The notes under the pieces: model-generated
Told to the model about the DNA's origin: nothing
The model's input: only the letters and a program-made list of their open reading frames with translations
Databases searched by the model: none
Program-made: the position numbers and the translations under genes
Shown here: in pieces, positions 1 through 64,000 of the stretch
Layout of the letters: each line of letters begins with the position of its first letter
Position numbering within the stretch: position 1 is the stretch's first letter
DNA from: Epilithonimonas mollis
GTDB taxonomy: Bacteria; Bacteroidota; Bacteroidia; Flavobacteriales; Weeksellaceae
Length of the DNA: 64,000 nucleotides
Direction: 5' to 3'
NCBI RefSeq assembly: GCF_900142325.1
Contig: NZ_FRAM01000004.1
Location: 186,001 to 250,000 of the forward strand

Positions 1-684
1 CAATTGATAAGCCACTTCCTCATACGGATGATTCTGCTGCATTGCAAAGAGAATTTGGTTTTTTTTATAATCTTCAAAAATCACAGAAAGCAAAACTTCT
101 TTTGCATTTTCTCTTTCATTTTGATTTCCAACAACCGGATTTGAACCTTCCAAAGCTCGGAAAGTTCCGTTTCCATCGATCGAAAAACTGCATTCATCAT
201 AGAAACCAATATTTCCAGCTCCAGCTTCAAACATAGCATTTTTCAAATTCTCAGCAGCATCAACAGGAACATAAACCTCCAGTTTTTTTAATTGATTTTG
301 TTTAGGCAACAGGATTTTTTGATCCTTTACACCCAGAATTTCGCATATCTTAAAATTAACCCCAAAATAATCATTATCAAATGCTGTATGAATCGCATAG
401 ATTGCAATTTTATTTTCTAAAGCTTTCAGAACCGCTTTCTCAACATAATTCTTTCCCGTGATTGATTTTAAACCTGAAAAAATAATCGGATGAAAACAAA
501 GAACCAGATTAAAATCCTTTTTGATCGCTTCATCTATAACGGATTCCAAAGCATCGTGCGCAATCAGGATACCGGAAATTTCCCGATCGGGATTTCCACA
601 AAGTAATCCAACATTATCAAAATCTTCAGCTTGTCTTGCTGGGATTATTTGCTCAAAATCTTTAATAAACTCTTTGATTTTCAT
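1..684 (-). CDS. NIF3-like dinuclear metal-centre protein (YbgI/YqfO type), 3' part missing
   Basis: The frame opens with ATG at 684 and runs off the left edge, so 228 codons of a protein usually near 365 residues are visible. The N-terminal part carries the family signature: DNVGLLCGNP followed by CFHPIIFSGLKSI and AIHTAFDND, whose histidines and acidic residues bind the two metals. The stretch after about residue 120 fits the PII/CutA-like insert of the long form of the family. The physiological role of NIF3-like proteins is not settled; some act in cofactor or nucleotide metabolism. It starts 14 bp after the RES toxin gene on the same strand and may be read from the same transcript. Confidence 0.88.
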   Translation of the reverse strand, partial: MKIKEFIKDFEQIIPARQAEDFDNVGLLCGNPDREISGILIAHDALESVIDEAIKKDFNLVLCFHPIIFSGLKSITGKNYVEKAVLKALENKIAIYAIHTAFDNDYFGVNFKICEILGVKDQKILLPKQNQLKKLEVYVPVDAAENLKNAMFEAGAGNIGFYDECSFSIDGNGTFRALEGSNPVVGNQNERENAKEVLLSVIFEDYKKNQILFAMQQNHPYEEVAYQL

Positions 685-698
685 TTGAATTAATATTT

Positions 699-1151
699 TT
701 ATCTGATAAACAACCGGTCATCAAAAGTAAACTTTTCTATCTTCTTTATTTTTATTCCAGAAAAATCCTGGTGTCTCGGATTAATGATATAATTAAACTC
801 GCCCTGAACAGCAGCAGAAGGAATCTTCAAAATGAGAAATTTTCTTTCTTTAAGAAATCTGTCTCCGATTTTCTGAGTATCGTGAATATGAGGAAAACTG
901 TTCCAATCCTTCGGAAGGCGTTTTGGTTCCAGAAAATCAATATCCGGAATCTCAATATGAGTCAAACGATAATCCTTTGGCAAAATCCCTAAAGGAATAT
1001 GAACCGCAATCTCTGCCACACAAAGCGCAATAGACTGAGCCGTATAAAGTGCTGCATTTCCTTTGCTGTTCCATCTTCCGCCAGCTATCTCTGCACCTTT
1101 CCCGCTAAGATCATCCGCATAGATCTCCTTGCTGAGCCTGTAAACGATCAT
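699..1151 (-). CDS. RES-domain toxin (probable NAD+-degrading)
   Basis: A 150-residue protein of usual RES length. Family residues are visible: GGRWNSKG (Arg26), YTAQSIALCVAEIAVH (Tyr36, Glu47) and KIPSAAVQGEFNYIINPRH (Ser112, His127). RES toxins of characterised RES-Xre pairs hydrolyse or phosphorolyse NAD+ and arrest growth. It follows the Xre-type antitoxin with a 5-bp gap, which is the canonical order. The catalytic activity is inferred from the family. Confidence 0.92.
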   Translation of the reverse strand: MIVYRLSKEIYADDLSGKGAEIAGGRWNSKGNAALYTAQSIALCVAEIAVHIPLGILPKDYRLTHIEIPDIDFLEPKRLPKDWNSFPHIHDTQKIGDRFLKERKFLILKIPSAAVQGEFNYIINPRHQDFSGIKIKKIEKFTFDDRLFIR

Positions 1152-1156
1152 TGGGA

Positions 1157-1615
1157 TTATGCTAAAATGCCGTGTTCTATCCGCGTAAGCTCATCCATAA
1201 GAAGAGAAATTCCAAAGCTGCTGCCCAGTAAATCCTGGGGTTTTGTTCTTCCCAATGCCATATTCTCCGTCTGCAACCAAATCAAAAAACCATCGGCCGA
1301 ACCAAAAACTTCTTCTCCTCTTTTGTAAAGGATTTCTATCTGCAGGATTTTTTCGGACTGTAGCGTATCAAAAGATTTCTCTTCTTTTTGGTAACGGGAC
1401 AAAGTCTTTGCGGAAATATGAAGAAAATCCGCCCACTCCTGCATTGTAAAAGGGAATTTTTTTGTAATATTATCGAATATCTTGAAGGATATCCCATGCT
1501 TTGCAATATCCATTAGTCGAAACAATCCTGCATCATCAAAGTTTTGATAACCATAGGCTGCTATAGGCTCATTAACTATATCCGAATGTGCTTTGGAAGG
1601 TGCGTATTTTTTCAT
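1157..1615 (-). CDS. Xre/MbcA/ParS-type antitoxin of the RES pair
   Basis: 152 residues. The middle holds a helix-turn-helix (around residues 55-85, EWADFLHISAKTLSRYQK), and the C-terminal third is the toxin-binding DUF2384-type domain ending in LGRTKPQDLLGSSFGISLLM. It sits directly upstream of the RES gene and would both neutralise the toxin and repress the operon. Two identical 12-bp palindromes overlap its promoter at 1642-1653 and 1663-1674 and are the obvious binding sites. Confidence 0.9.
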   Translation of the reverse strand: MKKYAPSKAHSDIVNEPIAAYGYQNFDDAGLFRLMDIAKHGISFKIFDNITKKFPFTMQEWADFLHISAKTLSRYQKEEKSFDTLQSEKILQIEILYKRGEEVFGSADGFLIWLQTENMALGRTKPQDLLGSSFGISLLMDELTRIEHGILA

Positions 1616-1633
1616 TTGTAATTTTTTCTTCTA

Positions 1634-1674
1634 CAAATATAAGACTTTTGTCTACAAAATAAAGACTTTTGTCT
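1634..1674 (-). promoter_or_regulatory. Promoter and twin operator of the RES-Xre operon
   Basis: On the minus strand a Bacteroidota -7 box TATATTTG occupies 1641-1634, 18 nt before the antitoxin ATG. Immediately upstream lie two identical perfect palindromes AGACTTTTGTCT at 1642-1653 and 1663-1674. Their 21-bp centre-to-centre spacing places them on the same face of the helix, suiting two cooperative dimers that block the promoter. The palindromes are seen directly; the repressor role is inferred. Confidence 0.75.
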
Positions 1675-1734
1675 CGTTTTTTATTGTTTTTTGATTTAAT
1701 TCTTTTGACTATCTTCATTTAATATTTTTAATCA

Positions 1735-2562
1735 ATGAAAGTAAAACCAGAATTTGATCTTATTCCAGAAGATGGCTGGCGAAAAAAAATTTACGAAACC
1801 GTTTATTTATCGGATACTAAAGCTGGTAAGATATTCGATATAAGCCTGCTGATATTAATTATTTTCAGTACCGTTCTGCTGATGGTAGAAACCATACCCA
1901 TCATCAAATTACAATATTATAAAGAATTCTACTACGCCGAATTTTATATTACAATAATATTTACGATAGAATATATTCTGAGGATAATCTGCATCAAAGA
2001 CAGAGAAGAGTATATTTTCAGTCCACTTGGAATCATTGATTTTCTTTCCATTATTCCTTTCTACATCAGTCTATTTTTTCCAGTTTGGCATTTTGTGGCC
2101 ATTATCAGAATATTGAGAATACTGAGGGTCTTCAGGATTTTTAATCTGGCAGACTATATGCACGATGGCCGTTTTATTGTTTCTGCACTCAGGCACAGTT
2201 CGAGAAAAATTTATATTTTTCTTTTGTTTATGGTTATTTTCATCGTTATAATAGGGGCACTTATGTATGTTGTGGAAGGTGGAAAAAATGGATTCAGCAG
2301 TATTCCGCAAAGTGTTTATTGGGCGGTGGTTACTATCACAACCGTCGGATATGGCGACATATCTCCGGCAACACCACTTGGAAAATTATTATCAATTATA
2401 GTAATGCTTTGCGGTTATAGTATTATCGCTGTTCCTACAGGTATCGTGACCTCAGAATTCCGAAAACGTAGGGGAAGTGATATCCAATGCAGCCGCTGCG
2501 GCAATGAAGACAATGAAGACAATGCACGTTTTTGTAAGATCTGTGGTGAAAAAATAATATAA
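1735..2562 (+). CDS. Voltage-gated K+ channel with C-terminal zinc ribbon
   Basis: 275 residues with six predicted membrane segments. An arginine-rich S4 helix lies near residues 118-137 (IIRILRILRVFRIF) and the selectivity filter TTVGYGD at 202-208 between the last two helices. These are defining features of a KvAP-like tetrameric channel in the inner membrane. After the pore helix a short tail holds two CxxC pairs (Cys252/255 and Cys267/270), a zinc-ribbon typical of bacterial zinc-ribbon proteins but not a usual channel end. It converges on the patatin-like gene with a 3-bp gap. Confidence 0.93.
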   Translation: MKVKPEFDLIPEDGWRKKIYETVYLSDTKAGKIFDISLLILIIFSTVLLMVETIPIIKLQYYKEFYYAEFYITIIFTIEYILRIICIKDREEYIFSPLGIIDFLSIIPFYISLFFPVWHFVAIIRILRILRVFRIFNLADYMHDGRFIVSALRHSSRKIYIFLLFMVIFIVIIGALMYVVEGGKNGFSSIPQSVYWAVVTITTVGYGDISPATPLGKLLSIIVMLCGYSIIAVPTGIVTSEFRKRRGSDIQCSRCGNEDNEDNARFCKICGEKII

Positions 2563-2565
2563 TAA

Positions 2566-3363
2566 TTAGGACTTATAAAAGATTTCAAATTCTTCTTCAT
2601 TTTCGTAAAAGGTTCGCTTCGCCTCATCATAACCGATTTGGAAAATCTCTTCCAGTCTATGAGGTTTCCGCTCGAAAGTTCCATATTTTGATAATTTTTT
2701 AGAAGTAATAAACCAATCGCAAAACGCAAATTTATAAATCTCGGTTCTGTGTGATAACAATTCATAGGCGCGGGTAGTAACTGAACGTATGCTTCTCAGA
2801 TCATTCACCTCCACATCTTGTGGCGGTGTGACATAGACACCAATTATTTTATCACACTCATTATGAATGATATCTGCCGGAAAATTATTCAAAACGCCAC
2901 CGTCGCTGTACATTTCCTTTCCGATAAAATATGGCGTGGAAATACCCGGAATACAAGAAGAAGCAATAATGGCATCCACCACTTTATAATGTTTTTCAAA
3001 AACTTTTTGTTGTCCGCTAATCAGTTCTGTGGCAACGATTCTGACATCTTTATCCAGATCTCCCAAAGTAATATCTTTAAAAATCGGATTGAGATAAGTT
3101 GAAAAAATAGCTGATGAGACAAATCCAGGCTGATTAAACGTAAAATGCTTCCAGTTGAAAAAATAAACCGACTGAAAAAAATCCAAAATCTCTTCCGCTG
3201 TTTTTCCGAAAGCATATAAAGAACCGACGATGGAACCTGCGCTGCAGCATGAAATAACGTCTGGTTCTATATTCTTCTCCTTAAGAAACTTCAGAACACC
3301 GGCGTGAGCAAGTCCACGCGTTCCGCCTCCTGAAAGAACCAATCCTGTTTTCGAATTTTCCAT
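2566..3363 (-). CDS. Patatin-like phospholipase family protein with altered nucleophile elbow
   Basis: 265 residues. The oxyanion loop SGGGTRGLAHAG (11-22) and the catalytic Asp154 in DGG are present. Ser41 sits where the patatin nucleophile should be, but the usual G-x-S-x-G reads C-C-S-A-G, so the first glycine is Cys39. Patatins are Ser-Asp dyad lipid acyl hydrolases. This one is of the short RssA-like kind with no signal peptide, so it is probably cytoplasmic or membrane-peripheral. Whether it is active is open. Confidence 0.88.
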   Translation of the reverse strand: MENSKTGLVLSGGGTRGLAHAGVLKFLKEKNIEPDVISCCSAGSIVGSLYAFGKTAEEILDFFQSVYFFNWKHFTFNQPGFVSSAIFSTYLNPIFKDITLGDLDKDVRIVATELISGQQKVFEKHYKVVDAIIASSCIPGISTPYFIGKEMYSDGGVLNNFPADIIHNECDKIIGVYVTPPQDVEVNDLRSIRSVTTRAYELLSHRTEIYKFAFCDWFITSKKLSKYGTFERKPHRLEEIFQIGYDEAKRTFYENEEEFEIFYKS

Positions 3364-3374
3364 TAAGTAAAATT

Positions 3375-3402
3375 AAAAAAACCACAGAACAATCTGTGGT
3401 TT
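3375..3402 (-). terminator. Rho-independent terminator after lpdA and the secreted unknown
   Basis: AAACCACAGA / TCTGTGGTTT arms (3379-3388 and 3393-3402) with a 4-nt loop, followed on the minus strand by a T run. It lies downstream of the gene ending at 3431 and upstream of the patatin-like gene. Confidence 0.8.
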
Positions 3403-3430
3403 TATAATATGAATATTATGTTAATCCTGA

Positions 3431-4063
3431 TTATTTAGCATCATAAGATTTTAGTAAATTAATAAAACTCTCTTTAGATTGGACATTCTCTGTCATACTC
3501 TGTAAATCCGGATAATCTTTAAAATTCTCTTTTAGGTTGTCCATGAGCGTTATTGCAGAAAAAGCACCTAATTTATGAGCATATGGCCCGTAAAATTTTC
3601 CATTTTGATTATCCACTAAATAATCTCTTACAACAATAATATCCCTTGCAAAACTATTAATACTTAAATCATAATTATAGTTATAATCAGAGAAGAAACT
3701 TATTTTGCCGGTATGGAAAACTTCTAACAATCCTTTATTTTTATTTAGAACTGATGATGAAGCAATAAACTCTCTGTTGACATTCAGGTTATCATTGATT
3801 TCTAAATATTGGATATCACCCTCATTAATTGCTTCCTTTTCCCCATTACTATTCCTAAAATGAAGTCTTTTAACAATTGTTGAATAAGAAAAAATCGGAT
3901 ACCTGTTCTTGTCAAAATTTTCAATTTTTGTGAAAATAGTATCCTTGGAATTTTTCAGTACATATTTAGCAGAAAAATGATAATTTTTATATTCAAACTT
4001 TTTTTGTCCAAAAAGGGACATTGCACCAAAAAGAACTAATAAGAATAAAAATAAATTTTTCAC
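3431..4063 (-). CDS. Secreted protein of unknown function
   Basis: 210 residues starting with a clear signal peptide (MKNLFLFLLVLFGAMSLFG, cleavage before or at Gln20). The mature part is rich in Tyr, Asn and Phe and looks like a soluble periplasmic or surface protein. No motif was recognised. It begins 9 bp after lpdA on the same strand and shares the terminator at 3375-3402, so it is probably co-transcribed, although a metabolic link is not evident. Confidence 0.75.
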   Translation of the reverse strand: MKNLFLFLLVLFGAMSLFGQKKFEYKNYHFSAKYVLKNSKDTIFTKIENFDKNRYPIFSYSTIVKRLHFRNSNGEKEAINEGDIQYLEINDNLNVNREFIASSSVLNKNKGLLEVFHTGKISFFSDYNYNYDLSINSFARDIIVVRDYLVDNQNGKFYGPYAHKLGAFSAITLMDNLKENFKDYPDLQSMTENVQSKESFINLLKSYDAK

Positions 4064-4072
4064 TAAAGTTAT

Positions 4073-5464
4073 TTAAATATGAATCACTTCACCGTAAGCT
4101 GCTGCTGCTGCTTCCATGATTGATTCAGACAATGTCGGATGCGGGTGGATAGATTTGATGATATCGTGCCCAGTTGTTTCCAATCTTCTTGCTACAACAG
4201 CTTCAGCAATCATATCAGTAACGCCGTCGCCAACCATATGACAACCCAGCCATTCGCCGTATTTTGCATCGAAAATAACTTTTATGAAACCGTCAACATC
4301 ACCGTTTGCAGTTGCTTTTCCGGAGGCTGAGAAAGGGAATTTACCCACTTTGATTTCGTAACCTTTTTCCTTAGCTTGTTTTTCAGTCAGACCAACAGAA
4401 GCGATTTCCGGATGACAATAAGTACAACCTGGAATATTTCCGTAATCAATAGCTTCCACATGTAATCCTTTGATTTTCTCTACACAAGTAATTCCTTCCG
4501 CAGATGCAACGTGAGCCAAAGCCTGGGTTGGGATAATATCTCCAATTGCATAATAACCCGGAACAGAAGTTTCGTACCATTCATTGACAAGAACTCTTCC
4601 TTTATCTGTTTTGATTCCAACAGCTTCCAGGCCGATTCCTTCTACGTTCGCAGCAATTCCGACAGCAGAGAGAAGAATATCTGCCTCTAAAGTGATTTCG
4701 CCTTTCGCCGTTTTCACTTTTGCCTTCACGCCGTTTCCTGAAGTATCTACCGACTCTACAGAAGAATTAGTCATTATTTCGATTCCTGATTTTTTAAGGG
4801 ATTTTTCAACGTGTTTTGAAACTTCTTCATCCTCCAAAGGGACAATGTTTGGTAAAAACTCAACTACAGTAACCTTAGTTCCCATAGAATTATAAAAATC
4901 CGCAAACTCAATTCCAATCGCTCCGGAACCTATAACAATCATAGATTTCGGTTGCTCGGGAAGAGACAAAGCTTGTCTGTAACCGATTACTTTTTTACCA
5001 TCCTGAGGAAGGTTTGGCAATTCTCTGGATCGTGCTCCTGTTGCAATGATGATGTTGGTGCCAGAATATTCAGTTGATTTTCCTTCTGCATCTACGACAG
5101 TCACTTTTTTACCAGCTTTCACAGTTGCAGTTCCCATAATGACGTCAATTTTGTTTTTCTTCATCAAGAAAGAAATTCCACCGCTCATTTTAGAAGCCAC
5201 ACCTCTACTTCTCTGTATCACTTTTGTGAAATCGAAGCCAGGATTCTCTACTTTATTAAGACCATAATCTTCAGCGTGTTTCAAATAATTGAAAACGTGA
5301 GCAGATTTCAGAAGGGCTTTTGTCGGGATACAACCCCAGTTAAGACAAATACCTCCAAGATTTTCTTTTTCGATTATAGCGGTTTTGAAACCCAATTGAG
5401 CAGCTCTGATTGCAGTTACATATCCGCCAGGTCCACTTCCAATAACAATAATATCGTAGTTCAT
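4073..5464 (-). CDS. lpdA: Dihydrolipoyl dehydrogenase (E3)
   Basis: 463 residues, full length. The N-terminal FAD-binding GSGPGG motif, the redox disulphide GGICLNWGC (Cys40, Cys45), the NAD-binding GSGAIGIE motif and the C-terminal HPHPTLSE with the catalytic His-Glu pair are all present. It reoxidises dihydrolipoamide on E2 subunits of 2-oxo acid dehydrogenases and the glycine cleavage system, reducing NAD+. It is not next to odhAB, which lies about 47 kb further on, so one E3 probably serves several complexes. Confidence 0.97.
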   Translation of the reverse strand: MNYDIIVIGSGPGGYVTAIRAAQLGFKTAIIEKENLGGICLNWGCIPTKALLKSAHVFNYLKHAEDYGLNKVENPGFDFTKVIQRSRGVASKMSGGISFLMKKNKIDVIMGTATVKAGKKVTVVDAEGKSTEYSGTNIIIATGARSRELPNLPQDGKKVIGYRQALSLPEQPKSMIVIGSGAIGIEFADFYNSMGTKVTVVEFLPNIVPLEDEEVSKHVEKSLKKSGIEIMTNSSVESVDTSGNGVKAKVKTAKGEITLEADILLSAVGIAANVEGIGLEAVGIKTDKGRVLVNEWYETSVPGYYAIGDIIPTQALAHVASAEGITCVEKIKGLHVEAIDYGNIPGCTYCHPEIASVGLTEKQAKEKGYEIKVGKFPFSASGKATANGDVDGFIKVIFDAKYGEWLGCHMVGDGVTDMIAEAVVARRLETTGHDIIKSIHPHPTLSESIMEAAAAAYGEVIHI

Positions 5465-5519
5465 CTGATTTAAAAATTTGATGCGAATTTACGGAAAATT
5501 ATTGGAAGCATAATATGAC

Positions 5520-5546
5520 AAAAAGCAACTTTGTTAGTTGCTTTTT
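5520..5546. terminator. Hairpin terminator upstream of lpdA
   Basis: AAAAAGCAACT / AGTTGCTTTTT arms (5520-5530 and 5536-5546) with a 5-nt loop. The symmetrical A and T runs let it work in both directions. It would stop transcription arriving from the decayed genes to the right before lpdA. Confidence 0.75.
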
Positions 5547-5568
5547 GGATTAATATAAATTTTTAAAA

Positions 5569-5679
5569 TTAATTTTTGATCTGCTTACAACTTTCAATCA
5601 GTCTGATAAATTCTGAGCGACAACCGCCTTCATCCTTTGATTTTCCTTGTTTTGCAAGATTAATGATTTTGTTTAATCT
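5569..5679 (-). pseudogene. Remnant of a von Willebrand (YfbK-like) protein C-terminus
   Basis: On the minus strand about 36 codons are open and end in TAA at 5571-5569, reading NKIINLAKQGKSKDEGGC then RSEFIRLIES. This matches the C-terminal tail pattern (LAK-GK..DE.GyR.EFi.L.e) I associate with Bacteroidota vWA/DUF3520 proteins of the YfbK kind. A stop codon precedes it and the rest of the gene is gone. Lying next to a sigma-factor remnant supports decay of a former sigma-vWA pair. The assignment is by eye and moderate. Confidence 0.5.
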
Positions 5680-5693
5680 TTATCGTTGATGAA

Positions 5694-5897
5694 TTATGGC
5701 TGCCTCAAAACCAATCGAACGAAGCCACAGAAGATGTAAATTTGAAAATCTTTCAGTTGCTTAATCTTTGTGAAAATCAGGTAGAAAGTATCGGTTAAAA
5801 CTTCTTCTTCAACTTCGTTGTTTTTCAGGTAACGTTTACAGGTGGCGAAAAAACCCGCCTGCAGTAGTTTAAAAAAGGTTGGAATATTCTGAATAAT
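5694..5897 (-). pseudogene. Remnant of an ECF sigma factor gene (region 2)
   Basis: The minus-strand frame closed by TAA at 5696-5694 reads FFATCKRYLKNNEVEEEVL followed by TDTFYLIFTKIKQLKD. This is the hallmark of sigma region 2 in Bacteroidota ECF factors (a-x-C-x-R-Y-x-K-x-x-E ... D-x-F-x-x-I-F-x-K). There is no start codon, and region 4 is missing after a degraded WxxR-like segment. The gene is clearly broken. It sits beside the vWA remnant, a pairing found in this phylum. Confidence 0.6.
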
Positions 5898-5912
5898 TTA
5901 TAAATAAAATAA

Positions 5913-5940
5913 AAAACACTTTTTTTTAAAAAAGTGTTTT
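5913..5940 (-). terminator. Terminator overlapping the end of the caspase operon
   Basis: AAAACACTTTTTT (5913-5925) and AAAAAAGTGTTTT (5928-5940) form a long A/T hairpin. The right arm encodes the last residues and stop codon of the 477-residue protein, so the operon ends exactly here. Confidence 0.65.
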
Positions 5941-7359
5941 ATTATTCGTGATTTCCGAAGGTGACTGGTTCAGTTTATCGTAGATATCTTTATAGGTATC
6001 ATAATTTCTTAACACCTGAGTTGCCGGTAAATTCAGCTTAGCAGCAACTTCAGAAACATTTCCGATGCTGTTGATGGTATTGGCAACATTAGTTTCAAGG
6101 TTTTCTAAATGAATTTCTCCAATTAATGAATTTAGTCTGTTTTCAATTACAATTTCAGTAGGCGGAGAAAAACTGTTTATTAGTTTTTTTCCCAGTTTTA
6201 TTATTTGATTATCCTTGGTGCTGATCGGAATTTTATCTGATTCGCTAATCATTTTAGTGTATGATTCAATCCATTCCTGCACATTATCGATCTTTGAAAA
6301 ATTATTCCAGAAGAGATCATACTTAACATGGTCAATTGCTCTGTCAATTAAAGATCCTGGTTTGAAAGGCATTTTTTTATCTATTGTATTGTTGGAATAC
6401 TTATTCATTATTGAAGAAATCACAGGGAGTTGTTCGTCGTTTCCATTGTGCTGGAGCTTGTCTGAAAGGAGAATCAGATCCGGCAAAAGCAAAAGCTGGC
6501 AATTTTCATAATCCAGTTTTTCTGACAGTTCTAGTTGAAGAATATGAATAAGGGTCATCAGATAAGGATGCTGCCTGATGATGCTGTGGTCTTTCTCGGT
6601 CAATAATTTGAAATTGCTGTAGTCCCTGTATGTGAAAAGAATTTTGTCCAGCACAAGGTACTCTTCTGCATCAGCGTTAAAGCAACATTTTTTTGTATAA
6701 AAGAAAAAACAGTTTTCAAAATCCGGCAAAGAGGAGTAACGGATAAAAAATTGTGTCTGGAAGCCATCAAAGATACAGAATGGAAAAATTCTACTATCAT
6801 TTCCATCAGTCCATTTCAGAAGATATTGACCTTCAGGCAGCCTACCAGAGAATGCCAGCCAGCCATAATCACTATTATATTTTGCATTTTCCGGACCTAA
6901 CTGATATAGTATTTCGTTATTATTTTTAATTATAGAATAATGTGGAAGCAAGTTTTCCATTATAATATCCGGAAACATATCCTTATCATATTTTGCAGCA
7001 AAAAGCAAGAAATCCGGATGATCTTCTGAACTTACAACAGTTGACATCTGACTGTATAGTTCGGCATTTTGGCTAAAATACTCATGGGTTGTCCTGAATG
7101 ATAGTATAGGAGCAACAGCGGGATAATTAAAATCAAACCGGAAACTCTTGTTGCTGTCAACAAGCAAAAGATATTCTTGGTAATAATCTATCAAGACTGC
7201 TTTTAACTGATAAACACCAGGATCAAGCTCTAGTTGCAAACATTCTGAGTTCCCTTCAAAAACAATAGTGAACATTCCATCGATCACAGTCAATTGTAAT
7301 CCTTCGAGTTTTTGATTGAAGGAAATATTTATTTGATATTTATTTTTAGAATTCATCAT
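5926..7359 (-). CDS. Unrecognised 477-residue protein, third gene of the caspase operon
   Basis: No known family was recognised and there is no signal peptide or membrane segment. The N-terminal ~210 residues look like two beta-sandwich units: each ends in a strand-rich segment of the kind ELDPGVYQLKAVLIDYYQEY (about 46-65) and LPEGQYLLKWTDGND (about 174-188). The remainder is alpha-helical and hydrophilic. A C-terminal helix pair follows, with a VSEVAAKLNLPATQVLRNY stretch that resembles a small helix-turn-helix-like hairpin. The start (two adjacent ATGs at 7359 and 7356) overlaps the caspase gene by up to 14 bp, so translation is likely coupled. It may be a sensor, scaffold or protease target; this is inference. 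Confidence 0.75.
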   Translation of the reverse strand: MMNSKNKYQINISFNQKLEGLQLTVIDGMFTIVFEGNSECLQLELDPGVYQLKAVLIDYYQEYLLLVDSNKSFRFDFNYPAVAPILSFRTTHEYFSQNAELYSQMSTVVSSEDHPDFLLFAAKYDKDMFPDIIMENLLPHYSIIKNNNEILYQLGPENAKYNSDYGWLAFSGRLPEGQYLLKWTDGNDSRIFPFCIFDGFQTQFFIRYSSLPDFENCFFFYTKKCCFNADAEEYLVLDKILFTYRDYSNFKLLTEKDHSIIRQHPYLMTLIHILQLELSEKLDYENCQLLLLPDLILLSDKLQHNGNDEQLPVISSIMNKYSNNTIDKKMPFKPGSLIDRAIDHVKYDLFWNNFSKIDNVQEWIESYTKMISESDKIPISTKDNQIIKLGKKLINSFSPPTEIVIENRLNSLIGEIHLENLETNVANTINSIGNVSEVAAKLNLPATQVLRNYDTYKDIYDKLNQSPSEITNNKTLF

Positions 7360-8338
7360 AGCTCATTGTGTTTTCAGAATAATTAAAGATTGCTTTCGGA
7401 GGTTCGTTGTTATTATTATCTTTTAATAAAAAAGTACCTCTTCCAAGCTTTTTATGCCATTTATCACCAACTTTTACATTGGCTCTATACAATTCTGCGA
7501 ACTGGTGCGTCAGAAGAGAAACATTTGAATTCCTTTTAAAAATAATTTCATAATTATACTCAGCTGTCAATTGTTCAACTTCGCAAATTATGATTGAATC
7601 GCCACCTGTATCTGTAAATACAGTACCTTGCTGAATCTTATTAAATCTTTGGGCATAACTTAAAAAATTATCATCAATATGTTTTTTCAGATCCAGAGCA
7701 GTAACTTTTCCATTTCCATTTATATCGGCATCACCATTTAAACTATCAATCAGAAAGGAAGTAAAAGCTCCTCTTTTTTTATTGGAATCGATATCGATTT
7801 CATAACTAAGTTTGCCATAGATTGTAGAATTACAAACGAATAATTTCGGATTTCTGTCACCTACTTTATTTTGCCAATCGCCGATAGGAGGAAGTCCCTC
7901 AATTGTTGTATCATGTTCCCTGCAGCAGTCAAGAAAGATCAGAACCTCATCAAAAGCGCCTTTATTTATTATACCTGTGGTATATTTCAGACTTGAAATA
8001 CAATGGTTTATATATACTGAACTCCAATAACGCATACACAATGCGGTATTTATAAAAGTATTACCAATGCCGTGGCCGGAAAAATAAAAGTAGAGACGGT
8101 TATTTTCATTCTTCCTTTTTTTGGCATCTTTTACAATATCCTCGATAGCTTTATCAATCTCTGGCCCAAGAACTACCGTATTAGCCACATCGGACTTAAA
8201 GAGTTTCAGATTCTGATTGCTATCACTGATAAGCTTTTTATCCGTTAAAAACTTAGCAAAAGCTTCAGCATCTGCTACAGCACCTTTTAGTGGTCTTTGA
8301 TCATAATGGTCAATACCAATTACAATTGCATACTCCAT
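7346..8338 (-). CDS. Caspase-family cysteine protease (metacaspase-like)
   Basis: 330 residues with the C14 fold markers: start strand YAIVIGIDHYDQRPLKGAVA, catalytic His89 in YFSGHG, and catalytic Cys in LDCCR (Cys139, with Cys138 adjacent). After the catalytic core a dockerin/EF-hand-like loop, DINGNGKVTALD (205-216), suggests calcium binding. A C-terminal ~100-residue beta-rich tail follows (residues 230-330). It has no signal peptide, so it acts in the cytoplasm. Its ATG directly abuts the TAA of the hydrolase gene, and it overlaps the next gene. Family membership is secure; substrate and trigger are unknown. Confidence 0.92.
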   Translation of the reverse strand: MEYAIVIGIDHYDQRPLKGAVADAEAFAKFLTDKKLISDSNQNLKLFKSDVANTVVLGPEIDKAIEDIVKDAKKRKNENNRLYFYFSGHGIGNTFINTALCMRYWSSVYINHCISSLKYTTGIINKGAFDEVLIFLDCCREHDTTIEGLPPIGDWQNKVGDRNPKLFVCNSTIYGKLSYEIDIDSNKKRGAFTSFLIDSLNGDADINGNGKVTALDLKKHIDDNFLSYAQRFNKIQQGTVFTDTGGDSIIICEVEQLTAEYNYEIIFKRNSNVSLLTHQFAELYRANVKVGDKWHKKLGRGTFLLKDNNNNEPPKAIFNYSENTMSYDEF

Positions 8339-9769
8339 TTAGATAGATTTTAATATCGATCTTAAGGTATAGATATCATTATCAAAATCTGCATGCTTCA
8401 GAGAATTTGAGCGCATACTTTCATCAAAGTTTATGGTATCGATAGACAATACAAGTTTATTCGCAGTTATAAAAGTGTTGAGCTTTTTCAATTCATCAAA
8501 AGCCGCATAACGTCCCTCGATCCTGAATTGTTCATGAAGTCCCATAATCTTGGCATCAACTTCGTCTTCAAATAATCCAGAAATCATATACAATAAAGAA
8601 TGCGTGTAAGTGTAAGGAATGCAGTGATCCCTTTTCTCATTCTTTTCTTCCATTGTAAACATTTTAAAATTCTTAACCAAGCCTTTATCCAATGCCGGTT
8701 TTCCTTTTTCGAGGAATAAATCCGTTCGGCAAGCCGGTGCTAAGAAAAATATATTATTAAACTTTATGGAACTAAAATTTTTATCCACTGCTTCCAACAA
8801 ATTACAAATAGCAATAGAACCGGCACTGTGGCCAATCAGCTCTATCTCAATAGTTTTACCCGTTGCTGACAGGCTTCCAACATGTTTATTTAACAAATTA
8901 AGAAAGTATGTGCCCGCATGCTGATTATCACCGGAAAGTCCTGCATTAGTTTCAAACATTTTGGCCGATTTATCTTTCATCTGTTTCCATCCCCATTGCC
9001 CAACCTTGTCAAGGTATATTTTTCTGAAAGCCTCTTCCATAACGGTCGGGTAAAAATCATGGTGGTTTTTTTTCAGATACCTTTTTAAAACGGCAAAAGA
9101 AATCTGTGCAACAACTTTAGCAATAGCAAAAAAACCACCTTTAGCGACTTCTCCATTATCATCACTTACATTTTTGATTTCCTCGGAACCCTCCGCTCTG
9201 ATTAAGTTCCTGCTTTCAGTTTCGAGTTGTGCATAAAACTGACTGTTGCTTTCATCTTCGTCATCAATTTGAAAACCGCCTCCTCCTTTAGAATCAAAAC
9301 TTTTATCCAGCTTTTCAAAGGGGGCAACTTTATGTTTTTCATCATCTATAGTCTCATCAGTCAGGTATTCTCCCCCTCCTCTTGCATCTTCAATCCCCAA
9401 TTTTTTTGCAACAATTTTAATGACAAATTTGACGACTTCCTGAAAAAGATCTTTACCGGCCAGTTCTTTCAGTTCCTTTAGATTCTGAACCAGAGTTTCT
9501 ATAGGACCTGTTTCCCAAACGAACGAAACAACGTGCCTTTTCAATTTTGTATCCGCAAAATAATTTTTCATGAGCTCCGCTGCGTTCATTCCATTTTTTT
9601 CACTTACCAAACCTCCATGGAAATAAATGACCAGCTTTTCAACCTCATTTTCATTAAGAAATTTAAAAATGTTATCGACGTCTGAAGATGTGGTGTGAAC
9701 TTTTCCTGAATCGCGAAATGTTCCATTAACACCAACATTGATGTAGTAATTCTTCTCAAGAGTTTCCAT
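8339..9769 (-). CDS. Cytoplasmic alpha/beta hydrolase (lipase/esterase-like), first gene of the caspase operon
   Basis: 476 residues. The oxyanion motif VIYFHGGLV (47-55) and the nucleophile elbow LIGHSAGS (Ser315) are clear. A strand plus acidic residue (FLAPACRTD, Asp350) and His390 or His412 could complete the triad. Between the two motifs lies an unusually long ~260-residue section with acidic and glycine-rich linkers (130-215) and an amphipathic region. This could be a lid or a protease-accessible loop. There is no signal peptide. It is the promoter-proximal gene of a three-gene unit with the caspase. A lipid, ester or amide substrate is possible. Confidence 0.82.
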   Translation of the reverse strand: METLEKNYYINVGVNGTFRDSGKVHTTSSDVDNIFKFLNENEVEKLVIYFHGGLVSEKNGMNAAELMKNYFADTKLKRHVVSFVWETGPIETLVQNLKELKELAGKDLFQEVVKFVIKIVAKKLGIEDARGGGEYLTDETIDDEKHKVAPFEKLDKSFDSKGGGGFQIDDEDESNSQFYAQLETESRNLIRAEGSEEIKNVSDDNGEVAKGGFFAIAKVVAQISFAVLKRYLKKNHHDFYPTVMEEAFRKIYLDKVGQWGWKQMKDKSAKMFETNAGLSGDNQHAGTYFLNLLNKHVGSLSATGKTIEIELIGHSAGSIAICNLLEAVDKNFSSIKFNNIFFLAPACRTDLFLEKGKPALDKGLVKNFKMFTMEEKNEKRDHCIPYTYTHSLLYMISGLFEDEVDAKIMGLHEQFRIEGRYAAFDELKKLNTFITANKLVLSIDTINFDESMRSNSLKHADFDNDIYTLRSILKSI

Positions 9770-10074
9770 TTTAATAAGATTTTGATGGTTATTATTAGTT
9801 TATTTAACTTAAAATCAATTCTTATCTATTTTATCAGGTAACAACCTTTATAATCTAACTCGAAACTACCGGCAGAAACCAAATTAACAGATTATCATCA
9901 TTATTAGTATTATGCCTACTAATTTAATAATTTTTTAAAATAAAAACCAAATAAAATATAAACAATTTAAACTATATCTAAAATACCGTTAAAGAAACGT
10001 ATTATCGGAATTGATTCTAATTCTTGCAGTCTGTCTCATTAAAAAATAACAAAGGATAAAAATCTTGAAGCAAA
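9770..10074. other. Upstream region of the caspase operon, no gene seen
   Basis: About 305 bp of very AT-rich sequence with no open frame worth calling. It holds a dyad ATTAGTA-N7-TACTAAT at 9903-9923, about 135 bp before the hydrolase start. No perfect Bacteroidota -7 box was found on the minus strand; TTAATTTG at 9886-9879 is one mismatch away. It also contains the untranslated end of the efflux operon, with no clear terminator hairpin. Confidence 0.5.
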
Positions 10075-10281
10075 TTATAAGGAACATTTCGTCCCATCTT
10101 TTTTCACCCCAAATTTACTAAGGATCATGTACATCAGACACCAGTTCGTGAGAGCGTGGATCCACATATTAATTCCTACAAAGCCAGTAAGCCAAAACCA
10201 GTTTGAGCTCACATAAATTCCTAAAAGCAGACTTCCCAAAATGAAAGTGCCTGCGATTGCATGTACTATTCTTGTTTGCAT
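10075..10281 (-). CDS. Small membrane protein of the YgaP/DUF2892 type
   Basis: 68 residues with two membrane helices and the family pattern of a short N-terminal R-I-x-x-x-G segment (TRIVHAIAGTFILGSLLLG) followed by FWLTGFVGINMW. In other genomes this module is fused to or adjacent to rhodanese domains. Here a rhodanese gene lies in the neighbouring operon. It is the last gene of the efflux transcript. Function unknown. Confidence 0.82.
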   Translation of the reverse strand: MQTRIVHAIAGTFILGSLLLGIYVSSNWFWLTGFVGINMWIHALTNWCLMYMILSKFGVKKDGTKCSL

Positions 10282-10300
10282 AATTTTTTATTATTTTTTT

Positions 10301-10492
10301 TTACTTATTATCAAAAACTGATACCAAGAGATAGCCCATTACTAATCCATAAATAGAACTATTAAAAGGGTTGGAAGTAATTGCACAGCTTCCTGTGCTG
10401 CAACCAATGAAGTAATAATACAGATATCCTGCAATGGCTCCTACTAGTGCTCCGATAAGCGATGGTACTCTCTTTTTACTTAAAATTTTCAT
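10301..10492 (-). CDS. Small membrane protein of the DUF6132 type
   Basis: 63 residues: a basic N-terminus, a glycine/alanine-rich helix (LIGALVGAIAGYLYYYFIG), a Cys-containing turn GCSTGSCA and a second helix. The paired cysteines in a short loop between helices suggest a thiol or metal function at the membrane. It overlaps the upstream PII-like gene by 17 bp. Function unknown; the family label is from recall. Confidence 0.78.
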   Translation of the reverse strand: MKILSKKRVPSLIGALVGAIAGYLYYYFIGCSTGSCAITSNPFNSSIYGLVMGYLLVSVFDNK

Positions 10493-10781
10493 CTTCTGAA
10501 TTTATTGTTACAATGTGAATCTGGGAAACAGTTTCCTGATTGGAGTTGAATTCGTTTATATTTTTATAAATGCTATCCACACAGTTATACTCTGAAAAAA
10601 CCGTGAAAAGAAGAGAATCTATAGCAATATCATCTTTTCCGAACCAGTTGTTCATTTCGTTTTTATCGTTTTTAAAACCTTTTACAGATTGATAAGAAAA
10701 TGATCTCACTCCCGAATTTTTAAGAATATTAATAACATCTTTTTCAAATTCTTCTACTGCGGTGATTAATAATAGTTTCAT
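10476..10781 (-). CDS. PII-like small protein linked to RND efflux
   Basis: 101 residues with a beta-alpha-beta ferredoxin-like opening (MKLLLITAVEEFEKDVINIL) and a matching second half ending in QIHIVTINSE. This is the size and layout of PII-like/CutA-like proteins. A PII subgroup (PII-NG) is known to accompany heavy-metal RND genes, and this gene lies 36 bp behind the RND permease. The Tyr-loop of classical GlnB is not present, so a nitrogen role is unlikely. Confidence 0.6.
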   Translation of the reverse strand: MKLLLITAVEEFEKDVINILKNSGVRSFSYQSVKGFKNDKNEMNNWFGKDDIAIDSLLFTVFSEYNCVDSIYKNINEFNSNQETVSQIHIVTINSEDENFK

Positions 10782-10817
10782 AAGATAAATGTTGAATTGT
10801 TGAAAACTTTATAGATT

Positions 10818-13800
10818 TTATGCTTCAAAAAACTTGTCATCAGATTCGGATTTTCTCTCCCATTTTTTTCTTTCAGTAGCATAATAAACCAACGGCACTA
10901 CAACCAATGTAAGCAATGTAGAAACTATTGCTCCGAAAACCAATGAGATAGCTAATCCCTGAAAAATCGGGTCAAAAAGAATGATGACTGCTCCAATTAC
11001 GACTGCTCCTGTCGTTAATAAAATTGGTGTTGTTCTCACAGCTCCTGCTTCGATAATGGCTTGTTTCATAGGAATTCCCTCTTTCAGACGGATTTCTATA
11101 AAATCGATTAAAAGAACGGAGTTTCTCACCATTACTCCAGCCAGAGCGATCATTCCGATAAAAGAGGTTGCCGTGAAGAACGCTCCTAAAAGCCAATGTC
11201 CTAAAACAATTCCGATGAGTGAAAGCGGAATCGCAACCATCATCACAATAGGCGTTTTGAAATTCTGAAACCAACCGACAATCAGCATATAAATAATGAT
11301 AATCACCACTGCGAAAGCAGTTCCCAGATCACGGAAAACCTCTAACGTAATCTGCCATTCTCCATCCCATTTTACGGTATAATTACTCTCATCTTCGGGT
11401 TGATTCATATAAAGTTCATTCATACTATAACCATTCGGAAACTGGATTTTTTTAAGCTTTTCATCCATTCCGAGAATGGCATAAGCCGGGCTTTCCAGTT
11501 TTCCTGCCATATCAGCAAGCACGTACACTACCCTTTTCTGATCTTTTCTATAAATGGTTTTGTCCAGTTTTTTCTCCTCCACTTTTACAAGATCGCTCAC
11601 CGGAACCATTCCCATTTGCCCTTTTACTTTTAGTCCTGTAATATCCTGAATATTAGATTTATCGGCATTTTTCAATTTCATAACAATATCTACAGGATCA
11701 CTAGATTTTTCATCGTAAAGGTTTCCAATTGGATACTCTCCCATCAGATAGGTCATATTGCCTACAATCTGCTGTGGTGCAACACCGTTCAACATAGCCT
11801 TTTCTTTATCCGGAACTAGCTTGAATTCTTTCTGTGGCGCTTCCACCATCCAATCGATATCCACAACATCATCGGTTTTCTTTAGAATATCTTCCACCTG
11901 TTTCGCTACTTTTATTTGTCCTTCATAATCAGGGCCGTAGATTTCTGCTACAATTGTTGAAAGAACCGGTGGTCCAGGCGGAACTTCTACTACCTTTACA
12001 TTGGCTTCGTATTTGGCCGCTATTTTCTGAATTTCCGGACGAATTGCTTTCGCTACATCGTGGCTTTGCTTATCACGGTCTTCTTTGTGCAAAAGATTGA
12101 CCTGAATATCTGCCGTATTACTACTTCCACGCATATCGTAATGACGAACCAAACCATTGAAAGTTATTGGTGCAGAAGAACCTACATAATTCTGATAGTT
12201 CACCACTTCCGGAACTTTTTTCAGATATTGCGCGATATCCTGAGTAACGGCTGAAGTTCTTTCCAGCGTTGTTCCTTCCGGCATATCGATTACTACCTGA
12301 ATTTCATTTTTGTTGTCAAACGGAAGCATTTTTACCGCTACCCATTTGGTAAAAAACGCTGCTACAGAAATCAACAGTAAAACCACAGTTACTCCCATCA
12401 TCGTCCATCGTTTTGATTTTGAATCTAACAGCGGTTGTTCAATTTTTTTATAGATCTTATAAATTCTGCCTGTTTCCAGACCTTGTTCTTCTTTATGATG
12501 TTGCTCATCTTTTACCTTTAATAAATGATAACCGAGATAAGGCGTCACCGTTAATGCCACAAAAAGGGAAAGCATCATCGCGATCGAAGCTCCAATTGGC
12601 ATTGGTGACATATAGGGACCCATCATTCCTGATACGAATGCCATTGGCAAAATCGCAGCAATTACTGTAAAAGTTGCTAAAATAGTAGGATTCCCGACTT
12701 CATTAATGGCATAAATTGCCGCTTGTTTGAACGGTAATTTTCTCATATGAAAATGCCTGTGCATATTTTCTGCTATGATGATACTGTCATCCACCACAAT
12801 TCCGACGACAAAAACCAATGCAAAAAGCGTGATTCTATTCAATGTATATCCTAAGATATAATAGCTGAATAAGGTTAAAGCAAACGTCAATGGAACTGAA
12901 AAGAAAACCACCAATCCGCCTCTCCAGCCCATTGCTAACATCACAAGAATTGTTACTGCCAAAATAGCAACGCCAAGGTGCATCAATAATTCTGAAACTT
13001 TGTGAGAAGCTGTTTCTCCATAATTTCTGGTAACTTCTACGTGTACGTCATTTGGAATCAGATTCTTCTTCAGCTCGTCTACTTTGGTAAGAATCTGCTC
13101 CGATATTTTCATCGCATCGGCACCTTTCACTTTGGAAACCGAGACCGTAACTGCAGGATATTCCGATTTGAATTTTTTGCCGCTTTCTACGGCGTTTCCG
13201 TATCCGAAACTTACATAATTGGCAGGATCTGAAGCACCGTCTTTAATCGTTGCGACCTGTTTCAGGTACACCGGCATATTCTGTGAAGTTCCGATAACCA
13301 GATTTTCAACATCTTCAGCAGAGTTTAGAAACTGACCTGTTGTCAGAAGATATTCAGAATCGCCTGAATCAAACTTCCCGGATTGTGAACTTCCGTTATT
13401 CGCCTGAATCATCTGCATTACAGAAATTGCATCGACGTTCAGTTCCGCCATTTTATCTTTATCTAAAACAACTTGTAACTGGCGGTTTCTGCCACCTATG
13501 GTTTTGGTAAGAGAAACATCTTTTATTTTTTTGATTTCGGAAGATAATTCTTCTCCGATCTGACGAAGCTGAAAGTCATTGTAATTAGCATTGTCACTCC
13601 ACAAAGTCAAGCCGAGCATCGGGACATCATCAATGGAACGGGTTTTCACCATTGGTTCCATCACACCTTTCGGAAAGATGTTTTTATTCTTCATTAGCTC
13701 ATCATAAAGCTTTACATAAGAACGTTCCGTATCTTCGCCAACATAAAACTGGACGATAATCATAGCCTGTCCGTTCATCGCCATAGAATGGATGTGTTCT

Positions 13801-14045
13801 ACACCTTTGATGTTGGAAATAATCTTTTCCAGAGGTTTTACGATACGGCTTTCCACTTCCTTCGGATTTGCTCCGGGATAACCTACCATTACATCCGCCA
13901 TCGGAATAATAATCTGCGGTTCTTCTTCTCTCGGTATTAATGTCGAACTATAAAGGCCAATAATCATCAAAGCAATCATCAACAGAATGGTCAATTTTGA
14001 ATTGATGAAAAACTCGGCGATACGTCCTGCGAATCCTTTTTCCAT
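10818..14045 (-). CDS. RND-family efflux permease
   Basis: About 1075 residues from the chosen start (MEKGFAGRIAEFF, ATG at 14045). A longer frame begins at 14078, but its first 11 residues are not family-like. Twelve transmembrane helices in two repeats, the proton-relay TM4 segment GIVVDDSIIIAENM and the PCR-type periplasmic domains (VMVGYPGANPKEVESRIV) are visible. It is the inner-membrane pump of a tripartite system driven by proton motive force, with the adaptor and TolC genes directly upstream. Substrate is not evident: the sequence is nearer the AcrB/HAE-like kind, yet the small neighbours suggest metal or thiol-reactive compounds. Confidence 0.93.
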   Translation of the reverse strand: MEKGFAGRIAEFFINSKLTILLMIALMIIGLYSSTLIPREEEPQIIIPMADVMVGYPGANPKEVESRIVKPLEKIISNIKGVEHIHSMAMNGQAMIIVQFYVGEDTERSYVKLYDELMKNKNIFPKGVMEPMVKTRSIDDVPMLGLTLWSDNANYNDFQLRQIGEELSSEIKKIKDVSLTKTIGGRNRQLQVVLDKDKMAELNVDAISVMQMIQANNGSSQSGKFDSGDSEYLLTTGQFLNSAEDVENLVIGTSQNMPVYLKQVATIKDGASDPANYVSFGYGNAVESGKKFKSEYPAVTVSVSKVKGADAMKISEQILTKVDELKKNLIPNDVHVEVTRNYGETASHKVSELLMHLGVAILAVTILVMLAMGWRGGLVVFFSVPLTFALTLFSYYILGYTLNRITLFALVFVVGIVVDDSIIIAENMHRHFHMRKLPFKQAAIYAINEVGNPTILATFTVIAAILPMAFVSGMMGPYMSPMPIGASIAMMLSLFVALTVTPYLGYHLLKVKDEQHHKEEQGLETGRIYKIYKKIEQPLLDSKSKRWTMMGVTVVLLLISVAAFFTKWVAVKMLPFDNKNEIQVVIDMPEGTTLERTSAVTQDIAQYLKKVPEVVNYQNYVGSSAPITFNGLVRHYDMRGSSNTADIQVNLLHKEDRDKQSHDVAKAIRPEIQKIAAKYEANVKVVEVPPGPPVLSTIVAEIYGPDYEGQIKVAKQVEDILKKTDDVVDIDWMVEAPQKEFKLVPDKEKAMLNGVAPQQIVGNMTYLMGEYPIGNLYDEKSSDPVDIVMKLKNADKSNIQDITGLKVKGQMGMVPVSDLVKVEEKKLDKTIYRKDQKRVVYVLADMAGKLESPAYAILGMDEKLKKIQFPNGYSMNELYMNQPEDESNYTVKWDGEWQITLEVFRDLGTAFAVVIIIIYMLIVGWFQNFKTPIVMMVAIPLSLIGIVLGHWLLGAFFTATSFIGMIALAGVMVRNSVLLIDFIEIRLKEGIPMKQAIIEAGAVRTTPILLTTGAVVIGAVIILFDPIFQGLAISLVFGAIVSTLLTLVVVPLVYYATERKKWERKSESDDKFFEA

Positions 14046-14135
14046 AAAAATATTTTTTTTAATATAACAATGAATCAATCTAACAGTGTAACAATGATTT
14101 TCATTGGTAAATTTCTCAATTGATATATTATTACA

Positions 14136-15224
14136 TTATTTTACTTGAACTTTTGCTCCGTTATACAATTTTCCTGTTGAAGAAACAATGTAGGTTTCCT
14201 TGGAGTTCAAACCTGACAAAACCTCGACTTGATCGCCTAATGTTTTTCCTGTTCTTATCCATCTGAGAACGGCTGTGTTTTGAGAACTAACCACATAAAC
14301 GCCTGCAAGCTGACCGTTTTCTACCAAAGCTGAAGTAGGAATCATCATTGTTTCATTAAAATCCTGATTTATTTTTCCTGATGTTTTGAAAGGGAATTGC
14401 ACATTCACAAACATTCCAGGAAGCAAATCGGAAGCATTATGAATGTTGATTTTCACCATATATTGTCCACCTGTGTTCGTTGCCGATTTACTGATTTCTG
14501 ATACTGTTCCGGAAACGGTTCTGTTCATTGATTTTAAGGTGACATCAACCGGCATTCCGTTGGAAATCATTGTGATATTCTGCTCAGAAACCAAAACCTG
14601 AGCCTGCAAAGATGATGGCGATTCTATCGTCAGTAAAGGCATTCCCGGATTTGCCAAATCTCCTTGTTCCGCAAATTTTGCGGTAATGGTTCCGGAAATT
14701 GGCGCAGTAACATTGGTGTAACGGTACTGAGCATTCACCTCGTTTTTCATCTGTTGCGCAGCCTGTAAACCTGCACTTGCCATTTCGTAGCGTGCTCTCA
14801 TATCATCGAGTTCTTTTTGGGAAGCACTTTGAGATTTATATAAATTCTGAAATCTTTCGTAATCTTTTTTAGCCATATTATAATTGGCCTGAGCCTGAGA
14901 AATCTGCGCACTGGCTTGTCCGCCTTTTGCCTGAATATCTGTTGCATTAATGTTTACCAAAAGCTGACCTGCTGTGACGTTTTGTCCCACTTCAGCTTTC
15001 ATTGAAGTGATATAACCCATCATCCGGGTAGAAACATTGACTGAATTTTTTGCCACCAGTTTTCCGCTTGCTGTGGCAGATGAACCTTCCGAGCCTGATA
15101 TGCTATGACTGACTGTAACAGAAATTGGCGCATCGGAATTCTGTGCGGATTTTTTTTCGTCTGAGGAGCAGCTTCCCATCAGAAGTGCGCTGAGAATCAA
15201 GGTTGAATAAAGGTATATTTTCAT
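14136..15224 (-). CDS. RND periplasmic adaptor lipoprotein
   Basis: Start chosen at ATG 15224 because it gives a lipoprotein signal (LSALLMGSCSS, lipobox Cys); a longer frame from 15263 adds an unlikely charged leader. The protein then shows the biotinyl-lipoyl-like half motif (VGQNVTAGQLLVNIN), a coiled-coil hairpin (about 105-160) and the second half (APISGTITAKFAEQGDLANPG). It joins the inner-membrane permease to the outer-membrane TolC channel. It sits between those two genes in one operon. Confidence 0.92.
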   Translation of the reverse strand: MKIYLYSTLILSALLMGSCSSDEKKSAQNSDAPISVTVSHSISGSEGSSATASGKLVAKNSVNVSTRMMGYITSMKAEVGQNVTAGQLLVNINATDIQAKGGQASAQISQAQANYNMAKKDYERFQNLYKSQSASQKELDDMRARYEMASAGLQAAQQMKNEVNAQYRYTNVTAPISGTITAKFAEQGDLANPGMPLLTIESPSSLQAQVLVSEQNITMISNGMPVDVTLKSMNRTVSGTVSEISKSATNTGGQYMVKINIHNASDLLPGMFVNVQFPFKTSGKINQDFNETMMIPTSALVENGQLAGVYVVSSQNTAVLRWIRTGKTLGDQVEVLSGLNSKETYIVSSTGKLYNGAKVQVK

Positions 15225-15308
15225 TATTAAATTTTTTCTTTTTATTTGTTCCACAGATTTCACCTGCAGCTATTGTTATTGAACCATTCAAGTCTTTGCT
15301 TCTGAAAA

Positions 15309-16616
15309 TTATTTTTTCAGAAACTGCTGGTATTCACCGGCTACGTTGTACTCAAAAACAGCCTGCTGATATTCCAGTTCTTTTTGAGACATCAGTGTTT
15401 CTGCGGAGAGCAGGTCGGCCGATTTTTCCAGCCCCTGATCGTAACGGTTTTTTCGGATTCTGTAGGCTTCTTTGCTTTGTTCCCAAGCTTGCTTTGTAAA
15501 ACTGACCTTTGTTTGCGCATCTTCTATCTGGCGATTGGCTTTACTGAGTTCCAGCTGGCTTTGTTTGGTATATTGCTCGATTTCGGTTTCTGCCTTGGAA
15601 CGCTCTGCTTTATATTTTTCCTGTTCGCTTTTTGATTTGAGTCCGTCAAAGACATTCCAGGAAAGCTGAATTCCTGCGAGATAACCGTTGGCATTGAATT
15701 GGGCAACTTTGTTGTCATACATCTCAAAACTTCCGAAAGCATTGAGTTTTGGGAGAAACTTGGCTTTTGAAGATTTAATCATCCAGTCGTAAGCTTCGAG
15801 AGATTTTTGATAAGCTTGTAAATCCTTTCGATGGTCGTTTAATCTCAGATTAGAATCAACGATATATTCTGTGTATTGCAAAGATTCTGTGGGCTTTAGC
15901 ACTTTATTATCAGAGTTTTCATTCAGTAAAAAATAAAGGTAATCCGAAGCATTTTTTACATTGGATTTTGCTGTCTGAATCTGACTTTCTATCTCGCTGA
16001 TCCTTACATCCATATACAACACTTCAGATTTCTGAATCATACCGTTTTTGTAATAATTGTCGATTACTTTTTTATTGGCAAGTGTTGTTTGCTTAGCATT
16101 TTCAAGGGTTTCGAGCATTTTATAAGCCAGCTGAAGCATCATATAGGATTTCTTCAGCTCAAACTGAACGTATTCTCTGGTTCTTTCTGTTTTGATGTTG
16201 AGCGCCTCAACTTTTACTTGTCCGGCTTTTTTTTGATACACCGCATCCATATTGATAATGGGTTGCTGAACTTCTATTTTTGTCGCAAAATTGGAGATGC
16301 TTTTAGGATTATTAAGGTTATCCGGATTGAAATCCATTGCTGTGATCCTCGCCTGATTGAGCTTTGAACCAAAGGCATACAAAGGATTGTTGGTATTGGA
16401 AAATGTGTAAGAAGCATTCACATTAGGAAGATACATTGCTCTTGTTCCCAACAGTTCGGCTTGGGCAAGCTCTGCTTCTTTTTTTGCCATTTTTACCTGA
16501 AGATTATTGTCGCTTACTTTACTTTCCAGATCTGTTTTTGAAATAGGAACAGCCTCTTGTGAAAAAACTTCTGAATAGGTTGTCAATAATAAAATAAGTA
16601 GGCTTATTTTTCTCAT
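15309..16616 (-). CDS. TolC-family outer membrane efflux protein
   Basis: Start chosen at ATG 16616, giving the signal peptide MRKISLLILLLTTYSEVFSQ; an in-frame start at 16676 lies upstream of the promoter box. About 435 residues with two repeated long helical hairpins (e.g. QAELLGTRAMYLPNVNASYT and the C-terminal EKSADLLSAETLMSQKELEY). It forms the outer-membrane exit duct for the pump. It is the first gene of the efflux operon. Confidence 0.9.
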   Translation of the reverse strand: MRKISLLILLLTTYSEVFSQEAVPISKTDLESKVSDNNLQVKMAKKEAELAQAELLGTRAMYLPNVNASYTFSNTNNPLYAFGSKLNQARITAMDFNPDNLNNPKSISNFATKIEVQQPIINMDAVYQKKAGQVKVEALNIKTERTREYVQFELKKSYMMLQLAYKMLETLENAKQTTLANKKVIDNYYKNGMIQKSEVLYMDVRISEIESQIQTAKSNVKNASDYLYFLLNENSDNKVLKPTESLQYTEYIVDSNLRLNDHRKDLQAYQKSLEAYDWMIKSSKAKFLPKLNAFGSFEMYDNKVAQFNANGYLAGIQLSWNVFDGLKSKSEQEKYKAERSKAETEIEQYTKQSQLELSKANRQIEDAQTKVSFTKQAWEQSKEAYRIRKNRYDQGLEKSADLLSAETLMSQKELEYQQAVFEYNVAGEYQQFLKK

Positions 16617-16632
16617 TTCTCTAATTTTAAAG

Positions 16633-16677
16633 CAAAAATAAGATGATGCAAAATGCTGCACAGTAACCTTTATCACA
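16633..16677 (-). promoter_or_regulatory. Efflux operon promoter with CRP-like site at -40
   Basis: The minus strand carries -7 box TATTTTTG at 16640-16633, 16 nt before the tolC-like ATG. A CRP-type dyad TGTGA-N6-TTACT lies at 16677-16662. There is no -33 element. The dyad edge is 21 bp from the -7 box, exactly the spacing seen at the rhodanese promoter. Activation by the adjacent Crp/Fnr protein is inferred. Confidence 0.6.
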
Positions 16678-16703
16678 TAAAGAAATATTTACTGAAACTT
16701 AAC

Positions 16704-16724
16704 AAAAAAAACCGCCAAAGGCGG
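16704..16724 (-). terminator. Terminator of the rhodanese-osmC operon
   Basis: CCGCC-aaa-GGCGG hairpin (16712-16724) followed on the minus strand by a run of T (16711-16704). It separates osmC from the efflux operon. Confidence 0.85.
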
Positions 16725-16754
16725 CGGTAACAATTGAAAAGTATATGGAGACAT

Positions 16755-17189
16755 TTATGCTAATTTGATCTCAGAAATCATAGTAATTTTAGATTTAACT
16801 GAATTGGAAATTAAGCAATTAGCTTCAGATTTTTGGAGAACACGTTCCGCTTTTTCTCTGTCTGCCTCATTCTTAATCATAACAACAGGTTCCAGAATGA
16901 CTTCTGTCATCAGAAATTTTCCATCAATCTGTTCTAATTTTCCTTTAGAATTGCATTCAAAATTGACAAAATCCAGCTTGGAATTTTCTGCAATTGCTAA
17001 AAATGTGGTCATTAAACAACTGCTTACTGCTGCGGTGAACAGATGTTCCGGAGACCATATATTTTCCATTCCTTTAGGAAACTGTGGTGGTGTGGCTACC
17101 TCTAATTTTTGAGAAATTTCTGATGATGAGATTTCACCTTTACGATCACTTTCCCACTTTACATCGACGTTATAAAAATGTGCTTCCAT
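16755..17189 (-). CDS. OsmC-family thiol peroxidase-like protein
   Basis: 144 residues. The two family cysteines are in place: Cys58 in AAVSSCLMTTFLA and Cys125 in EANCLISNSV. OsmC/Ohr proteins reduce organic hydroperoxides, or handle reactive sulphur, through this pair. The gene follows rhodanese with a 4-bp gap and is surely co-transcribed. The pairing with rhodanese points to peroxide or persulphide detoxification. Confidence 0.9.
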   Translation of the reverse strand: MEAHFYNVDVKWESDRKGEISSSEISQKLEVATPPQFPKGMENIWSPEHLFTAAVSSCLMTTFLAIAENSKLDFVNFECNSKGKLEQIDGKFLMTEVILEPVVMIKNEADREKAERVLQKSEANCLISNSVKSKITMISEIKLA

Positions 17190-17193
17190 CAGT

Positions 17194-17505
17194 TTAGATT
17201 TTATTGTTCAGGCTTGCCCAGCCACCACCATTGTGAACATTTTTATAGCCATTATTCTGCAAAATACTTTTAGCAGAAGCACTTCTCATTCCGGAAGCGC
17301 AACAAGTGATTATTGTTTTGTCCTTGTCTTTTAATTTCGAGAGATTTTTCTGAAGCTGATCTACAGGAATATTAATTGAATCTTTGATATGTCCTCCGTC
17401 ATATTCGCTTTTACTTCTTACGTCTAAAATCACAGCTCCTTTTTTCACAAGTTCTGCGTAATCGGTTTTATCCATCCCGAAAAGGTTTTTTATTGCATCT
17501 AACAT
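17194..17505 (-). CDS. Single-domain rhodanese-like sulphurtransferase
   Basis: 103 residues, no signal peptide. The substrate loop DVRSKSEYDGGHI and active loop CCASGMRS (catalytic Cys69, with Cys68 next to it, and Arg74) are intact. Such proteins move sulphane sulphur between thiols. It leads the two-gene operon with osmC and has a candidate Crp-type site 21 bp upstream of its -7 box. Confidence 0.92.
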   Translation of the reverse strand: MLDAIKNLFGMDKTDYAELVKKGAVILDVRSKSEYDGGHIKDSINIPVDQLQKNLSKLKDKDKTIITCCASGMRSASAKSILQNNGYKNVHNGGGWASLNNKI

Positions 17506-17531
17506 TTTAATGATTGTTTAAATTGATAATG

Positions 17532-17576
17532 CAAATTTACCTTCAGGAATAATATCCGTCAGTGATGTAAGTTACA
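17532..17576 (-). promoter_or_regulatory. Rhodanese-osmC promoter with CRP-like site at -40
   Basis: The minus strand has -7 box TAAATTTG at 17539-17532 and a dyad TGTAA-N6-TCACT at 17576-17561. No -33 element is seen. The 21-bp gap between dyad and box is the same as at the efflux promoter. The dyad overlaps the stop codon of the Crp/Fnr gene. Confidence 0.6.
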
Positions 17577-18180
17577 ATAGCGTAATTTTATTTCGGGAAA
17601 GTTTTATCTTGCCTTCGGTTTCGATTTGTTTAAGAACACGGCTTACCGCCTCGCGAGTGATTCCAAGTTCATCTGCTAGTTGCTGATGGGTTACAGAAAG
17701 TTCTTTGGATTTATAAAGCTGCGATTTTTGGTTTAAAAGATGTAATAATCTTGCATCTACTTTCTGAAAAGCAACTGCATTGACTACTTCCAATAAGTCT
17801 TCAAATCTTCTTTGGTAAAGTCCAAAAATGAAATCCGTCCATTCCGGATATTTCCTGAGCCAGTCTTTCGCCTGCTGAAGGGAAATCATAAGAATCTCGG
17901 CGTTTTCTTCTACTACAACTTTCACTTTTGAAGTATCCTGAGTAAGCCCGGAAAGTATAGAAGAAATACAGCTTTCACCAGGCGTAAGATAATAAAGAAG
18001 AATTTCCCGTCCGTCTTCATCAGTACGCATTACTTTTATGCTTCCTGAGAGTACCAACGGAATATAATTGATGTAAGAATTGATATCTAAAATAACCGTT
18101 CCCTTGGGAAAAAGTTTAAGATTGTCATTTGAAGCAATTTCTTTTTTGAATTCCGGATCCGAAATTTTACTGATATTCAT
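17572..18180 (-). CDS. Crp/Fnr-family transcriptional regulator
   Basis: 202 residues from ATG 18180 (an in-frame TTG lies two codons upstream). It has a cyclic-nucleotide-binding-like beta barrel (about 20-120, with LSGSIKVMRTDEDGREILL and the PGESCISS turn) and a C-terminal winged helix (HQQLADELGITREAVSRVLK). There is no CxxC cluster, so it is not an Fe-S Fnr; a single Cys in the PGESC turn could be a sensor. It lies upstream of the rhodanese and efflux operons, and both carry a CRP-like dyad. A -7 box TATATTTG ends 3 nt before its ATG, so the mRNA may be leaderless. Confidence 0.92.
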   Translation of the reverse strand: MNISKISDPEFKKEIASNDNLKLFPKGTVILDINSYINYIPLVLSGSIKVMRTDEDGREILLYYLTPGESCISSILSGLTQDTSKVKVVVEENAEILMISLQQAKDWLRKYPEWTDFIFGLYQRRFEDLLEVVNAVAFQKVDARLLHLLNQKSQLYKSKELSVTHQQLADELGITREAVSRVLKQIETEGKIKLSRNKITLL

Positions 18181-18306
18181 TTTCAAATATAAATATAATT
18201 AACAATCTTTCCATATCATACAATCATAAAGCTAAAACATTTTTTATACTTAAATGATATTCTGATAAAAAAAGGAATACATTTTGGTAATGCAAAACAA
18301 AAAATT

Positions 18307-20049
18307 ATGAATGTGAATAATTCTATGATATTAGGCATTGTTGGCGGTGGTCCTGCTGCCTTGCTACTTCTAAAAAACATGGTGGAGAATAGCATAAACC
18401 TGGAGCGCATATATATTTTTGAAAAAAATGACAGAATGGGTGTGGGAATGCCTTATGGTAAAGACGGATCATCCTTGGAACATGTTGCAAATGTTTCTGC
18501 CAATGAGTTGCCAAATTTTGAAATCAGCTTTGAAGATTATATAGAATCGCATCCGCCGGAAAGTTTTGCTGATTTTTTGCCTCGTAACTTCAATCCTTAT
18601 AAAGTGATACCCAGACTGCTTTTGGGAAATTATCTTGAATTTGTATTTAAATTTTACATCAGGAAGGCAAAAAAGCAGGGAACAGGTGTCATTTTCCATA
18701 CCAACTGCGAGGTCAGGGATATCGTGAAAAATAATTCAGACAACAGCTATTCGATCATCACTTCAAAAGAAAATGTGAACGTGCATTTTGCAGTTCTTTG
18801 TACCGGTCACTATTGGCCAAAGACTTATGAAGGTCTTGTAGAAGGCTGGTTTGATTCTCCTTATCCACCGTCTAAATTTACATCTCCATCCAATCATACT
18901 GTTGCCGTGAGAGGCTCATCTCTGACTGCAGTGGATGCTGTAAAAACTCTTGCACGACTGAATGGAACTTTCATCAGGCTGGAGAATGGCAATCTTAAAT
19001 ATAAATTGAATGATACGTCTCAAAACTTCAAGATAGAGATGTTCTCTACCGGCGGTTTTCTCCCTGCATTGCGGTTTCATTCAGAGGATCAGGCATATTC
19101 CGGCAAATGGATAATGTCATTGGATGAGATCTATGAGTATAAACAAAATCATGGTGGATTTATAGACCTGGATTATGTGTATGATAAAAGCTTTAAGAAA
19201 CCTTTGAAAAACAGGGATCCTGAATTTTTTGAAACAATCAAGGATCTAAGCATCGAAGCATTTGTGGAGAAAATGATAGGGATTCGCAGAGAATTGGATA
19301 GTTTCACTCTTTTCCAGGCCGAATATAAAGAGGCCGAACGCTCGATACACAGAAAGCAAAGCATCAGCTGGAAAGAGTGCCTGGCGGCATTCAGTTATGC
19401 TATGAACTATCCTGCAAAACATTTTTCGGCTGAGGATATGATCAGACTGAGAAAAACCATGATGCCACTGATATCGGTAATTATCGCTTCACTTCCTCAG
19501 TCTTCCTATGAAGAGCTCATCGCATTGTATGAAGCTGACATCCTGGATCTGACGCAGGTAGACAAGGAAAGTTATGTAGAACCGCATTCAAAAGTTGGAG
19601 CAGTGTACCATTATAAGTCGGTTGATGATAAAAAAATCGAGCAGCATTATCCACTCTTTATTGATGCTGTGGGGCAACAGCCATTGGAGGTTAAAGATAT
19701 ACCTTTTCCAGGTCTCCAAAAAGATGATTTAGTAAGTGCTGCTTACCTTAATTTCAAAAACAACGACGAGGCATCCAGGCTTATAAACGCTGATATTCAG
19801 GTACATAAAGGATTTAATAACAATTATTATATGAATGTCCATGGCGTTGAGATCAATGATCACTTTCAGTCTCTCGATCCATTTGGTGCTATTGTAAAAG
19901 GACTGTACATTATGGCTGTTCCTTTTATCGGTGGTCTCAATCCTGATTATTCCGGGTTGGACTTTTGCGATACAGCTGGTAAACGTGTGGCCTTATCTAT
20001 CGGGGAAGAACTTTCCGATGAGACATCTGAGGAGAAAGTAATTGTATAG
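18307..20049 (+). CDS. FAD/NAD(P)-binding oxidoreductase-like protein
   Basis: 580 residues. An N-terminal Rossmann motif GIVGGGPAALLLLKNM (about 10-25) and a second nucleotide-binding segment around residues 198-215 (VAVRGSSLTAVDAVKTL) fit the NAD_binding_9-type family of uncharacterised flavoproteins. No signal peptide. It is transcribed divergently from the Crp/Fnr gene, and the 126-bp spacer has no clean -7 box. The substrate is unknown. A redox role would fit the neighbouring thiol genes. Confidence 0.85.
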   Translation: MNVNNSMILGIVGGGPAALLLLKNMVENSINLERIYIFEKNDRMGVGMPYGKDGSSLEHVANVSANELPNFEISFEDYIESHPPESFADFLPRNFNPYKVIPRLLLGNYLEFVFKFYIRKAKKQGTGVIFHTNCEVRDIVKNNSDNSYSIITSKENVNVHFAVLCTGHYWPKTYEGLVEGWFDSPYPPSKFTSPSNHTVAVRGSSLTAVDAVKTLARLNGTFIRLENGNLKYKLNDTSQNFKIEMFSTGGFLPALRFHSEDQAYSGKWIMSLDEIYEYKQNHGGFIDLDYVYDKSFKKPLKNRDPEFFETIKDLSIEAFVEKMIGIRRELDSFTLFQAEYKEAERSIHRKQSISWKECLAAFSYAMNYPAKHFSAEDMIRLRKTMMPLISVIIASLPQSSYEELIALYEADILDLTQVDKESYVEPHSKVGAVYHYKSVDDKKIEQHYPLFIDAVGQQPLEVKDIPFPGLQKDDLVSAAYLNFKNNDEASRLINADIQVHKGFNNNYYMNVHGVEINDHFQSLDPFGAIVKGLYIMAVPFIGGLNPDYSGLDFCDTAGKRVALSIGEELSDETSEEKVIV

Positions 20050-20071
20050 ATATCAATTTTGTATAATTTGG

Positions 20072-21790
20072 CTACAAATAAAATGAAAATCTACTTCCCG
20101 ATCCTATTTCACTTTCCACAAAGATTTGTCCTTTTTGTGCTTCTATAAATTGTTTGCTGATGCTCAATCCCAATCCGGTTCCTTCTTTTTTGGTTCCAGG
20201 AATTCTGAAATACCGGTCAAAAATCTTTTCCAAATATTGCTGTTCAATTCCGCGCCCGTGATCTTTTACTGAGAATTTGATTTTATTACTTTCACTTCTG
20301 ACATCAATCTCAATATCAGAATTCTCATAAGAATAGCGAATGGCATTGGACAAGAGATTGTTCAGAACCCAAGACGTTTTTTCGGCATCAGCGAATACTT
20401 CTGTCAGGCCTTCTTGGATTTTGATTTTAATATTAATTTCCTTCTGGTCAGCAGATGATTTATTAGCATTCACAGCATAATCAATGATGTCTTGAATATT
20501 TGAGAGTTTTGAATTAAGCTGGATAATTCCACTTTCTACTTGAGTGACATTAAGCAATTCGCCAGTGATTGTCAAAAGTCGGTTGGAGTCTTCCTTGATG
20601 CCATGGACCAGATTTTTCTGTTCATCATTCAGGTTTCCGATTCTCTCATTTTCCAGGAGCTGAAGTCCCATCTGGATGGAAGATATCGGCGTTTTGAACT
20701 CGTGAGAAACCGTTCCTAAAAAATTGGTCTTGGCGAAATCCAATTCTTTGAAAGGCGTAATATTCCTCAACATAATCACCTGACCAATAAACTGGCTTTC
20801 TTTCTCACCAGTCGGGATTACATTGATGTCGATGATTTCCTTTTCAAAATAACTTTCTTTTCCGTGTGCATAGATTTTCATTGGTTCTTTGTCAGAATTA
20901 TTATTGGAACTATTAGTCATTTCCTTAATCAAATCCCGCACTAAATCATTATTAACCGCCACATCCTGAATCAACCTCCCAACAAAATTTTCCTTTTGCA
21001 GCCCGGTAATTTTCAATGCTTCATCATTCACGAAAAGTATTTTTTTGTTTTCATCAATGCCAATCACAGGATCGTGCATATTGTCAATCAAAGTCTCGAT
21101 ACGTTTTTTGCCTCTGATGATTTTGTCCAGCTTACTTTCCGAATATTCCTGAAGTTTTTCTGCCATTGTGTTGAAAGATCTTGCCAATTCTCCAAACTCG
21201 CTTCTGCTTTCAAAATGAATTCTTTCCTTATAGTTCTCGTTAGCAATTTGTTTGATACTTTCCGTCAATATTTTTATCGGATTTGCAATATTTGAGGGCA
21301 AATTTACCAATAAAATAAAGGCAATGATGAAACATAACATCCCCGTCACAGAAATCCCCATTATCGCACTTTTCGCCGTCGAATCTGCAATACTGCTTTT
21401 ATGCTCAATGGCGCTCATATTCAGTTGCATCAACTCTGCAATGTCTTTTCTTATGGAAGATTGAAGAAGCATATTTTTTGAATCTTTCTTCAAAGCATCA
21501 AAATGAATGGCCACATTATCCGTTGCTTCTTTCTCACCTTGTTCGGTCACATTTTCCTTTTGTTTACTCAGATGTTTTTGAAAAACCTTGAAAGCCAACG
21601 GGTCAGAGTTGATTTCCTCCAAAGCCAGAAGCATATTCCGGGAATATTCCAATGTGTTGTAATTGGCTTTCAGGATGTTATTCGTATCTTTTTTCAGTTG
21701 ATTGATGTACCAGCCACTCAGGACAGAAAGTACCAAAATCATCATAAATAGAAGACCGACACCGATGTTTAATTTTGTTTTAATTTTCAT
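20072..21790 (-). CDS. Sensor histidine kinase (HAMP-PAS-HisKA) of the kdp locus
   Basis: 572 residues: TM1 near 8-28, a ~115-residue periplasmic domain, TM2 near 143-164, HAMP (about 165-220), PAS (about 232-345), HisKA with phospho-acceptor His363 in VSHEFKTP, and the ATPase with NNLLSNAIRYS and GTGLGLSIS. It is the last gene of the kdp cluster and probably partners the NtrC-type regulator at the far end. Classical KdpD is one protein; here the N-terminal KdpD part is a separate gene 425 bp upstream. Confidence 0.93.
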   Translation of the reverse strand: MKIKTKLNIGVGLLFMMILVLSVLSGWYINQLKKDTNNILKANYNTLEYSRNMLLALEEINSDPLAFKVFQKHLSKQKENVTEQGEKEATDNVAIHFDALKKDSKNMLLQSSIRKDIAELMQLNMSAIEHKSSIADSTAKSAIMGISVTGMLCFIIAFILLVNLPSNIANPIKILTESIKQIANENYKERIHFESRSEFGELARSFNTMAEKLQEYSESKLDKIIRGKKRIETLIDNMHDPVIGIDENKKILFVNDEALKITGLQKENFVGRLIQDVAVNNDLVRDLIKEMTNSSNNNSDKEPMKIYAHGKESYFEKEIIDINVIPTGEKESQFIGQVIMLRNITPFKELDFAKTNFLGTVSHEFKTPISSIQMGLQLLENERIGNLNDEQKNLVHGIKEDSNRLLTITGELLNVTQVESGIIQLNSKLSNIQDIIDYAVNANKSSADQKEINIKIKIQEGLTEVFADAEKTSWVLNNLLSNAIRYSYENSDIEIDVRSESNKIKFSVKDHGRGIEQQYLEKIFDRYFRIPGTKKEGTGLGLSISKQFIEAQKGQIFVESEIGSGSRFSFYL

Positions 21791-21826
21791 TTTAATAAAT
21801 TGATAACGATGAATTTAAAATTGAAA

Positions 21827-22190
21827 TCACTTAGAAATAGAATTTTTTGTGGTTTTAATAATTGCCATCAAAAGCTTTATCAATTCTTCCAAATCGAAAA
21901 TAAGAGATTGCGATAATTTTTCCTCAATAAAATCTGTATCTTTCAATAATCTTATTCCAATATCTTGTTTCGTTTGCTTCCTTATTTGCTATAGAAAGTT
22001 TGTGAATAAAATCCATTTTATTTATCCATGCAAAGCTTCTTCCACCATTACACCATTAGAAGTTCCAATTCTCAAAACTTGTTTTGATAAAAATAAATTC
22101 TTTTTTTTCATCTTTCAAAAATTTATAAAACTTCACACTTCTTATAGCAAAAATGTAAGACTTATCTTTTAAAATATTTTGACTTTTCAT
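21827..22190 (-). pseudogene. Decayed four-helix-bundle (S23/IVP-type) protein gene
   Basis: Reading from ATG 22190 gives MKSQNILKDKSYIFAIRSVK. The family sequence then continues in other frames: VLRIGTSNGVMVEEALHG followed by a stop, DFIHKLSIANKEANETRYW, and after another shift RLLKDTDFIEE ... ELIKLLMAIIKTTK ending at TGA 21827. This is the four-helix-bundle protein pattern (FAIRIV...GTS...EA.HG...DF.HK..IA.KEA.E..YWL.LL). At least three frame breaks and one stop make it dead. It sits inside the kdp cluster between the KdpD part and the kinase. Confidence 0.83.
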
Positions 22191-22214
22191 ATTTCAATTT
22201 TAAATTTTCAACTA

Positions 22215-23336
22215 TCAACTAAGTATAACCAAGTCGATACTTTCCTTAGACAATTTATTGAGCAAGGTATTGAAAGTATCCGTCGCGACAATGATTTTCC
22301 AGAGATTGAGATGCGGTTTACCGATGCAGACTGTAGTAATTTTCTGTTCTTCACACTGTTCCATAATGGTGTGCACAATGCTTGGACTTTCAACTTTAAT
22401 TATTTTTGCGCCTAATTCTGTGGCTAATTTAAAATTATTAATCAAATGTCTTTGCTTGTCCAGCGCAATCTTATCTGCACTTTCTCTTGGAATCTGTACG
22501 TACAGCAAACACCATTGGCTGTTGTAATAATTGGCTAATCTCGCCGTTTTCCTAATGACATTCTTCGCCGTTTTTTCGTTGGAACTGATGCAAGCCAGAA
22601 ACTTTTCTTTTCTGATATTTTTGATAGATGAAACTTCGGTTTCCACTTTTCGCTGGACTTGCGAAGCCACTTCTTTTAAAGCCAGTTCACGCAGTTGCAG
22701 GATATTTTCACTTTTGAAAAAATTACTCAGGGCCGAATTGACTTTCGACTGGTCATAGATTTTTCCCGCTTTCAGACGGTCAATCAGTTCTTCTGACGTC
22801 AGGTCAATATTGACCACTTCGTCGGCCTGTCCCAACACGCTGTCCGGAATTCTTTCTTTGACCTCGATATTCGTAATTTCCTTCACATCTTTATTCAGAC
22901 TTTCGATATGCTGAATATTAACTGCGGAAATCACATTAATCCCAGATTCCAGAATCTCCATCACATCCTGCCAGCGTTTTTCATTTTTGCTTCCTTGGAT
23001 ATTTGTATGCGCCAACTCATCCACAATCACAACTTCCGGCCGCAGATTAATCACCGCCTGGACATCCAACTCATCCAGTTCTTTTCCTTTATAAAACAAA
23101 GTTCGTCTCGGAATCACAGGAAGTCCATCCAGCAGAGCGTGGGTTTCCTTTCGGTTATGCGTTTCAATATAGCCGATTTTCACATCGATGCCGTTTAACA
23201 AAAGAGTGTGCGCTTCCTGAAGCATTCGGTATGTTTTTCCCACACCAGCACTCATTCCGATGTAGATCTTGAATTTTCCCCGCCGTGATTTTTTGATTAA
23301 ATCGAGGAAGTCCTGCGCAGATTTTTTCTCATCCAT
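22215..23336 (-). CDS. kdpD: KdpD N-terminal sensor protein, free-standing
   Basis: 373 residues: the KdpD domain with a P-loop-like GMSAGVGKT (27-35) and VIVDELAHTN, then a universal-stress-protein-like domain (about 235-373). It lacks the membrane, GAF and kinase parts of E. coli KdpD. It senses potassium status or turgor and presumably acts with the separate histidine kinase downstream. The gene lies behind the porin gene in the kdp cluster. Confidence 0.92.
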   Translation of the reverse strand: MDEKKSAQDFLDLIKKSRRGKFKIYIGMSAGVGKTYRMLQEAHTLLLNGIDVKIGYIETHNRKETHALLDGLPVIPRRTLFYKGKELDELDVQAVINLRPEVVIVDELAHTNIQGSKNEKRWQDVMEILESGINVISAVNIQHIESLNKDVKEITNIEVKERIPDSVLGQADEVVNIDLTSEELIDRLKAGKIYDQSKVNSALSNFFKSENILQLRELALKEVASQVQRKVETEVSSIKNIRKEKFLACISSNEKTAKNVIRKTARLANYYNSQWCLLYVQIPRESADKIALDKQRHLINNFKLATELGAKIIKVESPSIVHTIMEQCEEQKITTVCIGKPHLNLWKIIVATDTFNTLLNKLSKESIDLVILS

Positions 23337-23419
23337 AATTTTTTAAGTGAGAGGTGAAAAGTAAGTGGAAAAAGTATTGCAATGAAGTTAGTTAGTTTAC
23401 AAATAAGATTGTTCACCAG

Positions 23420-24499
23420 TTAAAAACTAACGGCTAGTGATGTCACTGCAGAAAAATTATTATTCTTAAAAGCCTCATTTCTGGTAAGGAAAATCGGGTC
23501 TTTGCTGTTCATATTTTTTACTTCTGTCCGCCAGACCAAATTCGGAAGAATCCAGTAATCGGCATTCAGAGAATATCCGAACGTTTGAAAACCATTATCT
23601 GTTCCGGTCGCAATGATGACGCCTTTTTTATCTTGGTAATACTCGCCTCTTACCGCAAAGCTCAGCTTTTCGGTCGGACTGAATTTCGCAATCATAACCG
23701 GCGAATACCAGACATTATACTGCTCACTTCCCTTCGCCTTTTGTTCAGCCCCAATATCAAATCCGGTTGTCAAAGCGAATCTATCTGTCAATTGAAAAAT
23801 ACCGTACAAGTTATGGAAATAACGCATTTGTCTGATACTATCCGGTTTATCATTTCCGATGAATGAACTGCTGTTCAACGTTATTTTTTCGGTTGGTTTA
23901 TAAGTTAATTGATGACCGAACGCCACGGTAGAATTGCCAGCCACTCTTTGGATTCTTTGCCAGCCGTTCAGCACCAAACCGCTCAAAAACCATTTTCCCG
24001 AATTGCTGGTGTAAGATATCTTGGCGCCACTTTCAAAGTAAGGCGAATTTTCCGCCTGTAGACTTCTGGTCAAAGCCCAGCAATCTTTGCTCACAGCACT
24101 TTCGAATCCAATATGTGATGGCAAAATCCCTGCATCGATCCAAAGATTTTTTGATTTCGAGATTTTTACACCAACGTTGGCTTCGTAGATATTTTTTAAA
24201 ACACCAGATTCAGCAGAATAATTGGCATTCATATACGTTCCTGTTGCTAATGAGAGATTGGCTCGGAGTTTATCGGTTTCATAATTCGCTTTGATGAAAC
24301 CTAAGTTCAGATTGACTTCATTGTTTCTGTTGTGGCTGTAAATAAATGAAGGACGTAAATTATTTTTTGGATTATTGGCCTCAAACTGATAATATAATTC
24401 TGCGTAAACGGAGATTTTCAGTGGCTCATTTACTTCTTGTGCAAAAAGCATAGTGGATAATGCAAGCATTGAAAATGCCATTTTTATAGTTATTTTCAT
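23420..24499 (-). CDS. Outer membrane porin (OmpL-like beta-barrel) in the kdp operon
   Basis: 359 residues with signal peptide MKITIKMAFSMLALSTMLFA and alternating hydrophobic strands ending in Phe (TSLAVSF), typical of an outer-membrane barrel. Segments such as WIDAGILPSHIGFESAVSKD fit the bbp2/OmpL-like porin family. It starts 16 bp after kdpC, so it probably supplies potassium to the periplasm for the Kdp pump. That role is inferred from position. Confidence 0.83.
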   Translation of the reverse strand: MKITIKMAFSMLALSTMLFAQEVNEPLKISVYAELYYQFEANNPKNNLRPSFIYSHNRNNEVNLNLGFIKANYETDKLRANLSLATGTYMNANYSAESGVLKNIYEANVGVKISKSKNLWIDAGILPSHIGFESAVSKDCWALTRSLQAENSPYFESGAKISYTSNSGKWFLSGLVLNGWQRIQRVAGNSTVAFGHQLTYKPTEKITLNSSSFIGNDKPDSIRQMRYFHNLYGIFQLTDRFALTTGFDIGAEQKAKGSEQYNVWYSPVMIAKFSPTEKLSFAVRGEYYQDKKGVIIATGTDNGFQTFGYSLNADYWILPNLVWRTEVKNMNSKDPIFLTRNEAFKNNNFSAVTSLAVSF

Positions 24500-24515
24500 T
24501 TTTTAATTTTTAATA

Positions 24516-25076
24516 TTATTTCAAACCGTCTAAAGCAATGTTGAGTTTCAGAACATTGATTTTTTCAGTTCCGAAGATTCCTAGAAAAGGTTTTTTTGTA
24601 TTGGATATGATCAATTTCTCAATTTGATTTTCATTAAGATTTCTGATTTTAGCAATTCTTTTAATTTGAACTTTGGCTCCCTGAATAGAAATATCCGGGT
24701 CCAGTCCACTTCCACTTGCTGTGACCAGATCAGAAGGGATTTCTGATTTCTTGACGTCCGGATTATGTTTCATAAAGTTGTCGATTCTTTCCTGTACTTT
24801 TTTTAGATAATCAGGATTGTTGGGACCTTTGTTGCTTCCTCCTGCGCCCGCTGCATTGTAATCGACAGCCGATGGACGCGACCAGAAATATTGGTCTTCC
24901 GTAAAAGCTTGACCAACATTGGCGTAATATTTTTTATTGTTGAAAGTCAGGATTTCGCCTTTCCCGTTGTTTGGAGAAAACTGGGCGATTCCAAAAATGA
25001 TTAAGGTGTAAAATCCAGCGAAAAATAATAGGCAAACTGCTGTGAGTCTGATGGCTGATAATATATTTTGTTTCAT
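24516..25076 (-). CDS. kdpC: K+-transporting ATPase subunit C
   Basis: 186 residues with one N-terminal membrane helix (LTAVCLLFFAGFYTLIIFG) and the conserved FWSRPSAVDYNAAGAGGSN and GSGLDPDIS segments. It is needed for assembly and ATP affinity of the Kdp complex. It follows kdpB across a 149-bp GC-richer gap. Confidence 0.96.
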   Translation of the reverse strand: MKQNILSAIRLTAVCLLFFAGFYTLIIFGIAQFSPNNGKGEILTFNNKKYYANVGQAFTEDQYFWSRPSAVDYNAAGAGGSNKGPNNPDYLKKVQERIDNFMKHNPDVKKSEIPSDLVTASGSGLDPDISIQGAKVQIKRIAKIRNLNENQIEKLIISNTKKPFLGIFGTEKINVLKLNIALDGLK

Positions 25077-25119
25077 TATGATTGATTTTAAATGTTCTAT
25101 CGATTGTTGAGACGTCTTT

Positions 25120-25223
25120 TATCCTGAATCTGCAGCCCGGCCTGAGTGGAGCTCATTTTTTTGTAGCGGGAAAAGCTTGGCAAAAAATAGCGGGAACGGA
25201 GGACGGAAAAGCTGCCCAAATCA
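25120..25223. repeat. GC-richer intergenic element between kdpB and kdpC
   Basis: Roughly 104 bp standing out from its AT-rich surroundings, starting near CTGAATCTGCAGCCCGGCC and containing GTAGCGGGAAAAGC and AGCGGGAACGGAGGACGG. It has several G/C-rich words (GCGGGAA twice) and no convincing gene. It could be a dispersed repeat or a structured RNA between operon genes. A copy search of the genome would decide. Confidence 0.4.
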
Positions 25224-25225
25224 TC

Positions 25226-27265
25226 CTAAAAGAATAACGACACTAAAAGGTCAATGATTTTTATCCCGATGAAAGGAATCAAAACACCTCCCAGACCATA
25301 AATCAAAAGGTTTCTCCTGAGCAATGCACTGGCGCCAATTGGTTTGTAGGCAACGCCTTTCAGAGCCAACGGAATCAAGATCGGAATAATAATCGCATTG
25401 AAGATAACTGCTGATAGAATAGCAGTTTCCGGAGAATGCAGGTTCATAATATTAAGACCCTGAAGCGCTGGAATCGAAGCGATGAACAAGGCTGGAACAA
25501 TGGCAAAATATTTCGCAACATCGTTGGCAATACTGAAGGTCGTTAAAGTTCCGCGGGTCATCAAAAGCTGCTTTCCTATCTCAACGATTTCAATCAGTTT
25601 GGTCGGATCATTGTCTAAATCCACCATATTTCCGGCTTCTTTAGCAGCCTGAGTTCCGCTGTTCATTGCTACACCAACATCGGCCTGAGCGAGAGCAGGC
25701 GCATCGTTGGTTCCGTCGCCCATCATTGCTACCAAACGGCCTTCGGATTGTTCTTTTTTTATGTAATTCATCTTGTCTTCCGGTTTGGCTTCGGCAATGA
25801 AATCGTCTACACCAGCTTTTTCAGCGATGTATTTGGCGGTTAGTGGATTGTCACCGGTTACCATAACAGTTTTGATTCCCATTTTTCTTAAACGTTCAAA
25901 ACGTTCCTGAATGCCCGGCTTGATGATATCCTGAAGTTCTACAACACCTAAAACTTTTTCATTTTCCGAAACGACTAAAGGCGTTCCTCCGTTGCTAGAA
26001 ATATTTTTTACGGCTTCTTCTGTTTCTTTCGGAAATGGATTGCCTGCTTTCTCTACCAAATTTCGGATAGCATCAGAAGCACCTTTTCGAATTCTGATAT
26101 TGTCATAATTGATACCTGAACTTCTTGTTTCTGCGGTGAACTTGATGAATTCCGAATTTTTGATTTCATAGCTTGAAGGACTGACTCCAGCCAATTCTAT
26201 AATGGATTTTCCTTCCGGCGTTTCATCCGACATTGAACTTAGTATAACAGCTTTCTTGAAATCTTTATCATCGATTCCGTTAGCCAAATGAAAATGCGTT
26301 GCTTTTCTGTTCCCGATGGTGATTGTTCCTGTTTTATCCAGCAAAAGCACATCTACATCTCCCGCTGTTTCTACCGCTTTTCCACTTTTTGTGATGACAT
26401 TAGCTCGCAAAGCTCTGTCCATTCCGGCAATTCCGATGGCTGACAATAATCCGCCAATCGTGGTTGGAATCAAACAAACAAATAATGAAATGAAAGCGGC
26501 AATAGTAATTGGTGTGTGGGCGTAATCTCCGAAAGGTTTCAAAGTCACAGTCACGATGATGAAAACTAATGTAAAACCTGCCAGCAAAATGGTCAAAGCA
26601 ATTTCGTTTGGTGTTTTTTGTCTGGAAGCACCTTCTACCAAAGCAATCATCTTATCAAGAAAACTTTCGCCAGGTTCTGTTGTTACTTTTACTTTTATTC
26701 TGTCAGAAAGCACTTTTGTTCCACCCGTCACACTGCTTTTGTCGCCGCCAGATTCCCGGATGACGGGTGCGCTTTCTCCTGTTATTGCACTTTCGTCAAT
26801 GGTTGCAAGACCTTCGATAATTTCTCCGTCTGAAGGAATAATATCGCCAGGTTCACAAAGAAATACATCGCCTTTTTTAAGTTCAGAAGAAGGCACGCTT
26901 GTGATTTCATCATTGAAAATATCACCAACAGGTTTAATCCATTTTGCGGGCGTTTCTTCCCTTGTTTTTCTGAGTGAGTCGGCTTGTGCTTTTCCTCTTG
27001 CTTCGGCTATAGCTTCGGCAAAATTGGCAAAAAGTAACGTGATGAAAAGAACTGCTGTTACGACAACATTATAAATCAAACTACCTTGATTTTGTTCGCC
27101 CTTCGCAATCCAGACGCAAACGCCAGCCATTACCAGCGTTCCTACCCAAACCATAAACATCACCGGGTTTCGGAACATTTTAGCTGGATTTAGTTTTATA
27201 AATGATTGTTTCAAAGCCTCATTCACGAGCTCTTTTTGAAACAAATTGTTATTATCTCCTTTCAT
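25226..27265 (-). CDS. kdpB: K+-transporting P-type ATPase catalytic subunit B
   Basis: 679 residues. The TGES motif (AITGESAPV), the phosphorylation site DKTGTIT, the TGDN motif and the hinge [14 protein letters not shown] are intact. It hydrolyses ATP to drive potassium uptake by KdpA. It lies between kdpA and kdpC, in the standard order. Confidence 0.98.
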
Positions 27266-27363
27266 TTGGAAAAATTTATTTTTTTTTAAATGTCAAATAC
27301 AATCGCCTAATAACTTGTTTTGTTTACGAATCTTGTTAATGGCGATTTCATTACTGATAAAAA

Positions 27364-29061
27364 TTAAATTGAAAAATATTCTGCAATCGGACCCAATCCC
27401 AATGCCGGAAAGAATGACAATGCTGCAACCAAAGCAATGACAGCGAAGACCATCAATCCAAATGTAGAAGTATCTGTTTTCAAAGTTCCTGCACTTTCCG
27501 GAATGTATTTCTTGGCAGCTAAACTGCCTGCAATTGCAACCGGACCGATGATTGGTAGATATCTTGCCATCAACATCACAATCCCACAGGCAATATTCCA
27601 GAATGGCGTGTTGTCGCCCAGACCTTCGAAACCACTTCCGTTATTGGCGCTTGAAGAAGTGAATTCATAAAGCATCTCGCTGAAACCGTGGAAACCTGGA
27701 TTGTTGAGCCAACTGGCGTAAGTTTCAGGATTACCGGCATAAGTATAACTTGCAATTGCAGTTCCTGCAAGAATCAAAAATGGATGAAGCAAGGCAATCA
27801 TCATTGCGATTTTCATTTCTTTCGCTTCTATTTTTTTGCCGAGGAATTCTGGTGTCCTGCCGACCATCAGTCCACTGATGAAAACGGCCAGAATGATAAA
27901 GATATAAAAATTCAAAAATCCGACGCCGACGCCGCCGTAGAAACAATTGACCATCATTCCGAGTAGTTGATTCATTCCGCTGATTGGCATAAAACTATCG
28001 TGCATCGAGTTGATACTTCCTGTTGAAATAACGGTGGTTGCGATGCTCCAATAAGCCGAAGCTGCAGAACCGAATCTGATTTCTTTACCCTCCATATTTC
28101 CCATCGTCTGAGAAATTCCCATATTAGAAATTGCAGGATTTCCGCCAGTTTCTGAAATCACAGTTGGAATCATCAACAATAAAAATCCAATTGTCATTAC
28201 ACCAAAAATTGTCCAAGCCAGTTTTCTTCTTCTAAGAATATAACCCATTGCGAAAATCATTGCTAACGGAATCAGCATTTGGGTAACAATTTCGACGATA
28301 TTGGTGAAATAATTGGGGTTTTCTAATGGATGAGCTGAGTTAGGACCAAAAAATCCGCCACCATTCGTTCCCAAATGTTTGATAGCGACAAATGCGGCAA
28401 CAGGACCGCGACTCACTTCTACCTTATCGCCCTGCAGATTGGTGATTGTGTCTTTGCCTTCAAAAGTCATCGGTGTTCCGTTGAATGCTAATAGAGAAGC
28501 TACTACAACAGCAATTGGAAACAGAATTCTGGTGCAACTTCTCACAAAAAAGAAGTAGAAATTCCCGAGCTTATCGGTCGTTTTTTCTTTCATTGCTGTG
28601 AAAACAATTGCTGCTGCGGCCATTCCGCAACCTGCACTGATGAATTGCCAAAGCATAAGGGTCAATTGACCCAAATATGAGATTCCGGTTTCTCCTGAGT
28701 AATGCTGAAGATTGGTATTGGTCACAAAGCTCACGGCGGTGTTGAAGGCCAGATCGCCGCTCATCGATGGATTGTTGTCCGGATCCAATGGAAGCCAACT
28801 CATATTGGTGAGTACGAACATTGCTGCTAAAAACCAAACTAAATTGATGGTCAACAATGCCAAGAGATGTTGTTTCCAATTCATTTCCTTTTCCGGATTG
28901 ATGCCTGAGAGTTTGTAGAAAATGTTGTCTATTGGGTTTAAAATTTTATCCAGCCAAGTTTTTTCGTTGCTGAACAGTTTACCAATGTATCTTCCAAGCG
29001 GTATCGCGAGAGATACGGTGAGAAAGAACATTAATATAATTCCTAAAATTTCTGAGTTCAT
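27364..29061 (-). CDS. kdpA: K+-transporting ATPase potassium-binding subunit A
   Basis: 565 residues, ten or more membrane helices. The four selectivity-filter regions are visible, for example SFVTNTNLQHYSGE, GTNGGGFFGPNSAHP, STGSINSMHDSF and SSANNGSGFEGLG. It binds and channels K+ in the inner membrane. First large gene of the structural kdp set. Confidence 0.98.
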   Translation of the reverse strand: MNSEILGIILMFFLTVSLAIPLGRYIGKLFSNEKTWLDKILNPIDNIFYKLSGINPEKEMNWKQHLLALLTINLVWFLAAMFVLTNMSWLPLDPDNNPSMSGDLAFNTAVSFVTNTNLQHYSGETGISYLGQLTLMLWQFISAGCGMAAAAIVFTAMKEKTTDKLGNFYFFFVRSCTRILFPIAVVVASLLAFNGTPMTFEGKDTITNLQGDKVEVSRGPVAAFVAIKHLGTNGGGFFGPNSAHPLENPNYFTNIVEIVTQMLIPLAMIFAMGYILRRRKLAWTIFGVMTIGFLLLMIPTVISETGGNPAISNMGISQTMGNMEGKEIRFGSAASAYWSIATTVISTGSINSMHDSFMPISGMNQLLGMMVNCFYGGVGVGFLNFYIFIILAVFISGLMVGRTPEFLGKKIEAKEMKIAMMIALLHPFLILAGTAIASYTYAGNPETYASWLNNPGFHGFSEMLYEFTSSSANNGSGFEGLGDNTPFWNIACGIVMLMARYLPIIGPVAIAGSLAAKKYIPESAGTLKTDTSTFGLMVFAVIALVAALSFFPALGLGPIAEYFSI

Positions 29062-29078
29062 TTTTTAATTTGTAATGA

Positions 29079-29112
29079 GTTAGATATTAGAAGTAAGAGG
29101 TAAAAAAAGTGG
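29079..29112. repeat. Degenerate intergenic TTAGATATTAGA-type repeat
   Basis: The spacer between kdpF and kdpA holds GAGTTAGATATTAGAAG followed by TAAGAGGTAAAAAAAG. The TTAGATATTAG word recurs at 33921-33950 and 40609-40686, also between genes. A related GAGAGGTGAAAAGTAAG word lies at 23349-23366. Confidence 0.4.
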
Positions 29113-29149
29113 CACATACCTACTAACTTTTTACCGTAAACTTTCACTT

Positions 29150-29227
29150 TTAAAATTTTTCCGGTTTTATAAGCACGTAACACATATATGCGAAGACGGC
29201 AAGGGCGATTATGAATAGAACGATCAT
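29150..29227 (-). CDS. kdpF: KdpF-like small membrane subunit
   Basis: 25 residues, MIVLFIIALAVFAYMCYVLI then KPEKF: one hydrophobic helix ending in the conserved L-I-x-P-E-x-F tail of KdpF, which stabilises the Kdp complex. ATG at 29227; it overlaps the preceding mini-gene by ATGA and precedes kdpA. A longer frame from 29425 runs through other genes and is not the real start. Confidence 0.9.
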   Translation of the reverse strand: MIVLFIIALAVFAYMCYVLIKPEKF

Positions 29228-29304
29228 ATTTTTTCGAAGTATTTGACGGTTAGAAAAAAGATGGCAAATAGAGCCGATCCTAAGAAAATTGTTATTGTTG
29301 TCAT
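29224..29304 (-). CDS. 26-residue membrane peptide upstream of kdpF
   Basis: ATG at 29304, reading MTTITIFLGSALFAIFFLTV then KYFEKI and stop. One helix plus a short basic end. Its TGA overlaps the kdpF ATG (ATGA), a strong sign of real coupled translation. Function unknown; possibly a further accessory peptide of the Kdp complex. Confidence 0.65.
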   Translation of the reverse strand: MTTITIFLGSALFAIFFLTVKYFEKI

Positions 29305-29313
29305 TGTTGAATT

Positions 29314-29448
29314 TTATGAAAATTGAATGATTGCGGCGACTACAAAAACACTGAGAATCACAGCAATATTGACGATTAGAATCTGAAATTGATGTCTGGA
29401 CCCGGAAGCTTTCCAAAGTTCCCAATCATGCCGGTTTTTGCTTTTCAT
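29314..29448 (-). CDS. 44-residue small membrane protein at the start of the kdp structural genes
   Basis: ATG at 29448, stop TAA at 29316-29314. A basic N-terminus with HDWELWKASGSRHQFQ is followed by one hydrophobic helix (ILIVNIAVILSVFVVAAII). It lies 9 bp before the 26-residue ORF and 11 bp after the 119-residue gene, fitting an operon. Not recognised. Confidence 0.6.
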   Translation of the reverse strand: MKSKNRHDWELWKASGSRHQFQILIVNIAVILSVFVVAAIIQFS

Positions 29449-29459
29449 TGTTTTGAACT

Positions 29460-29819
29460 TTATAATCCGGATTTGTAAACCTGACGGAAATAAGCCTTTT
29501 GCAAACCCACAGGAATCTTTTCAAAAATGAGATTTTTATAAACTTGGTCACAGGAAAAAATCATACTGTCCAATGAATAAATGAAAATGGATTCTACGGC
29601 ATTTTTCAAGGTATGGTCGCCCTTTCTGTAGATTTCATTCATTTTGTTGAGACAATTGATGAGGATGATTTTGTCTTTCTTTTTTATCAGTTTTTGGATT
29701 TGTTTTGTGAAAACATTGATGACCATAAAAGAATTTTTAGTCTTGTAGATTTCTTTGAACTCTTCTTCAGATTCAGGTGCAACTTTGATAATTTCCTGAA
29801 TGGCTTCTGTGTGATTCAT
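29460..29819 (-). CDS. Unknown cytoplasmic protein leading the kdp operon
   Basis: About 119 residues from ATG 29819, preferred because an A/T-rich leader precedes it; ATG 29840 and a TTG at 29900 are alternatives. Mostly helical and charged (ESEEEFKEIYKTKNSFMVIN ...), no signal peptide or membrane segment. Family not recognised. It is the first gene after the regulator's terminator and is closely followed by the small kdp ORFs, so it is part of the potassium locus. Confidence 0.7.
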   Translation of the reverse strand: MNHTEAIQEIIKVAPESEEEFKEIYKTKNSFMVINVFTKQIQKLIKKKDKIILINCLNKMNEIYRKGDHTLKNAVESIFIYSLDSMIFSCDQVYKNLIFEKIPVGLQKAYFRQVYKSGL

Positions 29820-29930
29820 TTTATTATTATTTTGAATCATTAATGCCAAGATACATTCCCTTTGATAATTTAAACATTCAATCCCATGGAAATCAATCAA
29901 TTAAAATTATTTTTTAAAATTTAAAAAACA

Positions 29931-29959
29931 AAAAAGCCTATCAAAATGATAGGCTTTTT
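29931..29959 (-). terminator. Terminator after the NtrC-type regulator gene
   Basis: AAAAAGCCTATCA-aaa-TGATAGGCTTTTT (29931-29959), a perfect 13-bp stem ending in a T run on either strand. It isolates the regulator gene from the kdp structural genes. Confidence 0.9.
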
Positions 29960-29976
29960 CTCAATATGATAATTAA

Positions 29977-31323
29977 TTATGATATTTTGTATTCTTCTAT
30001 TTTGCGATACAAGGTTGCAATCCCGATTTCCAGCAAACGTGCGGCTTCGGTTTTGTTGCCTTTGGTGTAATTCAGCGTTTTCTGGATATGGATTTTTTCT
30101 GCGCTTGCCATTGAGAATGCGGACAAAGTATTGTTTGCAGTTTGGGAAATTTTTGACTGTTGTAAATCAAAAGGTAAACTATTGATTGATAAAATGCTGT
30201 TATCTTCTAAAATGATGCTTCTCTCGATGATATTTCTAAGTTCGCGAATGTTGCCTTTCCACGAATGTTTTTTAAGAATATCAATATAATCATCAGAAAT
30301 AGAAATGATTTTTTTTCCGATTTTTTGAGAAAATTTAACAAGAAAATAATGGGCTAGTTCCGGAATATCAGAAGTTCTATCGCGCAACGACGGCAGAATG
30401 ATGTTGAAAATATTGATTCTATAAAACAAATCTTCACGGAAATTCCCTTTGTCTATTTCAGTTTGCAAATCTCGGTTGGTTGCGGCGATAATTCTAACAT
30501 TAACTTTCGTCGGTTTGCTGTCTCCGACTTTCAAAAACTCTCCAGATTCCAAGACACGTAATAGCTTTGCCTGCAAATCCAAAGGCATCTCTCCTATCTC
30601 ATCCAGGAAAACAGTTCCGTTGTTGGCTTCTTCAAAAATCCCTTTTGAATCTTTCATTGCGCCAGTGAACGCTCCCGCTTTATGACCAAACAATTCATTT
30701 TCCAATAATTCTTTGCTGAAAGCCGAGCAGTTGACCGCCACAAAATTCTGTTTATTGCGATTACTTGCATTATGAATAGCCTGCGCAAAGACTTCTTTTC
30801 CAGTTCCGGTTTCCCCATTTAGCAAAACTGTTGCGTCAGTTCCAGCCACTTTTTTAGCTGAATCGATAGCGAACTGAATCAGTTTTGATTTTCCGATGAC
30901 ATTATCAAAAGATTGCTTATTGTCAAGTTGTCTCTCGAGTTGTAAAACTCTTTTATTTAAAGCTACTTTTTCCAATGCTTTATAGACTAAAGGAATGATT
31001 TTGTTGTTGTCATCACCTTTTGTAATATAATCGAAAGCACCATTTTTAATCGCCTGAACACCATCGGGAATATTGCCGTAAGCGGTCAAAAGAATGACTT
31101 CCAGGGATGGATATTTATTTTTAATGATTTTTGAGAACTCAACACCACTTCCATCTGGAAGTTTCACATCGCTGATAACCACATCAATTTCCGAAACTTC
31201 GAGTCGTTTCTTAGCATTTTTTACATCAGAAGCCTGAAAAACCTCAAAACCTTCCAAACTTATAATTCTGGAAAGTAAAGTTCTGATTTTTTCTTCGTCG
31301 TCGATGATAAGGATTTTGTTCAA
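29977..31323 (-). CDS. NtrC-type sigma-54-dependent response regulator
   Basis: 448 residues: receiver domain with phospho-acceptor Asp52 (VISDVKLPDGSG), AAA+ core with Walker A GETGTGKE (170-177) and sigma-54 contact loop GAFTGA (217-222), and a C-terminal Fis-type helix-turn-helix (KTEAARLLEIGIATLYRK). It activates sigma-54 promoters when phosphorylated. Its place beside kdp, with a histidine kinase at the other end and no KdpE-like OmpR-type regulator seen, suggests it controls potassium uptake here. No good -24/-12 site was found near kdp. Confidence 0.94.
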   Translation of the reverse strand: MNKILIIDDEEKIRTLLSRIISLEGFEVFQASDVKNAKKRLEVSEIDVVISDVKLPDGSGVEFSKIIKNKYPSLEVILLTAYGNIPDGVQAIKNGAFDYITKGDDNNKIIPLVYKALEKVALNKRVLQLERQLDNKQSFDNVIGKSKLIQFAIDSAKKVAGTDATVLLNGETGTGKEVFAQAIHNASNRNKQNFVAVNCSAFSKELLENELFGHKAGAFTGAMKDSKGIFEEANNGTVFLDEIGEMPLDLQAKLLRVLESGEFLKVGDSKPTKVNVRIIAATNRDLQTEIDKGNFREDLFYRINIFNIILPSLRDRTSDIPELAHYFLVKFSQKIGKKIISISDDYIDILKKHSWKGNIRELRNIIERSIILEDNSILSINSLPFDLQQSKISQTANNTLSAFSMASAEKIHIQKTLNYTKGNKTEAARLLEIGIATLYRKIEEYKIS

Positions 31324-31340
31324 TTGATCAAATTATAGTG

Positions 31341-31348
31341 CAAATGTA
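31341..31348 (-). promoter_or_regulatory. -7 box of the response regulator gene
   Basis: TACATTTG on the minus strand, ending 17 nt before the ATG at 31323. It matches the Bacteroidota TAnnTTTG consensus. No clear -33 partner. Confidence 0.5.
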
Positions 31349-31417
31349 AATATTAAGTAGTTAGGTAAATGAACAATTTATTTTTTTGAATATGAAAAAA
31401 AATAAGATATTCCCTAC

Positions 31418-31457
31418 AAAAAAACAAACCCTTGAATATCAGTACATCCAAGGGTTT
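31418..31457 (-). terminator. Terminator after the tRNA gene
   Basis: AAACCCTTG (31426-31434) and CAAGGGTTT (31449-31457) with a 14-nt loop, followed on the minus strand by GTTTTTTT. It lies just beyond the tRNA 3' end. Confidence 0.8.
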
Positions 31458-31462
31458 TATTG

Positions 31463-31536
31463 TGGTCCCACCTGGGCTCGAACCAGGGACCACCTGATTA
31501 TGAGTCAGGTGCTCTAACCAACTGAGCTATAGGACC
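31463..31536 (-). tRNA. tRNA with CAT anticodon (tRNA-Met, or tRNA-Ile2)
   Basis: A 74-nt cloverleaf on the minus strand. The acceptor GGTCCTA pairs with TGGGACC, the D arm is GCTC/GAGC, the anticodon stem CCTGA/TCAGG encloses CTCATAA, and the T arm is CCTGG-TTCGAGC-CCAGG. The CAT anticodon is at 31502-31500. It lacks the features of initiator tRNA (no C1-A72 mismatch). Elongator Met and lysidine-modified Ile2 cannot be told apart by eye. CCA is not encoded. Confidence 0.93.
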
Positions 31537-31562
31537 TCAAAATTGGTTAAATTTTGTGTTTG

Positions 31563-31593
31563 CAAAAATAGTACTTTTTCTTTATCTACCAAA
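31563..31593 (-). promoter_or_regulatory. Consensus promoter of the tRNA gene
   Basis: The minus strand has TTTG (31593-31590), 19 nt, then TATTTTTG (31570-31563), a perfect match to the Bacteroidota housekeeping promoter. The mature tRNA starts 26 nt after the box. Confidence 0.8.
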
Positions 31594-31597
31594 CTTT

Positions 31598-31996
31598 TCA
31601 AGGTTTTTCTTGACACAATTCTACCAACACACCGTTGGTAGATTTCGGATGCAGGAAGACAACTAATTTGTTATCAGCACCTTCTTTAGGCTCTTCTGAG
31701 ATAAAAATAAAGCCTTGTTTTTTCAATCTTTCAATTTCATATCCGATATTTTCCACGCCAAATGCAATATGATGAATGCCTTCTCCATTTTTATTGAGGA
31801 ATTTGGCAATCGGACTGTCGGCATTGGTGGCTTCTAAGAGTTCAACTTTACTATCTCCAAGTCCATAGAATGACGTTTTTACACCTTCTCTTTCCACGGA
31901 TTCCTGTTTGTAATTTGGCTTGCCAAGAAGTCGGGCAAATAAATCATCCGAATCTGATAAAGATCTGACAGCAATTCCAAGATGTTCAATTCTCAT
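31598..31996 (-). CDS. mce: Methylmalonyl-CoA epimerase
   Basis: 132 residues of the glyoxalase fold with two beta-alpha-beta-beta-beta repeats. Opening MRIEHLGIAVRSL (His5 metal ligand), GEGIHHIAFGVEN in the middle and a C-terminal GVLVELCQ with the glutamate ligand are typical. It converts between (R)- and (S)-methylmalonyl-CoA in propionate and odd-chain metabolism. It follows a secreted unknown by 12 bp. Confidence 0.93.
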   Translation of the reverse strand: MRIEHLGIAVRSLSDSDDLFARLLGKPNYKQESVEREGVKTSFYGLGDSKVELLEATNADSPIAKFLNKNGEGIHHIAFGVENIGYEIERLKKQGFIFISEEPKEGADNKLVVFLHPKSTNGVLVELCQEKP

Positions 31997-32008
31997 TAAG
32001 TAAAGACT

Positions 32009-32740
32009 TTAAAATTTAATTTGTAACCCTAAGCCTTTGTTATCAGCCAGTGCAAAATAAGCAGGGTTTATTTTATTAATACCAGCTGTTTTATAATTAT
32101 TGACAGCTTTCTTCATTTGGGAATGTCCGGAAATTTTCATAACCGCTCCAGCTCCCATTCCGACCAATCCAATGATAATGGGTATCGGGCTTCCTTTTGA
32201 TTCAGGTTTTTGATTGGTTATTGTTGGCTCATCAGCACCTGAATTTAAATTGATAACAGCTCCAATTACAACACAAGCTCCTCCTCCAATTAGAAATCCG
32301 GTTCCTAAATTATTCAGCTTTTGACCTTTCAGATAATCCTGATTCCGGTTTTGAATAAGATAACTGATGATTTCTTTGTCAGAGCCTAATTTAGCAGGTT
32401 TATTGATAATTTTTTCCGGCTCAGTAATATGATTATTTTGTTGAGAAACATTACCAGAAATATTATCTGCTATCATTTCCTGAGCTTCATAAGATTTCAG
32501 ATTTCCATCATTATCATAATAAGACATTGATTTTACAGAATTATCATATAAAAATTCCTCTGCATTAGTATTTTTATCAGTATAAGTAATTTTACCTTTT
32601 TCGAATTTCAAATTCCTAAACTCAATGGTTTGATTGGTTTTTGTAACAATTGTTCCTTTCGAAGAAGTTTGTGGTAATGAAGTTTGTGAAAATAGAAAAA
32701 CACAAACGGATAAAGAAATCGTGGTTAATAGTTTTTTCAT
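32009..32740 (-). CDS. Exported protein of unknown function with a glycine-rich membrane hairpin
   Basis: 243 residues from ATG 32740 (MKKLLTTISLSVCVFLFSQ signal peptide); a start at 32761 would put seven residues ahead of the signal. After a beta-rich part (RNLKFEKGKITYTDKNT) two hydrophobic glycine-rich stretches (GFLIGGGACVVIGAVI and IIIGLVGMGAGAVMKIS) suggest membrane association. Not recognised beyond this; the layout is frequent among flavobacterial exported unknowns. Located between tpiA and mce. Confidence 0.75.
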   Translation of the reverse strand: MKKLLTTISLSVCVFLFSQTSLPQTSSKGTIVTKTNQTIEFRNLKFEKGKITYTDKNTNAEEFLYDNSVKSMSYYDNDGNLKSYEAQEMIADNISGNVSQQNNHITEPEKIINKPAKLGSDKEIISYLIQNRNQDYLKGQKLNNLGTGFLIGGGACVVIGAVINLNSGADEPTITNQKPESKGSPIPIIIGLVGMGAGAVMKISGHSQMKKAVNNYKTAGINKINPAYFALADNKGLGLQIKF

Positions 32741-32788
32741 AAGAAATTTAAATAGCCACAAATAATTTGTGGCCTGTGAAAATATGAA

Positions 32789-33550
32789 TTAATTATTAAA
32801 GCCTTCAATAATTTTTGAAAAGTCTTCGATTTTTAGTGCGGCGCCACCGATCAAACCGCCGTCCACATCAGGCTGAGAAAAGATTTCCTTAGCATTATCG
32901 GGCTTCACACTTCCCCCGTAAAGGATAGAAACTTCATCAGCTACTTCTTTTCCGTACTTGTCTGCAATCAGGTTTCTGATGTAGGCATGAACTTCCTGTG
33001 CTTGTTCTGCAGTTGCTGTTTCACCGGTTCCGATGGCCCAGACTGGTTCGTAAGCTATCACTACTTTTTTGATTTCTTCAGCGGATAAAGTGAAAAGTGC
33101 AGTTTCAGTTTGATTTTTAACAACTTCGAAATGTCTTCCTGATTTTCTTTCTTCCAGCTTTTCACCATTGCAATAGATTGGCGTGAGACCTTTGTCTAAA
33201 AGCGCTTTTACCTTTCTGTTAGCATGGCTGTCTGTTTCGCCGTGGAAAGTTCTTCTCTCGGAGTGCGAAACCAGGCTTCCGTCTGCATCAATGGATGCCA
33301 GCATATCTACAGAAATCTCTCCAGTATAAGCACCACTCGCATATTCTGAAACATCCTGAGCATACACGCCCACTTCCCCATTTTTGAAAACTTCCTTCGC
33401 AGCTGCAAGATACAAAGCTGGCGGTGCGATGAAGACCTCGCAGTTGGTAGCATTATTTTTTTTGTATTCCAAAAGCTGATACATCAGTTCCTGCGCCTCA
33501 GCATAGGTTTTGTTCATTTTCCAGTTTCCTGCAACAATGTTCTTTCTCAT
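32789..33550 (-). CDS. tpiA: Triosephosphate isomerase
   Basis: 253 residues. N-terminal GNWKMNKT (substrate Asn and Lys), catalytic His in SHSERR, catalytic Glu in AYEPVWAIGTG and phosphate-binding GGSVKPDN and GGLIGGAALK are all present. Interconverts dihydroxyacetone phosphate and glyceraldehyde-3-phosphate in glycolysis. It lies 7 bp behind the TerB-like gene. Confidence 0.98.
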   Translation of the reverse strand: MRKNIVAGNWKMNKTYAEAQELMYQLLEYKKNNATNCEVFIAPPALYLAAAKEVFKNGEVGVYAQDVSEYASGAYTGEISVDMLASIDADGSLVSHSERRTFHGETDSHANRKVKALLDKGLTPIYCNGEKLEERKSGRHFEVVKNQTETALFTLSAEEIKKVVIAYEPVWAIGTGETATAEQAQEVHAYIRNLIADKYGKEVADEVSILYGGSVKPDNAKEIFSQPDVDGGLIGGAALKIEDFSKIIEGFNN

Positions 33551-33557
33551 TTTGATA

Positions 33558-33908
33558 TTAATTTAATTTCCAAAGGTTTTTAAGTAGAATGTAGAATTTG
33601 TGCTCGTCATCGCTCACTTTGTTGTCAGCTTTGATAAGAGATTTTGCAAATTGAATAAAGTCTTTTCGCTCCTTTTCCGTAGAATCCTCTTCAAAACATT
33701 TCGCATGAAACTCGAAGTGATTCTGCCATTGGTCCGACGTCAGCTGAGCAATGATCTCCAACTCGTCATCCAAATTCAGGCGGAACGGAAATTCTTCTGC
33801 CATATATTCCTGAATTTTAAGTCCTTCTTCCGGCTTTATTATTCCATCGACTGCGGACAGAATCATCAGTAAATGATAGCCGGCGATTGGTTTGTTTGAT
33901 TTTCTCAT
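33558..33908 (-). CDS. TerB-like small helical protein
   Basis: 116 residues, all-helical, with AGYHLLMILSAVDGIIKPEE near the start and KADNKVSDDEHKFYILL near the end. These acidic-turn helical hairpins are the TerB (tellurite-resistance/COG3793-like) pattern. The function in this setting is unknown. A -7 box ends 4 nt before its ATG. Confidence 0.72.
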   Translation of the reverse strand: MRKSNKPIAGYHLLMILSAVDGIIKPEEGLKIQEYMAEEFPFRLNLDDELEIIAQLTSDQWQNHFEFHAKCFEEDSTEKERKDFIQFAKSLIKADNKVSDDEHKFYILLKNLWKLN

Positions 33909-33912
33909 TATA

Positions 33913-33920
33913 CAAATATA
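33913..33920 (-). promoter_or_regulatory. -7 box 4 nt before the terB-like start
   Basis: TATATTTG on the minus strand, followed by TATA and the ATG at 33908. If transcription starts at the usual distance the mRNA begins at or next to the start codon. Confidence 0.45.
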
Positions 33921-33950
33921 GATGTTAGATATTAGACTTAGATGTTAGAC
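33921..33950. repeat. TTAGATATTAGA-type intergenic repeat
   Basis: GATGTTAGATATTAGACTTA continued by GATGTTAGAC: GATGTTAGA occurs twice with an ATTAGACTTA between. Similar words lie in two other spacers (29079-29112 and 40609-40686). Confidence 0.45.
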
Positions 33951-33979
33951 CAATATGATATTTTTCCTAATATTTAAGA

Positions 33980-35053
33980 TTATTGATCCAAATAATCTTT
34001 AACTCCCAGTTTTTCCACCACTTTTCCTTTTTCTAAAATCAGAACGAAAGGATTGCTTCTGGCTATGGTTTTGATGGCGATTTCATCCATCATAAAATTT
34101 GGAATTTGTTTATAGAAATCTGGCTTCGTGCTGATTCCGTAAACTTTTGCTTTCTCTGTCAAAGCTTTGATCTCTGTTTTTTTAACCAGTTCCGGATCTG
34201 CTTCCTTTGGTTTATAAGTGAAAACTAAAACTACTCTCGGCTCTTTCAGAATACCGTCGGTGATATTGTTTCCGTTGATATCTTCCACTTTGAATTTTGA
34301 AATCTCAGATTCATAACCTTTTTTAGAAATTTCGGACGTAGTTTTTCCTTCCTCGATTTGCCAATTTGTATCTTTCCAATATTCCTTATTAATGTATTCG
34401 TACTGATCTACTTTTTTAACTTCGCCGGTTTTTGAATTTTTAAGTGAATAAAAAGTTTTGTATTCGGAAGGGTTTTTATCAATTTTTTGCTTTTCTGACG
34501 CCAGATCTGTTCCAATTGCATAAGCTCTGAAATCGATCATCGGCTCGTGAACAATTCCTCTGAACATCACGAAAATCATAATCAAAACAAAAACACCAAG
34601 CAAAGGTAATTTTCCAAATCTCACTTTCTCATTTTCTTCACGTTTTCTGTAAAGAAAAGCCAATATGATTAATAAAACCAAAAGCGTAATATCTTTCCAG
34701 AATGATTGCCAGGGCGTGAATTTCAGTGCATCTCCGAAACATCCGCAATCTGTAACAACATTATAAAAAGCGGAATAAAATGTAAGAAAACCAAAGAAAA
34801 TGCAAAGCACAATCAGTGCATAGATAGTTTCCTTAAGTTTGATTTTCATCAACATCATAAAACCTAAAACCAATTCCAGAACAACTACAATGATTGAAAA
34901 CACCAAAGCATAATTTTCCAAAAACGGCAAATTGAAAACAACTGGTGAAAAATATTCTTCCAGCTTGAAAGAAAACCCTTTCAAATCAACGGCTTTCACG
35001 AAACCGGAAGCGATAAAGATAAGTGCAACTATATAGCGTAAAACTGCTTTCAT
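33980..35053 (-). CDS. BT_3928-type membrane protein with DoxX/MauE-like N-terminus
   Basis: 357 residues. Four membrane helices in the first ~135 residues with the family start RYIVALIFIASGFVKAVDLKG and the cysteine pair DCGCFGDALKFTPW. A fifth helix follows near 148-167, then a ~190-residue periplasmic domain. The Cys pair resembles MauE/DoxX-like thiol-disulphide proteins, so a redox role at the membrane is plausible. It is co-oriented with the DUF1599 gene 17 bp upstream. Confidence 0.82.
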   Translation of the reverse strand: MKAVLRYIVALIFIASGFVKAVDLKGFSFKLEEYFSPVVFNLPFLENYALVFSIIVVVLELVLGFMMLMKIKLKETIYALIVLCIFFGFLTFYSAFYNVVTDCGCFGDALKFTPWQSFWKDITLLVLLIILAFLYRKREENEKVRFGKLPLLGVFVLIMIFVMFRGIVHEPMIDFRAYAIGTDLASEKQKIDKNPSEYKTFYSLKNSKTGEVKKVDQYEYINKEYWKDTNWQIEEGKTTSEISKKGYESEISKFKVEDINGNNITDGILKEPRVVLVFTYKPKEADPELVKKTEIKALTEKAKVYGISTKPDFYKQIPNFMMDEIAIKTIARSNPFVLILEKGKVVEKLGVKDYLDQ

Positions 35054-35070
35054 AATTCTTACTGGTTATT

Positions 35071-35607
35071 TTAATTTTTAAATTTAATCAGACAAAAAAC
35101 AGCATAATTCAGCATATCAAAATAGTTCGCATCCAAACCTTCCGAAACCAAAGTTTCCCCTTGATTATCTTCTATCTGTTTGGTTCTCAATACTTTTTGA
35201 TAAATTAAATCTGTAATAGAGGAAATTCTCATCTCACGCCAGGCTTCGCCATAATCGTGGTTTTTGCGCTCCATCAATTCCTTTGCTTTTTGGGCGTAAA
35301 CATCATAAAGGCTGATAATTTCATGAGGATTTGCATTCATTTCGTCGGAAAATCCTTTTTCCAATTGTATCAATCCGATGATGGAGTAATTGACGATTGC
35401 GATGAACTCATCTTCCTCGCTTTCGTCTACCATTTTCACATCTGTCATCTGCAAAGTACGGATTCTGCTGACTTTAATATAAATCTGGTCTGTGATAGAA
35501 CTCGGGCGAAGAACGCGCCAGGCGGTTCCGTAATCCTTCATTTTTTTCTGGAAAAGGTCTCTGCAACCTGTTATTACTTCATCAAATTGCGCGGATGTAT
35601 TGTGCAT
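35071..35607 (-). CDS. DUF1599 protein made of two repeats
   Basis: 178 residues built from two similar halves: KDYGTAWRVLRPSSITDQIY ... KVSRIRTLQ and HDYGEAWREMRISSITDLIY ... KVLRTKQIE, spaced about 85 residues apart. This internal duplication is the DUF1599 hallmark. Function unknown; family members are thought to be nucleotide-related but this is not established. Divergent from folP, with a -7 box at 35632-35625. Confidence 0.9.
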   Translation of the reverse strand: MHNTSAQFDEVITGCRDLFQKKMKDYGTAWRVLRPSSITDQIYIKVSRIRTLQMTDVKMVDESEEDEFIAIVNYSIIGLIQLEKGFSDEMNANPHEIISLYDVYAQKAKELMERKNHDYGEAWREMRISSITDLIYQKVLRTKQIEDNQGETLVSEGLDANYFDMLNYAVFCLIKFKN

Positions 35608-35624
35608 AAATTGGTCAATTGGTT

Positions 35625-35632
35625 CAAAGATA
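35625..35632 (-). promoter_or_regulatory. -7 box of the DUF1599 operon
   Basis: TATCTTTG on the minus strand, 17 nt before the ATG at 35607. An overlapping second match (TAAATTTG, 35640-35633) lies just upstream. Confidence 0.5.
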
Positions 35633-35724
35633 CAAATTTAGTTGAAAGTTAAAAATTGATGGTTATCAGTTTTTGTTTTTCTCAAATCATCTGTCAGGAG
35701 TCAGTCATTTCTAATTGAAATCCT

Positions 35725-35732
35725 TACTTTTG
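35725..35732 (+). promoter_or_regulatory. -7 box immediately before folP
   Basis: TACTTTTG, then TTTC and ATG at 35737. Transcription would start at or beside that ATG, so folP is either leaderless or uses the next in-frame ATG at 35755. Confidence 0.5.
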
Positions 35733-35736
35733 TTTC

Positions 35737-36570
35737 ATGGTCTTTTCTTACAAAATGTCAAATCAATCTCAGTTTTTCTCGATCAGTTGCAATGGTAAGT
35801 TGATCGATCTGTCTAGACCAACACTGATGGGAATACTGAATCTAACGCCCGATTCTTTTTCTGATGGCGGAAAATACAACAATGAAAAAAAGGCACTTTT
35901 ACAAGCTGAAAACTTATTAGAAAACGGTGCAACAATCATCGACATTGGTGCACAGTCTACCCGTCCCAATGCCGATTTTTTGAAAGCCGGGGAAGAAATC
36001 AAAAGGATTGGAAATACAATATCATTGATCAAAAAAACATTTCCGGAAAGCCTGATTTCTTTGGATACTTTTTATTCGGATGTTGTGAAATTTGGTTACA
36101 ATGAAGGCATTGATATTGTTAATGATATCTCTGCCGGACAATTTGATGCTGAACTTTTGGATACGGTTTCAAATGCCGGCTTACCTTATATATTGATGCA
36201 TATCAGCTCTTGTTATGAATCTATGCATGAGAAAGTTAAATTTGAAGATATTATCATGTCAATCAACCGGTTTTTCTCGGAAAAGATCAATGTCTTACAG
36301 CAAAAAGGCATTAATGATATCATTCTCGATCCGGGATTTGGTTTCGGAAAGACAGTTGAGGATCAATATAAAATGATTAATGATTTTGAATACATTGGCT
36401 TCGGAAGATATCCGGTTCTGGCTGGTATTTCCAAAAAATCATTCATTTATAAACCTCTCGGGAAATACGCAAATGAAGTGGATAATGAAACTTTAGAATT
36501 GCATCATAAGTTATTGGAAAAAGGAGCAGATATCATTCGTCTTCATAATCCCGAAACGCTAAAACTCTGA
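35737..36570 (+). CDS. folP: Dihydropteroate synthase
   Basis: 277 residues. LMGILNLTPDSFSDGGKY (pterin and phosphate loop), DIGAQSTRPNA (loop 2), SLDTFYSDV, NDISAG and LDPGFGFGKT are all present. Joins pterin pyrophosphate with p-aminobenzoate in folate synthesis; it is the sulfonamide target. ATG at 35737 is 4 nt behind a -7 box; ATG at 35755 (MSNQSQFF) is a good alternative start. The ClC channel gene follows after 2 bp. Confidence 0.96.
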   Translation: MVFSYKMSNQSQFFSISCNGKLIDLSRPTLMGILNLTPDSFSDGGKYNNEKKALLQAENLLENGATIIDIGAQSTRPNADFLKAGEEIKRIGNTISLIKKTFPESLISLDTFYSDVVKFGYNEGIDIVNDISAGQFDAELLDTVSNAGLPYILMHISSCYESMHEKVKFEDIIMSINRFFSEKINVLQQKGINDIILDPGFGFGKTVEDQYKMINDFEYIGFGRYPVLAGISKKSFIYKPLGKYANEVDNETLELHHKLLEKGADIIRLHNPETLKL

Positions 36571-36572
36571 CA

Positions 36573-37916
36573 ATGAAAAAGATCATTCGATATGTAAGAA
36601 AAATACTGAAAACATCTTTTGATAATATCAGAAATGAACGGCTGAAACAAAATATGCTGCAGGCAGTTCCTTTTTGGATTGGCTCCATCATCACAGGATT
36701 AATTGCTGTTTTGTATGCTCAGATTTTTGCTTTTGGGGAACAAATGCTTCACAAAATCCTTGACTGGCATCTATGGATGATTTTCGTTCTTGCACCAGCC
36801 GGGTTTGTAATTTCGTGGTGGCTGGTAAAAAAATATTCGCCTTTTGCCAAAGGTAGTGGTATCCCCCAGGTGATGGCGGCTGTAGAATTAGCCAACCCGA
36901 GAGACAATCACCTGATCAATCAATTACTAAGCTTCAGGATTATTCTTATTAAAATCTTATCCAGTTTCGTTCTGGTGAGTTCCGGAGGAGCGATCGGACG
37001 GGAAGGTCCGACCATTCAGATCGCAGGTTCCATTTTCAGGAAGGTCTATGAGTTCCTGCCTGATTGGTGGCCGAAGATTTCTAAGAAAAACATGATTTTG
37101 ACGGGAGCAGCAGCAGGACTTTCAGCTGCTTTCAACACACCTTTGGGAGGAATAGTTTTTGCCGTCGAGGAATTATCCAAAACGCATATCAGTTATTTTA
37201 AGACAGCACTTTTCACAGCGGTTATTATCGCAGGACTTACGGCGCAAACTCTGGCTGGCTCTTATCTGTATCTCGGTTATCCAAAAACGCAAGGTGTAAC
37301 ATTATGGATTATGTTTCCGATTATTTTTGTTTCAGGAATTGCAGGGATTCTCAGCAGTCAGCTTTCTGTTGCAATGCTGAAAATCAACAGGCTGAAGAAA
37401 AAACTAAAAACAGACTTTTCCAACATTATTTTTCTATTGATCTGCGGATTGATTGTGGCTACAATTGCTTATTTTATTAATCGCGATATTTTAGGCTCGG
37501 GAAAAGAGATAATAGAGCGCGTTCTTTTTACCGACAATAAAACCGAAGCTTGGTATGTTCCCATTCTCAGAATGCTTGGACCTGCTTTGGCATTCACTTC
37601 CGGTGGTTCGGGCGGGATTTTTGCGCCAGCATTATCTACAGGAGCTTCAATCGGAAGCGTGTTTTCAGAAATTATGAATCTGTCCGATAACGAAACCAAT
37701 GTTCTGATTCTTGCAGGCATGGTTGCTTTCCTTACCGGGATTACCAGAGCACCTTTTACATCCGCTATTCTCGTTCTCGAAATGACAGACCGGCATTCTT
37801 TGATTTTCCACCTGATGCTGGCGGGAATGATGTCCTCTATATTTTCTCTTTTAGTGAGCCGTCACTCTTTATATGAGGAACTAAAAGTCAATTTTCTGAG
37901 TGATATTAAAAAATAA
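36573..37916 (+). CDS. ClC-family chloride channel/transporter
   Basis: 447 residues. The anion-selectivity segments GSGIPQV, GREGPTIQ (gating Glu) and GGIFAPALSTG are in order, and VFAVEEL supplies the second, proton-side Glu, as in H+/Cl- antiporters. It lacks the CBS domains of longer relatives. The start is 2 bp after folP, so the two are co-transcribed although unrelated in role. Confidence 0.95.
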   Translation: MKKIIRYVRKILKTSFDNIRNERLKQNMLQAVPFWIGSIITGLIAVLYAQIFAFGEQMLHKILDWHLWMIFVLAPAGFVISWWLVKKYSPFAKGSGIPQVMAAVELANPRDNHLINQLLSFRIILIKILSSFVLVSSGGAIGREGPTIQIAGSIFRKVYEFLPDWWPKISKKNMILTGAAAGLSAAFNTPLGGIVFAVEELSKTHISYFKTALFTAVIIAGLTAQTLAGSYLYLGYPKTQGVTLWIMFPIIFVSGIAGILSSQLSVAMLKINRLKKKLKTDFSNIIFLLICGLIVATIAYFINRDILGSGKEIIERVLFTDNKTEAWYVPILRMLGPALAFTSGGSGGIFAPALSTGASIGSVFSEIMNLSDNETNVLILAGMVAFLTGITRAPFTSAILVLEMTDRHSLIFHLMLAGMMSSIFSLLVSRHSLYEELKVNFLSDIKK

Positions 37917-38060
37917 TATTCTCAGAATTTAACATTAAAAAAAATTTTCAGCAATAAAAAAATTATTTAAAAATGAAAAAATGGCAATAAATTATTAGAA
38001 TTACAAAAGCTCAAAGAATCCGGATCATTTAGTTAAAGTATTCATTTTTAACAAATAAAA

Positions 38061-38093
38061 TTTGGCTTATTCGGAATAATTTCGATAGATTTG
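38061..38093 (+). promoter_or_regulatory. Promoter of the T9SS-exported protein gene
   Basis: TTTG (38061-38064), 21 nt, TAGATTTG (38086-38093). The ATG is 23 nt further on. Confidence 0.65.
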
Positions 38094-38116
38094 ATTACAT
38101 TAAAAAAATAATTCTT

Positions 38117-39739
38117 ATGAAAAAACATTTACTTAATTTAGCTTTATTGGCTATACCAGTATTAGGATTCGGTCAAACTTTTCAAGAAAATTTCGATGGA
38201 AACGGGCCGGGAATCGCTGCCTGGACAATTATTGACGTGGATGGTCGCACACCGGCTGAAGGTGTTGCCGATCAAGGATTTACAGGAGCCTGGATTTCAA
38301 AAGACAAAGGAGGACCTACCCCTAATTATGGTGGACCTGATGGAGACTATGCAGCGATGAGTACATCATGGTATAGTCCTGCAGGAGCATCTAACGATTG
38401 GCTGATAAGCCCACAGATTGTACTACCAGCAGCAGCTTCGGTCTTAAAATGGGATGCGAAAGCTCAGGATCCTGATTACCGGGATGGCTACAAGGTCATG
38501 TTATCAACGAATGGTGGTAATACCGTAGCTGATTTTTCAGTTCAGTTATATTCTACTACTGGTGAGAACAGCACTTGGACCAGCAGGGAGGTTCCTTTAG
38601 CAGCTTATGCTGGACAAACGGTTAGAATAGCATTCGTTAATAATAGTAACGATATGTATGTTTTACTTGTCGATAACATCAAAGTTGAAAATGCTCCTAC
38701 CGCTCCACCTTCTTGTACAAGCATTATTTCTCCAGCAAATGCTGCCACAGGCGTTGCTGCTAACGCTACATTATCCTGGGCTTCAGTTGCCGGTGCAAGT
38801 TCTTATGATCTTTATATGGACACCAATCCTAACCCTACAACATTAGTTAGCAATGTAACGGGTACAAGTTATACAGTAACAAGCAATCTTGCTTTAAACA
38901 CAGTTTATTATTGGAAAATCGCACCTAGAAATGCTGCAGGTGCTGCAACAGGATGTACCGTTTCTTCTTTTACAACAAGCGCTATACCTCCTTATTGTGG
39001 CCCTCTGACTTTCGAAGTTGATTTTCTCGGCATTCTACTGGACGGAACAGAACCTATTACTTTAGTAAATTTTGCAGGGATTAATAATCCGACTGATCCA
39101 GATGCATTAGAAACACCACATGAGATGTTCTTAGACCAAGCTGCAAGCGTTAATCCTGGAAATTCTTATACCATAACACTGGAAGGAAATACAAACGGAG
39201 ATTACACCAGCAAGTTTGCAGTATTTATAGACTGGAATCAAAACGGAACTTTAAATGACGCCGGAGAAGTATACGAGGTAACACAGACTCTTACTAACTC
39301 TACCGGTGCAGACGGACAGCAGGTAACACATTCCATCAGTGTTCCTTCAGATGCAGTTATCGGTAGTACCAGGATGAGAATAAAGAAAATCTATGATGAT
39401 GAAGGCGAAGATGTTTCCAATCTTTTAAATCCATGTATTGGAGCAAGTTATGGACAGGCAGAAGACTACAGCGTAAATGTGTCCGTACTAGCCGTTTCTG
39501 AAGTCAAGAAAGCAATCAAAGCTTATCCGAACCCTGTTAAAGACATCTTTACAATCGAAGCTCAAGGAAAAATAAAATCCGTGAAAGTATTTGACGCTGC
39601 AGGCAAACAGATATTTACAAATGAATTGAATGAAGCAAAATCTCAAATCGATTTCAGCAAATTTAACGTTGGTGTTTATGTAGTTACTACTACTTTGACA
39701 GACGGAACCACTACTTCTACAAAGGTTATCAAGAAATAA
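38117..39739 (+). CDS. T9SS-exported surface protein (adhesin-like J, FN3, GEVED, sorting domain)
   Basis: 540 residues: signal peptide MKKHLLNLALLAIPVLGFG; a choice-of-anchor-J/cleaved-adhesin-like lectin fold (about 20-190, DWLISPQIVLP and VLLVDNIKVE); a fibronectin III-like domain (about 198-292, ATLSWASVAGASSYDLYM); a GEVED domain (about 300-455, FIDWNQNGTLNDAGEVYEV and GQAEDYSVNV); and a type A C-terminal sorting domain (about 465-540, AYPNPVKDIFTIEAQGKIKS ... TTTSTKVIKK). It is secreted through the outer membrane by T9SS and attached to the surface. No enzyme motif, so probably adhesion or sugar binding. It has its own promoter and terminator. Confidence 0.93.
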   Translation: MKKHLLNLALLAIPVLGFGQTFQENFDGNGPGIAAWTIIDVDGRTPAEGVADQGFTGAWISKDKGGPTPNYGGPDGDYAAMSTSWYSPAGASNDWLISPQIVLPAAASVLKWDAKAQDPDYRDGYKVMLSTNGGNTVADFSVQLYSTTGENSTWTSREVPLAAYAGQTVRIAFVNNSNDMYVLLVDNIKVENAPTAPPSCTSIISPANAATGVAANATLSWASVAGASSYDLYMDTNPNPTTLVSNVTGTSYTVTSNLALNTVYYWKIAPRNAAGAATGCTVSSFTTSAIPPYCGPLTFEVDFLGILLDGTEPITLVNFAGINNPTDPDALETPHEMFLDQAASVNPGNSYTITLEGNTNGDYTSKFAVFIDWNQNGTLNDAGEVYEVTQTLTNSTGADGQQVTHSISVPSDAVIGSTRMRIKKIYDDEGEDVSNLLNPCIGASYGQAEDYSVNVSVLAVSEVKKAIKAYPNPVKDIFTIEAQGKIKSVKVFDAAGKQIFTNELNEAKSQIDFSKFNVGVYVVTTTLTDGTTTSTKVIKK

Positions 39740-39760
39740 AAATTGATCCTATAATTTGAA

Positions 39761-39786
39761 TCCCGCTATCCGGCGGGATTTTTTTG
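39761..39786 (+). terminator. Terminator after the T9SS-exported protein gene
   Basis: TCCCGC / GCGGGA arms (39761-39766, 39773-39778), then an eight-T run. Confidence 0.9.
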
Positions 39787-39795
39787 TTATAAATA

Positions 39796-39825
39796 TTTGT
39801 AATTCAGAAAAAAGTTGTACTTTTG
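39796..39825 (+). promoter_or_regulatory. Promoter of the rpsF-rpsR operon
   Basis: TTTG (39796-39799), 18 nt, TACTTTTG (39818-39825). The -7 box lies inside a small dyad GTTG-TACTTTTG-CAAC. Start codon is 34 nt downstream. Confidence 0.7.
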
Positions 39826-39859
39826 CAACTCGAATTTTTAATTAAAATTAATTAACATT

Positions 39860-40201
39860 ATGAACAATTACGAAACTGTTTTCATTTTAACTCCCGTTCT
39901 ATCTGATGCTCAGGTGGAGGAAGCAGTGAAAAAATTTGAAGATCTATTGACTTCAAACAATTGCGAAATCGTTGCCAAAGAAAATTGGGGACTTAAGAAA
40001 TTGGCTTATCCTATCCAATTGAAAAAGAATGGTTTTTATACCCTGATCGAATTCAAAGGAGAAGGAACTGTGGTTGCAGACCTAGAAACTGCTTTCAAAC
40101 GTGATGAAAGAGTGATCCGTTATCTAACGACTAAACTTGACAAACATGCTTTGGATTATGCAGTAACAAGAAGAAGCAAACTAAAATCTGCAAAAGCTTA
40201 A
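39860..40201 (+). CDS. rpsF: 30S ribosomal protein S6
   Basis: 113 residues. Opening [20 protein letters not shown] and [20 protein letters not shown] are typical S6. It binds the central domain of 16S rRNA together with S18, encoded 28 bp downstream. Confidence 0.98.
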
Positions 40202-40229
40202 TTCATTAACCCTTAAAAAATTTAAAACA

Positions 40230-40532
40230 ATGGCAATAGACGATATGGCAAAACAAGCCTCTGCCGGAGGCGAATCAGAAGTGAAATTCCTCACTCCACT
40301 TGATATCAATACAAAATCTGAAAAGAAATATTGTAGATTCAAAAAATTCGGAATCAAGCACGTAGATTATAAAGATGCTGACTTCCTTTTACAGTTCGTT
40401 AACGAACAAGGTAAAATCTTACCAAGAAGATATACTGGAACTTCTCTTAAATATCAAAGAAAAGTATCTGCTGCTATCAAAAGAGCAAGACACCTTGCTT
40501 TGATGCCTTATGTAGCTGACTTATTGAAATAA
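40230..40532 (+). CDS. rpsR: 30S ribosomal protein S18
   Basis: 100 residues. The conserved core [18 protein letters not shown] ... [19 protein letters not shown] and [16 protein letters not shown] is intact. The N-terminal ~25-residue extension rich in Gly/Ser/Ala is usual in Bacteroidota. Followed by a hairpin and then rplI. Confidence 0.98.
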
Positions 40533-40547
40533 GAAAAAAATTACAAA

Positions 40548-40576
40548 TAGCCATTAGCGGTAGCTTCTGGCTTTTT
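40548..40576 (+). terminator. Hairpin with T run after rpsR
   Basis: GCCA-tt-AGC-ggta-GCT-tc-TGGC stem with a 2x2 internal loop, followed by TTTTT. Probably a partial terminator or RNA end point between S18 and L9. Confidence 0.6.
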
Positions 40577-40608
40577 GTTGCTGAATAAATTAATTAATTC
40601 TAACTGTT

Positions 40609-40686
40609 TTTAGATATTAGATAAAAGATCCGGATATTAGATTTCTAATGTCTTAATTCTAACCTCTAACTTCTAGAATCTAAACA
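40609..40686. repeat. TTAGATATTAGA-type repeat between rpsR and rplI
   Basis: About 78 bp of TAGATATTAGAT, GGATATTAGATTTCTAATG and TCTAACCTCTAACTTCTAG words, partly palindromic (TTAGATTTCTAA). It separates L9 from the S6-S18 genes. Shares its core word with spacers at 29079-29112 and 33921-33950. Confidence 0.5.
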
Positions 40687-40697
40687 AGACAACAACA

Positions 40698-41201
40698 ATG
40701 GAAATTATCCTAAAAAAAGATGTAGAAAACTTAGGACTTGAGTTTGATACAGTAAATGTAAAACCTGGTTATGCAAGAAACTTTCTGATTCCTCAAGGTT
40801 TTGCATTATTGGCAACTCCAAAGAATAAAGCTCAATTAGAAGCTACTTTGGAATCCAGAAAAGAAGAAGAAGCTAAATTGGTTGCTGCTGCTGACGCTGT
40901 TGTAGATCAATTGAAGAAAACTTCTGTCACCATTCCTGCAAAAGTAGGTACAGGTGATAAATTGTTCGGTTCTATCAATAATGCCGACCTTGCTGCTGCT
41001 TTAGCAAAAGCTGGTGTAGTAGTTGATAAAAAATACATCAAAATCCCTGGTAACACAATTAAAAGAACAGGTAAATTCTCAGCTAACGTTAGACTTCACA
41101 GAAATGTTGAGTATAACTATGAGTTTGATATCGTTTCTGATGCACCGGTAGAAGCTGCTCCTGCTAAAAAAGAAGAAGCACCTAAAACTGAAGAAGCTTA
41201 A
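40698..41201 (+). CDS. rplI: 50S ribosomal protein L9
   Basis: 167 residues. MEIILKKDVENLGLEFDTV with VKPGYARNFLIPQGFALLAT is the L9 N-domain; the C-domain (KLFGSINNADLAAAL) follows. The last ~18 residues (APAKKEEAPKTEEA) are an Ala/Lys/Glu tail beyond the usual ~148-residue L9, as in other Bacteroidota. Confidence 0.98.
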   Translation: MEIILKKDVENLGLEFDTVNVKPGYARNFLIPQGFALLATPKNKAQLEATLESRKEEEAKLVAAADAVVDQLKKTSVTIPAKVGTGDKLFGSINNADLAAALAKAGVVVDKKYIKIPGNTIKRTGKFSANVRLHRNVEYNYEFDIVSDAPVEAAPAKKEEAPKTEEA

Positions 41202-41220
41202 TCAAAAATAAGATTCAAAT

Positions 41221-41253
41221 AAAAAAAACCACTTCAATCGAAGTGGTTTTTTT
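41221..41253. terminator. Bidirectional terminator between rplI and the thioredoxin-like gene
   Basis: CCACTTC-aatc-GAAGTGG stem flanked by A8 and T7 runs. It serves both converging genes. Confidence 0.9.
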
Positions 41254-41272
41254 GGTTGTGTAAAGTTCGGGA

Positions 41273-41824
41273 TTAAGAAGAAGTTGTTGGTCTCCAGGAA
41301 TTGAAGAATTCTTTTACCTTCGTCAGGCTATAGCCACTTCCCTCTTCCAAAACTGCGCTATCCTGCGTATGGAGTTGCTTTCCATTTTCATCCAGAATGA
41401 TAAAAACGGGATAGCCGAACTTATCGCCTGGGTTTCCATAGCTAGTCAAGATTTTTTCATTTTTATTCTCTGGCGACCAATTCAGATGATAATAGATGTA
41501 ATTCTTATTTACAATCTGTTTCAGCTCTGGTGTTTTCTGGACATAGTTGTTGAATCTCAGACACCAGATACACCAATTTCCACCTGCTTGTATCAGCACA
41601 TTCTTATGTTCTTTTTTTGCTAGCTTCAAAACATTTTGAATATCCGTTTCCGCATTAGCTTCAGGATGATAAGGTTTGGGAAGTTTGGCATTTTCTTCAG
41701 CTACAGCTTTTTTCTTCGCTTCTAACTGCTCCTTAGTTAAAGTATTCTCTTTAGTCTGAGCGTTTGTCAGAGAAAATAATAAAATGCTTCCTAAAAACAA
41801 CAAACTCTTTACAGATTTTCTCAT
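41273..41824 (-). CDS. Exported thioredoxin-family protein
   Basis: 183 residues: signal peptide MRKSVKSLLFLGSILLFSLTNA, a Lys/Glu-rich spacer, then a thioredoxin fold with active site GGNWCIWCLRFN (CxxC) and KFGYPVFIILDENGKQL (cis-Pro). It resembles DUF255/thioredoxin_7-type periplasmic thiol reductases. Likely keeps periplasmic thiols reduced; partner unknown. Minus-strand -7 box TAACTTTG at 41861-41854. Confidence 0.9.
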   Translation of the reverse strand: MRKSVKSLLFLGSILLFSLTNAQTKENTLTKEQLEAKKKAVAEENAKLPKPYHPEANAETDIQNVLKLAKKEHKNVLIQAGGNWCIWCLRFNNYVQKTPELKQIVNKNYIYYHLNWSPENKNEKILTSYGNPGDKFGYPVFIILDENGKQLHTQDSAVLEEGSGYSLTKVKEFFNSWRPTTSS

Positions 41825-41885
41825 TATTATTGATACTTGATTTAATTAAACATCAAAGTTAATCAAAAATCCAGCCATTTTTCAG

Positions 41886-41893
41886 TATATTTG
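41886..41893 (+). promoter_or_regulatory. -7 box of the acyltransferase-glycosyltransferase operon
   Basis: TATATTTG, 17 nt before the TTG start at 41911. Consistent with Bacteroidota promoters; no -33 element seen. It supports starting the protein at TTG rather than further upstream. Confidence 0.55.
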
Positions 41894-41910
41894 CCAATAT
41901 TCATGATACA

Positions 41911-42789
41911 TTGAATCAATTTCTATTTAGCATATTATTACTTATTTCACGTCTTCCTCTCAGGATATTATATTGGTTTTCTGACATAATGTTTTTTCTT
42001 AATTATTATCTCATTGGTTACAGAAAAGCCGTCGTCCTAGAAAATATGAGAAATGCATTTCCTGAGAAATCTAAGCAGGAAATAAGAAAGATTTCAAAAA
42101 AGTTCTTTTCAAATTTTTGTGATTATCTGGCAGAAATGCTAAAAGCTTTTACAATCAGCCAGACAGAATCACGGGTCAGAATGCAACATCTGAATCAGGA
42201 ACTTTTTCACGAGGCAAAGGCAGAAGGCAAAAACATCATCCTTCTTTCCGGCCATGTTTTCAATTGGGAATGGTTTAATGCACTGGCAACTATTGTTCCC
42301 CAAAAAGATTGTCATCCCGTCTACCGGAAAATGAGCAGCAGATTCTGGGAAAAGAAAATCAAAACGATCCGAAACAGATTTAATAATAAATCGCTGGAGG
42401 CCAATGAAGTTATCAAACATATTTTCCGTACACCAAACAATGGAGATTCTATTTATATGTTTGTTGCGGATCAGACACCACATGTCTCTCACGTTAACTA
42501 TGGTTTGAAATTCTTGAATCAGAAAACTCCTGCTTTTATTGGTTATGATAAATTGTCGACCAGGATGGACATGGTTTTCATCTATTGCGAGATGAAGAAG
42601 GTCAAACGTGGATTTTATCAAGTCAATTATCACAGAATCTATCCCGATGGAGAAAAATTTGTGGAACATGAAGTCGTAAAAAAGTTCCATGGTTTGTTGG
42701 AAAATACAATCCGGAAAAGACCGGACAACTGGCTTTGGTCGCACAGAAGATGGAAATATAAGGATGCTATAAAAACCTACGAAGAATAA
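41911..42789 (+). CDS. Lipid A biosynthesis-type (LpxL/HtrB) acyltransferase
   Basis: 292 residues from a TTG start; the only upstream ATG (41903) closes at once. An N-terminal membrane helix is followed by YRKAVVLENMRNAFPEKS and an acyltransferase motif H-x4-D/E-like segment LLSGHVFNWEWFN. DQTPHVSHVNYGLKFLNQKTPAFIG and WLWSHRRWK near the end are family features. It adds a secondary acyl chain to lipid A (or to a related glycolipid). Its stop overlaps the start of the glycosyltransferase gene. Confidence 0.9.
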   Translation: MNQFLFSILLLISRLPLRILYWFSDIMFFLNYYLIGYRKAVVLENMRNAFPEKSKQEIRKISKKFFSNFCDYLAEMLKAFTISQTESRVRMQHLNQELFHEAKAEGKNIILLSGHVFNWEWFNALATIVPQKDCHPVYRKMSSRFWEKKIKTIRNRFNNKSLEANEVIKHIFRTPNNGDSIYMFVADQTPHVSHVNYGLKFLNQKTPAFIGYDKLSTRMDMVFIYCEMKKVKRGFYQVNYHRIYPDGEKFVEHEVVKKFHGLLENTIRKRPDNWLWSHRRWKYKDAIKTYEE

Positions 42790-43766
42790 TGACTGTAGCA
42801 ATTGCCATACTGAACTGGAACGGAAAAAACTGGCTGGAGAAATTTCTTCCATCTGTTATTTTATATTCCGCAGACGCACAGATTTATGTCATCGACAATG
42901 CTTCAACAGACAATTCTGTTGATTTTTTGAGGTCTTATTTTACTACTGTTAATATTATTCAAAACAAAAATAATTCAGGCTTCGCAAAAGGATACAATGA
43001 AGGTTTAAAATCAATACAGGCTGATATTTACTGTTTACTGAATTCCGATGTGGAAGTGACAGAAAACTGGATTTCACCTATTACAACACTATTTTCCGAA
43101 AATCTAAATATCGCTGCAATCCAACCGAAAATTCTGGATTATAATCAAAAAAATAAATTCGAATTTGCTGGTGCTGGTGGCGGTTTGATTGATAATCTCG
43201 GCTATCCGTATTGCAGAGGACGGATTTTCGATGATATTGAAACGGATAATGGACAATACGACGACGAAACCGAAATTTTCTGGGCTTCCGGCTGTTCACT
43301 ATTCATCCGTTCAGAGGATTTTTGGAACATGAATGGTTTCGATGAGAGGTTTTTTGCCCATCAGGAAGAAATAGATCTTTGCTGGAGATTGAAAAATGCA
43401 GGAAGACAAATTTATTACACCGGAAAATCCAAAGTTTATCATGTCGGCGGCGGAACACTGAACAAACAAAATCCGCAAAAAACATATCTTAATTTCAGAA
43501 ATAATCTGACAATGATGCTGAAGAATTTACCCTCCTCCAAAGCATTCTTTATTTTATTTTTCCGATTATCCCTGGATGCAATTGCTGGTTTATATTTTGC
43601 CTATAAAAACGGGTGGAAGCATCTTTGGGCAGTTTTCAAATCACATGTCGGATTTTATTGGCAGCTTCCGAAATCGATTGCATTGAGGCAAAAAAAACAG
43701 ATCGATCCTTACTATCAATCAAAATGGTTGATTTTCAGACATTTTTTAGGTTCTAAAAATCATTAA
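42789..43766 (+). CDS. Family 2 glycosyltransferase
   Basis: 325 residues. GT-A opening TVAIAILNWNGKNWLEKFLP, FAKGYNEGL, the metal-binding LLNSDVEV (DxD-like) and the acceptor region ERFFAHQEEIDLCWRLKNAG are as in rhamnosyltransferase-like GT2 enzymes. No membrane segment in the catalytic part; a hydrophobic stretch near 262-282 may anchor it. Coupled to the acyltransferase gene through TAATG, so both probably act on cell-envelope glycolipids. Confidence 0.93.
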   Translation: MTVAIAILNWNGKNWLEKFLPSVILYSADAQIYVIDNASTDNSVDFLRSYFTTVNIIQNKNNSGFAKGYNEGLKSIQADIYCLLNSDVEVTENWISPITTLFSENLNIAAIQPKILDYNQKNKFEFAGAGGGLIDNLGYPYCRGRIFDDIETDNGQYDDETEIFWASGCSLFIRSEDFWNMNGFDERFFAHQEEIDLCWRLKNAGRQIYYTGKSKVYHVGGGTLNKQNPQKTYLNFRNNLTMMLKNLPSSKAFFILFFRLSLDAIAGLYFAYKNGWKHLWAVFKSHVGFYWQLPKSIALRQKKQIDPYYQSKWLIFRHFLGSKNH

Positions 43767-43767
43767 G

Positions 43768-44322
43768 ATGGATTTTATTGCTTTAGATTTTGAAACAGCG
43801 ACTCATGAGAAAAATTCCGCCTGCGAGTTAGGGATTTGTATTGTGGAAAATGGTCTGATCAAAGAAACCAAATCCTGGCTGATAAAGCCACCTTCTTTCC
43901 CATATTTTAATTATCATAATACAGCAGTTCATGGTATCACGCCTGAAGATGTGCAGCACTCTCCCACTTTTGCCGACGTTTGGTACGAGATAGAAAACCT
44001 GATATATGGCAATCTGATTATCGCTCATAATGCAGCTTTTGATGCAGCTGTTTTGCGAGGATGTCTGGAATATTATGGATTTTTCAAACCGAATATCAAC
44101 TATCTATGCAGCATAGGCGTTGCCAAAAAAGCATGGAAAGATCTGAAAAGTTATGGTCTGAGAAGTTTGGCAGACCATCATCAGATCAATTTTAATCATC
44201 ACCGTGCAGATGCAGATGCGGAAGTATGTGCGAAGATTTCTTTATTAAGTTTCCAAAGACTTTTCATCACAAGGAATGATGAAGTACGTGAAGTTTTTAA
44301 CAAAAAAATCAAGATTCTATAA
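43768..44322 (+). CDS. DnaQ-like 3'-5' exonuclease
   Basis: 184 residues with the DEDDh acid set: ALDFETATHEKNSACELG (Asp, Glu), HNAAFDAAVL (Asp) and HHRADADAEVCA (His, Asp). It resembles the stand-alone exonuclease form of the Pol III epsilon subunit. Role in DNA or small-RNA processing not determined. It begins 1 bp after the glycosyltransferase gene and ends 8 bp from apaG in convergent orientation. Confidence 0.92.
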   Translation: MDFIALDFETATHEKNSACELGICIVENGLIKETKSWLIKPPSFPYFNYHNTAVHGITPEDVQHSPTFADVWYEIENLIYGNLIIAHNAAFDAAVLRGCLEYYGFFKPNINYLCSIGVAKKAWKDLKSYGLRSLADHHQINFNHHRADADAEVCAKISLLSFQRLFITRNDEVREVFNKKIKIL

Positions 44323-44330
44323 TTATTAAA

Positions 44331-44714
44331 TTAATTACTCAAAACTTCGGAAACTAAATTGAATTTTGGAATTTCAACCGTAAAATTCTCATTTGTACAA
44401 CTTTCGAATTGATAAGAACCGTCCATATTCCCAACACCTGATTTCAGAATCACATTGGAAAAATAGGTAAACGTTTCGCCTGTTGCAAGAATTGGTGTCA
44501 AACCGATCACGCCCGCACCTTCTACATCCGTAAAACCAAATCCAAGATCATAGATCATCCATCTTCTGCTAAGAAGTTTTACAGTTTCTGTCCCAAGATT
44601 CTGAATTTCTATATTATATTTGAAAACAAACCGGTTCTCAGAAGGATAACTGTTAAAGCTATCATACTCTGCGGTAACGCTAACTTTTATTTCTGACGTA
44701 ATTTTTGACACCAT
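44331..44714 (-). CDS. apaG: ApaG-family protein
   Basis: 127 residues from ATG 44714, which matches the usual family length; a start at 44774 adds a 20-residue tail unlike ApaG. The immunoglobulin-like fold segments FVFKYNIEIQNLGTETVKLL, SRRWMIYDLGFGF and VEGAGVIGLTPILATGETF are the family signature. ApaG is linked to cation resistance and diadenosine tetraphosphate, but its reaction is not clear. Confidence 0.93.
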   Translation of the reverse strand: MVSKITSEIKVSVTAEYDSFNSYPSENRFVFKYNIEIQNLGTETVKLLSRRWMIYDLGFGFTDVEGAGVIGLTPILATGETFTYFSNVILKSGVGNMDGSYQFESCTNENFTVEIPKFNLVSEVLSN

Positions 44715-44831
44715 TTCCACGATTTTTAAAGATAAAATACAAATATCTAGCCGAATATTGGATTCCGAAATCATATTGAAGTTAAATCAAATTCAATATT
44801 AATTAGATTTTATCCAATCGGTTAATTTTCT

Positions 44832-44839
44832 TAATTTTG
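44832..44839 (+). promoter_or_regulatory. -7 box of purB
   Basis: TAATTTTG, 27 nt before the ATG at 44867. No obvious -33 match. Confidence 0.5.
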
Positions 44840-44866
44840 TGATATCTAAAAAGTAAAAAGAAAGAA

Positions 44867-46294
44867 ATGAATTCCTACAAAAATCCATTGGAAGAACGCT
44901 ATTCCAGTGAAGAAATGCTGTTTAATTTCTCGCACAACAATAAGTTTCAGAACTGGAGAAAGCTTTGGTTAGCACTTGCTGAAATTGAAAAAGATCTTGG
45001 TCTGGACATCACAGACGAACAAATCGCAGAGCTGAAAGCCAACGTGGAAAACATAGATTACCAGATTGCCGCAGAATATGAGAAGAAATTCCGTCATGAT
45101 GTCATGGCTCATGTCCATGCGTATGGTGATGTAGCACCTTCTGCCAAAGGAATTATTCACTTGGGAGCTACTTCGGCATTTGTAGGAGATAATACCGATT
45201 TAATTCAGATCCGTGACGGACTTTTAATTTTAAAGAAAAAGTTGGTGAACGTGATGAAAAATCTTTCTGATTTTGCGATTCAGTACAAAGATTTACCGAC
45301 TTTAGGATTTACCCATTTCCAGCCGGCTCAGTTAACGACAGTAGGAAAAAGAGCGACACTTTGGTTACAAAGTTTGGTTTTAGACATTGAAGAATTGGAT
45401 TTCTTCCTGGAAACATTAAGATTCAGAGGTGTAAAAGGAACTACAGGAACTGCAGCGAGTTTCCTTGAACTTTTTAATGGAGATTATTCTAAAGTTAAAC
45501 ATTTAGATAAAGAATTATCAAAAAGATTCGGTTTCGAAAACGTTTTTGGAGTTTCCGGACAAACTTATGATAGAAAAATAGATGCGAAAGTTGTGGCGTT
45601 ATTAGGAAACATCGCTCAATCGGCTCATAAATTCACAAATGACTTGCGTTTACTTCAAAATTTAAAAGAAATTGAAGAACCTTTCGAGAAAAATCAAATC
45701 GGTTCATCGGCAATGGCTTACAAACGTAATCCAATGAGGAGTGAAAGAATCGGAGCATTGGCAAAATACGTAATGTCTTTGACAACAAGTTCTGCAATGG
45801 TGGCTTCAACACAATGGTTTGAAAGGACTCTGGATGATTCTGCAAACAAAAGATTGACGATCCCTCAGGCATTTTTAGCTGTTGATGCAATTCTATTAAT
45901 ATGGAACAATATTATGAACGGAATCGTGGTTTATCCGAACAGAATCAACAAACATATTATGGAAGAATTGCCGTTTATGGCAACAGAATATATCATTATG
46001 GAGGAAGTAAAAGCTGGTGGCGACCGTCAGGAAATCCACGAAGTAATCAGAGTTCATTCGATGGAAGCTTCCAAAAAAGTAAAAGAAGAAGGAAAAGAAA
46101 ATGATTTGATCGAAAGAATTTTAAATGACGATTCATTAAAACTTGATAAATCAAAATTAAAAGAAGTTTTGGATCCAAAAAATTTCATTGGTTTTGCGCC
46201 AATCCAGACAGAGGAATTCATTGCGAATGAAGTTCAGCCGGTTATTGATGCGAATCAGGATTTGATCGGCCTGGAAGCCGACCTTAAAGTATAA
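44867..46294 (+). CDS. purB: Adenylosuccinate lyase
   Basis: 475 residues. The fumarase/ASL superfamily signature GSSAMAYKRNPMRSER and the catalytic regions HVHAYGDVAP and GFTHFQPAQLTTVGKRA (His/Ser-Thr) are intact. It splits SAICAR and adenylosuccinate in purine synthesis. A terminator follows directly; purL is about 1.4 kb downstream, separated by an unrelated membrane gene. Confidence 0.97.
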   Translation: MNSYKNPLEERYSSEEMLFNFSHNNKFQNWRKLWLALAEIEKDLGLDITDEQIAELKANVENIDYQIAAEYEKKFRHDVMAHVHAYGDVAPSAKGIIHLGATSAFVGDNTDLIQIRDGLLILKKKLVNVMKNLSDFAIQYKDLPTLGFTHFQPAQLTTVGKRATLWLQSLVLDIEELDFFLETLRFRGVKGTTGTAASFLELFNGDYSKVKHLDKELSKRFGFENVFGVSGQTYDRKIDAKVVALLGNIAQSAHKFTNDLRLLQNLKEIEEPFEKNQIGSSAMAYKRNPMRSERIGALAKYVMSLTTSSAMVASTQWFERTLDDSANKRLTIPQAFLAVDAILLIWNNIMNGIVVYPNRINKHIMEELPFMATEYIIMEEVKAGGDRQEIHEVIRVHSMEASKKVKEEGKENDLIERILNDDSLKLDKSKLKEVLDPKNFIGFAPIQTEEFIANEVQPVIDANQDLIGLEADLKV

Positions 46295-46301
46295 AACAGT
46301 C

Positions 46302-46327
46302 TGCAGTCTTTTCGGCTGCATTTTTTA
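46302..46327 (+). terminator. Terminator after purB
   Basis: TGCAG (46302-46306) and CTGCA (46316-46320) arms with a 9-nt loop and a T6 run. It stops just before the GTG of the next gene. Confidence 0.7.
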
Positions 46328-46336
46328 TTAATAACA

Positions 46337-47659
46337 GTGAAGGATAAAATTAATATTTTTCTGATTTTTTTAATAACTATAATCTCCAGACTTCCTTTTA
46401 TTTGGAATAGTCCTGGTGTAGACCCCGATAATTGGCTTGTTTTATTTACCGGACAGGAAATATCCAGAACTGGAGTTTATGCTGCCTCCCGATTACCGGG
46501 ATATCCATTATCAGAATATTCTGCCGCTTTTCTAGGACCGAAATTATGGTGGGTGATAAATATTATTACATTAATATTTTCTGCATTTGCAATGGTCTAT
46601 TTCTATAAAATTTTATATTTTTTTAATCTCAAAAATAAAATGCTGAGTACTATTGCTCTTGCATTTACACAGGGGATTTTTATAGCATCCACAGTGAACA
46701 TGGAGTATATGTGGAGCATATTTTTTCTGCTGGCTGGAACTTACAATCTTTTAAAAAATAAATATATAATATCCGGAATTTTTATAGGATTAATGGTTGC
46801 TACAAGATTCACCAATATAGTTTTATTACTACCGCTTTTATATTTGATATTATATAGTGTAAAAGAAAAAAACTTATTTAAAATAACATTATTTTTCATT
46901 GTCTCGGCATTTACATTTGGGATTTGTTTTATAGTTGTTTTCAGAAAATACGGGCTTAATCTATTTCCGTCTGAAATCTGGATTTTACCGGATTTTAAGG
47001 CAATAATAAGTCTTTATACTCTTCACTTGTATGGATTCTTTGGTTTTTTGGGTATATTGATTTCAATTTTATATGCTTTTATTAATTTTAAAAAAATAAG
47101 ACTTAAACTCCAGGAAAACAAAGCATTATTAACTTTTTGTCTTTTGGTAATAATAATGATTAGTATAGTTTATTTCAGATTCCCATTTGAAAGTTATTAT
47201 AATCTTCCGTTAGTTCCATTTTTAATTATCATACTGAACACAATCCTGATATCAGATAAAATTAAAAAAGTAGTTTTTTTTCTAATAATAATTAGTCCAT
47301 TTACAGGATATATCAGTCTGAATAAGATTCAGTTAAAAGGCAGTGTCTTTGTTAATGAAAAAATGGAAAATGATTTTCTAGATTACACAAAAAAAATACA
47401 TCAGAATTTTATCAATAAGAAAGCGCAAAAAAAAATATTGGTTGCCGGAGGTTTTTACCATGCTTATAAATGTATTTATAATACTGATAATTATGAGGTC
47501 TTAAAAATACCTTCAAAAGAAAACATAAAACTATATATTTCAAAAGGTTACACTATTTATTACCCTATGGCTATAAAAGATGAAATCTTAGAATTAAAGC
47601 ATTATGATATAACAAAATTTGGTGAAAACATTCTTCCACCATTAATCTATGATCGATAA
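46337..47659 (+). CDS. Polytopic membrane protein, probable GT-C glycosyltransferase
   Basis: 440 residues starting with GTG. About ten predicted membrane helices; the first external loop holds SPGVDPDNWLVL, an acidic D-x-D-like motif expected in GT-C (dolichyl-P-mannose- or ArnT-like) enzymes, and the last ~110 residues form a soluble tail (KILVAGGFYHAYKC). No relative could be named. It is wedged between purB and purL and is visibly more A/T-rich than either. The product joins envelope glycosylation rather than purine synthesis, if the guess is right. Confidence 0.7.
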   Translation: MKDKINIFLIFLITIISRLPFIWNSPGVDPDNWLVLFTGQEISRTGVYAASRLPGYPLSEYSAAFLGPKLWWVINIITLIFSAFAMVYFYKILYFFNLKNKMLSTIALAFTQGIFIASTVNMEYMWSIFFLLAGTYNLLKNKYIISGIFIGLMVATRFTNIVLLLPLLYLILYSVKEKNLFKITLFFIVSAFTFGICFIVVFRKYGLNLFPSEIWILPDFKAIISLYTLHLYGFFGFLGILISILYAFINFKKIRLKLQENKALLTFCLLVIIMISIVYFRFPFESYYNLPLVPFLIIILNTILISDKIKKVVFFLIIISPFTGYISLNKIQLKGSVFVNEKMENDFLDYTKKIHQNFINKKAQKKILVAGGFYHAYKCIYNTDNYEVLKIPSKENIKLYISKGYTIYYPMAIKDEILELKHYDITKFGENILPPLIYDR

Positions 47660-47668
47660 AAAGTAAAA

Positions 47669-50600
47669 ATGAATAAAAGAATTTTCGTAGAAAAAAGAGG
47701 AATTTTCGATGTAGAAAGTCCAAAAATTTTTGATGAAGTAAAAGCGGTTATTCCGTCCATCCAAAAAGTAAAAGTATACAACGTGTACGATATTTTCGGA
47801 TTAAATGGCGGTGAATTCGAAAAGGTAGTTAACAGTACTTTCGTAGATCCGGTTACGGATATTTTAATCGAAGAAAATCCTGCAAAAGGAACTCATTTCG
47901 CATTAGAATTTTTACCGGGACAGTACGATCAGCGTGCAGATTCTGCGCAGCAGTGTATTGCTTTACTGACTGGAAATGAACAGTCTAAAGTAAGAAGCGG
48001 GAAATTAATCGAGTTTGAAGGCGTTTCCGAATCGGATTTAGTAAAAATCAAAGACTTGCTCATCAATAAAGTAGAATCTCAGGAAAAAGATTTATCAATT
48101 TTAGATATTCCTGAGGAAGAAACGCCTTCAAAAGTGATTGTTCACGAAGGTTTTATCAATTTTGATGATGCTCAGCTTGAAGAATTCTTTAATAATCACG
48201 GTTTTGCATTAGGTTTGGATGATTTAAAATTTATTCAGGAATATTTTAAATCGGAACAGAGAAACCCAACAGAAACTGAACTTAAAGTTTTAGACACGTA
48301 TTGGAGCGACCACTGTCGTCACACAACGTTTGAAACAGAGTTGTCAAATATTGAATTCGAAGGACATTTTAAACATACATTGGAAACCATTTTCAATGAT
48401 TATATCGAAAAAAGAAAATTCTTAGGACGCGAATTGAAACCAATCTCTTTAATGGATTTGGCAACGGTTTGCGGAAGATATTTCCATAAAACAGGGAATT
48501 TGGAGAATCTGGTTGTTTCAGATGAAATCAACGCTTGTACCATCCAGATTGAAACTGAATACGATGGTAAAAAAGAACCGTGGTATTTATTATTCAAAAA
48601 CGAAACCCACAATCACCCGACAGAAATAGAACCTTTTGGCGGTGCTTCAACTTGCTTAGGTGGTGCGATCAGAGATCCTTTGTCTGGGCGTTCTTTTGTT
48701 TTCCAAGCGATGAGATTAACGGGTGCAGCGGATGTTTTGGAACCGGTTGATAAAACCTTACCGGGAAAATTGCCTCAAAAAACAATCACGAAGCAGGCTG
48801 CAAACGGATATTCCTCTTACGGGAACCAAATCGGTTTGGCGACAACAATGGTTTCTGAAATTTATGACGAAGGCTACAAAGCGAAAAGAATGGAAGTTGG
48901 TTTCGTTGCCGGAGCGGTTCCTGTAGATTGGGTAAGACGTGAAAAACCTGCAAATGGTGATTCAATCATTATTTTAGGAGGAGCAACAGGTCGTGACGGA
49001 GTTGGAGGTGCAAGCGGAAGTTCGAAAGAACAGGACGAAACTTCAATTCACACGATGAGTTCTGAAGTACAGAAAGGAAATGCCGTTGAAGAACGTAAAA
49101 TCCAGCGTTTATTCAGAAACCCCGAAGTAACGAGACTGATTAAAAAATCTAATGACTTTGGAGCAGGAGGTGTTTCTGTAGCAATCGGTGAAATCGCAGA
49201 TTCTTTGGAAGTTAATCTTGATGTTTTGCCTTTAAAATATGAAGGTTTGAACGGAACCGAGCTTGCCATTTCTGAATCTCAGGAGAGAATGGCAGTTGTT
49301 GTTGAACCAAAAGATAAAGAAAAATTCATCAAATTCTGTGAAGCTGAAAACATTGTTGCTGTTGAGGTGGCAAAAGTAACAGATTCAGGAAGAATGCAGA
49401 TATTCTGGAAAGGCGATAAAATTGTTGACCTTTCAAGAGCATTTTTAGATACGAACGGTTGTTCAAAAAGTCAGGAAGTTAAAATTACGCATCTTAACGA
49501 AGTAAAAGAGGAAGCTCCTGCATTCAACGAAGAGAATTTCCTGAAGATTTTATCTGATAAAAATGTTGCTTCTCAAAAAGGTTTGCTGGAAATGTTTGAT
49601 TCATCGATTGGTGCGACTACGGTTGCAATGCCTCTAGGTGGAAAATATCAGCAGACCTTGATGGAAGGAAGCGTTCAGACATTGCCGATTTTGGGAGCAA
49701 AAGATATTGAAACGGTTTCTTTGGCGAGTTGGGGATTTGATGCGGAGATTTCTAAACAGAATTCTTTGTCGGGAGCTTCTTATGCGGTTGTAGAAAGTGT
49801 TGCGAAGATTGTTGCAATGGGTGGCGATTATAAAAATATCAGATTCAGTTTCCAGGAATATTTTGAGAAACTAGGTCAGAATCCTGAAAAGTGGGGAAAA
49901 CCATTGGCTTCTTTGTTGGGAGCTTACGATGCGCAGATTAATTTCGGTTTGGCAGCCATCGGAGGCAAAGACTCTATGAGTGGAACGTACCAGGATCTGA
50001 ATGTTCCGCCAACGTTGATTTCTTTCGCTTGTGCAAACGGAGAAAAGAAAAACATCATCTCTCCGGAATTTAAACAGGCCGGAAATAAACTGTATTTCTT
50101 CAATCATATTCCACAGGAAAACGGACTTCCGAATTACAATACTTTAAAAAATATTTATGAATTTATTTTCGAAAATATCAAAGCCGGAAAAATCGTTTCT
50201 GTAAAAACAGTAAAAGAAGGCGGAGTAGCGGTTGCTTTAGCAAAAATGAGCTTTGGAAACAGATTAGGCGCAGACATTACAGTAGATGATGCTTCGGCAT
50301 TGCTCAGTAAGCGAGTTGGTAGCTTAATTATTGAATCTAAAGAAGAATTAAGTTCTGTAAATCTTCAATTGATAGGTCAAGTTGTTGCGAATGAAGTTTT
50401 AACCATCAACAATCTTCAAACTTCCATCAACAAATTATTAGCTGGAAACACCAATACTTTCGAAAATCTTTTCCCGACAGTTGAAAAAGAAAAAATAACG
50501 GTTGCATTGGATGAAAAATTAAATTCAGTCAACCCAAGAAATATAATTCTTAAGAAACACAAGATCGCTCAGCCAAGAGTTTTTGCTCCTGTGTTTCCAG

Positions 50601-51361
50601 GGACAAACTGTGAATATGATACATTGAATGCCTTTGCAAAAGAAGGTGCGATTGTCAATAGTTTACCGTTTAAAAATATTAATCATCAGGTGCTGGATGA
50701 AAGCATTGATGCTTGGGTTGAAGAAATTAAACAGTCACAAATTTTAGCATTCTCAGGAGGTTTTTCTGCAGGTGATGAACCTGACGGTTCTGCGAAATTT
50801 ATCGTGAATGTTTTGAAGAATGAAAAGATGAGAACGGCAGTTCACGAATTGCTCGACAGAGATGGAATGATTATCGGGATCTGTAACGGGTTTCAGGCTT
50901 TGTTAAAATCAGGATTATTGCCTTACGGAAAAATCAAAGATCTGGATGAAAATTCACCAACGTTAGCGCACAATGCTATCAGAAGACACATTTCTCAAAT
51001 GGTGAATGTGAAAGTTCTGAATGACGAATCGCCTTGGTTAAAAGGAATGAAAGACCAAGTTTATACAATTCCAATTTCTCACGGTGAAGGTCGTTTTATG
51101 GCGTCGGAAGCTGAGATTAAGAATTTATATGAGAACGGACAGATCGCTACTCAATATTTAGATTTAGAAGGAAACATTGCTCACGGAATGCCGTTCAATC
51201 CAAACAACTCATTGTTCGGAATTGAAGGCATTACCAGTCCTTGCGGAAAGATTTTCGGAAGAATGGGACATCCGGAACGTTTTGCAGAAGGTTTGTTTAA
51301 AAATATCCCTACTGCTAATTACCACAATATCTTCAAAAATGGCGTTGAGTATTTTAAATAA
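47669..51361 (+). CDS. purL: Phosphoribosylformylglycinamidine synthase (large single-chain)
   Basis: 1230 residues. The N-terminal part is the PurS-like domain; the ATP-binding halves show NETHNHPTEIEPFGGAS with LSDHCRHTTFE-type zinc/ATP contacts (YWSDHCRHTTF), and the C-terminal glutaminase has Cys in GICNGFQAL (near residue 1071) with ISHGEGRF. It makes FGAM from FGAR and glutamine. Only 9 bp separate it from the membrane gene before it. Confidence 0.97.
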   Translation: MNKRIFVEKRGIFDVESPKIFDEVKAVIPSIQKVKVYNVYDIFGLNGGEFEKVVNSTFVDPVTDILIEENPAKGTHFALEFLPGQYDQRADSAQQCIALLTGNEQSKVRSGKLIEFEGVSESDLVKIKDLLINKVESQEKDLSILDIPEEETPSKVIVHEGFINFDDAQLEEFFNNHGFALGLDDLKFIQEYFKSEQRNPTETELKVLDTYWSDHCRHTTFETELSNIEFEGHFKHTLETIFNDYIEKRKFLGRELKPISLMDLATVCGRYFHKTGNLENLVVSDEINACTIQIETEYDGKKEPWYLLFKNETHNHPTEIEPFGGASTCLGGAIRDPLSGRSFVFQAMRLTGAADVLEPVDKTLPGKLPQKTITKQAANGYSSYGNQIGLATTMVSEIYDEGYKAKRMEVGFVAGAVPVDWVRREKPANGDSIIILGGATGRDGVGGASGSSKEQDETSIHTMSSEVQKGNAVEERKIQRLFRNPEVTRLIKKSNDFGAGGVSVAIGEIADSLEVNLDVLPLKYEGLNGTELAISESQERMAVVVEPKDKEKFIKFCEAENIVAVEVAKVTDSGRMQIFWKGDKIVDLSRAFLDTNGCSKSQEVKITHLNEVKEEAPAFNEENFLKILSDKNVASQKGLLEMFDSSIGATTVAMPLGGKYQQTLMEGSVQTLPILGAKDIETVSLASWGFDAEISKQNSLSGASYAVVESVAKIVAMGGDYKNIRFSFQEYFEKLGQNPEKWGKPLASLLGAYDAQINFGLAAIGGKDSMSGTYQDLNVPPTLISFACANGEKKNIISPEFKQAGNKLYFFNHIPQENGLPNYNTLKNIYEFIFENIKAGKIVSVKTVKEGGVAVALAKMSFGNRLGADITVDDASALLSKRVGSLIIESKEELSSVNLQLIGQVVANEVLTINNLQTSINKLLAGNTNTFENLFPTVEKEKITVALDEKLNSVNPRNIILKKHKIAQPRVFAPVFPGTNCEYDTLNAFAKEGAIVNSLPFKNINHQVLDESIDAWVEEIKQSQILAFSGGFSAGDEPDGSAKFIVNVLKNEKMRTAVHELLDRDGMIIGICNGFQALLKSGLLPYGKIKDLDENSPTLAHNAIRRHISQMVNVKVLNDESPWLKGMKDQVYTIPISHGEGRFMASEAEIKNLYENGQIATQYLDLEGNIAHGMPFNPNNSLFGIEGITSPCGKIFGRMGHPERFAEGLFKNIPTANYHNIFKNGVEYFK

Positions 51362-51396
51362 GAAATAAAAGACTGTAATATTCATCAAATTATAAT

Positions 51397-51425
51397 AAAA
51401 AAGAGAGCAAGTTTTGCTCTCTTTT
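51397..51425. terminator. Bidirectional terminator between purL and odhB
   Basis: AAGAGAGCAA-gtt-TTGCTCTCTT stem (51401-51423) with A and T runs on both sides. Confidence 0.9.
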
Positions 51426-51447
51426 AATTTATGTTGAATGTAATTTC

Positions 51448-52689
51448 TTACAATTCCAATGCTTTCCTTTCATCACCATCCATCAGGAATTCTACCGGAT
51501 TGTCAATAGCTTCTTTCACAGCAACCAAGAAACCTACGGATTCTTTTCCGTCGATGATTCTGTGGTCATAAGACATCGCCACATACATCATTGGTCTGAT
51601 AACCACCTGTCCGTCTACTGCAACTGGTCTTTGGATAATGTTGTGCATTCCTAAAATCGCAGATTGTGGTGGGTTGATGATTGGCGTTGACATCATAGAA
51701 CCGAAAGTTCCACCGTTTGTAATCGTGAAAGTCCCACCAGTCATTTCATCAACAGTAATTTTACCATCTCTAACTTTAGTCGCCAAATCTTTGATGTTAG
51801 CTTCAACACCTCTAAGCGTCATATTTTCAGCATTTCTAAGAACAGGAACCATCAAACCTTTTGGTCCGGAAACTGCGATAGAAATATCAGCAAAGTCATA
51901 ATTAATTTTGAAATCGCCGTCGATAGAAGCATTAACATCCGGATAAAGCTTCAAGGCTCTCGTCACCGCTTTTGTAAAGAAAGACATAAATCCAAGTCCG
52001 ATACCGTGTTTAGCTGCGAATTCTTCTTTGTATTGTTTTCTGATTCTGAAGATCTCGGACATATCCACCTCGTTGAAAGTCGTCAACATCGCCGTTTCAT
52101 TTTTAACAGAAACCAATCTTGCAGCAATCTTTCTTCTAAGAACTGAAAGTTTTGTAGTTGTCTGAGCTCTGTTTCCACCAGCAGGCGCACTTCCCATCGC
52201 AGGAACAGAAGCTGTTACAGCATCATCTTTCGTTATTCTGCCGTCTCTGCCAGAGCCTTGAACCTGAGATGCACTGATACCTTTTTCGTCAAGGATTTTT
52301 TTGGCAGCAGGCGAAGGTGTCTGAGAAGCATAAGTTTCTGTTTTAGCAGCTTCAGCTTTTACCGGAGCTGGTTCTTCTTTTTTAACTTCTGCTTTTGGCT
52401 CTTCTTTAGTTTTTTCTTCAGCTGGAGCTGCAGAACCTGCTGGTTTAGCCGCATCCATATCAATAAGACAAACCACTTGTCCAACTTGCACTACTTCTCC
52501 TTCTTCAGCTTTCAAAGTGATAATTCCGCTTTGCTCTGCAGGAAGTTCCAAAGTTGCCTTGTCAGAATCTACTTCTGCAATAGGCTGGTCTTTTTCTACG
52601 TAATCACCGTCTTGTACAAGCCACGTTGCAATTTCTACTTCTGTGATAGATTCTCCCGGTGAAGGAACTTTCATTTCTAATATTGACAT
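51448..52689 (-). CDS. odhB: Dihydrolipoyl succinyltransferase (2-oxoglutarate dehydrogenase E2)
   Basis: 413 residues: one lipoyl domain (Lys44 in [12 protein letters not shown]), a Pro/Ala/Glu-rich linker, the E1/E3-binding domain (about 118-155, [20 protein letters not shown]) and the catalytic core with [11 protein letters not shown] (His). It carries succinyl groups to CoA in the TCA cycle. Second gene of the odhAB operon, 65 bp behind odhA. Confidence 0.97.
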
Positions 52690-52754
52690 ACTAATATTGT
52701 TTTTAATTTCAGAACAACCCGAAGATTGTTTTTCTTTATAGTTTATTAATTTTA

Positions 52755-55565
52755 TTAAGCTGTTACTGGTCTTTTTACGGGAGCATCATCCGTTTGGAAA
52801 ACATCATTGATGATTTTGGTCTGATTTTTCTCAAACATCTTATGACTTCCCGGCGCTGGCGTTCCGCTTGCAACAGGAGAAATCAACTGGATATCAGTAT
52901 TTCTGAAGTTTCTAAGAATATAACTCCATGCGCCCATATTTTCAGGCTCTTCCTGAGCCCAGATTAATGCTTTTCTGTTTTTATATTTATCAAAGATTGC
53001 ATTGATGCTATCCATACTCAAAGGATAGATTTGTTCCAATCTTACCAAAGCAACTTTTTCATCATTAAGCTCTTCTTTCTTAGCTAATAGATCATAATAA
53101 AGCTTACCTGTGCAAAGTACTAATCTTTCCACTTTTGCCGGATCGGCAGTCGGGTCATCTAAAATTGGTTGGAAACTTCCGTTGGCTAAATCTTCCATTG
53201 GAGAAACTACTTTCGGATGTCTTAAAAGAGATTTCGGCGTCATAATAACCAATGGTTTTCTGAATCCGAATTTCATCTGTCTTCTCAACAAATGGAAATA
53301 ATTTGCAGGAGAAGTGATATTAGCAACGATAATATTTTCGTTAGCTGAAAGTGTCAAGAATCTTTCCAGTCTTGCAGAAGAGTGTTCCGCACCCTGGCCT
53401 TCAGAACCGTGAGGCAACATCATCACCATTCCGTTTTGGATTTTCCATTTTTCCTCAGCAGCAACCAGATATTGGTCAACAATAATCTGAGCACCATTCG
53501 TAAAATCTCCAAACTGAGCTTCCCAAATGGTCAATGTTTTCGGAGCAGCCATCGCATAACCGTAATCAAATCCTAAAACACCATATTCAGAAAGATGAGA
53601 GTTATAAACATCAAATCTTTGCTCATTAACGTGTCTTAATGGGATATATTCCTCTTCTGTATCTTCTGTTTTCACAACAGCGTGACGGTGAGAGAATGTT
53701 CCTCTTTCCACATCTTCTCCAGAAATTCTCACATTGTAACCTTCTGTCAAAAGCGTAGCATATGCCAATAATTCGGCAACTGCCCAATCCAAAGAATTAT
53801 TCTCCACCATTTTGATTCTGTTCTCAAAAAGACGGGTAATCTTGTTGATGAACTTTTTATCGCCAGGAAGCGAAGAAATCTTTATGGCTAATTCTTTTAA
53901 TTTTTCAAGATCGTAAGAGGTGTCCACTTTGCTATTGGAAACGCAGCCTTTGCCGCCGATTGGGAAATCTGTCCAGTCATCTTTCATAAAGATGTCCATT
54001 GTATTTCGTTCGATTTCTTTGGAAGCGTCGAAGTTTTCATCCAGCAAAGCTTTGAACTCCTGCTCCATTTTTTTCAAAACCTCATCAGAAACTACATTTT
54101 CCTTAATTAAAAGTTCTTTGTAGATCTCTCTTGGATTCTGATGTTTTGAAATTAATTTATAAAGATTAGGCTGAGTAAATCTCGGTTCATCACCTTCGTT
54201 ATGACCATATTTTCTATAGCCTAAAAGGTCAATATAAACATCCTTACCAAATTTTGCACGGAAATCCGCTGCAAATCTCATTGCGTGAACAACAGCTTCA
54301 ACATCATCAGCATTGATATGCATCACAGGCGAATCTGTCACTTTTGCGATATCGGTACAATAAACAGAAGATCTTGCATCAAGGTAGTTGGTTGTAAAAG
54401 ACACCTGATTATTCACAACGATGTGAACTGTCCCGCCCGTTCTGTAACCTTCCAGATTCATCATCTGAGCGATTTCATAAACGATACCTTGGCCGGCAAT
54501 TGCACCATCACCGTGGATGATGATTGGAAGAACTTTAGAATAATCGTCTTTGTAAACGTTATCCACTTTTGCTCTGCAGATCCCTTCTACAAGGGCGGCT
54601 ACAGTTTCCAAGTGAGATGGATTTGGAGTTAAATTAATTCTAACTTCTTCTCCGTTTGCAGTTGTAATTTTCTTAGAAGAACCAAGGTGGTATTTAACAT
54701 CACCAGAGAATACATCTTCCTCAAATTCTTTTCCTTCAAATTCTGAGAAAATCTGCTTGTATGATTTTTGGAAAATATTAGTTAAAACATTCAGACGCCC
54801 TCTGTGAGCCATTCCAAGGACTACCTCATCAACGCCTAATTGAGACGAACGCGTTATCAATTGGTCCAAAGCAGGAATCAGAGATTCTCCTCCTTCCAGA
54901 GAAAAACGTTTCTGACCAACAAATTTTGTATGCAAATAATTTTCAAAAGCTACCGCCTGGTTTAGTTTGAAAAGGATTTCAGTTTTCTCCTCAGCAGAAA
55001 GTTTTGGATGGTTTTCATTCACATTCACCCATTCCATGATCCATTTTTTCTCTTCTACATTCTGGATATGCATGTACTCTACACCGATAGAATCACAATA
55101 GATATTCTGAAGGTGATTGATAATCTCCTGCAAAGTTGCAGGACCAGGCATTCCTGTCTGAGTTGCAGAATTGAATTTTTTATTAAGGTCGTCTTTTGAC
55201 AATCCAAAATTTTCTATATCAAGTGTAGGAAAATAGTGTCTTCTTTCTCTTACAGGATTGGTTTTTGTAAAAAGGTGTCCTCTCGATCTGTAGGCTTCTA
55301 TCAGGTTCACCACTTTGAATTCTTTCGCAATGTCCTCCGATACAGCGTTGTTAGAAACAGCTTGCTGAGCATATTGCACCGGCGCAGAATTAGAAACTGA
55401 AGCAGCATCAAGATTATCATCGCCATAATTTTCCAAAGCAAAATCAAAACCCTGGAAAAAAGCTTTCCAAGAAGGTTCCATTGCATCGGGGTATTTTTTG
55501 TACTGCTCATACATATCATCAACTAATTGAGCATGTACGGCATTTAGAAATGAAAATTTATCCAT
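52755..55565 (-). CDS. odhA: 2-oxoglutarate dehydrogenase E1
   Basis: 936 residues. Typical features: N-terminal [37 protein letters not shown], ThDP-binding [14 protein letters not shown], and the second half with [19 protein letters not shown] and PKSLLRHP. It decarboxylates 2-oxoglutarate and passes succinyl to the lipoyl group of OdhB. Minus-strand -7 box TAAATTTG at 55618-55611. Confidence 0.97.
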
Positions 55566-55610
55566 TATTACAGATTATCTGTTAAAATTTTAATTTTAAA
55601 TAATTGCCAA

Positions 55611-55618
55611 CAAATTTA
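55611..55618 (-). promoter_or_regulatory. -7 box of odhAB
   Basis: TAAATTTG on the minus strand, 45 nt before the odhA ATG. Confidence 0.45.
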
Positions 55619-55691
55619 CTAAATTTTTACGGATTGACATATAAGGCGATCATTTATTATGACAAATATTAGTGATATTTATCAGATTTGC

Positions 55692-56726
55692 TTATCTGAA
55701 AACCGGTAGGGAAAGCTTCAGTTTAACATCCTTATCACCAGCAGGCTCCTCCAAAAACTCTTCCATGAGCAGGCCGTTTCTCAGCGTATCTTTTTTCGTT
55801 CTTTTTAACAATTCCTGGATATTTTTCACACGGCCATTGTAGTTTCCCTGGTAGTAGATATAATAGACTCTTGACTCGTTAACCGGCTTGAAATTAAAGT
55901 TATTATCGCTCACAGCAACTCTTTTGGACAATGGAACACCATAAAAGTAGGAAAGTTCTTTGTCTTTAAGATTTGCAGGATTGGTTATCAGAACAGGAAT
56001 TCCAAACTCATCATCCTTTTTCCCAAGATCTGCGCGCACAAAATTCAGAACTTTGCTATGATTCAGAAGAACATTTTTGAAAAGCACATCTTTGGTATTC
56101 TTGGTACTGACATTCACGCCAAGAAGCAGTTCTCCTGGCCTGTTTTCAACCATTATACTGTCATATTTTATCGAGGCAAGCTTCTGATCCTTATCCACTT
56201 TATTGCCTAGAATCTGATAAAGATTTTTCATGCTTTTATCAATATTCTCAACAAAAAGATCTTCAGCTACAAGATTAAGCGAGCGTTCCAGATAACTTCT
56301 TTTCGGGGTATGAATATTCCAGAGAAGTTTTGTTTTATTACCTTTTGGAATGAATCTGACATCAATCAGATAAGGATTATCATCATCTGCTTCAAAAAGC
56401 TGATAGCGGATTGTACGGTTCTTATTAGAGTAACGGATAAAAAGATCACCAAATTCTTCATGATTCTTGTCAGAAAATTTCATTGCGCTTCCAGTTCCCT
56501 CATAAGGCTGAAAATAGGTATAGCTTAATCCCGACTTTCCCGAAAAATAATCATTCCAAGATGAAAAATCCTGAAGATTCTCGAACTGCTGAAAGACTTT
56601 GTCTACAGGATAAGCCACTTCAGATTCGTGTGTGAAGCTTTTACTCTCGTCAACGAAATTCATGGTGACTGAATAAATTCCAAACAAGCAAAGAAATATG
56701 ACAACTACAAATTTGAGCCAGCGCAT
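55692..56726 (-). CDS. Membrane-anchored SRPBCC/START-like protein
   Basis: 344 residues. One N-terminal helix (FVVVIFLCLFGIYSVTMNFV) anchors it, followed by an SRPBCC-like ligand-binding fold (about 35-165, EVAYPVDKVFQQFENLQDFS ... SWNDYF) and a second ~170-residue domain. Such proteins bind hydrophobic ligands. It starts 14 bp after the tamL-like gene, so the two are co-transcribed and may share an envelope role. Ligand unknown. Confidence 0.83.
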   Translation of the reverse strand: MRWLKFVVVIFLCLFGIYSVTMNFVDESKSFTHESEVAYPVDKVFQQFENLQDFSSWNDYFSGKSGLSYTYFQPYEGTGSAMKFSDKNHEEFGDLFIRYSNKNRTIRYQLFEADDDNPYLIDVRFIPKGNKTKLLWNIHTPKRSYLERSLNLVAEDLFVENIDKSMKNLYQILGNKVDKDQKLASIKYDSIMVENRPGELLLGVNVSTKNTKDVLFKNVLLNHSKVLNFVRADLGKKDDEFGIPVLITNPANLKDKELSYFYGVPLSKRVAVSDNNFNFKPVNESRVYYIYYQGNYNGRVKNIQELLKRTKKDTLRNGLLMEEFLEEPAGDKDVKLKLSLPVFR

Positions 56727-56740
56727 TTTAAATAATATTT

Positions 56741-59335
56741 TTAGAAAGGATAACCAATAGCAAAATTAATAGTCGGCTTCAGCAGTTTTATTTTATCAAT
56801 CACCCAACGTTCACCGACTGGACGGTTAGGATCGTGTATCTTATATGCAAAATCAAATCTGAGAGTGACATAGGCAATATTCATCCTTATTCCTAGACCG
56901 CTGCCGACCCCCATCTGGCTGATAAATTTTTTAAACTTAAACTGATCGCCGAAACCATTATCCTTTAATCCCCAGATGTTACCGGCATCTGTGAATATAG
57001 CAGCTTCGAACATATTGTTAAGTGGCATACGGTATTCGATACTGGTTGTCAGTTTCACATTGTCCATCGCATAGGAGCGCACTCTTTCGTCTAATTGAGA
57101 ATCCGAAGGACCAAGCCCTCCGAATGCCATCCATGCTCTTATGTCATAAGCCCCTCCATTGAAATAGGATCTGATAAACGGCATCTCGGTTGAGTTGCCA
57201 TAAGGAATACCAACACCTACAAACTGACGAACTGCTAATGTGTGAGGTTTTACACGGTCATTGAAAAAAGTAAAATACTTCCTGAAATCCAGATCAAATT
57301 TCACAAACTGAGAATATGGGATATTGAATATCGTTTTTGTATCACCATATACCAGATAATTCTCTTCTTTTTTGGTTATCATATTCAGAAAATTCCCGGC
57401 CAGTTCTACTTTACCACTGAAAAAGAATGGATTGACATAGTCCTTTTTACCATTTTCATTGTAGATGTAGTTGTAGATTATTGATGATATAATTACATCC
57501 TGTGTCTGTCTTTCCTTGTTATAAAGTGACTGCATGAAAGTATAGAGCGACTTCGGGTCCTGGTTCAAAAGTTGTATAATAAAAGCTTCGTCCTGTAGAA
57601 TGACCGATGATATATCGTCATAAGAACCTCCGGAATTGATAACACCTGGATGATCTACTGCATACAGATCAAAAACTTTTTGCCGAACTTCATCATCTCC
57701 CGGAAAAAAATCATAATATTTATCCTTATTCTGTGTGAGACTGACCTGTGTATTGAATAACGTCAGCCTGTGCTGTATTCTGCCATCTTCAACATTCGCC
57801 GAGTAATTGAGGCCTGCATTGAAGTTAACTCTGCCCAGTCCAATATTATTCTGTACCGATGCACCAAGGCTGATATTTGTAATCGGTGAATATTTTTTAG
57901 GAATCAGCTTATAATATTTCCGAAAAGGCACCAGCAACCTTGGAAACTGTAGTGATGTCTGTGCAGAAAGCTCATAAGCATTGAAAATAGCACCCGGATC
58001 TTTAGGATCTTTTGTTGTTCCTATGACACCAGAAAAACTTGTCACAAGGTTTTCTGCACCTCCAAAAACATTTCGAGTAGTCAGATCTATCGATGGTGAA
58101 AAACCAAAATTAAGAATCTGGGAATAATGAATATCTGTAGCGATATTAAATTCGTATTTAGGAAGTGGTCTCAGAACATATTCTACATCCACGATGCTGT
58201 CTCTCTCCGCATCTGTACCTTCCTTGCGAAGCTCATCAGACGCTTTCAGTATGGTGAAATTATTCATGGAAAGAATATTCCTTCTGGTGAGATCCAGGTC
58301 GGACTGCTGATAAAGCTCTCCTGTCTTCAAAATGACAGGCAACCAAAGGGATTGTAGCTTGTACGCAGAATCCTGTCTGTAAAATTTAATTCCCCTTAAT
58401 GAATCCTGCAAAGGAAGTTTTCCGACATCATTTAACCTGTCAGTAACAGAAACGCTAATTTTTCCAATTGTTGCTTTTCTGTAAGGTGTGCCGACAGAAT
58501 CTTTAATGATATTCATTGTAACAGGAACTTTTTTCCTGCTTTGTAAAGAATCTGCCACAAAATAAATATCCTGATTATCATTATTAAATTTATAATAACC
58601 TTCATCTTTCATCAGGTCATTAATTCTGTTGATCTCTTTTTCCAAAACGGTCTCGTCCAGAATTTTGCCTTTTTTTACAAGACTTTTACTGATATCTTTT
58701 TCGTAGATACTTCTGACATTCGGATCCGGAATATTATAGAAATAATCCTTGATAAAAGTCGGATCTTTATGGGTAATGATATAGCTGACCTCTGCCTTTT
58801 TTGCTACTGAGTCTTTCTTAACCTGTGTTTTCACCTCGGAATCCCAATAGCCTCTGTTGATCAGTCTGTTATTGATACTTTTTGCACTTTGCTTTGTTTT
58901 GGCATCACTATAAATAACAGGTGACTGCCCGACAGTGTGCCAGAAACGGTTCCAGAAAAGATTTTTCCCTACATATTCCGGGTGGCCATATTTCACAAAA
59001 AGAGAATCTCTGAGTTTCTGGTTTCTCACCTCATTCGGATAGGTCATATATTCTTTGAGAATGGTATCATACTTTGGATTTGCTTTATTATAAAGAATTA
59101 ATCCAATGGGTGCGAACATCAGCGTCTTTTTGTTGGGGCGTTGCGCAACAAGTCCCGGGATCTCGTCAGAAAAGACCTTTCCGTCTGTATAATCAAATTT
59201 GTTTTTTGTCAAAAGATACTCGCCATCAGGTACTTTTTTTGTTACGTTGCAGGCATACAAAAACACACTGAAAATTGCAGAATAATAAAATATATGATAT
59301 TTTTGAAAATATTTGTTGATATGCTTACGGCTCAT
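56741..59335 (-). CDS. tamL: TamL-type BamA/TamA family outer membrane lipoprotein
   Basis: 864 residues from ATG 59335. A longer frame (from 59380) is rejected because the true lipoprotein signal begins at this Met (YYSAIFSVFLYACN, lipobox Cys). POTRA-like repeats lie in the first ~400 residues (GRINDLMKDEGYY-like ...EINRINDLMKDEGYYKF), followed by a 16-strand barrel ending in FAIGYPF. It helps insert or fold outer-membrane proteins, as TamA does. Its start lies head to head inside the rRNA/tRNA methyltransferase start region. Confidence 0.92.
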   Translation of the reverse strand: MSRKHINKYFQKYHIFYYSAIFSVFLYACNVTKKVPDGEYLLTKNKFDYTDGKVFSDEIPGLVAQRPNKKTLMFAPIGLILYNKANPKYDTILKEYMTYPNEVRNQKLRDSLFVKYGHPEYVGKNLFWNRFWHTVGQSPVIYSDAKTKQSAKSINNRLINRGYWDSEVKTQVKKDSVAKKAEVSYIITHKDPTFIKDYFYNIPDPNVRSIYEKDISKSLVKKGKILDETVLEKEINRINDLMKDEGYYKFNNDNQDIYFVADSLQSRKKVPVTMNIIKDSVGTPYRKATIGKISVSVTDRLNDVGKLPLQDSLRGIKFYRQDSAYKLQSLWLPVILKTGELYQQSDLDLTRRNILSMNNFTILKASDELRKEGTDAERDSIVDVEYVLRPLPKYEFNIATDIHYSQILNFGFSPSIDLTTRNVFGGAENLVTSFSGVIGTTKDPKDPGAIFNAYELSAQTSLQFPRLLVPFRKYYKLIPKKYSPITNISLGASVQNNIGLGRVNFNAGLNYSANVEDGRIQHRLTLFNTQVSLTQNKDKYYDFFPGDDEVRQKVFDLYAVDHPGVINSGGSYDDISSVILQDEAFIIQLLNQDPKSLYTFMQSLYNKERQTQDVIISSIIYNYIYNENGKKDYVNPFFFSGKVELAGNFLNMITKKEENYLVYGDTKTIFNIPYSQFVKFDLDFRKYFTFFNDRVKPHTLAVRQFVGVGIPYGNSTEMPFIRSYFNGGAYDIRAWMAFGGLGPSDSQLDERVRSYAMDNVKLTTSIEYRMPLNNMFEAAIFTDAGNIWGLKDNGFGDQFKFKKFISQMGVGSGLGIRMNIAYVTLRFDFAYKIHDPNRPVGERWVIDKIKLLKPTINFAIGYPF
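59275..59305 (+). promoter_or_regulatory. Promoter of the TrmH-family methyltransferase gene
   Basis: TTG (59275-59277), 20 nt, TATTTTTG (59298-59305), then the ATG after 15 nt. It lies inside the first codons of tamL on the other strand. Confidence 0.6.
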
Positions 59336-60049
59336 ACTATTAAGATAATACAGTCTCTGGACAAAAAAAAATACAGGCAAAAATACAATTTGTTTTTAGT
59401 TGAGGGTAATAAAATCATAAAAGAACTTCCGAATTCTGACTATGAAATTACCAAACTATATTCTGTCGATCCTGAAAAATTAGATATAAAAACGGTAAAA
59501 AATGAAAAAATCCTGCCTGGTGAACTGAAAAAGATAAGCTTCTTGCAAACACCGAAGGATTCTGTGGCACTTTGTAGAATACCCAATGATATAAAAATAA
59601 AAGAAACCGGCATTCAGATTATTCTAGACGGAATTCAGGATCCGGGAAATCTTGGAACAATTATCCGGCTGGCAGACTGGTTTGGCATTGAGCAGATCAT
59701 TTGCAGCAATGATACGGTTGATATATATAATCCCAAAGTCATTCAGGCAACCATGGGATCATTTCTGCGTGTCAATGTGGTTTATACTGATCTTGAAGAA
59801 TATCTGTCAAATTATAAATATCCGATTATCGGTACTGATATGGATGGTAAAAACATTTATAGAATATCTTACCCGGAAAAATTCTCGATCATTTTTGGCA
59901 ACGAAGGAAACGGCTTGCGTGCATCTACTGAAAAACTTATTTCAGAAATGGTAACAATTCCAAGATTCGGGAAATATCAATCCACAGAAAGTCTGAATGT
60001 TTCCATGTCAGCCGGGATAATTCTGGGCGAAATTTTTTCAAAGAAATAA
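59321..60049 (+). CDS. TrmH/SpoU-family RNA 2'-O-methyltransferase
   Basis: 242 residues from ATG 59321; a frame opening at 59141 is out of family and upstream of the promoter. N-terminal L30-like part (HTIKIIQSLDKKKYRQKYNL), then the knotted SPOUT core IQIILDGIQDPGNLGTIIRLADWF, IIFGNEGNGL and the final STESLNVSMSAGIILGEIF. It methylates rRNA or tRNA ribose. Its first 15 bp overlap the tamL start on the other strand. Confidence 0.93.
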   Translation: MLTAHTIKIIQSLDKKKYRQKYNLFLVEGNKIIKELPNSDYEITKLYSVDPEKLDIKTVKNEKILPGELKKISFLQTPKDSVALCRIPNDIKIKETGIQIILDGIQDPGNLGTIIRLADWFGIEQIICSNDTVDIYNPKVIQATMGSFLRVNVVYTDLEEYLSNYKYPIIGTDMDGKNIYRISYPEKFSIIFGNEGNGLRASTEKLISEMVTIPRFGKYQSTESLNVSMSAGIILGEIFSKK

Positions 60050-60055
60050 TACTTA

Positions 60056-60550
60056 TCAGATAAGTTTCTCCATACTGGATGTCGTCCTGTTTCTCTGATA
60101 TTCGTCCAGTTTTTTTCTTAAAAATCTAAGTGCATAAGGTGCAACATAGATCAGTGCAGCACCGATCAGTTTCTTTTTCCAGCTTTTATTCATCATATTC
60201 TTTTTTGCATAATTTCCGACAAGAGTTACAGCACCGATTCTAAGTGTATCTTCCAGTAAACCAGATCTTACGCTATCATTTGCCAATCCCATCATATTTT
60301 TTTTAGAAACAGATTCTTTGATTCCGGAAGAGACCTCCCTCATTATATTTTCAGTATCGAGAGAAAGTTCGGTTTCTCCGTTAATATTTTTTGTTTCCTT
60401 CAGATATTTATCTGTAAAACCGTGCGTCATAACACCCAGACTTTGCTTTTTATTTTTGAAAGTAAGAATATCTTCCAAATCTCCTATTTCCTGCTTCAGA
60501 AGCCTTTTTTGGCTTCTCAGTTCATCCAGATTATTGTAATTCGCTGCCAT
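60056..60550 (-). CDS. Unknown small protein of an envelope-stress-like cluster
   Basis: 164 residues. Helical N-terminus with a coiled-coil-like stretch (LDELRSQKRLLKQEIGDLED), then a variable middle, and a hydrophobic patch near 120-145 (WKKKLIGAALIYVAPYALRF). Family not recognised. It follows the holin-like gene by 4 bp, and the group with YtxH resembles the membrane-stress clusters common in flavobacteria. Confidence 0.72.
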   Translation of the reverse strand: MAANYNNLDELRSQKRLLKQEIGDLEDILTFKNKKQSLGVMTHGFTDKYLKETKNINGETELSLDTENIMREVSSGIKESVSKKNMMGLANDSVRSGLLEDTLRIGAVTLVGNYAKKNMMNKSWKKKLIGAALIYVAPYALRFLRKKLDEYQRNRTTSSMEKLI

Positions 60551-60554
60551 AGGT

Positions 60555-60863
60555 TTATTTTTTTAGAAATTCGATAACTTGGTTTGCAATAGACTTAACA
60601 ATTGTTTTTTTGATTGAGAAAACTACGATCATCAATACAAAATAAAATGCCGAAACAATCAGAAACCCATAGGACATATTTCCCAAAGATTCTCCGATAA
60701 GAAAAGCAATACCAAAGTTAAAAAGAATAATAAAAAACGAAAATGCTATAAGCACAATCGAAAGGAAGGCTATCAAACCTGCGGACAAAGACGTTTTCTC
60801 GGTAAACTGGAGATGAAGAAGATCCAGACGTTTTGTCGCATAATCTTTTATAATTTCTACCAT
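60555..60863 (-). CDS. Phage-holin-superfamily (YqjE-like) small membrane protein
   Basis: 102 residues from ATG 60863; a start at 60890 adds nine residues unlike the family. Two long helices (SAGLIAFLSIVLIAFSFFIILFN-like and YGFLIVSAFYFVLMIVVFSI) between charged ends, as in the Actinobacterial-holin/YqjE family. Despite the name it is not phage-derived here; no other phage gene is near. Lies downstream of a terminator after YtxH. Confidence 0.8.
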   Translation of the reverse strand: MVEIIKDYATKRLDLLHLQFTEKTSLSAGLIAFLSIVLIAFSFFIILFNFGIAFLIGESLGNMSYGFLIVSAFYFVLMIVVFSIKKTIVKSIANQVIEFLKK

Positions 60864-60898
60864 AGGAATCTTATTAGAAAAATTACACACAAATTTAA

Positions 60899-60931
60899 AA
60901 AAAAAGGAACTTAGAAACTAAGTTCCTTTTT
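60899..60931 (-). terminator. Terminator after the ytxH-like gene
   Basis: AAAAAGGAACTTAG-aaa-CTAAGTTCCTTTTT, a 14-bp stem with T run on the minus strand. Confidence 0.9.
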
Positions 60932-60949
60932 GTATTCCCGAATTAGGTT

Positions 60950-61327
60950 TTATTTCATACCATCTAATTCGGTTTCTACATCTTTTACAACATCAGAAGT
61001 TTTTGAAACCACCTGATCTTTGTATTTATCATAACTGTCTTTTACAGTCTGAGCAACATTCTGCGCTGTTTCCTTGAACTGGGATGACAAAGAGTCATAC
61101 TTATCTTTCACAGTGGAAGAAACTTCAGAATATTTATCCTTAACGATTTCCGAAGTTTTGCTGTATTCATCTACTGCTTTATCTTTGAGATCGTTTGCTT
61201 TATCTCTGATTTTTTTTCTTGTTTCTTTACCTTCTTCCGGAGCGTAAAGCAATCCAAGAACTACACCTGTGGCCGCTCCTGCCAACAATGCAGCTAATAT
61301 TGCTGCTGAATTTGATTTTTTTGACAT
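60950..61327 (-). CDS. YtxH-domain membrane protein
   Basis: 125 residues. One N-terminal glycine/alanine helix followed by the YtxH motif GLLYAPEEGKETRKKIRD, then ~85 residues of amphipathic repeats with KDKYSEVSSTVKDKYDSL (apolipoprotein-like 11-mers). Usually a general-stress membrane protein; precise role unknown. Confidence 0.9.
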   Translation of the reverse strand: MSKKSNSAAILAALLAGAATGVVLGLLYAPEEGKETRKKIRDKANDLKDKAVDEYSKTSEIVKDKYSEVSSTVKDKYDSLSSQFKETAQNVAQTVKDSYDKYKDQVVSKTSDVVKDVETELDGMK

Positions 61328-61420
61328 TATTATAATTTTTAAGTTTATTTAAACAATTATTTGTTAACTCTAAATTTACAACTAAAATGCCAAAGAAAAA
61401 ATAAAGGTCTTAAAATTTTG

Positions 61421-62098
61421 TTAAAACTTTTTGATATAGGACAAAATCAGGTCAATTGTCTGCTCTTTGTTGATGTTGGTATTGTCGATAAGGATTGCAT
61501 CATGAGCCTGTTTCAAAGGAGACACTTCTCTTTCACTGTCTATTTTGTCACGGCTGATGAGGTTTTGCTTAACTGTTTCGACATCTGTTTTTTCGCCGGC
61601 TAATTCCAGTTCAAGAAAACGCCTTTTAGCGCGCTCATCCTGGCTTGCAGTCATGAAAAATTTATAATCTGCATTCGGCAGAACCACAGTCCCGATATCT
61701 CTTCCATCCATTATAATCCCGCCTTTTTTGGCAATATTGCGTTGTGTTTCCAAAAGAAAATTCCGAATCTCCGCTTCTTTTGCGACCTGACTTACGTTAT
61801 CAGAGACCTGTGGAAAACGGATTTCTCTATCGATATTTTTACCATTTAGAAAAAGTTGCAGCTCGTTATCTATATCCTGAAATTCCAGCTTTATATAGGG
61901 AAGGCTTGAAATCAACTTTTCGATATTGATGTTCTTATCCTCGTTTAGACAATGTTGTAAAGCAAAAAAAGTCACACCTCTGTAAAGTGCGCCTGTATCC
62001 ATGTGGATCAATCCCAATTTTTTTGCAATGATTTTAGAAATCGAACTTTTCCCTGTAGATGAAAATCCGTCGATGGCGATAACCGGTTTTTTTGTCAT
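61421..62098 (-). CDS. cmk: Cytidylate kinase
   Basis: 225 residues. P-loop-like opening PVIAIDGFSSTGKSSISKI, MDTGALYRG and MDGRDIGTVVLP are the CMP-kinase signatures. It phosphorylates CMP and dCMP. The porQ gene precedes it on the same strand with a 73-bp gap, a pairing conserved in Bacteroidota. A -7 box ends 4 nt before the ATG, so a leaderless mRNA is possible. Confidence 0.97.
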   Translation of the reverse strand: MTKKPVIAIDGFSSTGKSSISKIIAKKLGLIHMDTGALYRGVTFFALQHCLNEDKNINIEKLISSLPYIKLEFQDIDNELQLFLNGKNIDREIRFPQVSDNVSQVAKEAEIRNFLLETQRNIAKKGGIIMDGRDIGTVVLPNADYKFFMTASQDERAKRRFLELELAGEKTDVETVKQNLISRDKIDSEREVSPLKQAHDAILIDNTNINKEQTIDLILSYIKKF

Positions 62099-62102
62099 GA
62101 TG

Positions 62103-62110
62103 CAAATGTA
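62103..62110 (-). promoter_or_regulatory. -7 box immediately before cmk
   Basis: TACATTTG on the minus strand, then CATC and ATG. The predicted start of transcription falls at the start codon. Confidence 0.5.
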
Positions 62111-62171
62111 ATGAGTATGACGAAAAAATAAAATTAAATGATTAATAAAATTGGCAGAAAATTAATGAATA

Positions 62172-63167
62172 TTATCTTCTGTTGCCGCCCAGCTCGATAA
62201 GATCCATTGTGAGTCCCAGCATATTGACATTGGATGCACTGTGATACCTCATGTGAGAATAATCAAACCGGAAAGAAGAAATCTTGAGGCTAAAACCTGC
62301 TGACAGACCCGCAAAACTTCTTTGATCCAAAACAGCTAGCTCTCCTCCCCTTTTAACATTATAACCAAACCTTATATTAAAAGCCTGTCCGGGAAATAAT
62401 TCCGCACCTAGTGATAAGTGATCAAGCAGCTTTCTTCCGAATTTTGTCTCCTGTCCATTGATATCGGTAGCTGCAGAGATATTGAACTGCTGAAGATCAT
62501 GAGCTGTAATTGTAATTGCAGCCGGAAACTGATCGAGAATCTTTGTATATCCGAGATCAACCCGGAACGGAAGTTTTTCTCTTACACCATTATAAGGCCT
62601 GATCTGATAACCAAAATTCCTGAAGACTAAACCCAGGGTTTCATTGGATTTGTCAAAATAGTATGTTACACCAGCTGTTGCAGTAATTGCGGATGAAGTA
62701 TAGGTATCAATTTTTGATGTTACATAATTGATATTAGCACCAATTGTCCAGTCGTCCTCGAACTGATAGGCATAGCCAAGTCCAGCGGATGCATCCATAG
62801 CAGAGAAGTCTCCATTGATATTAGAGTTCTCATCGGTTCTCGGCATGCTTCCATAATCCATATATTTTGCATTGAAGGAAACCAGGTGACCATGTTCCAG
62901 ATCTCTGACATAACTGATACTTCCGATTTTTGTCCCGGCAAGATAAGAGGCATAATTCACCGATAGCATTTTATCCATCTCCAGATTCATAAGGGCAGGA
63001 TTGGCAGCCGTAAAATTAACATCATAATCACGCACCGATACTGCATCACCCAGGACAGCCTGCCTGGGAGACATCGGAATATTCAGAAACTGGTAAACCG
63101 TGGTTCCCGTCTGAGAAAAAACCACGCTGGAAATTGTTACTAAAAACAGACTGTAAAACTTCTTCAA
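62172..63167 (-). CDS. porQ: Type IX secretion system protein PorQ
   Basis: 331 residues from a TTG start at 63167, chosen because the signal peptide (KKFYSLFLVTISSVVFSQ) fits and a longer TTG (63188) lies inside the -7 box; GTG at 63170 is equally possible. Markers: QFLNIPMSPRQAVLGDAVSV, NPALMNLE and barrel strands to the end. PorQ is an outer-membrane barrel that with PorU, PorV and PorZ forms the attachment complex for T9SS cargo. It fits the T9SS protein at 38.1-39.7 kb. Confidence 0.92.
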   Translation of the reverse strand: MKKFYSLFLVTISSVVFSQTGTTVYQFLNIPMSPRQAVLGDAVSVRDYDVNFTAANPALMNLEMDKMLSVNYASYLAGTKIGSISYVRDLEHGHLVSFNAKYMDYGSMPRTDENSNINGDFSAMDASAGLGYAYQFEDDWTIGANINYVTSKIDTYTSSAITATAGVTYYFDKSNETLGLVFRNFGYQIRPYNGVREKLPFRVDLGYTKILDQFPAAITITAHDLQQFNISAATDINGQETKFGRKLLDHLSLGAELFPGQAFNIRFGYNVKRGGELAVLDQRSFAGLSAGFSLKISSFRFDYSHMRYHSASNVNMLGLTMDLIELGGNRR

Positions 63168-63185
63168 CACTATCTTTTGGCTTTG

Positions 63186-63193
63186 CAAAAATA
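63186..63193 (-). promoter_or_regulatory. -7 box of porQ
   Basis: TATTTTTG on the minus strand. It excludes the TTG codon at 63188 as the translation start. Confidence 0.55.
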
Positions 63194-63262
63194 ATCTATT
63201 TTGATGCTAATCAAAATTTTTGTACAACTATCTTTTTATTAACGTAATTCTTTTCCTTTCAT

Positions 63263-63270
63263 TATATTTG
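63263..63270 (+). promoter_or_regulatory. -7 box of pyrH
   Basis: TATATTTG, 34 nt before the ATG at 63305. No clear -33 element. Confidence 0.6.
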
Positions 63271-63304
63271 CACAGTTAAAAAAGAAATAAAAATAATAAG
63301 TTAG

Positions 63305-64000
63305 ATGAAATATAAAAGAATCCTACTGAAACTAAGCGGTGAAGCATTAATGGGAAATCGCCAGTATGGCATCGATAACGACAGACTAAAAGAATATGCT
63401 GTCGAGATCAAAAAAGCTGTAGACAAAGGATGTGAGATTGCCATCGTTATTGGTGGAGGCAACATCTTCAGAGGATTAGCGGGTGCTGCAAAAGGAATGG
63501 ACAGAGTGCAGGGAGATTATATGGGAATGCTTGCGACAGTTATCAACGGAATGGCTCTTCAAGGCGCTTTGGAAGATGCGGGCATCATGACAAGGTTACA
63601 GTCTGCCATCGAAATGGACAAAGTAGCAGAACCTTTCATCAAAAGAAAAGCCGTACGTCATCTGGAAAAAGGACGTGTTGTCATCTTCGGAGCAGGAACG
63701 GGTAATCCTTATTTCACTACTGATACTGCTGCAACTTTGAGAGCCATCGAGATCGATGCTGATGTTATCTTGAAAGGAACGAGAGTGGACGGAATATACG
63801 ACAGTGATCCTGAAAAAAATGCAGATGCAGTCAAATTCAACAGCCTATCTTTCGACGAGGTTTTCGAAAAGAATCTTAAAGTAATGGATATGACCGCCTT
63901 CACCCTCAGCCATGAAAATAAATTACCAATCATCGTTTTCGATATGAACAAAGAAGGTAATCTGGAAAAACTGATTGACGGCGAAAATATCGGAACATTA
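63305..64000 (+). CDS. pyrH: UMP kinase, last residues beyond the window
   Basis: 232 codons visible of about 235. [14 protein letters not shown] opening, [30 protein letters not shown] and [11 protein letters not shown] are the family signatures. It makes UDP from UMP with ATP, in the cytoplasm, and is a hexamer in most bacteria. It is divergent from porQ. Confidence 0.97.

Follow-up and report, generated by a model that had tools for sequence, protein, structure and literature searches.

A three-gene operon shared by distantly related bacteria encodes a predicted paracaspase and its candidate substrate, a serine hydrolase with a variable insert

Bacterial gasdermins are death effectors that are activated by a protease, and protease-triggered activation of a death effector is also what we propose for the operon described here, although its effector is a predicted serine hydrolase; assignment to the gasdermin systems was rejected, as searches of Pfam, NCBIfam and PADLOC turned up no gasdermin. 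An anti-phage precedent comes from Klebsiella aerogenes, whose caspase-nuclease system Canu (CanABC) contains a pro-nuclease that is gated by insertions and activated by a caspase complex (PMC12799240). Canu likewise consists of three genes, with a caspase that has been compared with MALT1, a partner in complex with the caspase (to which the third protein of our trio is likened by role), and an effector that insertions are predicted to block and whose activity depends on conserved Gly-containing sites within them. This effector is a nuclease of the MBL fold, whereas that of the trio is a predicted alpha/beta hydrolase; the gene order also differs, the trio starting with the hydrolase. The Canu caspase ends in an Ig-like domain; the C-terminal stretch of about 100 residues in the trio caspase looks beta-rich as judged from the alignment. 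Membership in Canu was rejected given that a search with the three proteins gave no match to any MBL family. On the best reading, the trio would resemble Canu, but with a lipase-like effector replacing the nuclease.

Caspase-type VMAP systems are always accompanied by a neighboring alpha/beta-hydrolase gene, from which joint action has been inferred, whereas a third protein and cleavage sites are not described in the part of Kaur et al. 2020 drawn on here (PMC7159879). The trio contains no VMAP-C, vWA or MoxR match, no relative of the hydrolase or caspase lies within about 5 kb of any of 20 VMAP-C loci in trio-bearing Streptomyces, and of 22 genomes with the trio or the hydrolase that were searched, 12 lack VMAP-C altogether, the VMAP-C loci examined in the others having no family member nearby. 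The missing VMAP-C and the unrelated surroundings of the VMAP loci rule out membership in the VMAP ternary systems. LypABC, a CARD-NLR-like system of Caulobacter that mediates protease-dependent lysis, is tripartite as well (PMC13236601), and its LypC combines a trypsin with an endonuclease, as do some third proteins of our family with a trypsin and a nuclease (loci L010 and L011), but LypABC relies on trypsin-like proteases and an NLR ATPase rather than on a caspase and a pro-hydrolase. The first-pass annotation had recognized no described system with exactly this trio, and our literature search, which was thin on subscription papers and bioRxiv preprints, found no description of it either; the module has apparently never been named.

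The analyzed window comprises 64,000 nucleotides of the Epilithonimonas mollis genome (contig NZ_FRAM01000004.1), in which all three open reading frames are intact on the minus strand, at the positions first assigned to them (Table 1). The compact arrangement that had been reported was verified, with 0 bp between the hydrolase stop and the caspase ATG and a 14 bp overlap between the caspase and the third gene, as was the lack of signal peptides: the highest 19-residue hydropathy in the three proteins is 1.48, and none of them contains a signal-peptide-like or transmembrane stretch. The hairpin at the likely end of the operon is too poor in G+C to fall within the reach of the terminator scan. 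The earlier description of the locus as lying next to decayed genes is supported only in part: the locus marks a synteny breakpoint, the two flanking genes being about 294 kb apart in a complete relative; the notion that the flanking debris is an IS with copies elsewhere in the genome was rejected, no copy having been found. No clean empty site was found in relatives, because the flanking genes are not neighbors there.

Table 1. Features of the operon, with coordinates in the window
Feature	Coordinates	Strand	Remarks
Alpha/beta hydrolase	8339..9769	-	476 aa; predicted pro-enzyme and effector; AlphaFold pLDDT 88, pTM 0.90
Caspase-family protease, paracaspase/metacaspase type	7346..8338	-	330 aa; Pfam Peptidase_C14, E 2.6e-19
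Third protein, two beta-sandwich (Ig-like) domains and a helical half	5926..7359	-	477 aa; AlphaFold pLDDT 86
Hairpin with T-tract over third-gene stop, likely operon end	5911..5943	-	read from sequence
Predicted cleavage site 1, Arg130/Gly131	9380..9382	-	conserved basic-small pair; pLDDT <50 at 128-130
Possible middle cleavage site 2, Lys161/Gly162	9287..9289	-	basic in 36/64; pLDDT <50 at 162-164
Predicted cleavage site 3, Lys210/Gly211	9140..9142	-	conserved basic-small pair; pLDDT <50 at 203-210
Variable insert, hydrolase residues 131-210 (variable middle ~125-210)	9140..9379	-	proposed removable gate
Catalytic Ser315 codon of hydrolase	8825..8827	-	GHSAG; nearly invariant
Catalytic Cys139 codon of caspase	7922..7924	-	DCCR aligned to MALT1 D-M-C-R by HMMER

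The trio is a three-gene module common to distantly related bacteria. A scan with the hydrolase retrieved 71 loci from many phyla, 65 of which could be evaluated (the remainder being cut by a contig end), and all three genes occur together in 59 of these 65; rare adjacency of the homologues, named at the outset as what would weaken the idea of a system, was therefore not what we found. In all 65 tabulated trios the genes share one strand and the short gaps between them are conserved, and the same -14 bp overlap recurs in Bacteroidota, Alphaproteobacteria and Gammaproteobacteria. Among 395 Bacteroidota genomes searched, the full-length third protein is restricted to three, each bearing the trio. 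Such conservation and confinement rule out a chance cluster. Pairwise distances of the three proteins are correlated (Spearman 0.63-0.71, versus a permutation maximum of 0.20), and every pair of partners is fused in some locus: caspase with third protein (L018/L056, L061-L063), hydrolase with caspase (L015, L019) and third protein with hydrolase (L066). The trio is absent from 147 relatives, copies occur on plasmids, and one prophage copy is flanked by integrases and YqaJ/RDF genes.

The caspase combines a C14 caspase fold, recognized by Pfam, with a His-Cys dyad; His89 and Cys139, together with Asp23, Asp137 and Glu180, are each present in 53 of 53 relatives, and its PDB profile matches are confined to metacaspases and MALT1. 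The three acidic residues correspond to MALT1 Asp365, Asp462 and Glu500 (Asp137 and Glu180 by HMMER alignment, Asp23 via a metacaspase alignment), which bind the P1 Arg in the human enzyme (PMC4357240), forming an acidic S1 pocket at the level of residues. The caspase is therefore predicted from its sequence to be of the paracaspase type and to cut after Arg or Lys. It shares with MALT1, an Arg-specific C14B protease, these S1 residues and the DxCR motif (PMC4357240), but is bacterial, is encoded in an operon beside a single predicted substrate, and shows no Death or CARD domains.

In the hydrolase, a GxSxG nucleophile elbow, a catalytic His (the invariant His459) and the fold together identify a serine hydrolase, and Ser315, like Cys139 of the caspase, is borne out by conservation as the key residue that it had been taken for. 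VIA fold comparison matched the model to the serine hydrolase 1vkh (Z 11.7, 204 residues, rmsd 3.8) and, at Z about 10-10.7, to lipases, the T6SS effector Tle3 and PlaB, the lipases being part of many alpha/beta hydrolases at Z about 10. Foldseek returned no significant PDB match at E 0.001, so that placement among the alpha/beta hydrolases comes from the VIA comparison; from fold similarity, which in itself demonstrates no function, a lipase-like role and attack on lipids are possible. Rows from plasmid records were left out of the alignments used for structure prediction.

The third protein has no Pfam match, but its residues 4-81 match Cna-B/transthyretin-like sandwiches (VIA Z 8-9), with no informative fold match for its middle and helical parts. 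Relatives elsewhere carry TIR-CHAT, trypsin-nuclease, metallopeptidase or pYEATS modules. The first-pass annotation had offered this protein as an alternative substrate of the caspase, a proposal that we do not favor given that it contains no conserved basic-small column; its predicted role is instead that of an Ig-like sensor or scaffold for the caspase.

The other substrate that had been proposed, the linker-rich middle of the hydrolase, fared much better. Site 1 is K/R in 62 of 64 caspase-linked hydrolases and is followed by G/A/S in 59 of 64 (Thr in 5), and site 3 is K/R in 63 of 64 and is followed by G/A/S in 64 of 64; these are the strongest basic-small columns across all three proteins, their surroundings are otherwise little conserved, and the columns of the insert between them are poorly conserved. 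At site 3, a [KR][GAS] pair lies 24-32 residues ahead of His237 in 37 of 39 clusters (shuffle mean 9.4, maximum 20). The AlphaFold model falls below pLDDT 50 solely at sites 1 and 3 and the middle site. The inter-site length has a median of 109 residues in caspase-linked hydrolases, whereas in fused or second-copy hydrolases the insert is missing (3-4 residues). Both sites are retained in 61 of 64 caspase-linked hydrolases versus one of six that lack a caspase neighbor (Fisher p 2.7e-5), the other five having lost at least one. The family caspase is absent from the genomes of four of the hydrolase loci (L041, L064, L080 and L087), while a fifth (L045) is a lone hydrolase copy whose genome has a trio at another position. 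Some of these few caspase-less hydrolases are divergent or lack Ser315 (Ile in L041), and the loss of sites in them could be general decay. Together with the MALT1-type pocket for a basic P1 residue, the bounding sites, disordered loops and site erosion strongly predict that the caspase cuts the hydrolase at R130/G131 and K210/G211.

We consider it fairly probable that the trio is one protease-controlled module of cell death or growth arrest, in which the caspase removes the insert from a pro-hydrolase. The hydrolase would be made inactive, with the insert (about residues 131-210) gating or lidding the active site, and the third protein would sense a trigger and restrain or assemble the caspase. 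Once activated, the caspase would cut after Arg/Lys before a small residue, at R130/G131, K210/G211 and sometimes K161/G162, and the freed hydrolase would attack membrane lipids or another ester-containing component, arresting or killing the cell under attack. Conserved sites and gene linkage are equally compatible with the opposite polarity, in which the caspase switches off a constitutively active enzyme whose product or interaction is the signal, but two sites that neatly frame a dispensable insert fit gate removal better than destruction of the fold, natural hydrolases lacking the insert (L015, L017, L019 and L066) keep their Ser-His residues, and the tested precedents, Canu and the gasdermins, are activations; we judge inactivation decidedly unlikely. 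The R/K-G motifs might instead serve as structural hinges, as helix caps or as sites where the caspase or third protein docks; the caspase would then have its real substrate in a host or phage protein or in the third protein, and the hydrolase would be a parallel effector. Short linear motifs in disordered loops do also mediate binding, and one hydrolase (L038) keeps both sites with no caspase neighbor; against this, the conserved element is only a basic and a small residue, the P1-P1' pattern expected from the caspase pocket, and the third protein has no equivalent site, which leaves a binding role rather improbable.

A use of the module in phage defense is indicated only indirectly, by patchy spread, transfer between distant lineages, the prophage copy and the TIR, CHAT, trypsin and nuclease fusions. 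It is somewhat doubtful that the module serves a stress response, developmental cell death or interbacterial competition instead: the neighbors include numerous ordinary genes as well as SARP-type regulators (BTAD, 6 of 113), clear enrichment in defense genes was not seen, the PADLOC scan of 113 trio neighbors gave scattered single matches for which there is no baseline for comparison, and LypABC is an immune-like module that serves other ends (PMC13236601), but patchy presence, cross-phylum spread, plasmid and prophage copies and module swaps are typical of conflict systems. A broader proposal, to which we give slightly less than an even chance, is that the trio represents an unnamed immune or cell-death system of many phyla, in which a MALT1-like paracaspase activates a lipase-type zymogen by excising an insert at two R/K-G sites, with the Ig-like third protein as an exchangeable hub for sensing; this would be a caspase-to-lipase cascade new to the literature.

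Should this hold, lipase-like hydrolases would join gasdermins and gated nucleases as an added class of proteolytically activated effectors in bacterial immunity, and a bacterial caspase of MALT1-type specificity would act on a single dedicated partner at exactly predicted scissile bonds. The vague idea that caspases mean cell death could be tested directly, with two point mutations made in a single small operon, and a profile would be available for finding dozens more loci.

The three genes of the trio are tightly arranged, with 0 bp between those for the hydrolase and caspase, an overlap of 14 bp between those for the caspase and the third protein, and a hairpin with a T-tract overlapping the last stop of the operon. 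Among the three proteins, only the caspase reached the Pfam cut-off; the hydrolase matched DUF900 below threshold, the third protein produced zero matches in Pfam, NCBIfam and PADLOC, and no signal peptide or membrane helix was apparent in any of them. One ORF within positions 10001–64000 of the window matched the PADLOC model for RtcR-type CARF-AAA-HTH regulators at 1e-113.

Coordinates of the trio, its surroundings and selected related loci
Source	Positions	Strand	Feature	Remarks
Window	8339-9769	-	Alpha/beta hydrolase	Intact ORF, first in operon
Window	7346-8338	-	Caspase-family protease	Intact ORF; Pfam C14, E 2.6e-19
Window	5926-7359	-	Third protein	Intact ORF, last in operon
Window	699-1615	-	RES/Xre type II toxin-antitoxin pair	Complete; both above NCBIfam cut-offs; ~4 kb from trio
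Window	1735-2562	+	Ion-channel protein	C-terminal zinc ribbon; flanked by toxin-antitoxin pair and patatin gene
Window	2566-3363	-	Patatin-like phospholipase	Near trio; sub-threshold similarity to CBASS phospholipase effectors
L066, Hymenobacter	9565-13971		1468-aa protein: third-protein domain, Amidase_2, papain protease, insert-less second hydrolase copy	Directly after normal hydrolase and caspase genes
L085, Planctomycetota	8999-14416		1805-aa third protein	TIR, CHAT and AAA ATPase domains
L123, viral contig	7959-12233		Whole trio, phage-carried	Flanked by tyrosine integrases and YqaJ/recombination-directionality genes
L037	11278-13872		Caspase-subtilase fusion gene	Starts 18 bp past third gene

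A hydrolase alignment of seven sequences, run against 84,980 species genomes, identified 71 hydrolase loci, in Bacteroidota, Proteobacteria, Streptomyces, Chloroflexi, Planctomycetes, Verrucomicrobia, Deinococcota and others; because the hydrolase was the sole query, the neighbouring genes constitute independent evidence. With loci cut by a contig end left out, all three genes were present in 59 of 65 loci (caspase-third protein fusion in 4, decay in 2), one locus was partial and five contained the hydrolase alone. The profiles for the other two proteins were iterated inside the same loci, so that weak matches may be inflated, and nearly all full-length cases matched at E 1e-70 or better. In an independent reverse search, the full-length third protein was confined, among 395 Bacteroidota genomes, to the three that have the trio. 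Pairwise distances of the three proteins correlate (Spearman 0.63–0.71, n 58; never >0.20 in 500 permutations). The hydrolase was present in 5/395 Bacteroidota genomes, and both it and the third protein were absent from the 147 relatives searched. The window's hydrolase shares 80% identity with a Prolixibacteraceae sequence and 64% with one from Chitinophaga, but only 56–57% with those of Flavobacterium, from its own order, which points to transfer between lineages. In a plasmid search, Mesorhizobium and Rhizobium showed the three genes in the same order. Of 113 proteins neighbouring trio loci, mostly in Streptomyces, 6 have a BTAD (SARP-type) regulator domain.

The hydrolases combine a conserved fold with a variable middle bounded by two near-fixed positions. 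In the 64 caspase-linked hydrolases, site 1 (R130) is K/R in 62, followed by G/A/S in 59, and site 3 (K210) is K/R in 63, followed by G/A/S in all 64. Across all aligned columns of the three proteins, the basic-small frequency exceeds 0.9 only at these sites; the next column, an R-G inside the caspase fold, reaches 0.79, and none of the columns examined in the third protein marks a conserved cleavage site. In an alignment-light test, a [KR][GAS] pair lies 24–32 residues ahead of His237 in 37 of 39 60%-identity clusters (shuffled: mean 9.4, maximum 20, n=2000). The AlphaFold model of the hydrolase (pLDDT 88) falls below 50 only at 128-130, 162-164 and 203-210, the three candidate sites (site 2 being Lys161-Gly162). 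Six hydrolases without a caspase neighbour served as natural controls: one retains both sites, against 61/64 caspase-linked ones (Fisher p 2.7e-5, optimistic since the sequences are related). In L045, a lone copy whose genome has the trio elsewhere, Q-G and H-G replace the sites; L041 has lost one site along with the predicted catalytic Ser315. None of the genomes of L041, L064, L080 and L087 contains a family caspase. In hydrolases that are fused or present as a second copy, the insert (about residues 131-210) is missing entirely.

Compared with PDB, a profile of 53 caspases matched metacaspases and MALT1 only. Asp137 and Glu180 of the caspase line up with Asp462 and Glu500 of MALT1, and Asp23 occupies the helix-1 position of MALT1 Asp365; none of these three residues varies among the 53 sequences, nor do His89 and Cys139 (53/53). 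The three acidic residues of MALT1 set its arginine specificity (PMC4357240). A caspase with a MALT1-type acidic pocket beside a hydrolase with conserved R/K-G/A/S sites is what would be expected of an enzyme and its substrate, and from these sequences we infer, tightly, such a pair.

Each pair of partners is fused into one protein somewhere: caspase with third protein (L018/L056, L061-L063), hydrolase with caspase plus an N-terminal amidase domain (L015, L019), and third protein with hydrolase, joined through amidase and papain domains (L066). On sequence, the third-protein C-terminus is an exchange site, bearing trypsin plus a PLD or NucA-type nuclease (L010, L011), pYEATS (L014, L076, L079, L083), TIR-CHAT-AAA (L085) or a thermolysin-type peptidase (L084). 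Papain-like (C1) peptidases fused to insert-less hydrolase relatives (L017, L013, L004) are perhaps a second protease-hydrolase class. The AlphaFold model of the third protein (pLDDT 86) comprises two beta-sandwich domains (8-75 and 117-222) and a helical half, the first sandwich resembling Cna-B/transthyretin-like domains at VIA Z 8-9, a common arrangement. Both the coupled -14 bp overlap and the existence of fusions with the caspase suggest that the third protein scaffolds or restrains that protease, the part played by CanB within the CanAB complex (PMC12799240).

We propose that the third protein would sense a trigger, whereupon the caspase would become active and excise the insert; the hydrolase thus freed would be active and damage membrane lipids or another ester, leading to cell arrest or death. 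As predictions, the early steps have good support. That cleavage would activate rather than inactivate is proposed from precedent and the natural insert-free versions, and attack on lipids from the fold, which scores Z about 10 against many hydrolases, lipases, Tle3 and PlaB being some of them. A defence role is proposed from mobility and module sharing, given the prophage copy with its two integrases (L123) and the directly adjoining NACHT-FGS (L053) and caspase-subtilase (L037) genes; a PADLOC scan of trio neighbours, run without a baseline, was unimpressive.

A passage in Kaur et al. 2020 (PMC7159879) records alpha/beta hydrolases next to caspase-type VMAPs. The trio differs from VMAP systems: it lacks VMAP-C, and neither the hydrolase nor the caspase occurs at the VMAP loci examined in trio-bearing genomes. 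A literature search, incomplete in coverage, found no paper on the trio. The nearest known mechanism is that of Canu, and the trio would belong among the protease-gated conflict effectors, a known kind.
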